35,373 nucleotides of DNA from Catellatospora bangladeshensis (GTDB taxonomy: Bacteria > Actinomycetota > Actinomycetes > Mycobacteriales > Micromonosporaceae). The notes beneath the pieces are model-generated. The model was not told where the DNA came from. It ran no database searches and saw only the letters and a program-made list of their open reading frames with translations. The stretch lies in the NCBI RefSeq assembly GCF_016862575.1, contig NZ_BONF01000065.1:1-35373 (forward strand). Reading direction: 5' to 3'. Of the stretch, positions 1 through 35,373 are shown piece by piece; the first letter of the stretch is position 1, and each line of letters starts with the position of its first letter. The translations under genes were made by a program, and so were the position numbers.

Positions 1-2
1 CC

Positions 3-653
3 ACCGTGCCGCAGCTCATCATGGCGCTGCTGCTCGCCCACGTGCTCAACCAGCGGCTGCGCGCGCCCACGTTCTGGCGGATGACCGCGGTGCTGCCCAA
101 CATCACCTCCGTCGCGGCCGTGGCGATCATCTTCGGCCAGATCTTCGGCAAGGACTACGGCCTGGTGAACTGGGTCCTGGAGACCCTCGGCCTGGGTCGC
201 ATCGACTGGCAGGCCGGCACGGCCAGCTCCCAGATCGCCATTTCCGTGATGATCATCTGGCGGTGGACCGGCTACAACGCGCTCATCTACCTCGCCGCCA
301 TGCAGGCCGTGAACCGCGATCTCTACGACGCGTCCGCCCTCGACGGCGCCAGCAGCCTCCAGCAGCTCACCCGGATCACGATCCCCGCGATCCGCCCGAC
401 GATCATCTTCACGGTGATCGTGTCGACGATCGGCGGCATGCAGGTCCTCGCGGAGCCGCTGCTGTTCGGCGGCGGGAGCATGACCGGCGGTTCGGACCGG
501 CAGTTCCAGACGCTGTCGCTGTACCTCTACGAGGTCGGGTTCTCGCGGTTCGACTTCGGTTACGCGTCCACGGCCGCGTGGGCGATGTTCGGCATCATCG
601 TGATCGTCGCGGCGATCAACTACTTCCTCACCAGCCGCCTGCGGAGGTCCTGA
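3..653 (+). CDS. cebF: Sugar ABC transporter permease, MalF/CebF type (5' end outside window)
   Basis: Inner-membrane permease subunit of a carbohydrate ABC importer. The reading frame is open from the first bases of the window, so the start lies upstream and only about the last 216 residues are seen. The conserved binding-protein-dependent transport loop (EAA loop) is visible near the middle as [20 protein letters not shown], followed by hydrophobic membrane segments; this loop contacts the ATPase in the family. The stop overlaps the start of the next permease by one base, and a GH1 beta-glucosidase follows. That order is the one known for actinobacterial cellobiose operons (cebE-cebF-cebG-bglC). 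Permease assignment is firm; cellobiose as substrate, and hence the symbol, is inferred from synteny. Confidence 0.85.
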
Positions 654-1567
654 TGACCACCACGACGCCTGTCCCCGCCCCGGTCCGCCCGGCCCCGGCC
701 CTGCCCGCCGAGCCGCCGGTCCGCCCGCGCCGTCGCCGGGTGTTCTCCGCCGAACGCCGGCCGGGCAAGCTCGCCTACCTGGCGCTGGCCGGGCTGGGCC
801 TGTTCTCCGGGTTCCCGCTCTACTGGTCCGTGGTCGTCGCCTCGCACGACAACGGCATCCTGGGGCAGGTCCCGCCGCCGTTCGGCATCGGCCCGAACCT
901 GCTGGCGAACCTGGACCGGGCCTTCGGCACGGTGCCGTTCGGCAAGGCGCTGGCCAACTCGGTCGTCATCTCCGCGTCCATCACGATCAGCGTGGTGCTG
1001 TTATCCACGCTGGCCGGGTTCGCCTTCGCGAAGCTGAACTTCAAGGGCCGCAACGCGCTGCTGGTGCTGGTCATCGCCACCATGATGATCCCGAACCAGC
1101 TCGGCATCATCCCGCTGTACATGCTGATGGCGAAGATCGAGTGGACCGGCACCCTGTACGCCGTCGTCGCACCTGGCCTGGTCAGCGCGTTCGGCGTGTT
1201 CTTCATGACGCAGTATCTGCGCGAGGCGGTGCCGAACGAGCTGCTGGAGGCGGCGCGGGTGGACGGCTGCCACACGCTGCGCATCTTCTGGCACGTGGTG
1301 CTGCCCGCGTCCAAGCCCGCCGCGGCGGTGCTCGGCATGCTCACCTTCATGTCGGCCTGGAACGACTTCTTCTGGCCGCTGGTCGTGCTCACCCCCGAGG
1401 ACCCGACCGTGCAGACCGCACTGTCCACCCTGGCCAGCGGCTACATCCAGGACTACTCGCTGTCGCTGACGGGCACCGCGATCGCCACGCTGCCGCTGCT
1501 GGTCGTGTTCGCCCTGCTCGGCAAGTACATCATCGGAGGCATCATGCAGGGAGCGGTGAAGTCGTGA
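653..1567 (+). CDS. cebG: Sugar ABC transporter permease, MalG/CebG type
   Basis: Second inner-membrane permease (304 aa) pairing with the upstream one to form the sugar channel. After a Pro/Arg-rich cytoplasmic tail of about 35 residues come hydrophobic membrane segments. The EAA loop reads [20 protein letters not shown] near residues 200-220, typical of the MalG branch. The ATG at 653 overlaps the preceding TGA by one base; longer in-frame starts would lie inside the upstream permease, so this start is preferred. The 3' end overlaps the beta-glucosidase start by 4 bases (GTGA). One leucine is encoded by TTA (1001-1003), a rare codon in such genomes. No ATPase gene is visible; family members often share a remote MsiK ATPase. 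Substrate is inferred as cellobiose or another beta-glucoside. Confidence 0.88.
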
Positions 1568-2961
1568 CCGCCGTAGCACCCGACCCGCGGCTGGCCGAGC
1601 GTGCCGTGCTGCGTTTCCCGGAGGGGTTCCGCTGGGGCGCGGCGACGGCGTCGTACCAGATCGAGGGTGCCGCCGCCGAGGACGGCCGCACCCCGTCGAT
1701 CTGGGACACCTATGCCCGCACCCCCGGCCGGGTCTTCCAGGGGCACTCCGGTGACGTGGCCTGCGACCACTACCACCGCTACCGCGACGACGTACGCCTC
1801 ATGGCCGAGCTGGGCCTGGGCACCTACCGTTTCTCGGTGGCCTGGCCGCGCATCAAGCCGGACGGCTCCGGGCCGGTCAACGCCCGTGGCCTGGACTTCT
1901 ACGACCGCCTCGTGGACGAGCTGCTCAGCCACGGCATCGAGCCGATGGCCACCCTCTACCACTGGGACCTGCCGCAGGTGCTGGAGGACCGGGGCGGCTG
2001 GACGAACCGCGACACCGCGTACTACCTGGCGGATCTGGCCGCGGCCACGGTGACCCGGCTCGGCGACCGGGTCGCCACCTGGACCACCCTCAACGAGCCG
2101 TGGTGCTCGGCCTTCCTGGGTTACGGCAGCGGCGATCACGCGCCGGGCCGGCAGGACCCGGTCGCCGCGCTGGAGGCCGTGCACCACCTCCTGCTCGGGC
2201 ACGGGCTGTCCGTGCGGGCGCTGCGGGCCGGTGGCGCCCGCGAGGTGTCGCTGACGCTCAACCTGGCCTGCGTACGCCCCGACGACCCGGCGGATCCGCA
2301 CGACCTCGCGGCGGTCCGGCACATCGACGGCCTGCACAACCGGATCTGGCTGGACGCGGTGCTGAAGGGCGGCTACCCGCAGGACATGCGGGCGCTGCTG
2401 GCCCGCTTCGGCGTCGACCGCCGCGTCGAGCCCGGTGACGAGGCGGTCATCGCCTCACCCATCGACCTGCTCGGGGTGAACTTCTACCAGCCGTCGCGGG
2501 TGCGCGCCGGGGTGGGCGTCACCTGCGGCCCGGCCAACCCGGGCAGCGAGGGCTGCGAGTACGTGCCGCAGGACCTGCCGGTCACCGCGATGGGCTGGCC
2601 GGTGGACGCGACGGCGCTGTACGAGCTGCTGATGCGGCTGTCCACGGACTACCCGGGCACCCCGCTCATGATCACCGAGAACGGGGCCGCCTACGACGAC
2701 GTCCTCGTCGGGGACCGGGTCGCCGACGCCGACCGCATCGGCTACCTCGACGCGCACCTGCGGGCCGTGCACGCGGCCGTGTCCGAGGGCGCCGACGTCC
2801 GCGGATATCTTGCATGGTCACTGCTGGACAATTACGAATGGGCGTACGGATACGGCAAACGTTTCGGCATCGTGCATGTCGACTACGACACCCAGCGGCG
2901 CACTCCGAAGGACAGTGCCCGCTGGTTTACCGACGTCATCGGGCGCAACGGGCTCAGTTGA
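1564..2961 (+). CDS. bglC: GH1 beta-glucosidase
   Basis: Retaining glycoside hydrolase of family GH1, 465 aa, expected to split imported cellobiose or cello-oligosaccharides into glucose in the cytoplasm; no signal peptide is present. The N-terminal GH1 signature is seen as [15 protein letters not shown] with downstream SIWDTY. The acid/base motif is TLNEPW (about residues 177-182) and the nucleophile motif is ITENG (about 368-372). The late motif [20 protein letters not shown] is also present. Length matches the family (about 440-480). The GTG start at 1564 overlaps the permease stop, so translation is probably coupled. A strong hairpin follows the stop. The enzyme class is secure; the symbol rests on the ceb-type gene order. 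Confidence 0.93.
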
Positions 2962-2973
2962 TGTCGGTGGGGG

Positions 2974-3009
2974 CCGGGCGTGCCGCACGTGGAAAGGCGG
3001 CACGCCCGG
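2974..3009 (+). terminator. Hairpin terminator after bglC
   Basis: Perfect 12-bp stem CCGGGCGTGCCG (2974-2985) with CGGCACGCCCGG (2998-3009), 12-nt loop, starting 12 bases after the beta-glucosidase stop. There is no U-tract, which is common for actinobacterial terminators. Confidence 0.7.
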
Positions 3010-3030
3010 GTTAACCACCCGCCACGGACT

Positions 3031-3064
3031 CACGCGGGACGGCTGAGCGGAGCCGTCCCGCGTG
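3031..3064. terminator. Second strong hairpin in the convergent gap
   Basis: Perfect 14-bp stem CACGCGGGACGGCT (3031-3044) with AGCCGTCCCGCGTG (3051-3064) and loop GAGCGG. It lies between the convergent bglC and WD40 genes and could terminate transcription from either side. Confidence 0.6.
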
Positions 3065-3127
3065 CCGTGTCCACCCCCCGTCCGGCGCACTTCCCCCCGC
3101 ACGCGCATGCTCCGCCGCCAGGCCGGC

Positions 3128-3189
3128 TGCAGTTTCCCCGAAACTGCACACCGCGACGGGTGGCAGGCTGCAGTTTCCCCGAAACTGCA
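3128..3189. repeat. Palindromic doublet, repeat family 1 (two copies)
   Basis: Two identical 21-bp palindromes at 3128-3148 and 3169-3189: arms TGCAGTTTC and GAAACTGCA around a CCC centre. Start-to-start distance is 41 bp with a 20-bp spacer. A second doublet with the same 41-bp spacing is at 30184-30245. The pair lies between the convergent 3' ends of bglC and the WD40 gene. Confidence 0.9.
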
Positions 3190-3234
3190 CGCTGTGCCGG
3201 GAGACGGGCCGCCCGGCCGTTGGGGGCGAGGGGG

Positions 3235-4245
3235 TCAGGGGAGGGAGTCGAGGTGCCAGAGGCGGAGGTTCTGGCTGCCGTCGGCGACGGCGAGGGTGGT
3301 GCCGTCGGGGGAGACGGCGATGCCGATGACGGCGCTCATCCGGCCGTCGGCGTCGCGTGCCTCGCTCTCCAGCATCGTCCGCTGCGCCGCGTTCTTGACC
3401 TGCCAGATGCGGACGGTGCCGTCGCCCCCGCCGCTGGCGACGGTGTGGCCGTCCGGGCAGAACACGACCTCGTGCACCGCGCCGTCGTGTCCGGACAGGA
3501 CGGTGGCGGCGTTCGTGGCCAGGTTCCACACGCGCACCGTGCCGTCCTCGCCGCCGCTGGCCAGCAGGCCGCCCAGCGGGGCGTAGGAGAGTTCGTGCAC
3601 CGCGCCCGTGTGCCCCTTCAGCGTGCTGACCAGCGTGCCGGTCGCCACCTGCCACACCCGGACCGCGCCGTCGCCACCGGCGGCGGCCACCGTGCGGCGG
3701 TCCGGGCTGAACGTGACGGCGTCGACCCGGCCCGTGCCGGTGGGCAGCACCCGGAAGGTCCGGCCGGTGGCCACCTCCCAGATCCGGACCACACCGGTGC
3801 TGCCCGCACCGGCCAGCCACGCGCCGTCGGGGCTGTACGCGAGATCCAGGGGCACGCGTACGTGCCCGGTCAGGGTGCCCGCGGGCAGCCCAGTCGCGGC
3901 GTCCCACAGGCGCGCGCCGCCCTCGACCGGGGTGGCCACCCGGGTGCCGTCCGGGCTGAACACCAGCTCGGTGACCGGCTCGAACTCGCGCACGGGCATG
4001 TCCGCGACCAGCGTGCCGGAGGCGGTGTCGAACACCCGCAGCGTCCCGATGCCGCCGACGGCGAACCGGGTCCCGTCCGGGCTGAACACGACGGCGGTGG
4101 CGTTGCGCCCGAGCGGCACGCACCGCACCGGCGCCGCGCAGGTCCGCGCGGCGGCGTCCGGCGCGCCGCAGCCGCCCGCGAGCACTACGGCCAGCAGCAC
4201 GGTCGCGGTCCGTGCCGGCGCCAGGGCGGGGCCCCAAGCCCTCAT
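3235..4245 (-). CDS. Seven-bladed WD40-repeat lipoprotein
   Basis: Predicted exported, lipid-anchored beta-propeller, 336 aa, probably a protein-binding scaffold on the outer face of the membrane. Residues 1-25 form a signal peptide ending in a lipobox (LAGG before Cys26). Seven WD-type blades fill the rest; each ends in a variant of the WD dipeptide: LRVFD, ARLWD, VRIWE, VRVWQ, VRVWN, VRIWQ, LRLWH, and most carry an FSPDG turn. Seven blades would close a propeller. The ATG at 4245 is preceded by TACCTT (4252-4257) six bases upstream, so the mRNA is probably leaderless. No kinase or enzyme domain is fused. The partner is unknown; neighbours give no hint. Confidence 0.88.
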   Translation of the reverse strand: MRAWGPALAPARTATVLLAVVLAGGCGAPDAAARTCAAPVRCVPLGRNATAVVFSPDGTRFAVGGIGTLRVFDTASGTLVADMPVREFEPVTELVFSPDGTRVATPVEGGARLWDAATGLPAGTLTGHVRVPLDLAYSPDGAWLAGAGSTGVVRIWEVATGRTFRVLPTGTGRVDAVTFSPDRRTVAAAGGDGAVRVWQVATGTLVSTLKGHTGAVHELSYAPLGGLLASGGEDGTVRVWNLATNAATVLSGHDGAVHEVVFCPDGHTVASGGGDGTVRIWQVKNAAQRTMLESEARDADGRMSAVIGIAVSPDGTTLAVADGSQNLRLWHLDSLP

Positions 4246-4251
4246 GCCGAC

Positions 4252-4257
4252 AAGGTA
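4252..4257 (-). promoter_or_regulatory. -10 box of a leaderless promoter (WD40 lipoprotein)
   Basis: On the minus strand TACCTT is followed by exactly six bases and then the ATG at 4245, the TANNNT-N6-start pattern of leaderless actinobacterial transcripts. Confidence 0.5.
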
Positions 4258-4338
4258 GGCCCCGCCACGTTCCGGGGTAAGCGCCGTTCATCCGTACCGT
4301 ATGGACCGTCGGGATGATCCCCGCGCCACGCCTTCGGG

Positions 4339-6093
4339 TCAGCGGCGGTCGGTGGCGGCGGGCACCGGGGTGAGGGACTGGGCCGGGTACAGCTCCTCGA
4401 TGAGCTGCTCCTCTCCGGCGACGGGGTCGCCGTCGGCGGTGCGGCGGCGGCGCGGGCCGATCAGGGAGGCGGCGGCTCCGGCGATGCCCATGGCGATGGC
4501 GAGCCAGAACACGATGACCAGGCCGTCGTGGAACGGGCCGGAGATCAGGTCGGGGAAGAACTGGCGGTCGGTCAGCGCGGCCGCGTTCGCGGCGGGCAGC
4601 GCGCCGAGCACCTGCGGGCCGAGCAGTTCCTGGATCGGGTTGTAGCCGAGGAACGCGGCGAACAGGGTGCCCACCGGCGGCAGTGACGAGACCGTGTGCG
4701 CGGCGGCGGCGGGCACGCCCTGCGCGGTCAGCCCGGCGTCGAGCGCGCCGGGCAGCGAGTGCGCCAGCCCGGCCACCATCAGCGAGAAGAACACGCCGAT
4801 GGACAGCACCATGCCCGCGTTCTGGAACGTGGCCCGCATGCCGGAGGCGACGCCGCGCAGGTGCGCCGGGACGCTGGACATGATCAGTGAGGTGTTGGGC
4901 GCGGAGAACAGCCCGCCGCCGAAGCCGTTGAGGAACACCAGCGCCGCGAACACCCCGTAGTGGAAGTTCGTCGGCACCAGCAGCAGCGCGGCGAACGAGG
5001 CCGACATCAGCAGCAGCCCGCCCGCGGCGAACCACTTCGGCCCGTACCGGTCGGACAGCGCTCCGGACAGCGGCCCGGCGGCGAGGAAGCCGACGGTCAG
5101 CGGCAGCAGGTAGATGCCCGCCCACAGCGGCGTGGACGCGTAGTCGTAGCCGTGCAGCGGCAGCCAGATGCCCTGCAACCAGATGATCAGCATGAACTGC
5201 AGGCCGCCCCGGGCGATCGAGCCGAGCAGGCCGGCCACGTTGCCGCCGGTGAACGCGGGGATGCGGAACAGGTGCAGCGGGAACATCGGCTCGGCGACCC
5301 GCGTCTCCACCACCGCGAACGCGGCCAGCAGCAGCGCGCCGCCGGCCAGCCCGGCGACGATCCACGGGTTGGTCCAGCCCATCGGGTGCCCGCCGTAGGG
5401 CTGGATGCCGTACGTGATCGCGGCGAGCAGGATGGTGAGCCCCGCGGCGAAGGTGACGTTGCCCCACCAGTCGATGCGGCCGGGGCGGCGCACGCCGTTG
5501 TCACGCAGCGACCGGTACGCCCACACGGTGCCGACGACGGCGATGGGCACGTTGACCCAGAACACCGAGCGCCAGTTCCACTCGGCCAGCACGCCGCCGA
5601 GCACCAGGCCGATGAACGAGCCCGCGATGGCCGCGACGATGTTGATGCCGAGCGCGGTGCCGCGCTGGCGGGCCGGGAACGCGTCGGTGATGATCGCGGC
5701 CGAGTTGGCCATCAGCATGGCGCCGCCGATCGCCTGGACCACCCGCCAGCCGATGAGCCACAGCGCGCCCGCCCCGCCGGTGAACGGGTCGAGCGCGAGG
5801 ATCACCGAGGTGACCGCGAAGACGGCGAAGCCGAGGTTGTAGATGCGCACCCGGCCGTAGATGTCGCCGAGGCGGCCCAGGGTGACCACCAGGACGGCGG
5901 TGACCAGCATGTAGCCCATCAGCATCCACAGCAGGTAGCCGACGTTGCCGGGCTGCAGCGGGTTCAGGCCCACCCCGTTGAAGATCGCCGGGAGCGAGAT
6001 CAGCACGATCGAGGAGTTGATCGTGGCGATCAGCATGCCGAGCGTGGTGTTGGACAGGGCCACCCACTTGTACCGGGTGTCGTGGCTGTTCAT
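4339..6093 (-). CDS. MFS drug/proton antiporter, DHA2 (EmrB/QacA) type
   Basis: Integral-membrane efflux pump of the major facilitator superfamily, 584 aa, the length of 14-helix DHA2 exporters. Hydrophobic segments run through the protein; motif A is visible at about residues 73-82 ([10 protein letters not shown]). In TM1 the usual Asp of this family (LDxTIV) is replaced by Asn ([12 protein letters not shown], Asn26), a variant that may change proton coupling. The C-terminal 50 residues are charged and cytoplasmic. The ATG at 6093 is chosen over an in-frame upstream start because upstream codons read as low-complexity Pro/Ser and overlap the marR gene. It lies 22 bp downstream of the MarR stop on the same strand, a common repressor-pump operon. 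Exported compound unknown. Confidence 0.9.
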
Positions 6094-6115
6094 GAGGAGT
6101 GCCTCGCGGGGTCGG

Positions 6116-6565
6116 TCAGGCGGTGGCGGCGGCGCGCTCGGCGAGCCGGTGCAGGGCGGGCAGCGCGGCGGTGATGGCGGTGCGGTCGGCGTCGTCGAGC
6201 CCGGCCAGCAGCTCGCCGACCCGCTCGGCGCGCACCGCACGACGGTGTCGCAGCAGGTCGCGGCCTGCCTGGGTGATCTCGACCAGGACGACGCGGCGGT
6301 CGGCCGGGTCGGCGGCGCGCACGGCGAGCGCGTCGCGTTCGAGGCGGGTGACGATCTGGGTCATCGCGGGCTGGGTGACGCCCTCCCGGCCGGCCAGCTC
6401 GGTGAGCCGCTGTGGCCCCTCCCGCTCCAGCGTGGCCAGGGTCGCCGCGGCGCTGAGGCTGATGCCCGGCGGGCTGAGCCGCCGCAGCCCGGCGAAGAGC
6501 CGCTGCACCGTCAGCGCCAGGTCGTGCTGTCCGAGATCCGCGGTACGCGGGGCACGTGTCACCAC
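6116..6565 (-). CDS. MarR-family transcriptional regulator
   Basis: Winged-helix regulator of 149 aa, probably repressing itself and the adjacent MFS pump and released by a small ligand. The wing-helix region is at about residues 38-100 (helix [12 protein letters not shown], wing [14 protein letters not shown]), matching MarR proteins in order and length. Flanking helices would form the dimer interface. The start is GTG at 6565, only six bases after a TATATT box; a second GTG follows directly, so the start could be one codon later. The gene is first in a two-gene unit with the pump. Direct autoregulation is inferred from the family; the A+T-rich upstream stretch is the likely operator. Confidence 0.9.
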
Positions 6566-6571
6566 GGTTCG

Positions 6572-6600
6572 AATATATCACCTGCTTATAGAAGTAGCTT
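6572..6600 (-). promoter_or_regulatory. Leaderless promoter and probable operator of marR-MFS
   Basis: The minus strand carries TATATT (6577 to 6572) six bases before the GTG at 6565. Upstream is an A+T-rich stretch with a direct repeat ATAAGC (two copies 13 bp apart) in an otherwise G+C-rich window. It is a good candidate MarR site, but no clean inverted repeat is visible. Confidence 0.45.
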
Positions 6601-7165
6601 ATGTAATGCGGCGGCGGGGCCTGCCCGTCCGCTGCGGCGCGGCGCGCCTGGTGGCGAGGCGCCAGCCCAGGGCGGCGAGGGCGAGCACGGCGACGGCTCC
6701 GAGCGTCACCGGCAGCGCGGCGGACCGCCCCGGTGGGGGTGGGGTCACGGCGGCGGCCGCGGTCTGCGGCACGGCACAGGCGAGCGTCTGGGGTACGCCG
6801 TCGGCGGCGACCCGTAACGAGACGGCGCAGTAGCCCACGCCCGGGGCGGCGACGTCGATGGTCAGCGACCAGTCGCCGGGGGCGAGCGTACCGGGCAGCG
6901 GCAGGGTCGCCGGGTCGTGGAGCAGCGGGCGCAGCGCGGTGGCGGCCACCGAACCGCCCTGGGTGCTCCGGCCCGACAGCAGGGCCACGGCGGGTTCGCT
7001 GATCGGGTGGCCGTCGGACCAGGCCAGGGTGAGCCAGACCGTGCCCCGGCCGTCATGGTGCAGGGTGGGCAGCACCCCGTCGTGCGCGGCCGCGGGGCGG
7101 GCCGGGACGAGCAGCAGCGCCGCGGCGGCCACTGCCGCGACGGCGTACCGGCGGATGGTCTTCAT
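6599..7165 (-). CDS. Small secreted, membrane-anchored protein with possible N-terminal His
   Basis: Unrecognised 188-aa exported protein. Residues 1-27 form a signal peptide with an AAA cleavage site before His28, so the mature chain may begin HDG. A beta-rich domain of about 100 residues follows, containing two Cys (in GYCAVSL and LACAVP) likely to form a disulfide. Then come a Pro-rich linker (TPPPPGR), one transmembrane helix near residues 150-170 and an Arg-rich tail inside the cell. Mature N-terminal His is a hallmark of copper proteins such as CopC and of LPMOs, but overall similarity is not clear to me. A TTA leucine codon lies at 6815-6817. The RBS is GGAG 4 bases before ATG. It precedes marR by 33 bp. 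Confidence 0.6.
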   Translation of the reverse strand: MKTIRRYAVAAVAAAALLLVPARPAAAHDGVLPTLHHDGRGTVWLTLAWSDGHPISEPAVALLSGRSTQGGSVAATALRPLLHDPATLPLPGTLAPGDWSLTIDVAAPGVGYCAVSLRVAADGVPQTLACAVPQTAAAAVTPPPPGRSAALPVTLGAVAVLALAALGWRLATRRAAPQRTGRPRRRIT

Positions 7166-7182
7166 CGGACTCCAAGGAAGGT

Positions 7183-7212
7183 GGGCCGGGCGCGACCGAA
7201 CGCGCCCGGCCC
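7183..7212 (-). terminator. Hairpin terminator after the metallopeptidase gene
   Basis: Perfect 12-bp stem GGGCCGGGCGCG (7183-7194) with CGCGCCCGGCCC (7201-7212), loop ACCGAA. It lies just past the peptidase stop and before the next minus-strand gene, separating the two transcripts. Confidence 0.7.
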
Positions 7213-7219
7213 GCGTGGT

Positions 7220-8716
7220 TCAGCTGGTGACCTTGACCTCCAGCAGGCCGACCGAGCCCGCGCCGCTGTTCAGCACGACCCGCAGCCGGGTGGTCGAGAC
7301 GCTGGTGAACGTGGTCCGGTTGTAGACGTTCGCGGCGATGGGATAGCCGCTCGCGCCGGGCACCGCGACGTACGCGCTGCCGTTCCAGTACTGCAACGAC
7401 CAGGAGGCCGGCAGCCGCACGCCGCCGTTGTCGTCGAAGAAGTACACGTCGGCGACGCGCACCTGCTGCGCCGACGACCAGGTCAGCTCCGCCCACTGCT
7501 GGCCGGTGTTGGGCCAGGTGCCCCAGCGGCGGTTGACGGTGTCGTTGGACGACGGCGGGTCGATGCCGTCGTTGACCGCCAGCACGCTCTCCCAGGGGGA
7601 GGTGTAGCTCGCGCTCGCGGCCGCGCTCAGCGCCAGGTTGCCGCTCGGCGGGGGTGGCGTCGTGCCGCCGCCCTTGATGAGGAACAGGTTGTCCGCGACG
7701 TTGTAGTACGTCGCGAGGTAGCTCCCCGCGGGCGGGCTGGTGTGGTAGTAGTCGTCGTGGTTGCAGTCCAGGCGGTTGTCCAGCGCCTGGCTGGGGCAGC
7801 TGTAGCGCAGCACCACGCCGTCGCTGTCCTTGTAGCACATGACGTCGTACTCGTCGACGCAGTGCGCGGCGCCGGAGGCGTTGGGGGCGTTGTTGTTCAC
7901 CGCGCCCAGCGTGTGGCCCAGCTCGTGCGCGGCCACGCCGGCCGTCCAGCAGCCGCTGTCGGCACGGGCGTACTCGGGCCCGGTGTTGGAGCGGTTGGCG
8001 TCGGACTTGCGGGTGTCGCCCGCGAAACCGCCGATCCCGCAGTACACCCGGGCGTCGACGAACTGCAGGTACTTGCGGTCGGTGCGGGTGTAGCCCGCCG
8101 CCTTGACCGCGTTGAGCAGCGGCGCCCAGTCGTTGGCGTTCAGCGCCGAGTCGGCGATCTGCACGTCGCGCACCACGGGGCGGCAGGCGCCGTTGACGTT
8201 CTCGGTGACGTAGCGGACGTGCCGCTCGCCGCCGGTGGCCTTGGCGCTCTCGTTGAAGATGACGTCGACCTGCTCGGCGAGCTGCCGGAACGTCTCCACG
8301 TACTGGCTGTAGCGGTTCGTGGTGCCGTGCACGTAGAGCACCTCGACGCGGCGGCCGGAGGTGCCGTCGCCCTCGCACACGGCCAGCGCGGACGGCGCCG
8401 CCGCGGTGGCCGCCCGCTGGGGCAGCGGGGCGACCGAGCGCTTGATGTCCAGCCCGGCCGGGGCCGGGTCGGGGCCGTGCGTGCACATGGTGGTGCTGAG
8501 GCCGGCGACGCGGTAGAGGCCCGCGCACGGTCCGGAGCGGTCGGCGGCGAGGCCGGACCAGATCATGCCGGTGGCGGCGTTGTCGGCCGGCCGGGCGCGG
8601 GTGTACTCGGCGCCCGCCGCCGTGTTCGGCCCGGCCGCGGCCGGGGTGCCGCTGAGCAGGGCCAGCAGCGTCACCGCGACGACCAGCCGGCGCCGGTGGG
8701 GTGGGGATGGGGACAT
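7220..8716 (-). CDS. Secreted zinc metallopeptidase with C-terminal discoidin-like domain
   Basis: Exported peptidase-like protein of 498 aa. Residues 1-29 are a signal peptide. The zinc motif HELGH is at residues 264-268, followed by Gly271, and a metzincin-type Met-turn (YDVMCY) comes about 30 residues later. The position of the third metzincin ligand (HExxHxxGxxH/D) holds Asn274, so a later His or Asp may serve. A Pro/Gly linker (TTPPPPSG) leads to a domain of about 135 residues resembling F5/8 type C (discoidin) carbohydrate-binding modules. The ATG at 8716 is preferred over one nine codons upstream because AAAGGA lies nine bases before it. Substrate unknown; secreted polysaccharide-linked protein turnover is a guess. 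Confidence 0.82.
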   Translation of the reverse strand: MSPSPPHRRRLVVAVTLLALLSGTPAAAGPNTAAGAEYTRARPADNAATGMIWSGLAADRSGPCAGLYRVAGLSTTMCTHGPDPAPAGLDIKRSVAPLPQRAATAAAPSALAVCEGDGTSGRRVEVLYVHGTTNRYSQYVETFRQLAEQVDVIFNESAKATGGERHVRYVTENVNGACRPVVRDVQIADSALNANDWAPLLNAVKAAGYTRTDRKYLQFVDARVYCGIGGFAGDTRKSDANRSNTGPEYARADSGCWTAGVAAHELGHTLGAVNNNAPNASGAAHCVDEYDVMCYKDSDGVVLRYSCPSQALDNRLDCNHDDYYHTSPPAGSYLATYYNVADNLFLIKGGGTTPPPPSGNLALSAAASASYTSPWESVLAVNDGIDPPSSNDTVNRRWGTWPNTGQQWAELTWSSAQQVRVADVYFFDDNGGVRLPASWSLQYWNGSAYVAVPGASGYPIAANVYNRTTFTSVSTTRLRVVLNSGAGSVGLLEVKVTS

Positions 8717-8844
8717 GTGCCGTTGTCCTTTCGGTGTGCGCACCGGGCAGCGCGCGATCCGGGGGAGCGAACGGGAGACGGGCAGGGTGAGATCGTCACC
8801 GTGCGTGGTGTCCGCGGCAGGCGGTGAACTGCCACCCGTAGATC

Positions 8845-8874
8845 GACCGAAGACGATCTAAATCGCTTTCGGTC
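8845..8874 (-). promoter_or_regulatory. 30-bp imperfect palindrome, LacI-type operator candidate
   Basis: Arms GACCGAA (8845-8851) and TTCGGTC (8868-8874) enclose an inner CGAT/ATCG pair; on the minus strand the core reads AAAGCGATTT, the AAANCGNTTT pattern common in LacI-family operators. It lies about 130 bp upstream of the peptidase start. Confidence 0.4.
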
Positions 8875-8957
8875 CATTCAGGCAGAGGGCCTGATCGATG
8901 TCAATGGCATGCATCCAGGCAAATTCGCCCGCATACCGTGACCAGCAACCGCAATAG

Positions 8958-8984
8958 TTTCGGAATGTGCCGAAATCGTTTCGG
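8958..8984. promoter_or_regulatory. Alternating TTTCGG/CCGAAA triple site
   Basis: Three alternating hexamers: TTTCGG (8958-8963), CCGAAA (8970-8975), TTTCGG (8979-8984), giving two overlapping inverted repeats. The hexamers match the arms of the palindrome at 8845-8874. The rest of the 492-bp gap between the divergent peptidase and metH genes, apart from the riboswitch, shows nothing else I recognise. Confidence 0.4.
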
Positions 8985-9109
8985 CTCGGACGACCCCGCG
9001 ATGGCTACGGACAGTGAGGTTTGCGTCGCGGTGTCCGGCTGTCCCGAGGTGCGGGACGTCGGCGTGCGCGCCCACCCCGGATCATCGCCGCGGGTAGACT
9101 TCGTGATCA

Positions 9110-9187
9110 GGCCGAGAGGCGCTGCAACGGGCTGCTGCGAGCACAGCCCGCCACGCTCGGCCGGTTCCACTTCCGCAAGGGCGCCTC
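9110..9187 (+). ncRNA. SAH riboswitch (S-adenosylhomocysteine) of metH
   Basis: The sequence and fold match the ahcY/metH SAH riboswitch. P1 is GGCCGAG (9110-9116) with CTCGGCC (9156-9162); P2 is CGGGCTG (9128-9134) with CAGCCCG (9144-9150). The conserved core AGGCGCTGCAAC lies between them. The pseudoknot pairs GAGGCGC (9116-9122; base 9116 shared with P1) with GCGCCTC (9181-9187). All stems are perfect. Known members sense SAH and turn on genes that remove it; placement directly before metH fits. Confidence 0.88.
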
Positions 9188-9208
9188 CGATCCGTCGGAG
9201 GTGTCGCG

Positions 9209-9211
<3 letters not shown>
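9185..9211 (+). promoter_or_regulatory. RBS-masking hairpin and TTG start of metH
   Basis: CTCCGA (9185-9190) can pair with TCGGAG (9195-9200), burying the ribosome site GGAGG (9197-9201). Three bases (9185-9187) also belong to the riboswitch pseudoknot, so the two structures exclude each other. SAH binding would free the RBS. The start is TTG at 9209, seven bases after GGAGG. Confidence 0.7.
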
Positions 9212-12823
<3,612 letters not shown>

Positions 12824-12982
12824 CCTGTCGCGCGGGTGCGGCTGGGTGGAAAACCGCTGGCGGCGGGGGTGGTGGTGGCGCCCTCGCGGCACGTGGCGCA
12901 TGTCGGCGGTGCGGCTTCGGCGGTTGTGGGGCTTCTCGGCGGCGGCGGTGGTAGCGCGGTGGTGGTAGCCGCGGCGGCGGGC

Positions 12983-13047
12983 AAGATCGCGGTCTCGTGT
13001 CGAAATGTGGGGTCAGACCCCAGGTTCCGACACGAGACGGCGATCAT
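12983..13047. repeat. 65-bp nested palindrome, repeat family 3, copy 1
   Basis: Symmetric about base 13015. Outer arms GATCGC (12985-12990) with GCGATC (13040-13045), then GTCTCGTGTCG (12992-13002) with CGACACGAGAC (13028-13038), and inner TGGGGTC with GACCCCA. Mismatched pairs: G-G at 12991/13039 and 13007/13023, and A-C at 13003/13027. Copy 2 starts 105 bp downstream. Confidence 0.92.
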
Positions 13048-13087
13048 GGTCCGCGTCGCCCGCGCTCGTCGGCGGCTGCTGCGGGTG

Positions 13088-13152
13088 AAGATCGCGGTCT
13101 CGTGTCGGGATGTGCGGTCAGACCGCAGGTTTCGACACGAGACGGCGATCAT
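13088..13152. repeat. 65-bp nested palindrome, repeat family 3, copy 2
   Basis: Same design as copy 1, axis at 13120. The inner stem is TGCGGTC with GACCGCA: relative to copy 1 one pair is flipped from G-C to C-G, so pairing is kept. Both G-G mismatches of copy 1 are retained. Confidence 0.92.
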
Positions 13153-13398
13153 GGCCCACGGCCCACGGCTGGCGACCCGTGGCGCGGGGCGCGTGGGAGT
13201 GGTGCGGCGCGGGGCGTAAGGGGCCGGGGCGACCATGAAGATAATCAGCTACATGTGTCGATTTTGCTATCGGGTGAGCGGGTTAGAAGACGGGCTGTGC
13301 AGCCAATCTGATCGCTGATCGATCGTCGCCCATACTCCTTACAACGTCACCGCTTCGTGCGGGCGGGCGGTGGCACCCCGGCGGTGTGGGGGTCAGTC
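13153..13398. other. Gene-free stretch upstream of the lipoprotein gene
   Basis: No supported gene. The part from about 13235 to 13345 is clearly less G+C-rich than its surroundings and probably holds the promoter of the lipoprotein-protease unit (a CATACT box is at 13331-13336), but I cannot pair it with a convincing -35. Confidence 0.4.
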
Positions 13399-14094
13399 AT
13401 GAAGAGCAGGCGGCAGGCAGCGGGCACGCGGGGCAGGTCGACACTGGCCGCCCTCCTCCTCACGGCCGTGACGGCCGTGTCGGGCGGGTGCGGAGCCCCC
13501 GAGTTCGAGTACGTGAAGAACGCCGACGACGGCGTGTACTTCAAGGTCCCCAACGGCTGGCAGCGGCTCACCCATGAGGAGATGGACGGGCTGCTGTCCG
13601 GTGAGGACCCCGAGTCGGCGGCCGCGGCGGCGCGGCGCGAGCGCATCTGGTCGGTCGGCTACGACGGCGACGACTCCGCCCAGCCGCTGCACCTGTTCCT
13701 GGGCCTGGGTGACGAGCCGTTCGTGTACGTCATGGTGCGGCGCCTCAGTGAGGCCGAGGTCAACGCGGTGTCCCTGAACGGCGCGCGGGATCTGCTGTTC
13801 CCGATCACCCCTCAGGCGCGTGAGGACAACGCGCAGAACCCGATCTTCCAGGGGTTCGAGCTGATCTCGGACGAGGTGCTCGCGGCCGAGAGCGGGGTGC
13901 GCGGGGCGCGCACGGTCTTCAACTACAGCCCCGGCGGGGGTGCGCTGCAGACGTTCGTCCAGACCGTCTACGTCGACGACGTGGGCGGGCGGCTCTACCA
14001 GTTCATCCTGCGCTGTTCGGCCACGTGTTACCGCCTGCGGGCGGCGGACCTGGACGCGGTCGTGCAGTCCTTCACGGTGAGGAGCCCACGATGA
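13399..14094 (+). CDS. Predicted lipoprotein coupled to the FtsH-like protease
   Basis: Exported lipoprotein of 231 aa with no function I recognise. The signal peptide (about residues 1-31) ends in a lipobox VSGG before Cys. The mature part is soluble and acidic. It opens with a segment resembling PsbP/LpqN-type folds (FKVPNGWQRLTHEEMD), but that likeness is weak. A Cys pair occurs near the C-terminus (ILRCSATCYRL). The ATG at 13399 is favoured because the signal sequence begins directly after it. The stop overlaps the start of the next gene by four bases (ATGA), so the two proteins are probably made together. It may present or guard substrates for the membrane protease; this is inferred only from coupling. 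Confidence 0.75.
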   Translation: MKSRRQAAGTRGRSTLAALLLTAVTAVSGGCGAPEFEYVKNADDGVYFKVPNGWQRLTHEEMDGLLSGEDPESAAAAARRERIWSVGYDGDDSAQPLHLFLGLGDEPFVYVMVRRLSEAEVNAVSLNGARDLLFPITPQAREDNAQNPIFQGFELISDEVLAAESGVRGARTVFNYSPGGGALQTFVQTVYVDDVGGRLYQFILRCSATCYRLRAADLDAVVQSFTVRSPR

Positions 14095-16469
14095 ACGAGC
14101 CGACCGAGCCGGTCGAGGGCCTGCGCCCGCCCGGCGAGCCGTTCCGGCAGCAGGAGCGGCCGACGCGCAAGCGCCTGCCGTTCTGGGACCGGGTCAAGTT
14201 CCTGTTCCTGTTCGCGGTCGCCTGGCTGGTGCTGGTGTGGGCGACGATCGCCGACTTCCCGGGCGGCATGCCGTTCTCGGAGGCGGCGCTGATCCAGCTG
14301 ACCGAGGCGCGCTGGCTGCTGATCCTGGCCGGTGTGGAGCTGCTGCGGCAGCTGCACTTCCTGGTCAGCGAGCACTGGTCGGCGTACCACCGGTTCTGGA
14401 CGCATCGGGTGTTCGGCGGGTTCGAGCGGGTCACCCACCGGCGGCTGTCGGACTGGAGCCGGTTCCGGCTGGCCAGGATGCTGAAGTGGCTGTTCTGGAT
14501 CGGGGTGTTCGCGCTGGTGGCGGGGACGGTGCTGGACACCTCGCCGGTGCTGGCGCTGTTCCAGGCGCCGGCGATCCTGTGGGCGCTGCTGCCGTACGCG
14601 CTGCAGCTGATCTTCATCCTGGCCGTGGTCGTGCTGCAGTTCGTGGCGATCTTCTGGTTCCTGTCGCGCGGCGGGGTGGACGTGTACTACCCCGACGACA
14701 TCAAGACCCGGTTCGCCGACGTCTGGGGCCAGGACCACGTGCTGGCCCGGGTGCGGGAGAACATCGTCTTCCTGGAGCGGCCCGAGGAGATCGAGGCCAA
14801 GGGCGGCTACGTGCCGTCCGGCCTGCTGCTGTGGGGGCCGCCGGGCACCGGCAAGACGCTGATGGCCGAGGCGGTCGCGGGGGAGACCGGCAAGCCGTAC
14901 GTGTTCGTCGACCCGGGCGCGTTCACCAACATGTTCATGGGCGTCGGCATCCTGAAGGTCAAGTCGTTGTTCCGCAAGCTGCGCAAACTGGCCCTGCGCT
15001 ACGGCGGCGTGATCGTCTTCTTCGACGAGGCGGACTCGCTGGGCAGCCGCGGCATGCTCGCGCAGGGCGGTCCGGGCTTCCCGCGCGGCATGCGGCCCGC
15101 GTTCGGCCCGGCGGCCGAGGGCTGCCACGGCTTCGGCTACCTGTCGCCGGAGACGCAGTGGCGGCTGGCCCGGCACGCGGCAGCCGACCTGCACGCGGAG
15201 CAACCCGCGGAGTCCGGGCGGCGCAGCCGGTTCGTGATGGGCGCGGGCATGGGCGGCGGCGCGGGCATGGGCACGCTGCAGGCGCTGCTCACCGAGCTGT
15301 CCGGGCTGAAGAAGCCGCGCGGCTTCGTCAACCGGTACGTGCGCCGGGTGCTCGGGATGCGTCCCAAGCCGCCGCCGCGCTACCGGATCCTGGTGATGAT
15401 GGCGACGAACCTGCCGGAGGCGCTGGACGAGGCGCTGCTGCGGCCGGGCCGCATCGACCGCATCTACAAGGTCGGCTACCCGAGCAAGGCCGGGCGGGTG
15501 CGCACCTACGAGGGCTACCTCGGCAAGGTGCGCCATGAGCTGACCTCGGCGCAGGTCGACAAGCTCGCCACGATCACGCCGTACGCCACCGGCGCGACCA
15601 TCAAGGACCTGATCAACGAGGCGCTGATCACCGCGATCCGGGACGGCCGCGAGGTCATCGCCTGGCGCGACGTGATGCGGGCCAAGCAGCTCAAGGAACT
15701 CGGCCCGCCGGAGGACGTGGAGTACATCGAGCGCGAGCGGCACGCCGTGGCGGTGCACGAGGCCTGCCACGCGGTGATCGCGTACCGCACCCGGCACCAC
15801 ATGGAGATCGACATCGCCACCATCGAGAAGGGCAGCGACTACCTGGGCATGGTGGCCAGCATCCCGCCCGAGGACCAGTTCACCCGGTGGCGCACCGAGT
15901 ACGAGTCCGACATCTGCGTGTCGCTCGCGTCGCTGGCCGGGGAGCGGCTGTTCTTCGGCGGCGACAGCTCGTCGGGTGTCTCCGGTGACCTGGAGTCGGC
16001 CACCACGGTCGCCTCGTTCATGGAGGGCTACTGGGGCATGGGCGGCACCGTGTCGTCGTACTCCACCGCCAAACGCCTGGAGGTCGGCGCCCCCGGCGGC
16101 GGCCAGGGCGGGCGGCGCAAGAAGGGCCAGGACACCGAGGCCGACATCCGCCGCGCGCTGGCCGACCGCATCGAGGACATGCTCAGCGAGCTGCTCGAAC
16201 GCACCGGCCAGATGCTCGTCCAGCACCGCCGCGACGTGCTCGCCCTGGCCCACGCCCTGGAGACGCACAAGACCCTCACCGGCGACGACGTCGTCGCGGT
16301 CCTCGAAGGCCGCCCCGGCCCCGCCGTGGACGGTTCCCTCTACCGCTCCGAGGAGTTCCTCGCGCAGCTCGACGCGTACCACGAAGCGGCCGCGGCCGCC
16401 CACCAGCACCACAGCCGCATCACCATGGCCCTGCCTGCCACCTCGGTCACCCCCACCCCCGCCGAGTAA
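14091..16469 (+). CDS. FtsH-like membrane AAA+ zinc metalloprotease, atypical
   Basis: Membrane-bound ATP-driven protease of 792 aa related to FtsH. The N-terminus has three to four hydrophobic segments (about residues 36-55, 76-96, 127-145, 160-195), unlike the two of canonical FtsH. Walker A is GPPGTGKT (249-256), Walker B is VFFDEAD with Asp312-Glu313, and the second region of homology is ATNLPEALDEALLRPGRIDR with Arg451 and Arg454. The M41 zinc site is HEACH (556-560), with a likely third ligand Asp633 in SGDLESAT. Between Walker B and the arginine fingers there are about 80 extra residues, Gly-rich (GMGGGAGMG). The C-terminus is extended. Start ATG overlaps the lipoprotein stop. It is probably a specialised paralogue rather than the housekeeping FtsH; substrates unknown. 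Confidence 0.88.
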   Translation: MNEPTEPVEGLRPPGEPFRQQERPTRKRLPFWDRVKFLFLFAVAWLVLVWATIADFPGGMPFSEAALIQLTEARWLLILAGVELLRQLHFLVSEHWSAYHRFWTHRVFGGFERVTHRRLSDWSRFRLARMLKWLFWIGVFALVAGTVLDTSPVLALFQAPAILWALLPYALQLIFILAVVVLQFVAIFWFLSRGGVDVYYPDDIKTRFADVWGQDHVLARVRENIVFLERPEEIEAKGGYVPSGLLLWGPPGTGKTLMAEAVAGETGKPYVFVDPGAFTNMFMGVGILKVKSLFRKLRKLALRYGGVIVFFDEADSLGSRGMLAQGGPGFPRGMRPAFGPAAEGCHGFGYLSPETQWRLARHAAADLHAEQPAESGRRSRFVMGAGMGGGAGMGTLQALLTELSGLKKPRGFVNRYVRRVLGMRPKPPPRYRILVMMATNLPEALDEALLRPGRIDRIYKVGYPSKAGRVRTYEGYLGKVRHELTSAQVDKLATITPYATGATIKDLINEALITAIRDGREVIAWRDVMRAKQLKELGPPEDVEYIERERHAVAVHEACHAVIAYRTRHHMEIDIATIEKGSDYLGMVASIPPEDQFTRWRTEYESDICVSLASLAGERLFFGGDSSSGVSGDLESATTVASFMEGYWGMGGTVSSYSTAKRLEVGAPGGGQGGRRKKGQDTEADIRRALADRIEDMLSELLERTGQMLVQHRRDVLALAHALETHKTLTGDDVVAVLEGRPGPAVDGSLYRSEEFLAQLDAYHEAAAAAHQHHSRITMALPATSVTPTPAE

Positions 16470-16472
16470 AGC

Positions 16473-16514
16473 AAGGGCACCTTCTTAACGCTATGCGTTG
16501 TAGAAGGTGCCCTT
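16473..16514. repeat. GGCACC hairpin, repeat family 2, copy A
   Basis: Stem AAGGGCACCTTCT (16473-16485) with AGAAGGTGCCCTT (16502-16514) and an inner mini-hairpin AACGC-tat-GCGTT (16487-16499). It starts three bases after the TAA of the protease gene and could act as its terminator. Copy D (30323-30370) is its reverse complement over 26 bases. Confidence 0.88.
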
Positions 16515-16539
16515 CCTAACCCCTCGCGAGGCGGGCACG

Positions 16540-16545
16540 GATACT
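16540..16545 (+). promoter_or_regulatory. -10 box of a leaderless promoter (TetR gene)
   Basis: GATACT is followed by six bases and the GTG at 16552, the leaderless pattern seen elsewhere in the window. It begins 26 bases after repeat copy A. Confidence 0.4.
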
Positions 16546-16551
16546 GGTGGG

Positions 16552-17292
16552 GTGAGTGCCAAGAGCGACCCGGGCCGCAGCCTCGCCCTGCTGTGGGGCT
16601 CGCACCAACGGCCCGGCCGCTCCGGGCTCACCGTGCGGGCGATCGTCACGGCCGCCATCGAGCTGGCCGACGCCGAGGGGGTCGACGCGGCCACGATGCG
16701 CCGCGTCGCCGAGCGGCTGGGCGCGGGCACCATGTCGCTGTACACCCACGTGCCCGGCAAGACCGAGCTCACCGACCTCATGATCGACACGGTGATCGGC
16801 GAGCTGTACACCGGTGTCGACGATCCGGCGAGCAGGGGCGGCTGGCGCGACGGGCTCCGCTACATCGCCGAACGCAACTGGGACCTGGCCCTGCGGCACC
16901 CGTGGCTGCTCGACGTGACCGGCGGACGGCCGACCCTGGGCCCGCACGCGTTCCTCAAGTACGAGGCGGAGTTGCGGGTGCTGGAGGGCATCGGCCTGTC
17001 CGACCTGCAGCAGGACTCCGTGCTGACCCTGGTGCTGACCCACGTCGAGGGCGTCGCCCGCACCCACGCCGGTCTGGCCAAGGCGCAGCGCGAGTCGGGC
17101 ATGACCGAGAATGAGTGGTGGCGGGCCACCGCCCCGGTGCTGGAACGCGTCGCGCATGGCGACTACCCCGTCGCCTCCCGTGTCGGCCAGGCCTCCAGCG
17201 AGGTCTACCAGGCATCCAGCGACCCGGCGCACGCCTTCGCCTTCGGTCTCGACGTCATCCTCGACGGCGTACAGCGCCTCATCGACAAGTAA
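16552..17292 (+). CDS. TetR-family transcriptional regulator
   Basis: DNA-binding repressor of 246 aa. The N-terminal helix-turn-helix is at about residues 27-70, with recognition region MRRVAERLGAGTMSLYTHVPGKTELTDLM. The C-terminal part (about 80-246) fits the TetR class C-terminal ligand and dimer domain. The GTG at 16552 is chosen because a GATACT box lies six bases upstream; a longer ATG at 16507 would begin inside the repeat hairpin. The gene stands alone, bracketed by two family 2 hairpins (copies A and B); its TAA stop supplies the first base of copy B. No divergent target gene is adjacent, so its regulon is unknown. Confidence 0.88.
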   Translation: MSAKSDPGRSLALLWGSHQRPGRSGLTVRAIVTAAIELADAEGVDAATMRRVAERLGAGTMSLYTHVPGKTELTDLMIDTVIGELYTGVDDPASRGGWRDGLRYIAERNWDLALRHPWLLDVTGGRPTLGPHAFLKYEAELRVLEGIGLSDLQQDSVLTLVLTHVEGVARTHAGLAKAQRESGMTENEWWRATAPVLERVAHGDYPVASRVGQASSEVYQASSDPAHAFAFGLDVILDGVQRLIDK

Positions 17293-17339
17293 GGAAGGGC
17301 ACCTTCTCAACGGACGTCGGTGTAGAAGGTGCCCTTCCT
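17292..17339. repeat. GGCACC hairpin, repeat family 2, copy B
   Basis: Perfect 16-bp stem AGGAAGGGCACCTTCT (17292-17307) with AGAAGGTGCCCTTCCT (17324-17339), loop of 16 bases containing GACGTC. The first base is the last base of the TetR stop codon. It also lies three bases from the HypF 3' end, so it may terminate both convergent genes. Confidence 0.9.
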
Positions 17340-17342
17340 GAC

Positions 17343-19646
17343 TCAGCGGTCGCGGGCGGCGGCGACGGTGGCCTGGCCGAGGCTGATGCCGCCGTCGTTC
17401 GGGGGGACCTGGCTGTGGGTCAGCACGCGGAAACCGGTGGCGAGCAGGCGGTCGACGGTACGGTTCAGCAGCAGCGTGTTCTGGAAGACGCCACCGGACA
17501 GGGCGACCGTGTCCAGGCCGTGCCGCTCGCGCACCAGCGCGCACGCGCTGACCACGAGATCGGCGAGCCCGGCGTGGAAGCGGGCCGCCACCAGCGGCAC
17601 CGGCACGCCGTCCAGCCGGTCGGCGACCACGGCCCGGACCAGGTCGGTGCCGTGCAGGGTCAGCACCGGGTCCTCGCCGACCCGGGCCTGATAGCCCGTG
17701 ACGTCGCCGCGCTCGGCGATCTGCTCCAGGTCCACCGCGGCCTGGCCCTCGTAGGTGACCTCGTCGCGCAGGTCGAGCAGCGCCGCGACCGCGTCGAACA
17801 GCCGGCCCGCGCTGGAGGTCGGCGGGGAGTTGACACCGCGCCGCGCCGCCTCGCGTACCGGCCGCCACCGCAACGCCTGCCGTGCCACCAGCGGCAGCAC
17901 CGGCAGGTCACCGCCCAGCCGATCCAGGTAGGACAGCGCCATGCGCCACGGCTCGCGCACCGCGGCCGCCCCGCCGGGCATCGGCACCGCCTCCAGGTGA
18001 CCCACCCGGGCGTACGCCGCCAGATCCGCGACCAGGATCTCCCCGCCCCACAGCGTGCCGTCGTCGCCGTAGCCGAGCCCGTCGAACGCGACGCCGATCA
18101 CCGCCTGCTGCACCCCGTGCTCGGCCAGGCAGGACGCGATGTGGGCGTGGTGGTGCTGCACCCCGACCGTCTCCACCCCGTCGCGCTCCAGCGCGTACGC
18201 CGTGGACAGGTAGTCGGGGTGCAGGTCGTGCGCGACCAGCTCGGGCGTGATGCCGAGCAGCCGTTCCAGGTGCGCGATCCCGTCGGCGTAGGAGCCGTGC
18301 GTGCGCGCGTTCTCCAGGTCGCCGATGTGGTGCGACAGCGTCGCGTACTGGCCGCGCGCCAGGCAGAACGTGTTCTTCAGCGCCGCGCCGCAGCCCAGCA
18401 CCGGCCGCCGCAGCGCCCACGGCAGCCGCAGCGCGCGCGGCACGTACCCGCGCGAGCGGCGCAGCAGCATGGGCGCGCCGCGGACGATCCGGGCCACCGA
18501 GTCGTCGGTGCGCATGTGGATGGGCCGGTCGTGGGTCAGCGCCACGTCGGCGATGCCCGCCAGCCGGGCCAGCGCGTCGTCGTCGCGGTAGGCGATCGGC
18601 TCGTCGGACAGGTTGCCGCTCGTCATCACCAGCGGCCGTACGACCGTGCCGAGCAGCAGCTGGTGCAGCGGCGTGTAGGGCAGCATCACGCCCAGCTCGC
18701 GGCAGCCCGGCGCGACCGCGTCGGCGATCCGGTGCGCGGGGTTTCGGCCACGCCGGGGCAGCAGCACGATCGGCCGGGCCGGGTGCCGCAGCAGCCGCGC
18801 CGCGGCGGGTTCCACCTCGGCGATCCCGGCCGCTTCGGCTACGTCGGTCACCATCAGCGCGAAAGGTTTGTCCTCGCGGTGTTTGCCCGCCCGCAGCCGG
18901 GCCGCGGCCTCCGGGTGGGTCGCGTCGACCGCCAGGTGGTAGCCGCCCAGCCCTTTCACCGCGACGATCGCTCCGCTGCGCAGCAGCCGCGCGGTCGCCG
19001 CGATCGGGTCCGTGTGGTCGCCGAGCAGCGTCCGGCCGTCCATGCCGACCAGGCGCAGCCGCGGGCCGCAGGCGGGGCAGCACACCGGCTGAGCGTGGAA
19101 GCGGCGGTCGGTGGGGTCGGCGTACTCCTTGGCGCAGTCCTCGCACATGGTGAAGGCGGCCATGGTGGTGTTCGGCCGGTCGTAGGGCACGTCGCGCACG
19201 ATGGTGAAGCGCGGGCCGCAGTGCGTGCAGTTGGTGAACGCGTACCCCTGCCGCCGCCCGCCCCCGCCGGTCGTCTCGGCCAGGCATGCCTCGCAGGTCG
19301 CGGCGTCGGGGCTGACCTGTGCGGCGGGCGGGCCGGACGCGTCGCTGGCGACGATGACGAACCCGGGCCGCCCGGTGACCGGCAGCGGCAGCGCGGTCAG
19401 CGAGTCGATCACCGCGAGCGGCGGGCGTTCCAGGTCCAGGGCGGACAGGAACGCGTCCAGCGCCGGGCGCGGGCCCTCGGCCTCGATGAAGACGCCCTCG
19501 GTGTCGTTGCCGACGTGCCCGTGCAGGTGCAGCCGCTGCGCGAGCGTGTACACGAACGGCCGGAAGCCGACGCCCTGCACGATGCCGGCCACGCGCACGG
19601 ACAGCCGCTCGTGGGACGTTTCATCAGAAATCACCCCGTATGCCAT
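17343..19646 (-). CDS. hypF: [NiFe]-hydrogenase maturation carbamoyltransferase HypF
   Basis: Cytoplasmic enzyme of 767 aa that makes the thiocarbamate on HypE from carbamoyl phosphate and ATP, the source of CN ligands of [NiFe] hydrogenases. All modules are present. The acylphosphatase domain (about 15-100) has GIVQGVGFRPFVYTLAQRL. Two zinc-finger units (about 115-200) have CEAC, CTHC, CEDC and CPAC. The YrdC-like domain (about 215-390) has KHREDKPFALMV. The C-terminal Kae1-like domain has HHHAHIASCLAEHG and VAFDGLGYGDDGTLWGGE. Length is normal. No other hyp or hydrogenase structural genes are nearby, which is unusual because hyp genes mostly cluster. The start ATG lies 69 bp from the divergent HAD gene. 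Confidence 0.95.
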   Translation of the reverse strand: MAYGVISDETSHERLSVRVAGIVQGVGFRPFVYTLAQRLHLHGHVGNDTEGVFIEAEGPRPALDAFLSALDLERPPLAVIDSLTALPLPVTGRPGFVIVASDASGPPAAQVSPDAATCEACLAETTGGGGRRQGYAFTNCTHCGPRFTIVRDVPYDRPNTTMAAFTMCEDCAKEYADPTDRRFHAQPVCCPACGPRLRLVGMDGRTLLGDHTDPIAATARLLRSGAIVAVKGLGGYHLAVDATHPEAAARLRAGKHREDKPFALMVTDVAEAAGIAEVEPAAARLLRHPARPIVLLPRRGRNPAHRIADAVAPGCRELGVMLPYTPLHQLLLGTVVRPLVMTSGNLSDEPIAYRDDDALARLAGIADVALTHDRPIHMRTDDSVARIVRGAPMLLRRSRGYVPRALRLPWALRRPVLGCGAALKNTFCLARGQYATLSHHIGDLENARTHGSYADGIAHLERLLGITPELVAHDLHPDYLSTAYALERDGVETVGVQHHHAHIASCLAEHGVQQAVIGVAFDGLGYGDDGTLWGGEILVADLAAYARVGHLEAVPMPGGAAAVREPWRMALSYLDRLGGDLPVLPLVARQALRWRPVREAARRGVNSPPTSSAGRLFDAVAALLDLRDEVTYEGQAAVDLEQIAERGDVTGYQARVGEDPVLTLHGTDLVRAVVADRLDGVPVPLVAARFHAGLADLVVSACALVRERHGLDTVALSGGVFQNTLLLNRTVDRLLATGFRVLTHSQVPPNDGGISLGQATVAAARDR

Positions 19647-19703
19647 GGCTCATTCTGCGTCCTGCATCGCGAAAACCGGCGGACGTGCGCGGCACCGTCG
19701 GCC

Positions 19704-19709
19704 TACAGT
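19704..19709 (+). promoter_or_regulatory. -10 box of a leaderless promoter (HAD gene)
   Basis: TACAGT followed by exactly six bases and the ATG at 19716. It lies in the 69-bp divergent gap with hypF. Confidence 0.5.
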
Positions 19710-19715
19710 TCGCGG

Positions 19716-20231
19716 ATGCCGCGCCCGCTGCTGTTCCTGGACGTCGACGGACCCCTCAACCCGTACGCCGCCAAGCCGTGCCGGCGGCCCGAGGGCTACC
19801 TCACCCACCGCATGGCCCTGCCCTCGCTCCAGGGCTACGACCTCATGGGCCGCCGGATCAAACCGCTGCGGGTATGGCTGCGGCCCGACCACGGCCCACG
19901 GCTGCTCGCCCTGCCATACGACCTGGTGTGGGCGACCACCTGGACCGGCGAGGCCAACGAGTGGATCTCGCCGGTGCTGGGGCTGCCCGAGCTGCCGGTG
20001 GTGCACTGGCCGCAGCCGCGCCCGGACGGCAGCGACGGGCTGCACTTCAAGACCCGGGCGCTCGTCGCGTGGGCGGACGGCCGCGACTTCGCCTGGGTCG
20101 ACGACGAACTCACCGAAGCCGACGCGCAGTGGATCGGCGCGCACCACCCCGGCCGCGCGCTGCCCTACCGGGTCGACCCGCGCCACGGCCTGCGCGAAGA
20201 CGACTTCGCCGCGTTGTCAGCCTGGGCGTAG
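19716..20231 (+). CDS. HAD-like hydrolase-domain protein
   Basis: Cytoplasmic protein of 171 aa with haloacid-dehalogenase-type motifs. Motif I is FLDVDG with Asp9 and Asp11 (nucleophile and acid in the family), a Lys motif is HFKTRALV, and motif IV is WVDDELTEAD; these suggest a metal-dependent phosphatase core without an obvious cap domain. Similar short HAD proteins with the start LDVDGPLNPYAAKP are frequent in actinomycetes as I recall, without known substrate. The start ATG is fixed by a TACAGT box six bases upstream. It is divergent from hypF. A longer upstream reading is unsupported. Function beyond the fold is unknown. Confidence 0.78.
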   Translation: MPRPLLFLDVDGPLNPYAAKPCRRPEGYLTHRMALPSLQGYDLMGRRIKPLRVWLRPDHGPRLLALPYDLVWATTWTGEANEWISPVLGLPELPVVHWPQPRPDGSDGLHFKTRALVAWADGRDFAWVDDELTEADAQWIGAHHPGRALPYRVDPRHGLREDDFAALSAWA

Positions 20232-20300
20232 CAGGCCCATGATCGCCGCGCGGCCCGCTCCGGGGCGGCGGGATCCGGCGGGACCGGGCAGGATGGGGGT

Positions 20301-20846
20301 ATGTCTTCCGCGAGGGTGGTGGCCGTCAGCCGGGACGCCGAGCACCGGTTCAGCAAGCCCGGCACCGACGAGATCGAGCTGATCGCAGGGATCGGGGTGG
20401 CCGGGGACGCCCATGCGGGGGTGACCGTGCAGCACCTGTCCCGGATCGCCGCCGACCCCACCCTGCCCAACCTGCGCCAGGTCCACCTCATCCACGCCGA
20501 GCTGCACGACGAGGTGCGCGGGCACGGCTTCGAGGTCGCGCCGGGGCAGCTGGGGGAGAACATCACCACCCGCGGCATCGACCTGCTGTCCCTGCCGCGC
20601 GGCACCGTGCTGCGCCTGGGCCCGCTGGCCGCGGTCGAGGTGACCGGCCTGCGCAACCCGTGCCCCCAGATCGACCGCTTCAGCGACGGCCTGCTCAAGC
20701 AGATGGTGTTCCGCGACGGCGACGGCAACCTGGTCCGCCGGGCCGGGATCATGAGCATCGTGCTCGCGGGCGGCCCGGTGCGGCCGGGCGACCCGATCAC
20801 CGTCGAGCTGCCGCCGGAGCCGCACGAGCCGCTCGACCGGGTCTGA
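20301..20846 (+). CDS. MOSC-domain protein
   Basis: Cytoplasmic protein of 181 aa made almost entirely of a MOSC (molybdenum cofactor sulfurase C-terminal) domain. Visible features are GVAGDAHAG near residues 33-41, LGENITTRGIDLLSLPRGTVLRLG (about 76-99, as two adjacent blocks) and the conserved cysteine Cys121 in GLRNPCPQID. Stand-alone MOSC proteins related to YiiM use molybdenum cofactor, some to reduce N-hydroxylated compounds; the substrate here is unknown. The ATG at 20301 has CAGGAT six bases upstream, a weaker version of the leaderless promoter. It runs tandem after the HAD gene with a 69-bp gap and meets the next gene convergently with only eight bases between stops. Confidence 0.88.
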   Translation: MSSARVVAVSRDAEHRFSKPGTDEIELIAGIGVAGDAHAGVTVQHLSRIAADPTLPNLRQVHLIHAELHDEVRGHGFEVAPGQLGENITTRGIDLLSLPRGTVLRLGPLAAVEVTGLRNPCPQIDRFSDGLLKQMVFRDGDGNLVRRAGIMSIVLAGGPVRPGDPITVELPPEPHEPLDRV

Positions 20847-20854
20847 CCGGAAGC

Positions 20855-21553
20855 TCAGGCGAAACGTTCCACGGTCACCGGGAGCAGGCCGCAGGCCCGC
20901 GCCTCCTGGCGCAGCTCGTACAGCGCGGCGGGCACCGTCTCGGCGGGGCCTTCGCGCAGCCGGACCGTGACGTCGACGGCCCAGCCCAGGCCCGCGCCGA
21001 TGCGGCGCAGCTCCCACGCCACGTCGTGCGCCCCGGCCGTGCCCTGGGTACGCCCGACGACGCGGCCGAGCGGATCCAGCGCCGGGTCGACCGGGGCGAG
21101 CTGCCAGGCCTGGCACAGCTCGTCCAGCGCGGCGGCGGATGGCTCGCCGGCGAACAGGATCCGGTAGACGCGGCTGCCCGGCTCCGGTCCGTCGTTGAGG
21201 GACAGGGGTGCCGCGTTCGGCAGCCGCCGGTGGTCCAGGAAGTTGAGCCGCAGCACCGCCTCCTCGTCGAGCGCCCCACCGCTGAGCAGCCGGTACGCCG
21301 TCACGGCGGCGTCGCGGTGCACGGGGCGCAGCCTGCCGCGTACGGCGGGATCGGCCCGCATGGCGGCGCCGAAGTCGGCGGAACTCCACCAGCCACCGGT
21401 GTCGATGGTCCAGGCGGCGGTGTCGAGGCCGCTGACGGTGCCGTCCTCGCGCACCGAGAACTCTTCGACGACGACGCCCTCGACCCGGTCGTCGGCTGGG
21501 CGGAGCAGCAGGTAGTAGTCCAGCGGGGCCGCCGTGTGCAGGGGAAGGGTCAC
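20855..21553 (-). CDS. Protein of unknown function
   Basis: I do not recognise this 232-aa protein. No signal peptide or membrane segment is visible and it looks soluble and globular, with alternating strands and helices and no low-complexity runs, so it is probably a real gene. The frame stays open far upstream, but upstream codons overlap the SRPBCC gene on the same strand and read as Arg/Gly-rich shadow sequence. The GTG at 21553, giving a protein starting with TLPLHTAAPLDYYLLLRPAD, is therefore the likely start; GGGAG lies about 12 bases upstream, which is somewhat far. It sits 95 bp after the SRPBCC gene on the same strand and may share its transcript. Confidence 0.6.
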   Translation of the reverse strand: MTLPLHTAAPLDYYLLLRPADDRVEGVVVEEFSVREDGTVSGLDTAAWTIDTGGWWSSADFGAAMRADPAVRGRLRPVHRDAAVTAYRLLSGGALDEEAVLRLNFLDHRRLPNAAPLSLNDGPEPGSRVYRILFAGEPSAAALDELCQAWQLAPVDPALDPLGRVVGRTQGTAGAHDVAWELRRIGAGLGWAVDVTVRLREGPAETVPAALYELRQEARACGLLPVTVERFA

Positions 21554-21648
21554 CGTCCGATGATGCTCCCCGGCGAGGTCGCCGCGGTCGCGGCGCGCCG
21601 CGCGGCTGCGGGAGTGGGTCGATCCGGTGCGGGAACGGGGCAGACCGG

Positions 21649-22161
21649 TCAGTGTCGTGCCACGCGTTCCAGTCGCACCTCCGCCAGTGCACGGGCGTCG
21701 TAGGTGCTCTCCCGGTTCTCCGCGAAGTCGGCGAGGCGGCTGAGCACCTCTACGTTGCGGCCGTGCAGCGCCAGGTCGTTCACCTTGGTGCGCATCCAGC
21801 GCATCGGGCCGCGTACGAAGTCCTCGACCAGGATGACCCTGGTGCGCCCGGCGTCCACGCGGACCAGGGTGAAGGCGACGACGGCCTCGCCCAGCGGCCA
21901 CATCCGGGCCCGCATCACCAGCCGGTGCGGTGGATCGCAGCTGACCACGTGCGTGACGTCGGCCGTGGACAGCGGCCACGGGCCGACCTTGTGGTGCAGC
22001 CGGCTGCCCATGGCGGGCCAGCTGGAGTCGACGTCCCTGATGTGCGCGGTGCCGACCACCCAGTCCGCGTAGCTCCAGCCGTCGGCCAGCACGGCGAAGA
22101 TCCGCTCGGGGGAGGCCTCCATCACCCGCTCCGTTCGCGCCATGCCCGCACTCGTACCCAT
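21649..22161 (-). CDS. SRPBCC (START/polyketide-cyclase-like) family protein
   Basis: Soluble protein of 170 aa with the helix-grip fold of the SRPBCC superfamily, which binds hydrophobic ligands in a deep cavity. The family start is visible as ERVMEASPERIFAVLADG, followed by WSYADWVVGT, the beta-rich middle RLVMRARMWPLGEAVVAFTLV, and a C-terminal helix containing GRNVEVLSRLADFAENR. Length fits single-domain members. Two starts are possible, ATG at 22161 or ATG at 22143 (MARTERVM); neither has a strong RBS. The ligand is unknown. It lies upstream of an unknown gene on the same strand. Confidence 0.82.
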   Translation of the reverse strand: MGTSAGMARTERVMEASPERIFAVLADGWSYADWVVGTAHIRDVDSSWPAMGSRLHHKVGPWPLSTADVTHVVSCDPPHRLVMRARMWPLGEAVVAFTLVRVDAGRTRVILVEDFVRGPMRWMRTKVNDLALHGRNVEVLSRLADFAENRESTYDARALAEVRLERVARH

Positions 22162-22216
22162 ACCCCCGCCGATCCATGCATTCCGGGCGGAGTGGTCACA
22201 TGATCTGCGGGCGGAG

Positions 22217-22241
22217 GTTAGCGGTGGGTGGGAGCGGGTAG
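22217..22241 (+). promoter_or_regulatory. Stress-sigma (SigB-type) promoter candidate, PRC-barrel gene
   Basis: GTTA (22217-22220), 15-base spacer, GGGTAG (22236-22241), close to the GNNT-N14-16-GGGTAY pattern of actinobacterial SigB/SigF/SigH-group promoters. It is 41 bases before the start codon, leaving room for a short leader with a strong RBS. Confidence 0.45.
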
Positions 22242-22281
22242 GCGGTTGTCGTCAGCAACCAGTCCGAAAGGAGGAGGAATC

Positions 22282-22668
22282 ATGACCGCGATGAACCCGA
22301 TCCCCTGGGACCCGTGGAGCTACAAGGAGGACCTCGACTACAAGACGACTGAGGACGGCGGAGACCGTTCGATCGTCGGCTTCCACGTCGAGGCGACCGA
22401 CGGCGGTATCGGCAAGATCGATGAGACGACCGGCACCGCCGGTTCGAGCTGCATCGTCGTCGACACCGGTCCGTGGATCTTCGGCAGTAAGCGGATGCTT
22501 CCCGCGGGTGTGGTGAACAACATCGACTTCCTCGAGGAGAAGGTGTACGTCAACCGCACCAAGGCCGAGATCAAGGACGCTCCGGAGTACGACCCGGACC
22601 GCCGCGACGACCTCCTGTACCGGGACCAGGTCGGCACGTACTACGCCGACCGCATGCCGCCCCGGTGA
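22282..22668 (+). CDS. PRC-barrel domain protein
   Basis: Small acidic cytoplasmic protein of 128 aa. A PRC-barrel-like beta domain is seen at about residues 30-95: IVGFHVEATDGGIGKIDETT, then CIVVDTGPWIFGSKRMLPAG and VYVNRTKAEIKDAPEYD (three separate strands). Such proteins in actinobacteria are often general stress proteins, as are the GlsB-type proteins next to this gene; the molecular role is unknown. The ATG has an excellent RBS (AAAGGAGGAGG ending five bases before). A SigB-like promoter lies upstream and a very strong terminator downstream, so the gene is monocistronic and probably strongly expressed under stress. Domain call is confident, function is not. Confidence 0.85.
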   Translation: MTAMNPIPWDPWSYKEDLDYKTTEDGGDRSIVGFHVEATDGGIGKIDETTGTAGSSCIVVDTGPWIFGSKRMLPAGVVNNIDFLEEKVYVNRTKAEIKDAPEYDPDRRDDLLYRDQVGTYYADRMPPR

Positions 22669-22678
22669 CAACTGAGTA

Positions 22679-22710
22679 ATGGGGCCCCGGCGTTCGCGCC
22701 GGGGCCCCAT
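22679..22710 (+). terminator. Very strong terminator with TTCG tetraloop
   Basis: Perfect 14-bp stem ATGGGGCCCCGGCG (22679-22692) with CGCCGGGGCCCCAT (22697-22710) and a TTCG loop, ten bases after the PRC-barrel stop. Confidence 0.85.
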
Positions 22711-22786
22711 TCGTGTGCCTTCTCCGGCCCACTGGAATAGAGCGCCCAACGCCTCGGCCGCATTGTTCTGAAAAGGACTCCGGCGT

Positions 22787-22812
22787 GTTTAAGAGTGCGG
22801 GCGGGCGGGCAG
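22787..22812 (+). promoter_or_regulatory. Stress-sigma promoter candidate, GlsB-like gene
   Basis: GTTT (22787-22790), 16-base spacer, GGGCAG (22807-22812), one base away from GGGTAG at the -10. It resembles the promoter candidate of the neighbouring PRC-barrel gene and lies 33 bases before the GTG start. Confidence 0.35.
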
Positions 22813-22845
22813 TCCAATGCCAACGACATGAAAGGAAGGGACACC

Positions 22846-23118
22846 GTGGAAATCACCGGTATCTTCACCGCGATCATCATCGGTCTGGTCATCGGTGTGC
22901 TCGGCCGGCTGGTCCTGCCGGGCCGGCAGTCCATCGCCCTGTGGCTGACCATGCTCATCGGCGTCGTGGCGGCCCTGCTGGGCACGTTCGTGGCGGGCGC
23001 GTTCAACGTGGCCGACACCGGCGGCGTGGACTGGCTGGAGCTGCTCTTCCAGATCGGGTTCGCGGCGCTCGGCGTCGCGCTGGTCGCGCCGATCGCGTCC
23101 CGGTCGAGCGTCGACTGA
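22846..23118 (+). CDS. GlsB/YeaQ/YmgE family small membrane stress protein
   Basis: Small hydrophobic protein of 90 aa with three transmembrane helices: about residues 4-24 (FTAIIIGLVIGVLGRLVLPG), 33-55 and 70-85. The Gly-rich GxxxG-like first helix followed by a LVLPGRQ turn is the hallmark of the family, which is general-stress induced in many bacteria; a direct enzymatic role is not established. GTG at 22846 is chosen over ATG at 22828 because the RBS AAAGGAAGGG (22831-22840) lies between them, five bases before GTG. A hairpin terminator follows. The next gene is convergent. Confidence 0.88.
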   Translation: MEITGIFTAIIIGLVIGVLGRLVLPGRQSIALWLTMLIGVVAALLGTFVAGAFNVADTGGVDWLELLFQIGFAALGVALVAPIASRSSVD

Positions 23119-23133
23119 GACAGTCTCTCCGTA

Positions 23134-23161
23134 CGAGGGCCGGGCACTCGCCCGGCCCTCG
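23134..23161. terminator. Bidirectional terminator
   Basis: Perfect 12-bp stem CGAGGGCCGGGC (23134-23145) with GCCCGGCCCTCG (23150-23161), loop ACTC. It separates the convergent GlsB-like and hydrolase genes and abuts the hydrolase stop codon. Confidence 0.75.
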
Positions 23162-23788
23162 TCATGCTGTCCGGGGCCGGGCGGCCGTGGCCAGCTGGGC
23201 GGTGACGAAGGCGCGGACGAGGTCGTGCCAGTGGCGGGCGCGGCGCAGCATGCCGTGCCCGTCGCCGGTGACCTCGTGGTACGTGACGTGCGCGCCCGCC
23301 CGCGCGGCCGCGTCGGCGTAGCGGCGGGAGGCGTGCGGGTCGGTGATCCGGTCCCGGTCGCCGTGGGCGATCAGCACGGTGCGCCCGGTGAGCTGTTCCA
23401 CGGGGTCGCCGGGCTCGATCCAGGGTGCGAGCGCGCACACGGCGGTGACCTGTGGTGCACCGGCGCCCCACAGCGCGGTGCGGCCGCCCATCGAGTGCCC
23501 GACGAGGATCACCGGCAGGCCGGGGTGGCGCCGGGCGGCCTCGTCCAGCGCCCAGGCCAGGTCCCGGACCGGGTCGGCGGCCCCGCCGTTCCAGCCCCGA
23601 TACCGGTACCGCAGCACCCAGATCGTGGCGTCCGCGGGCGGCCTGCGCAGGAAGGGCAGCATCCGCAGGTATGCCGGGCGGCCGCGGTGGGCGCGGCCGT
23701 GCCCGTCGGCGGCACCGCCGTGCAGCACGATCACGAGCGCGCGCGGGTGCTCTGCGGCGTTGCGCACCTGCAAAGCGGCCCTGCGCAT
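23162..23788 (-). CDS. Alpha/beta hydrolase
   Basis: Soluble hydrolase of 208 aa with the alpha/beta fold. The oxyanion region is VIVLHGG (about 19-25), the nucleophile elbow is GHSMGG with Ser99, the acid is Asp146 in HGDRDRITDP and the base is His178 in GDGHGM, so the triad is complete. Compact size and lack of lid suggest an esterase or dienelactone-hydrolase-like enzyme; the substrate is unknown. The ATG at 23788 has AGGAG five bases upstream; longer in-frame readings are not supported. About 100 bp upstream are two GATGCA repeats 12 bp apart that match the photolyase/regulator promoter region, hinting at shared control. Confidence 0.87.
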   Translation of the reverse strand: MRRAALQVRNAAEHPRALVIVLHGGAADGHGRAHRGRPAYLRMLPFLRRPPADATIWVLRYRYRGWNGGAADPVRDLAWALDEAARRHPGLPVILVGHSMGGRTALWGAGAPQVTAVCALAPWIEPGDPVEQLTGRTVLIAHGDRDRITDPHASRRYADAAARAGAHVTYHEVTGDGHGMLRRARHWHDLVRAFVTAQLATAARPRTA

Positions 23789-23886
23789 GTTCACTCCTAT
23801 TGTCGCGGTCTGCGGGGCTCCTGCCCGGCCGTCCCGGCGATCTTCCGCCGAACCGAGGACACCAGTGTGCCTCGCGCGGGATAATC

Positions 23887-23905
23887 GATGCAGAGAACGA
23901 TGCAA
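23887..23905 (-). promoter_or_regulatory. Paired GATGCA direct repeats (operator candidate)
   Basis: GATGCA at 23887-23892 and 23899-23904, 12 bp apart; the second lies in AACGATGCAA, a 10-mer repeated exactly at 25344-25353 between the photolyase and the CarH-like regulator gene. Confidence 0.4.
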
Positions 23906-23954
23906 TATAGGGTCGGTGCCGTCGCGGTGGGCGGCGCCGGCGCGTCCTCCCACC

Positions 23955-23988
23955 GATCGCTGGATGCGTGATCACGCATCCAGCGATC
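23955..23988. repeat. 34-bp perfect palindrome
   Basis: Left arm GATCGCTGGATGCGTGA (23955-23971) is exactly complementary to the right arm (23972-23988), with no loop. Ends GATCGC/GCGATC match the ends of repeat family 3. It lies in the 339-bp gap between hydrolase and photolyase genes, which otherwise holds the GATGCA repeats and the small palindrome at 24112. Confidence 0.9.
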
Positions 23989-24111
23989 TTGTATGAGGAT
24001 GCTGTTTGCACAGCTCAGACCCGGCGCGCTGGCAGTGCCTGCGGGGAAATGGAACCTGCCGTGCTGCTCGGATGCCATAGGAAGGCCAGGTCAGTGGCTT
24101 TGCGGAGGTGA

Positions 24112-24125
24112 CGGAACCGGTTCCG
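24112..24125. repeat. 14-bp perfect palindrome after the photolyase stop
   Basis: CGGAACCGGTTCCG is fully self-complementary, two bases beyond the photolyase stop codon on the minus strand. It is too short for a confident terminator call. Confidence 0.6.
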
Positions 24126-24127
24126 GG

Positions 24128-25330
24128 TCAGGTCCAGCGGCGGATGTACTCGCCGTCCGGGTCGAAGCGCTCGGTCTGTCGCTGCGGGCTGAACCGCCGG
24201 TACGGCTTGGTGTCGTTGCCGGTCCCGGCGACCCACTGCCAGTTGCCGTTGTTGTTGGCCACATCGGCGTCGATGAGCAGCCGGGCGAACCAGGCCGCGC
24301 CGTCGCGCCAGTCCAGGCCGAGGGTCTTGGTCAGGTACGACGCGGTGACCAGCCGGGCCCGGTTGTGCATCCAGCCCTCGGCGGCCAGCTGCCGCATGCC
24401 GGCATCCACCAGCGGCACCCCGGTCTGCCCGGCCTGCCATGCCTGCAGCGCCTTCGGGTCGTCCTTCCAGCGCTCCTCCGCGCCCGGCCGGTAGGCCTGC
24501 GAGCCGAGCTTCGGGAACGCGGCCAGCACCTGGTGGTAGAAGTCCCGCCAGCACAGCTGCCTCAGGTATGCCTCGGGCAGCCCGCCCGTGACGGCCAGCT
24601 CGAGCGGGGACAGGTTGCCGAAGTGCAGGTACGGGCTCAGCCGGGAGGTGGCGTCGCCGGGCAGGTCGTCGTGCCGGTCGGGGTAGGCGGCGGCGTGCGG
24701 CAGCCAGGCCTTCAGACGGCGGCGCGCCTCGGTCTCGCCGCCGCGCATCGGGCTCGGCGACTCGCCGGGCGCGTCCCCGAGCACCCTGCGCGGATCGTCG
24801 CCGGTGACGCCCTCGGGCAGGCGGATCCGCCGCGGCGTGGCCACGGTGCCGCGCCAGCGCTGGGACTGCCAGGCGCGCCAGTACGGCGTGAACACCTTGT
24901 AGTGGTCGCCGCCGGTCGAGGGGATGACCGCGCCGGGCGGGACCACGGTGACCCCGGGGAACAGCTTGAGCGCGAGCCGCTCCCGCTCGCAGGCGCGGGT
25001 GAGCCGCTCCTGGCGGCGCAGCGCGTACGCGGAGACGTCCGCCGTCACCGCCACGCCGTCGGCGCCCACCGCGCGGGCCACCCGGATGGTCTCGGCGACC
25101 GGATCGCCGGAGCGCACCAGCAGATCGCCGCCGCGGTGGCGCAGCGCCTCGCGCAGGTCACCCAGGCTCTCCAGCAGGAAACGGCGCCGGTTGCCGGGCA
25201 CGTCCAGGCTCGGATCGGCGACGAACAGCGGCACCACGTGTTCGGCGTTCGCGCACGCGCCCGCAAGCGCGGGCTGGTCGTGCACGCGCAGGTCCCGGGT
25301 GAGCAGCAGGACGGCGGTTTTCATGGTCAT
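24128..25330 (-). CDS. phr: Deoxyribodipyrimidine photolyase, C-terminally shortened
   Basis: Light-driven FAD enzyme that splits cyclobutane pyrimidine dimers, 400 aa. The N-terminal antenna domain begins with LLLTRDLRVHDQPAL. The FAD domain shows LSPYLHFGNLSP, LCWRDFYHQVL, GVPLVDAGMRQL, EGWMHNRARL and DADVANNNGNWQW. The protein stops at GEYIRRWT, whereas classical photolyases continue with PEL and about 45 further residues. I looked for the missing tail in the other two frames and found none. ATG at 25330 is chosen, but ATG at 25324 or GTG at 25333 are possible. It is divergent from a B12-type MerR regulator, a pairing known from light-responsive LitR/CarH systems. Activity of the shortened form is uncertain. 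Confidence 0.9.
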   Translation of the reverse strand: MTMKTAVLLLTRDLRVHDQPALAGACANAEHVVPLFVADPSLDVPGNRRRFLLESLGDLREALRHRGGDLLVRSGDPVAETIRVARAVGADGVAVTADVSAYALRRQERLTRACERERLALKLFPGVTVVPPGAVIPSTGGDHYKVFTPYWRAWQSQRWRGTVATPRRIRLPEGVTGDDPRRVLGDAPGESPSPMRGGETEARRRLKAWLPHAAAYPDRHDDLPGDATSRLSPYLHFGNLSPLELAVTGGLPEAYLRQLCWRDFYHQVLAAFPKLGSQAYRPGAEERWKDDPKALQAWQAGQTGVPLVDAGMRQLAAEGWMHNRARLVTASYLTKTLGLDWRDGAAWFARLLIDADVANNNGNWQWVAGTGNDTKPYRRFSPQRQTERFDPDGEYIRRWT

Positions 25331-25343
25331 CACCAGCGTAGAT

Positions 25344-25384
25344 AACGATGCAACAATCAACGCAACTGTACCCTGCGGTACGCT
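25344..25384. promoter_or_regulatory. Divergent promoter/operator between photolyase and CarH-like gene
   Basis: TACGCT (25379-25384) is six bases before the GTG of the regulator (leaderless). GTACC and GGTAC (25368-25381) form an inverted repeat over it. AACGATGCAA (25344-25353) and a second GCAAC 12 bp later form direct repeats. The whole gap is 60 bp, so a bound regulator would cover both promoters. Confidence 0.5.
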
Positions 25385-25390
25385 CTGCGC

Positions 25391-26311
25391 GTGGCAGACG
25401 AGGACGAAGGTCTGAGCGCGGGTGCCGTCGCCCGGCGGCTCGGCATCGCCGTGACCACGCTGCGCACCTGGCATCAGCGGTACGGGCTGGGTCCCAGCGC
25501 GCACGATCCCGGGCACCATCGCCGCTACGACGCGGCCGACCTGCGCCGCCTGGAGACGATGCAGCGGCTCACCGCGCAGGGCGTGCCCGCCGCCGAGGCC
25601 GCGCGCATCGCCCGCTCGGCCACCGACGACGGCCTCGCCGAGCTGGGCGAGGAACGCCCGGCGGCCCGCGCCGGGGGCGGGCACACCGTCGCCGTCGGCC
25701 GCGCCGGCGCCCAGGCCCGCGGCCTGGCCCGTGCCGCGATGCGGCTGGACGCGCTGACCGTACGCCACCTGGTGCACGACGCCGTGGCCCAGCACGGGGT
25801 GGCGGCGGCCTGGCAGGACCTGCTGGTGCCGGTGCTCGCCGCGATCGGCGCCCGGCACGCCGCCACGCAGCGCCTGGTCGAGGTCGAGCACCTGGTGTCG
25901 CGGTGTGTAAGCGAGGTGCTCGGCGGGGTGCCCCGCCCCGCGCCCGGCTCGCCCGTGCCCGTGCTGCTCGCCTGCGCCGACGAGGAGCAGCACAGCCTGC
26001 CGCTGGAGGCGCTGGCCGCCGCGCTGGCCGAACGCGGGGTCGCCGCGCGGCTGCTGGGGGCCAGGGTGCCGCCCCGGGCCCTGCTCGACGCGGTGCGGCG
26101 TACCGGCCCGGCCATCGTGGTGACCTGGTCGCACACGGCGGCCACGGCCGACGTGACGACCCTGCGCGAGCTGCTCGCCATGCCGCAGCGGCCGCCCGTG
26201 GTCGCCGCCGCCGGCCCCGGCTGGCCCGACGACCTGCCCGAGGGCGTGCTCAACCCGAAGACGCTCGACTCGGCCCTCACCCTCGCCATCGCCGTCAGCG
26301 AGTCCGGCTGA
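25391..26311 (+). CDS. CarH/LitR-like MerR regulator with B12-binding domain
   Basis: Probable light-sensing repressor of 306 aa. The MerR winged helix is at about residues 8-70 (SAGAVARRLGIAVTTLRTWHQRYG, here split as SAGAVARRLGI and TLRTWHQRYG). A helical cap domain (about 105-175) and a Rossmann-like B12 domain (about 185-300) follow. The family signature Wx9EH of the adenosylcobalamin pocket appears as His156 followed nine residues later by Glu166-His167, so the Trp is replaced by His. The lower-ligand motif ExH is present as Glu199-Gln200-His201, though the usual Gly after it is absent. Known CarH proteins repress in the dark and release DNA when light breaks the Co-C bond. Divergent photolyase fits that role. 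Cofactor binding is inferred. Confidence 0.82.
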   Translation: MADEDEGLSAGAVARRLGIAVTTLRTWHQRYGLGPSAHDPGHHRRYDAADLRRLETMQRLTAQGVPAAEAARIARSATDDGLAELGEERPAARAGGGHTVAVGRAGAQARGLARAAMRLDALTVRHLVHDAVAQHGVAAAWQDLLVPVLAAIGARHAATQRLVEVEHLVSRCVSEVLGGVPRPAPGSPVPVLLACADEEQHSLPLEALAAALAERGVAARLLGARVPPRALLDAVRRTGPAIVVTWSHTAATADVTTLRELLAMPQRPPVVAAAGPGWPDDLPEGVLNPKTLDSALTLAIAVSESG

Positions 26312-26483
26312 CGGGCATGTTCGCGCCGATGACCCCGGTGGGTGCGTTTCGTCGGCCGGGACGATGAAGGCGTGATCCGCGGGCCCGTACGGTTCTGCTG
26401 CAACGGCCGGTTCCGAAGCTGCGCCCCGTGCTTACGGTGGAGGTGGCAGCGGTGCGCGGCCGGCGGGCAGAGAGTGGGTCGAC

Positions 26484-27350
26484 GTGACGGAGCAGATCAC
26501 CCTCGACGCGGTCGAGGAGGCGGAGGCGCTGGCCACCGCGGCCGCCGAGCGGCTGGACGTACGCATGCGGGAGCTGGTCACGGTGGCCGAGCAGCATGCC
26601 GCCGCCGAGCTGCTGTGCCGGATCTGGCGGGCGGACTCGCCCGACCAGCTCGTCAACGGCGGGATGATGCGCGCGCTGGAGCACTCCGGCAACTACGTCG
26701 TCGGCGCGTACCGCGACGATGTCCTGATCGGCACGGCCGTGGGCTTCTTCGGCGTGGGCCATCTGCACTCGCACATCGCCGGCGTGGACCCGGCGCGGCA
26801 GAGCCGCGGCGTGGGCTTCGCCCTCAAGCAGCACCAGCGGGCCTGGGCCCTGGCGCGAGGGGTCGGTGAGGTGTGCTGGACCTTCGACCCGCTGGTGCGC
26901 CGTAACGCGCACGTGAACCTGCACAAGCTCGGCGCGGCGGCGGCCGCCTACCTGCCGGACTTCTACGGCGAGATGAACGACGGCATCAACACCGGCGAGG
27001 CCACCGACCGCATCTACGTGCGCTGGGACCTGCTCTCGCCGGCCGCATACGCCGCGGCCCGGGGTGAGACCGCCGAGGTCGAGCTGTGGGTGCAGGCCGC
27101 GGCGGGGGAGCTGCTGGGCCGCACCGCCGAGGACGCGCCGCGCGTGCCGGACCAGGCGCCGCCGCCGGACGGGCGGCCGCTGCTGGTGGCGGTGCCCGCC
27201 GATGTGGAGGGGCTGCGCGGGCGCGACCGCGACACGGCACGGGCCTGGCGGTACGCCGTGCGCGAGGCGATCTGCGCGGCGCTGGAAGCGGGTTACCGGA
27301 TCACCGGGATGACCCGGGACGGACGGTACGTGTTGGAGGTCAGAGCATGA
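26484..27350 (+). CDS. GNAT-superfamily acetyltransferase-like protein (COG3375 type)
   Basis: Cytoplasmic protein of 288 aa with a GNAT-like N-terminal fold. Strands and the acetyl-CoA loop are seen around residues 70-125: NYVVGAYRDDVLIGTAVGFF, then HLHSHIAGVDPARQSRGVGF, where QSRGVG corresponds to the CoA pyrophosphate loop. This longer family is typically encoded next to OSBS/N-acylamino-acid racemase genes, as here, where its stop overlaps the racemase start by four bases (ATGA). It may make the N-acyl amino acids that the racemase uses; that is an inference. The GTG start has no strong RBS, but no other in-frame start exists nearby upstream. Confidence 0.82.
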   Translation: MTEQITLDAVEEAEALATAAAERLDVRMRELVTVAEQHAAAELLCRIWRADSPDQLVNGGMMRALEHSGNYVVGAYRDDVLIGTAVGFFGVGHLHSHIAGVDPARQSRGVGFALKQHQRAWALARGVGEVCWTFDPLVRRNAHVNLHKLGAAAAAYLPDFYGEMNDGINTGEATDRIYVRWDLLSPAAYAAARGETAEVELWVQAAAGELLGRTAEDAPRVPDQAPPPDGRPLLVAVPADVEGLRGRDRDTARAWRYAVREAICAALEAGYRITGMTRDGRYVLEVRA

Positions 27351-28453
27351 AGGTGACCGGATTCGAGCTGCGCCGCATCGCGATGCCGCTGGTCAGTCCG
27401 TTCCGGACGTCGTTCGGGGTGGAGCGGGACCGCGACGTGCTGCTGGTGCGCGCGGTCACCGAGGAGGGGGCCGAGGGCTGGGGCGAGTGCGTGGCCATGT
27501 CCGCGCCGCTGTACTCCAGCGAGTACGTCGACGCCGCCGCCGAGGTGGTGCGCCGCTACCTGGTCCCGGCGGTGCTGAGCCTGCCCGACGCCGACCCGTA
27601 CCAGGCCGAGGTGCCCTTCGCGAAGATCAAGGGGCACCCGATGGCCAAGGCCGCGGTGCAGACCGCGCTGCTCGACGCCCGGCTGCGGCTGGCGGGCATG
27701 CCGCTGGCCGCGCACCTGGGCGCGGTGCGCGACCGGGTCCCCGCGGGCGTCTCCGTCGGCATCATGGACTCGATCCCCGAGCTGCTGGAGGCGGTCGAGG
27801 GCTACCTCGCCGAGGGCTACCTGCGGATCAAGCTGAAGATCCAGCCCGGCTGGGACGTGGCACCGGTCCAGGCGGTGCGCGAGCGCTTCGGCGACATCCT
27901 GCTCCAGGTCGACGCGAACACCGCGTACACGCTGGCCGACGCGCGGCACCTGGCCAAACTCGACCCGTTCGACCTGCTGCTGATGGAGCAGCCGCTGCCC
28001 GAGGACGACATCCGCGGGCACGCCGAGCTGGCCCGGCAGGTGCGCACCCCGATCTGCCTGGACGAGTCCATCACCAGCGCCCGCGCCGCCGCCGACGCGA
28101 TCGCGCTCGGTGCCACGTCCGTCGTCAACATCAAGCCCGGCCGGGTCGGCGGCTACCTGGAGGCGCGCCGCGTACACGACGTCTGCGCCGCCAACGGCGT
28201 CCCCGTCTGGGTCGGCGGCATGCTGGAGACCGGCCTCGGCCGCGCCGCCAACGTCGCCCTCGCCGCGCTGCCCGGCTGCGTCCTGCCCGGCGACACCTCC
28301 GCCTCGGACCGCTACTTCTCCCGCGACATCACCGCCCCCTTCGTCCTCGCCGACGGCCACCTCCCCGTCCCCACGGCCCCCGGCATCGGCGTAGACCCCG
28401 ACCCCGCCACCCTCACCGAGGTCACCACCGCCACCGAATGGCTCGCCAGGTAA
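27347..28453 (+). CDS. N-acylamino acid racemase / o-succinylbenzoate synthase
   Basis: Enolase-superfamily enzyme of 368 aa. The catalytic lysines are Lys162-x-Lys164 (RIKLKI) and Lys263 (NIKPGR); metal ligands are Asp189 (QVDANT), Glu214 (LLMEQPL) and Asp239 (CLDES). These positions are nearly the same as in the Amycolatopsis NAAAR/OSBS enzyme. The family can dehydrate SHCHC in menaquinone synthesis or racemise N-acyl amino acids. No other men gene is present, while a GNAT gene precedes it and an N-acyl-D-amino-acid deacylase follows, so racemase activity is more likely here. Translation is coupled to the GNAT gene. The TAA stop is also the first part of repeat copy C. Confidence 0.9.
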   Translation: MKVTGFELRRIAMPLVSPFRTSFGVERDRDVLLVRAVTEEGAEGWGECVAMSAPLYSSEYVDAAAEVVRRYLVPAVLSLPDADPYQAEVPFAKIKGHPMAKAAVQTALLDARLRLAGMPLAAHLGAVRDRVPAGVSVGIMDSIPELLEAVEGYLAEGYLRIKLKIQPGWDVAPVQAVRERFGDILLQVDANTAYTLADARHLAKLDPFDLLLMEQPLPEDDIRGHAELARQVRTPICLDESITSARAAADAIALGATSVVNIKPGRVGGYLEARRVHDVCAANGVPVWVGGMLETGLGRAANVALAALPGCVLPGDTSASDRYFSRDITAPFVLADGHLPVPTAPGIGVDPDPATLTEVTTATEWLAR

Positions 28454-28500
28454 GGAAGGGCACCTTCTTAACGGTTTTCGTAGTAGAAGGTGCCCTTCTT
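28453..28500. repeat. GGCACC hairpin, repeat family 2, copy C
   Basis: Stem AAGGGCACCTTCT (28456-28468) with AGAAGGTGCCCTT (28485-28497), extended outward to 28453 and 28500 by a G-C, a G-T and an A-T pair; 16-base middle. It starts within the TAA stop of the racemase gene and is probably its terminator. Confidence 0.88.
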
Positions 28501-28520
28501 AACGCTGCCTGAACGCGGCG

Positions 28521-28547
28521 CACCCTAGGGTGTGCTGATCAAGCACA
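28521..28547 (+). promoter_or_regulatory. Operator candidate upstream of the D-aminoacylase gene
   Basis: A perfect palindrome CACCCTAGGGTG (28521-28532) overlaps a second inverted repeat TGTGCT (28531-28536) / AGCACA (28542-28547) centred on GATCA, 40 bp before the start codon. This looks like a repressor site; the regulator is not identified. Confidence 0.4.
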
Positions 28548-28587
28548 GACGCCGCCACGCCGTGGGTGTGAACAGGAGAAGAGACAC

Positions 28588-30144
28588 ATGCACGATCTCG
28601 TACTGCGCGGTGGCACCGTCGTCGACGGCCTCGGCGGCCCGGCCGTCGTGGCGGACGTGGCGATCACCGGCGAGCGGGTGACCGCGGTCGGCGCCGATCT
28701 CGGCCCCGCCCGCCGCGAGCTGGACGTGACCGGGCTGGTCGTCGCGCCCGGGTTCATCGACCCGCACAGCCACTCCGACATGGTGCCGCTGATGGCCGAT
28801 CCGCAGCCGTTCAAGCTGCTCCAGGGTGTCACCACGGAGATCGTCGGCAACTGCGGGTTCTCGTTCGCGCCGCTGGACGCGGCGGGCATCGAGGCTGCGG
28901 GCGCACTGTTCGCCGAGATCGCCGGGCCGGTGCCGGTGTCGCCGCTGGACTTCGCCGGATACCTGGCCGCCGTCGACGCGGCCGGCTCGGCCAACCACGT
29001 CGCCGCGCTGGTCGGGCACAACACGCTGCGCGTACAGGCCAACGGTATGGACGAGGCGCTGCGTCCCGGCGCGCTGGACGAGATGTGCCGGCTCGCCGAC
29101 GAGGCGTTCGCGGCGGGCGCGATCGGCCTGTCCAGCGGGCTGATCTACCCGCCGGGCAGCTACGGCGACACCGGCGAGCTGGTCGCCCTGGCCCGGGTCG
29201 CGCACCGGTGGAACCGGCCGTACACCACGCACATGCGCAACGAGGACGACCGGCTGGCCGAGGCGCTCGACGAGGCGGTGGAGATCGCCACCCAGGCCCG
29301 GGTGCGGCTGCAGATCTCCCACTGCAAGGTCGCCGGGCGGGCCAACCACGGCGGCGCGAAGATGCTGCTGTCCAAGCTGCACGACGCCCGGCTGGCCGGG
29401 GTGGACGTACGCGGCGACGTGTACCCGTACCGCGCGGGCGGCACCTTCCTCAACGCCCTGCTGCCCGGCTCGGCGCAGGTCGGCGGCACGGCGGCGCTGC
29501 GCGCCCGGCTCGCCGACCCGGCCGCGCGGGCCGCACTGCGGGCGCAGGCCGAGGACCTGACCCAGCCCAACGGCTTCTGGGCCCGGGTCACCCCGGCTGA
29601 CGTGCTGGTCACCACGCACTTGACCCGGCCGGACGCGATCGGGCGCACGCTGGACGGGCTGGCGGGCGGCGGCGACGCCTTCGACACGCTGTGCGAGCTG
29701 CTCATCGCCGATCCCGGCGCGGGCATGGTCATCACGATGATGGCCGAGGAGGACGTAGAGACGATCATGGCGGATCCGCTGGTCGGCATCGGCTCCGACA
29801 ACGGGCCGCCGGTGGGGCTGCAGCATCCGCGCACCTGGGGCTGCTTCCCGCGGGTGCTGGGGGAGTATGTGCGCGAGCGCGGCGTGCTCACCCTGCCCGA
29901 GGCGGTACGCAAGATGACCTCGGCGATCGCGGACCAGTTCGGCCTGGCCGGGCGCGGGTTCGTGGGCGCGGGCGCGGCGGCCGACCTGGTGGTCTTCGAT
30001 CCGGCGGCGATCGGCCACGAGGGCACGTACGAGGTGCCCGACGTGCGCCCGGCCGGCGTGGTGCACGTGCTGCTCGCGGGCCACCCGGTCGTCGTCGGCG
30101 GCGAGTTCACCGGCGAGCGCCACGGCCGCGTCCTACGCGGCTGA
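28588..30144 (+). CDS. N-acyl-D-amino-acid deacylase (D-aminoacylase family)
   Basis: Amidohydrolase-superfamily enzyme of 518 aa expected to cleave N-acyl-D-amino acids into acid and D-amino acid in the cytoplasm. The metal motif is PGFIDPHSHSD (about residues 54-64), and the bridging Cys of the family is in GNCGFS (about 88-93). Further ligand-region motifs are YTTHMRNED and LQISHCK, and the late Asp motif is IGSDNGP. The C-terminal strand motif ADLVVFDP returns to the small beta domain, as in D-aminoacylases and dihydropyrimidinase-like proteins. The ATG is preceded by AGGAGAAGAG. It follows the racemase after a repeat hairpin and a candidate operator, so it is likely transcribed separately though functionally linked. 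Exact acyl and side-chain preference is unknown. Confidence 0.9.
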   Translation: MHDLVLRGGTVVDGLGGPAVVADVAITGERVTAVGADLGPARRELDVTGLVVAPGFIDPHSHSDMVPLMADPQPFKLLQGVTTEIVGNCGFSFAPLDAAGIEAAGALFAEIAGPVPVSPLDFAGYLAAVDAAGSANHVAALVGHNTLRVQANGMDEALRPGALDEMCRLADEAFAAGAIGLSSGLIYPPGSYGDTGELVALARVAHRWNRPYTTHMRNEDDRLAEALDEAVEIATQARVRLQISHCKVAGRANHGGAKMLLSKLHDARLAGVDVRGDVYPYRAGGTFLNALLPGSAQVGGTAALRARLADPAARAALRAQAEDLTQPNGFWARVTPADVLVTTHLTRPDAIGRTLDGLAGGGDAFDTLCELLIADPGAGMVITMMAEEDVETIMADPLVGIGSDNGPPVGLQHPRTWGCFPRVLGEYVRERGVLTLPEAVRKMTSAIADQFGLAGRGFVGAGAAADLVVFDPAAIGHEGTYEVPDVRPAGVVHVLLAGHPVVVGGEFTGERHGRVLRG

Positions 30145-30183
30145 CCCCTCCCGCGTACCGGCCGCCCGGCCGCCCGGCCGTCG

Positions 30184-30245
30184 TGCAGTTTCGGGGAAAC
30201 TGCGCGAAAGCACGTCGCCGTGCGTGCACTTTCCCCGAAAGTGCA
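30184..30245. repeat. Palindromic doublet, repeat family 1 (copies 3 and 4)
   Basis: Copy 3 (30184-30204) has arms TGCAGTTTC and GAAACTGCG around GGG, so the centre is inverted relative to the first doublet. Copy 4 (30225-30245) has TGCACTTTC and GAAAGTGCA around CCC, a paired G/C swap that keeps the stem; two more flanking pairs extend it to 30223-30247. Spacing is 41 bp, as in the first doublet. Confidence 0.9.
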
Positions 30246-30322
30246 CGGGGACCATGGGCGGCTACGCACGCCCACCGCGTCACGGGCGGAAGTGTCGTGA
30301 AAGGACGCTGCACCGCAGGGTT

Positions 30323-30370
30323 AAGAAGGGCACCTTCTTCTACGCATAGCGTTAAGAAGGTGCCCTTCCT
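30323..30370. repeat. GGCACC hairpin, repeat family 2, copy D (inverted)
   Basis: Stem AAGGGCACCTTCTT (30326-30339) with AAGAAGGTGCCCTT (30354-30367). It contains the reverse complement of copy A, including ACGCATAGCGTTAAG, so it is inserted in the opposite orientation to copies A-C. Unlike those, it is not at a stop codon. Confidence 0.88.
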
Positions 30371-30596
30371 TTCCTTGGGGGAAGCTGAGAATGGCAGCGT
30401 GGTCGGGTCTTGTGATCAGCAGAGGTCGATGCGATGCTTTCATCTACTCGTGTGGAGCCTCACGCGGATCGGGCGGCCGAGGGCATCCGGTGACGGACGG
30501 CGCCTGACTGGCCGCTGCATGGCCGTCGCCACCTCGTCGTCGTTCTCGGCCCGATTCCGGGACTAGCGGCCGGCACCCGCTCCATGAGGAGAGCTC
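30371..30596 (+). other. Upstream region of the GH48 gene
   Basis: No gene. It should contain the promoter. I looked for the CebR-type cellulase operator (TGGGAGCGCTCCCA) and found none. The RBS of the cellulase, GAGGAG, lies at the end of this stretch. Confidence 0.4.
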
Positions 30597-33500
30597 ATGA
30601 GTATCCGCACGTTGAGGCGTCGTGCTGCGCTGTGCGCGGTCGGCGCCATGGTCGTGGTCTCGGGGGCGGCCATCGCCACCCCGGCCCACGCCGCCGTGTC
30701 CTGCCAGGTCACCTATACGAAAGCGTGGGACAACGGCAGCGGCTTCGGCGCGAACATCACCATCACCAACACCGGCGACCCGCTGACCAGCTGGTCGCTG
30801 ACCTGGACCTGGCCCGGTAACCAGGGCGGCATCCAGGGCTGGTCGGCCAACTACAGCCAGTCCGGGCAGAACGTCACCGCGACGAACCTGTCCTACAACG
30901 GCAACCTGGCCAACGGCGCGTCGACCACCATCGGGTTCAACGCCTCGTACAGCGGCACGAACACCAACCCGAGCAACTTCGCGATCAACGGCGTCTCCTG
31001 CGGCGGCACCAACCCCACGCCCAGCCTGGTCGTGTCCCCGACCAGCGTGAGCGTGCCCGAGGGCGGCACCGCGACCTACGCGGTGCGGCTGAGCTCGGCC
31101 CCGTCGTCGAACGTCACCGTGACCACGACGGCGGGCTCCGGCGACAGCAACCTCACGGTGTCGTCCGGCAGCAGCCTGACCTTCACGTCGAGCAACTGGA
31201 ACACGAACCAGATCGTCACGCTGGCGGCGGCCGAGGACTCCGACACGACCAACGGCACCCGGCCGTTCACGGTCGCGGCGAGCGGCCTGACCTCGGTCAC
31301 CGTGAACGCGACCGAGGCCGACAACGACTCGGTCACGCCGCAGTCGCTGGTGGTCTCGTCGACCGCGGTGACCGTCCCCGAGGGCGGGACGGGCACCTAC
31401 ACGGTGCGCCTGGCCGTACAGCCGTCGGGCAACGTCACCGTCACGAACACCGCGGGCACCGGTGACACCAGCCTCACCGTGGCCTCGGGCGCGAGCCTGA
31501 CCTTCACCACGTCGAACTGGAGCACCCCGCAGACGGTCACCGTGGCCGCCGCGCAGGACTCCGACACGACTAACGGCACCCGCCCGATCACCGTGGCGTC
31601 CAGCGGCCTCACCTCGGTCAACGTGACCGCGACCGAGGCCGACGACGACTCCATCACGCCACAGGGCCTGGTCGTCACGCCGACGAGCGTCAACGTGCCC
31701 GAGGGCTCGACCGCGGTGTACGCGGTGCGCCTGGCCGCCCAGCCCACCGCGAGCGTGACGGTGACCAGCACCGCCGGCAGCGGTGACACCGACCTCACGG
31801 TCTCGTCCGGCGCGAGCCTGACGTTCACGACCAGCAACTGGAACACGTCCCAGAACGTCACCCTGGCCGCGGCGCAGGACAGCGACAGCACCAACGGCAC
31901 CCGGCCGATCACGGTCGCGTCCAGCGGGCTGTCCTCGGTGACCGTGACGGCGACCGAGGTCGACGACGAGAACACGGCGAACTCCTACATCACCGAGTTC
32001 ACCACGCAGTACAACAAGCTGAAGGACCCGGCCAACGGCTACTTCTCGCCCGAGGGCATCCCGTACCACTCGATCGAGACGCTGATCGTCGAGGCGCCCG
32101 ACCACGGCCACGAGACCACGTCCGAGGCGTTCAGCTTCTGGATCTGGCTGGAGGCGCAGTACGGCCGGGTCACCGGCAACTGGACGCCGTTCAACAACGC
32201 CTGGAACATCACCGAGCAGTACGTGATCCCGTCCGCGTCCGCCCAGCCGGGGCAGAGCACGTACAACCCGGCCGACCCGGCCGACTACGCGCCCGAGGGG
32301 CTGCTGCCCAGCAACTACCCCGTGCCGCTGAGCACCAGCGTGGTGGCCGGGCAGGACCCGCTGGCCAACGAGCTGCAGTCGACGTACGGCAACCGCAACA
32401 TCTACGGCATGCACTGGCTGCTGGACGTCGACGACGTGTACAAGTACGGCACCGGCCGTACCGGCGCGGAGTGCGGCGACAGCACCCAGCGGGTGACGTA
32501 CATCAACACGTTCCAGCGTGGGCCGCAGGAGTCGGCGTGGGAGACGATCGCGCACCCGTCGTGTGACACGGGCCGGTTCGCGAACTTCCCGTCGCTGTTC
32601 ATCCAGGGCTCCAGCACGGGGCAGTGGCGCTACACCAACGCCCCCGACGCCGACGCCCGCGCGGTGCAGGCGGCGTACTGGGCGCTGCAGTGGGCCACGG
32701 CCCAGGGCAACCAGTCGCAGATCTCGGCGACCGTGGCCAAGGCCGCGAAGATGGGCGACTACCTGCGGTACTCGATGTACGACAAGTACTTCAAGAACCC
32801 GGGCTGCACCTCCACCTCGTGTGCCGCCGGCTCCGGCAAGAGCAGCAGCAACTACCTGCTGTCCTGGTACTACGCGTGGGGTGGCGACATCGGCGGCGCC
32901 TGGTCGTGGCGCATCGGCTCCAGCCACAACCACCAGGGCTACCAGAACCCGCTCGCCGCGTACGTGCTCGGCTCGTCCGGCCCGACCGCGCTGCGCCCGC
33001 AGTCGCCGACGGCCGCGGCGGACTGGGACACCAGCCTCAACCGCCAGCTCGACTTCTACCTCTGGCTGCAGTCGGCCGAGGGCGCCATCGCCGGTGGCGC
33101 GACGAACAGCTGGAACGGCAACTACTCGGCGCCGCCCGCGGGCACGCCGACGTTCTACGGGCTGGCCTACGACGTGAAGCCGGTCTACCACGACCCGCCG
33201 AGCAACCAGTGGTTCGGCTTCCAGGCCTGGTCGCTGCACCGGGTCGCGGAGCTGTACTACGCCACCGGCAACGCGAAGGCCAAGCAGATCATGGACAAGT
33301 GGGTCGCCTGGGCGGTCTCGCAGACCACGCTCGGCTCCGGCTCGTCGTTCACCATCCCCGGTGACATGACCTGGTCGGGCGCGCCGTCGGGCAACTTCAG
33401 CGGCGGCACCGTGGCGGCCAACCCCAACCTGCACGTCACGGTCGCCAAGACCAGCAACGACGTCGGCGTCGCGGCGGCCTACGCCCGTACGCTGACGTAC

Positions 33501-33911
33501 TACGCGGCCAAGGCGGGCAACACCACGCTCGGCAACTCCGCCAAGGCCACCGCGAAGGGCCTGCTCGACCGGATGATCCTGATCAAGGCGAACGACACCA
33601 AGGGCATCGTGGTGCCGGAGACCCGCGAGGACTACAACCGGTTCGACGACGTGTACAACGCGTCCACGGGCAACGGCCTGTACGTCCCGTCGGGCTTCAG
33701 CGGCACCATGGGCACCGGCGTGCCGATCAACTCCAGCTCGACGTTCATGTCGATCCGGCCGTTCTACCAGACCGACCCGGCCTGGCCGGCGGTCCAGTCG
33801 TACCTGAGCGGCTCCGGCCCGGCACCGACCTTCACCTACCACCGCTTCTGGGCGCAGGCCGACATCGCCATGGCCTTCGCCGACTACGGCAGCCTGTTCC
33901 CCGCCGGCTGA
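30597..33911 (+). CDS. Secreted GH48 cellulase with CBM2 and three Calx-beta-like repeats
   Basis: Large secreted processive cellulase of 1104 aa, expected to release cellobiose from cellulose chain ends. A signal peptide ends at AHA (about residue 32). A CBM2-type cellulose-binding module spans about 33-136. Three Calx-beta-like repeats follow, starting near residues 142, 249 and 356 with an exact 107-residue period and conserved VPEGGT and DSDTTNGTRP. The GH48 catalytic domain runs from about 462 to the end (643 aa, full length). The proton donor should be Glu510 in HETTSEAF, and Glu499 in VEAPD is the neighbouring acidic residue of the family. RBS GAGGAG lies 5-7 bases before ATG. With the importer and GH1 enzyme in the window it completes a cellulose utilisation route. 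Confidence 0.95.
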   Translation: MSIRTLRRRAALCAVGAMVVVSGAAIATPAHAAVSCQVTYTKAWDNGSGFGANITITNTGDPLTSWSLTWTWPGNQGGIQGWSANYSQSGQNVTATNLSYNGNLANGASTTIGFNASYSGTNTNPSNFAINGVSCGGTNPTPSLVVSPTSVSVPEGGTATYAVRLSSAPSSNVTVTTTAGSGDSNLTVSSGSSLTFTSSNWNTNQIVTLAAAEDSDTTNGTRPFTVAASGLTSVTVNATEADNDSVTPQSLVVSSTAVTVPEGGTGTYTVRLAVQPSGNVTVTNTAGTGDTSLTVASGASLTFTTSNWSTPQTVTVAAAQDSDTTNGTRPITVASSGLTSVNVTATEADDDSITPQGLVVTPTSVNVPEGSTAVYAVRLAAQPTASVTVTSTAGSGDTDLTVSSGASLTFTTSNWNTSQNVTLAAAQDSDSTNGTRPITVASSGLSSVTVTATEVDDENTANSYITEFTTQYNKLKDPANGYFSPEGIPYHSIETLIVEAPDHGHETTSEAFSFWIWLEAQYGRVTGNWTPFNNAWNITEQYVIPSASAQPGQSTYNPADPADYAPEGLLPSNYPVPLSTSVVAGQDPLANELQSTYGNRNIYGMHWLLDVDDVYKYGTGRTGAECGDSTQRVTYINTFQRGPQESAWETIAHPSCDTGRFANFPSLFIQGSSTGQWRYTNAPDADARAVQAAYWALQWATAQGNQSQISATVAKAAKMGDYLRYSMYDKYFKNPGCTSTSCAAGSGKSSSNYLLSWYYAWGGDIGGAWSWRIGSSHNHQGYQNPLAAYVLGSSGPTALRPQSPTAAADWDTSLNRQLDFYLWLQSAEGAIAGGATNSWNGNYSAPPAGTPTFYGLAYDVKPVYHDPPSNQWFGFQAWSLHRVAELYYATGNAKAKQIMDKWVAWAVSQTTLGSGSSFTIPGDMTWSGAPSGNFSGGTVAANPNLHVTVAKTSNDVGVAAAYARTLTYYAAKAGNTTLGNSAKATAKGLLDRMILIKANDTKGIVVPETREDYNRFDDVYNASTGNGLYVPSGFSGTMGTGVPINSSSTFMSIRPFYQTDPAWPAVQSYLSGSGPAPTFTYHRFWAQADIAMAFADYGSLFPAG

Positions 33912-33922
33912 CCCCCACCACC

Positions 33923-33952
33923 GCCCGCCCCGGCCACCGCGCCGGGGCGGGC
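33923..33952 (+). terminator. Terminator after the GH48 gene
   Basis: Perfect 12-bp stem GCCCGCCCCGGC (33923-33934) with GCCGGGGCGGGC (33941-33952), six-base loop, 11 bases after the cellulase stop. Confidence 0.75.
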
Positions 33953-34066
33953 CCCTCCTACCTCTGCGTCGATCATGAACTTATGGGCGTGTTCGGCGGC
34001 GTGTCGCGACCCTGGGGCCGTGATCGAGTTCCCGACCGCGACCTACCACCCGTCGCACGGGTGTGC

Positions 34067-34072
34067 GACAGT
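34067..34072 (+). promoter_or_regulatory. -10 box of a leaderless promoter (DUF4240 gene)
   Basis: GACAGT is followed by seven bases and the GTG at 34080, which decides the start of the DUF4240 protein. Confidence 0.35.
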
Positions 34073-34079
34073 GCTGGCC

Positions 34080-34763
34080 GTGGATGTGGGGGAGTTCTGG
34101 GGGCTCGTCGAGCGTGCGGTGCGTGAGTGCGCCGGGCGCCGGGCCCGCGCGACCTGGTTGCAGGAGCGGCTGTCCGGCCGCGGCGCGACCGACATCCTGG
34201 ACTTCGAGGTGCACCTGGACGACGCCTCCGACCGCGCCATGACCTGGCTCATGTGGGGCGCGGCCACCCGCATCGTCGGCCCGTGCACCGACGACACCTT
34301 CCACTACCTGCGCAACTGGCTGATGACCCTGGGCCGGGAGACCTTCGAGCGGGTCGTCGCCGATCCCGACTCGCTGGCGCTGGTGCCGCAGGTCCGGCAG
34401 CTGGCCGCCCGGGACCGCATCCGCTGGCGGCTCGACGAGTGGCCGGAGTGGGAGGAGCTCGACTACGCCGCGGGCGAGGCCTGGGAGGGCGTACGCGGCG
34501 CGGGCGCCAACATCTACCGCGCCGTCGAGCAGCACCGCCCGCACCCCCGGCTGCCCACGCTCCAGGACGAGCGCTGGGATCTGGCCGACCCGGCCGAGGC
34601 GGCCCGGCGGCTGCCCCGCCTGACGACGCTGTTCAGCCGGAGTGCGCCGCCGGACCGGGCGGGCGCCGAGGCACCGCCGCAGGGACCCTGGCCCGCTGCC
34701 GAGCAGATCCCCGGGCAGCTTGTCATCCCCGGCCTGCTGGACGCCGACGGCCGCCCCGGTTGA
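34080..34763 (+). CDS. DUF4240 domain protein
   Basis: Cytoplasmic protein of 227 aa with the DUF4240 domain at the N-terminus. Typical features are the opening VGEFWGLVERAV, the aromatic segment AMTWLMWGAATRIVGPCTDD, the central FHYLRNWLMTLGRETFERVV and the following DPDSLA (about residues 1-110). The family is common in actinomycetes, frequently as isolated genes; its function is not known. The C-terminal half is charged and Pro-rich and less conserved-looking. GTG at 34080 is favoured over the longer ATG at 33975 because family members begin immediately before the FW motif and a -10-like box precedes it. It runs tandem with the next gene, about 94 bp apart. Confidence 0.82.
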   Translation: MDVGEFWGLVERAVRECAGRRARATWLQERLSGRGATDILDFEVHLDDASDRAMTWLMWGAATRIVGPCTDDTFHYLRNWLMTLGRETFERVVADPDSLALVPQVRQLAARDRIRWRLDEWPEWEELDYAAGEAWEGVRGAGANIYRAVEQHRPHPRLPTLQDERWDLADPAEAARRLPRLTTLFSRSAPPDRAGAEAPPQGPWPAAEQIPGQLVIPGLLDADGRPG

Positions 34764-34857
34764 CATCGTCGGGCACCGTGCATCGAACCGGCATCATCGC
34801 GGGTGGCCCGGGTACCCGGACCGGGAACCGGCGGTTTCAGAGCACTGGGAGGCGACA

Positions 34858-35145
34858 TTGGCGGAGAACGTGAACGAGCCCGGCCGGGCGGACCCGCCTG
34901 GCGAGCGCCCCGGTGTCCCGGTCGACGGCAACGGCCCTGACCTGCCCCGCGAGGACGCCGGCGCCGGGTCGAAGGAGGGCGGCAACGCGCTGGCGCTCGG
35001 CATCGCACTGGGCACCGCGCTCGGTGTGGCGTTCGGCTTGGCGCTGGACAACCTCGCCCTGGGCGTCGGCATGGGCATCGCCATCGGCGTGGCGCTCGGC
35101 GCCGGTGTCCAGGAGCAGCGGCGGCGTCGCCCGCCTGCGGAGTGA
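34858..35145 (+). CDS. Small glycine-rich membrane protein
   Basis: Protein of 95 aa starting at TTG, chosen because GGGAGG lies five bases upstream. The first 40 residues are polar, Pro/Glu/Asp-rich and probably disordered. Two hydrophobic Gly/Ala-rich segments follow (about residues 43-60, ALALGIALGTALGVAFGL, and 64-82, ALGVGMGIAIGVALGAGV), with the repeated small-residue spacing of glycine-zipper proteins, and a basic tail QRRRRPP. It is probably a small two-helix membrane protein; similar genes are often annotated only as hypothetical or glycine-zipper. Function unknown. Confidence 0.7.
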   Translation: MAENVNEPGRADPPGERPGVPVDGNGPDLPREDAGAGSKEGGNALALGIALGTALGVAFGLALDNLALGVGMGIAIGVALGAGVQEQRRRRPPAE

Positions 35146-35220
35146 GCCGCCGGGAATCCCCGGCCTCCTCCCGGCCGCGACCCGCCCCTCCTCCTCGTCG
35201 CGCCGCCCGTCATCCCGGAG

Positions 35221-35285
35221 AAGATCGCCGTCCTGTGTCGAAACCTGCGGTCTGACCCCACGTCCGGACACCGGATGGCGATCTT
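35221..35285. repeat. 65-bp nested palindrome, repeat family 3, copy 3
   Basis: Begins AAGATCGCC and ends GGCGATCTT, axis at 35253, i.e. 32 bases from the first base exactly as in copies 1 and 2. Many bases of the outer arms differ from copies 1-2, yet 25 of 32 positions still form Watson-Crick or G-T pairs. Confidence 0.85.
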
Positions 35286-35314
35286 CGCTGGGGTGACGTG
35301 GGCTGGGAGTTGGG

Positions 35315-35373
35315 AAGATCGCGGTCTCGTGTCGCAAAGCGTGGTCTGGCCACAGGTTTCGACACCAACGCCG
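35315..35373. repeat. 65-bp nested palindrome, repeat family 3, copy 4 (cut by window end)
   Basis: Starts AAGATCGCGGTCTCGTGTCG like copy 1, axis at 35347. The inner stem is GTGGTC with GGCCAC, containing one G-T pair. The right arm diverges after GACAC and the last bases lie outside the window. It starts 94 bp after copy 3. Confidence 0.8.

Follow-up and report, generated by a model that had tools for sequence, protein, structure and literature searches.

Neighbouring copies of an intergenic palindrome in Catellatospora bangladeshensis, which we call family A, are locked to whole turns of the double helix. This spacing is the new result, with no counterpart in the open-access titles and abstract openings among the matches listed. 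The family is large, is restricted to the genus Catellatospora among 354 genomes of the Micromonosporaceae, and favours the 3′ ends of genes. It is REP/BIME-like by behaviour, and by the tests made it is not a RAYT-REP. We give a probability of about 0.5 to the reading that family A is a genus-specific, REP/BIME-like intergenic 3′-end element that is read as duplex DNA, likely by a putative protein.

Palindromes of the window

The window, which is the whole 35,373-bp stretch that was analysed, is one entire contig of a draft genome that totals 8.83 Mb over 115 contigs. This genome is referred to as G000, a close relative as G007 and a more distant relative as G006; all are Catellatospora. The genus follows from G010, one of the ten other genomes of the group, whose metH locus matches the named C. 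paridis record without a difference over 6,021 bp. The features of the window that matter here are the following.

9209–12823, plus strand: metH (methionine synthase) ORF, NCBIfam TIGR02082; copies 1 and 2 lie past its 3′ end
12983–13047, plus strand: family A palindrome, copy 1; core of 61 bp, bounded by GATC, at 12985–13045
13046–13089, no strand: spacer of copies 1 and 2, between GATC edges; 44 bp, the 10-turn rung of the ladder
13088–13152, plus strand: family A palindrome, copy 2; core at 13090–13150
35221–35285, minus strand: family A palindrome, copy 3; core at 35223–35283, inverted relative to copies 1 and 2
35284–35316, no strand: spacer of copies 3 and 4; 33 bp, the 9-turn rung
35315–35365, plus strand: family A palindrome, copy 4; stops after GACAC, where an IS4-family element has most likely inserted
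35366–35373, no strand: 8 bases matching the terminal inverted repeat of an IS4-family element; contig end

The initial annotation described two 65-bp palindromes 105 bp apart from start to start and a second set 94 bp apart. Both are confirmed, the first at 12983–13047 and 13088–13152 and the second with starts at 35221 and 35315. The many arm substitutions noted in copy 3 are in part an inversion, since this copy scores better on the minus strand (66.9 versus 62.8 bits on the plus strand). Copy 4, which had been counted as a full unit, is not one: its right arm stops after GACAC at 35365. On the plus strand, the stretches of copies 1 to 3 fold better than dinucleotide shuffles (z −8.3, −10.7 and −6.0; 0 of 200 shuffles as good in each case). 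The stretch of copy 4 folds no better than its shuffles (z −0.53; 57 of 200 as good).

Judging by the last 8 bases of the window, which match the end of the insertion sequence, copy 4 was most likely cut by an IS4-family insertion at the contig end. Three complete copies of this element, about 1.5 kb long with the ends CAACGCCGTTGACTTAAGG, were found in G007 (C1:3419957–3421533, 7451355–7452931 and about 7859920–7861440). Each lies inside a family A unit at the same position, in a sample that comprises the stretches examined and is not blind, as one of the three comes from a stretch chosen for its A units. The copies are flanked by 10-bp repeats made of GTGTC and five more bases. In the one copy scanned for domains, the transposase carries an IS4 N-terminal domain (PF13006) and a DDE domain (PF01609). 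The same end is found at contig ends, with 8 bases at copy 4, 7 bases at the end of contig C67 and, with one difference, at the start of contig C48; the element accounts for several contig ends. Insertion of an IS4-family element, ISRm22, into REPs is reported in the excerpt consulted of PMC1525189.

Distribution and genomic location

We aligned 25 non-redundant copies, drawn from the 30 best matches, without gaps. The consensus is GATCGCnGTCTCGTGTC, then 27 less conserved bases, then GACACGAGACnGCGATC. Units rarely depart from 61 bp, the exact length of 196 among the 201 distinct ones taken from G000 and G007. On either side, the two bases beyond GATC are A/T-rich; they carry as much information as the G and C of GATC, and counting them gives 65 bp.

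Strict copies, defined as matches to the family A pattern with at most three mismatches, number 147 in G000 and 142 in G007. The other nine Catellatospora genomes have 51, 27, 26, 21, 14, 2, 1, 0 and 0. The pattern read backwards gave 0 matches in G000 at the same threshold, which makes the excess over chance overwhelming. There were no strict copies in the 343 genomes of the Micromonosporaceae outside Catellatospora, and a covariance model matched 11 of 11 Catellatospora genomes and 0 of 30 others. Searches of phage, plasmid and IMG/VR sequences gave no family A match. Titles and abstract openings of the open-access literature, among the matches listed, contain no report of this repeat. Half-units repeated directly every 42 bp or so, or four helical turns, form an array that leads into one full unit in both G007 (C1:3229154–3229297) and G000 (C11:342886–343030).

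Location was analysed in tiles of 2.41 Mb from three genomes, with the G000 part picked for its many copies, and with genes called by a custom script. We called 99 units of family A and 42 units of a second family, B, in these tiles. None of the 99 A units is inside a predicted gene (one, at a contig edge, is unclassified), and one of the 42 B units is. The A loci comprise 33 convergent, 42 tandem and 5 divergent gaps, compared to 12.6, 42.4 and 25.0 expected by intergenic length. The B loci (25 convergent, 11 tandem and 5 divergent) show a strong shift to convergent gaps. The 3′ end of the upstream gene is closer than the next start for 56 of the 62 tandem-placed units (51 A and 11 B), with a median distance of 58 bp to the former and 198 bp to the latter. 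The genes in G000 whose 3′ ends face pairs share no theme on inspection by eye. Dispersed, intergenic, apparently non-autonomous palindromes with a real tendency to pair and with some paired changes in their arms, as first proposed for these repeats, are what the data support.

Family B is a 75-bp palindrome with GATC ends, arms GATCnnCCGACTTGCC(T/A)GGCA and an asymmetric GGGCGTATCTTG core that is seen in both orientations. It occurs in G000 (C11:185188–338517 and C5:3175–311743) and in the G007 and G006 tiles, mostly in convergent gaps, and is unpaired in the tiles.

Other elements were noted in the window. A SAH riboswitch (RF01057, 40.2 bits) is present at 9108–9193, just upstream of the metH ORF start at 9209. 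An abundant hairpin repeat, AAGGAAGGGCACCTTCTTAACG with its complement, is found at 16460–16525, 17282–17347, 28443–28508 and 30313–30378; a copy of it in contig C11 has dozens of 90–100% matches in G006 and G007. Another hairpin repeat, built on GCAGTTTCCCCGAAACTGC, lies at 3170–3226 and 30147–30247 and also in contig C5 of G000 and in G007. A perfect 34-bp palindrome with GATCGC ends and a different sequence is located at 23955–23988 and recurs in a G007 tile.

Spacing of neighbouring units

Searching G000 and G007 for family A pairs with gaps of 22–83 bp gave 41 strict pairs. Their gaps in bp (number of pairs in brackets) are 33 (11), 34 (2), 42 (1), 43 (8), 44 (8), 45 (1), 47 (1), 52 (1), 53 (1), 54 (1), 55 (3), 64 (1) and 65 (2). 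They cluster at 33–34, 42–45, 53–55 and 64–65 bp, with 47 and 52 as outliers, and the pair centres are about 9, 10, 11 or 12 helical turns apart. The best-fit period is 10.5–10.6 bp. At 10.5 bp the resultant R is 0.886 for the 41 pairs, among which orthologous pairs of G000 and G007 are counted twice. The ladder spans 18 of the 62 gap lengths searched and has 38 of the 41 pairs within 1.5 bp, its origin of 33.3 having been chosen after the data were seen. Merging of orthologues and tandem duplicates leaves 33 loci with R of 0.928 and 32 of 33 within 1.5 bp, and happened to remove the two worst gaps, 47 and 52. None of 100,000 sets derived from the 33 loci by jitter within one turn was as good.

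A looser definition gave 71 pairs, a set that includes stretches chosen for a known pair and again counts orthologous pairs twice. Two of these, at a gap of 20 bp, are orthologues of each other. The other 69 (gaps 25–140 bp) have R of 0.867, with 63 within 1.7 bp and six off the ladder (42, 42, 47, 49, 52 and 98); the best-fit period of the looser set is 10.7 bp with a flat optimum. The contiguous tiles of G000 and G007 alone contain 18 pairs, with gaps of 20 (twice), 42, 43 (five times), 44 (seven times), 47 and 54 (twice).

The spacers are mostly unrelated between loci. For 33 of the 41 spacers, 11 of 528 comparisons exceeded the 99th percentile of shuffles (about 5 expected). On our reading, seven of these 11 are between orthologues or tandem duplicates, and the four between different loci all involve 33–34-bp spacers. 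The orientation of neighbours in 66 pairs is direct in 49, inverted in 13 and tied in 4, a soft assignment as the units are nearly symmetric. Neighbours are slightly more alike than random copies (0.79 versus 0.75). The tandem pairing recorded in the initial annotation is a real tendency, but most A units in the tiles stand alone: for 66 of the 99, neither an A nor a B unit starts within 260 bp. A search for weak partners around these 66 single units found none.

The pair pattern (gaps 28–58, exact inner GATCGC) gave no match in seven of the nine other Catellatospora genomes. G008 and G009 each have a single match, which on visual inspection does not belong to family A. Strict copies nevertheless number between 14 and 51 in five of these nine genomes. 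So far, then, paired units have been seen in one clade only, in the two sister genomes G000 and G007. In open-access titles and abstract openings, among the matches listed, there is no helical-turn spacing of intergenic palindromes. Spacing in whole helical turns argues for recognition of duplex DNA, and suggests that in family A pairs the double helix, rather than a folded RNA, is being read.

Arm pairing and the folded form

The initial annotation proposed selection on the folded form, citing a change from G-C in copy 1 to C-G in copy 2 at the fifth pair counted from the axis. This change is in the sequence, but it is not general (position 26, 62 pairs versus 59.8 expected, p 0.38). Covariation was assessed in 196 units with 1000 permutations at p ≤ 0.05, uncorrected for 41 tests, and its significance is inflated because orthologues and duplicates are included. 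Watson–Crick pairs are in excess at arm positions 7, 8, 9, 10, 11, 14, 18 and 19, although only marginally so at 11, 14 and 19. The base that borders GATC on the outside shows an excess as well, and of 11 flank offsets tested, offset 9 reaches p 0.009. Across the 196 copies the inner stem (positions 22–30) has no Watson–Crick excess over permutations, and pairing at position 23 is below expectation (69 versus 92.5). General selection on a folded nested stem is thus unsupported, the excess being found at some arm positions only.

Arm changes come in blocks, and an identical 4-base block is on both arms in 54 of 196 units (16 expected). The core is inverted at one orthologous family B pair (C5:9104 versus G007). 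Template switching between inverted repeats yields matching arms and can invert the core, according to the excerpts consulted of PMC8604942 and PMC8794818. As arm homogenisation by template switching would give the same pairing signal, the pairing argues only weakly for selection on the folded form of family A. Arm covariation in a palindrome is by itself no evidence for a folded RNA.

Conservation and turnover

Ten orthologous spacers of G000 and G007 were compared, nine matched by synteny and one (C6:44853) by spacer similarity. Syntenic sites with unequal unit numbers were excluded, apart from the metH site, for which the comparison used the first spacers. Length is kept within 1 bp in 8 of the 10, with identities of 0.51–0.95; two of these eight are only 0.51 and 0.63 identical. 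The two length-changed spacers measure 33 versus 55 bp (22 bp, two turns) and 64 versus 52 bp (12 bp). Seven of nine keep their length when the similarity-matched spacer is left out. Among flank segments of 20–110 bp, 8 of 26 are unchanged in length to within 1 bp, a difference from the spacers with p 0.011 (8/10) or 0.022 (7/9) in Fisher tests on small numbers.

For 25 one-to-one orthologous elements (13 A and 12 B), a set made up only of those recognisable in both genomes, identity is 0.92 compared to 0.74 for adjacent DNA, and the element is higher in 23. Orthologous A units are 0.90 identical and random copies 0.74–0.75, thus most units are old. These comparisons are better evidence for selection on the sequence than the arm pairing is for selection on the folded form.

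When contigs C5 and C11 of G000 are set against G007, the element is present in both genomes at 30 of 35 syntenic loci, and 6 have no syntenic place. Between G000 and G006, it is present in both at 3 of 16, and 25 have no syntenic place. Unit number differs between orthologous sites at five loci. The metH site has two A units in G000, three in G007 and, as judged by eye, one unit of family B in each of G003 and G006; it has no A or B unit in G005, G002 and G010. Two clean empty sites were observed. One is opposite the A unit at C11:316524, with one GATC in G007 and GATC at both ends in G000; the other is a single GATC in the window (22125–22281) opposite a family B unit in G007. Clean junctions make up 2 of 10 one-sided sites, and at least three other matching stretches have no GATC. 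Empty-site analysis against G006 gave no clean junction.

Alternative explanations

The ladder could be an imprint of copying, in which an enzyme complex on a resident copy inserts or duplicates the next one on a constant helical face and the pair has no later function. The pairs sit in the two genomes with the most copies, their members are mostly direct and slightly more alike than random copies, and copy number varies between orthologous sites. However, the orthologous spacers that differ by 22 and 12 bp changed length after the pair had formed, and the eight that kept their length while diverging suggest a continuing constraint. There is also no enzyme candidate from the PF01797 search of the genome or from arms bordering a gene in the tiles. 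We find this explanation rather doubtful. We consider it improbable that the palindrome is kept for RNA pairing, as a hairpin at transcript 3′ ends that serves as a terminator or decay barrier. The strong hairpins of copies 1 to 3, the 3′-end location and the excess pairing at arm positions 7–10 and 18–19 agree with such a role. In the sense strand of the 51 tandem-placed A units, G-U exceeds A-C by 62 to 34 at positions 1–21 (p 0.006); in convergent units the ratio is 41 to 33, which is not significant. G-U leads to the same degree (57 to 32) at the inner positions, which lack covariation, and a strand mutation bias therefore suffices to produce the excess. An RNA hairpin by itself leaves the 10.5-bp ladder between units unexplained, and the inner stem does not covary. 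There is no T tract, and the region 12700–13450 has 0 terminator-like sites and no Rfam family above the gathering cut-off, with only sub-cut-off matches to miRNA models in the element. For a structured RNA, as suggested in the initial annotation, or a terminator, the element thus shows neither covariation along the whole stem nor a U tract or known RNA family.

The same annotation named a RAYT-type element, that is, a REP moved by a Y1 (HUH) transposase. Family A resembles these in being made of dispersed intergenic palindromes, some of them paired, that are entered by an insertion sequence as REPs are (PMC1525189, excerpt consulted), and it is abundant and intergenic, as expected of a REPIN (147 strict copies; 0 of 99 A units in genes). 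Yet PF01797 has 0 matches in the genome, a 99.69% complete draft, and 5 of 14 control genomes were positive; the pairs are mostly direct rather than alternating, and the unit is 61–65 bp with GATC ends. A RAYT origin is, in our judgement, extremely unlikely. The family might instead be a MITE, a relic of a transposon that is bounded by terminal inverted repeats and has duplicated a GATC target, and the two clean empty sites have the single GATC that this would leave. Deletion between two GATCs would mimic such a duplication, however, and the clean junctions are few and accompanied by matching stretches without GATC. No full-length element with such ends is present in the 2.41 Mb of tiles. Of nine isolated arms there, eight can be ascribed to breaks by insertion sequences, to the truncated copy 4 or to arrays of half-units, and the ninth is at a contig end. 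The likeness of orthologous A units, well above that of random copies, also speaks for old units, and a MITE seems very unlikely.

Proposed mechanism and its meaning

In the preferred reading, duplex recognition, a putative oligomeric DNA-binding protein would contact the two inverted arms of the family A duplex. Neighbouring elements, with centres 9, 10, 11 or 12 turns apart, would be held on the same face of the helix, so that bound complexes could touch. The two arms of one copy may be kept alike by arm-to-arm copying (template switching) together with selection on sequence. A role in chromosome topology or in insulation of neighbouring genes is possible. A wider proposal, which we put forward tentatively, is a genus-specific system for chromosome folding or gene insulation, in which a putative protein would recognise A and B palindromes alike where genes end and, within one clade, would assemble across neighbours in strict helical register. 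Selection would then keep the phase rather than the spacer sequence or the exact distance, and spacers would change by about whole turns.

It is difficult to establish what REP-like repeats do, since copies may multiply whether or not they are useful. That mostly unrelated spacers follow a ladder of about 10.5 bp is evidence from the genomes that the geometry of the duplex is important for these elements. The ladder predicts that half-turn insertions break the effect of a pair and that whole-turn insertions do not.

Comparison with known systems

Here we rely on the excerpts consulted of the papers cited. Family A shares block-wise matching arms, and family B an inverted core, with template-switched inverted repeats (PMC8604942 and PMC8794818). 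Template switching alone gives neither genome-wide copies nor helical spacing, unlike what is observed for family A. As with ISRm22-type elements (PMC1525189), an IS4-family element occupies a fixed place in A units, in three of three copies. The target of the ISRm22 type is the palindrome axis, whereas the site in family A is the inner arm end, after GTGTC and five bases.

The closest likeness in behaviour is to REP/BIME elements. In both there are more than 100 intergenic palindromes per genome that are lineage-specific and partly clustered (PMC2817692). REPs are entered by insertion sequences (PMC1525189), as is family A, and in Stenotrophomonas the DNA between units is unrelated between clusters (PMC2817692), as it mostly is in family A. 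No Y1 transposase domain was found in this genome, in contrast to the REP/BIME systems (PMC2817692). Family A also differs from these in its 61–65-bp, nearly symmetric units with GATC ends and in its mostly direct pairs. The inter-REP segments of Stenotrophomonas vary substantially in length (PMC2817692), whereas those of family A follow a 10.5-bp ladder.
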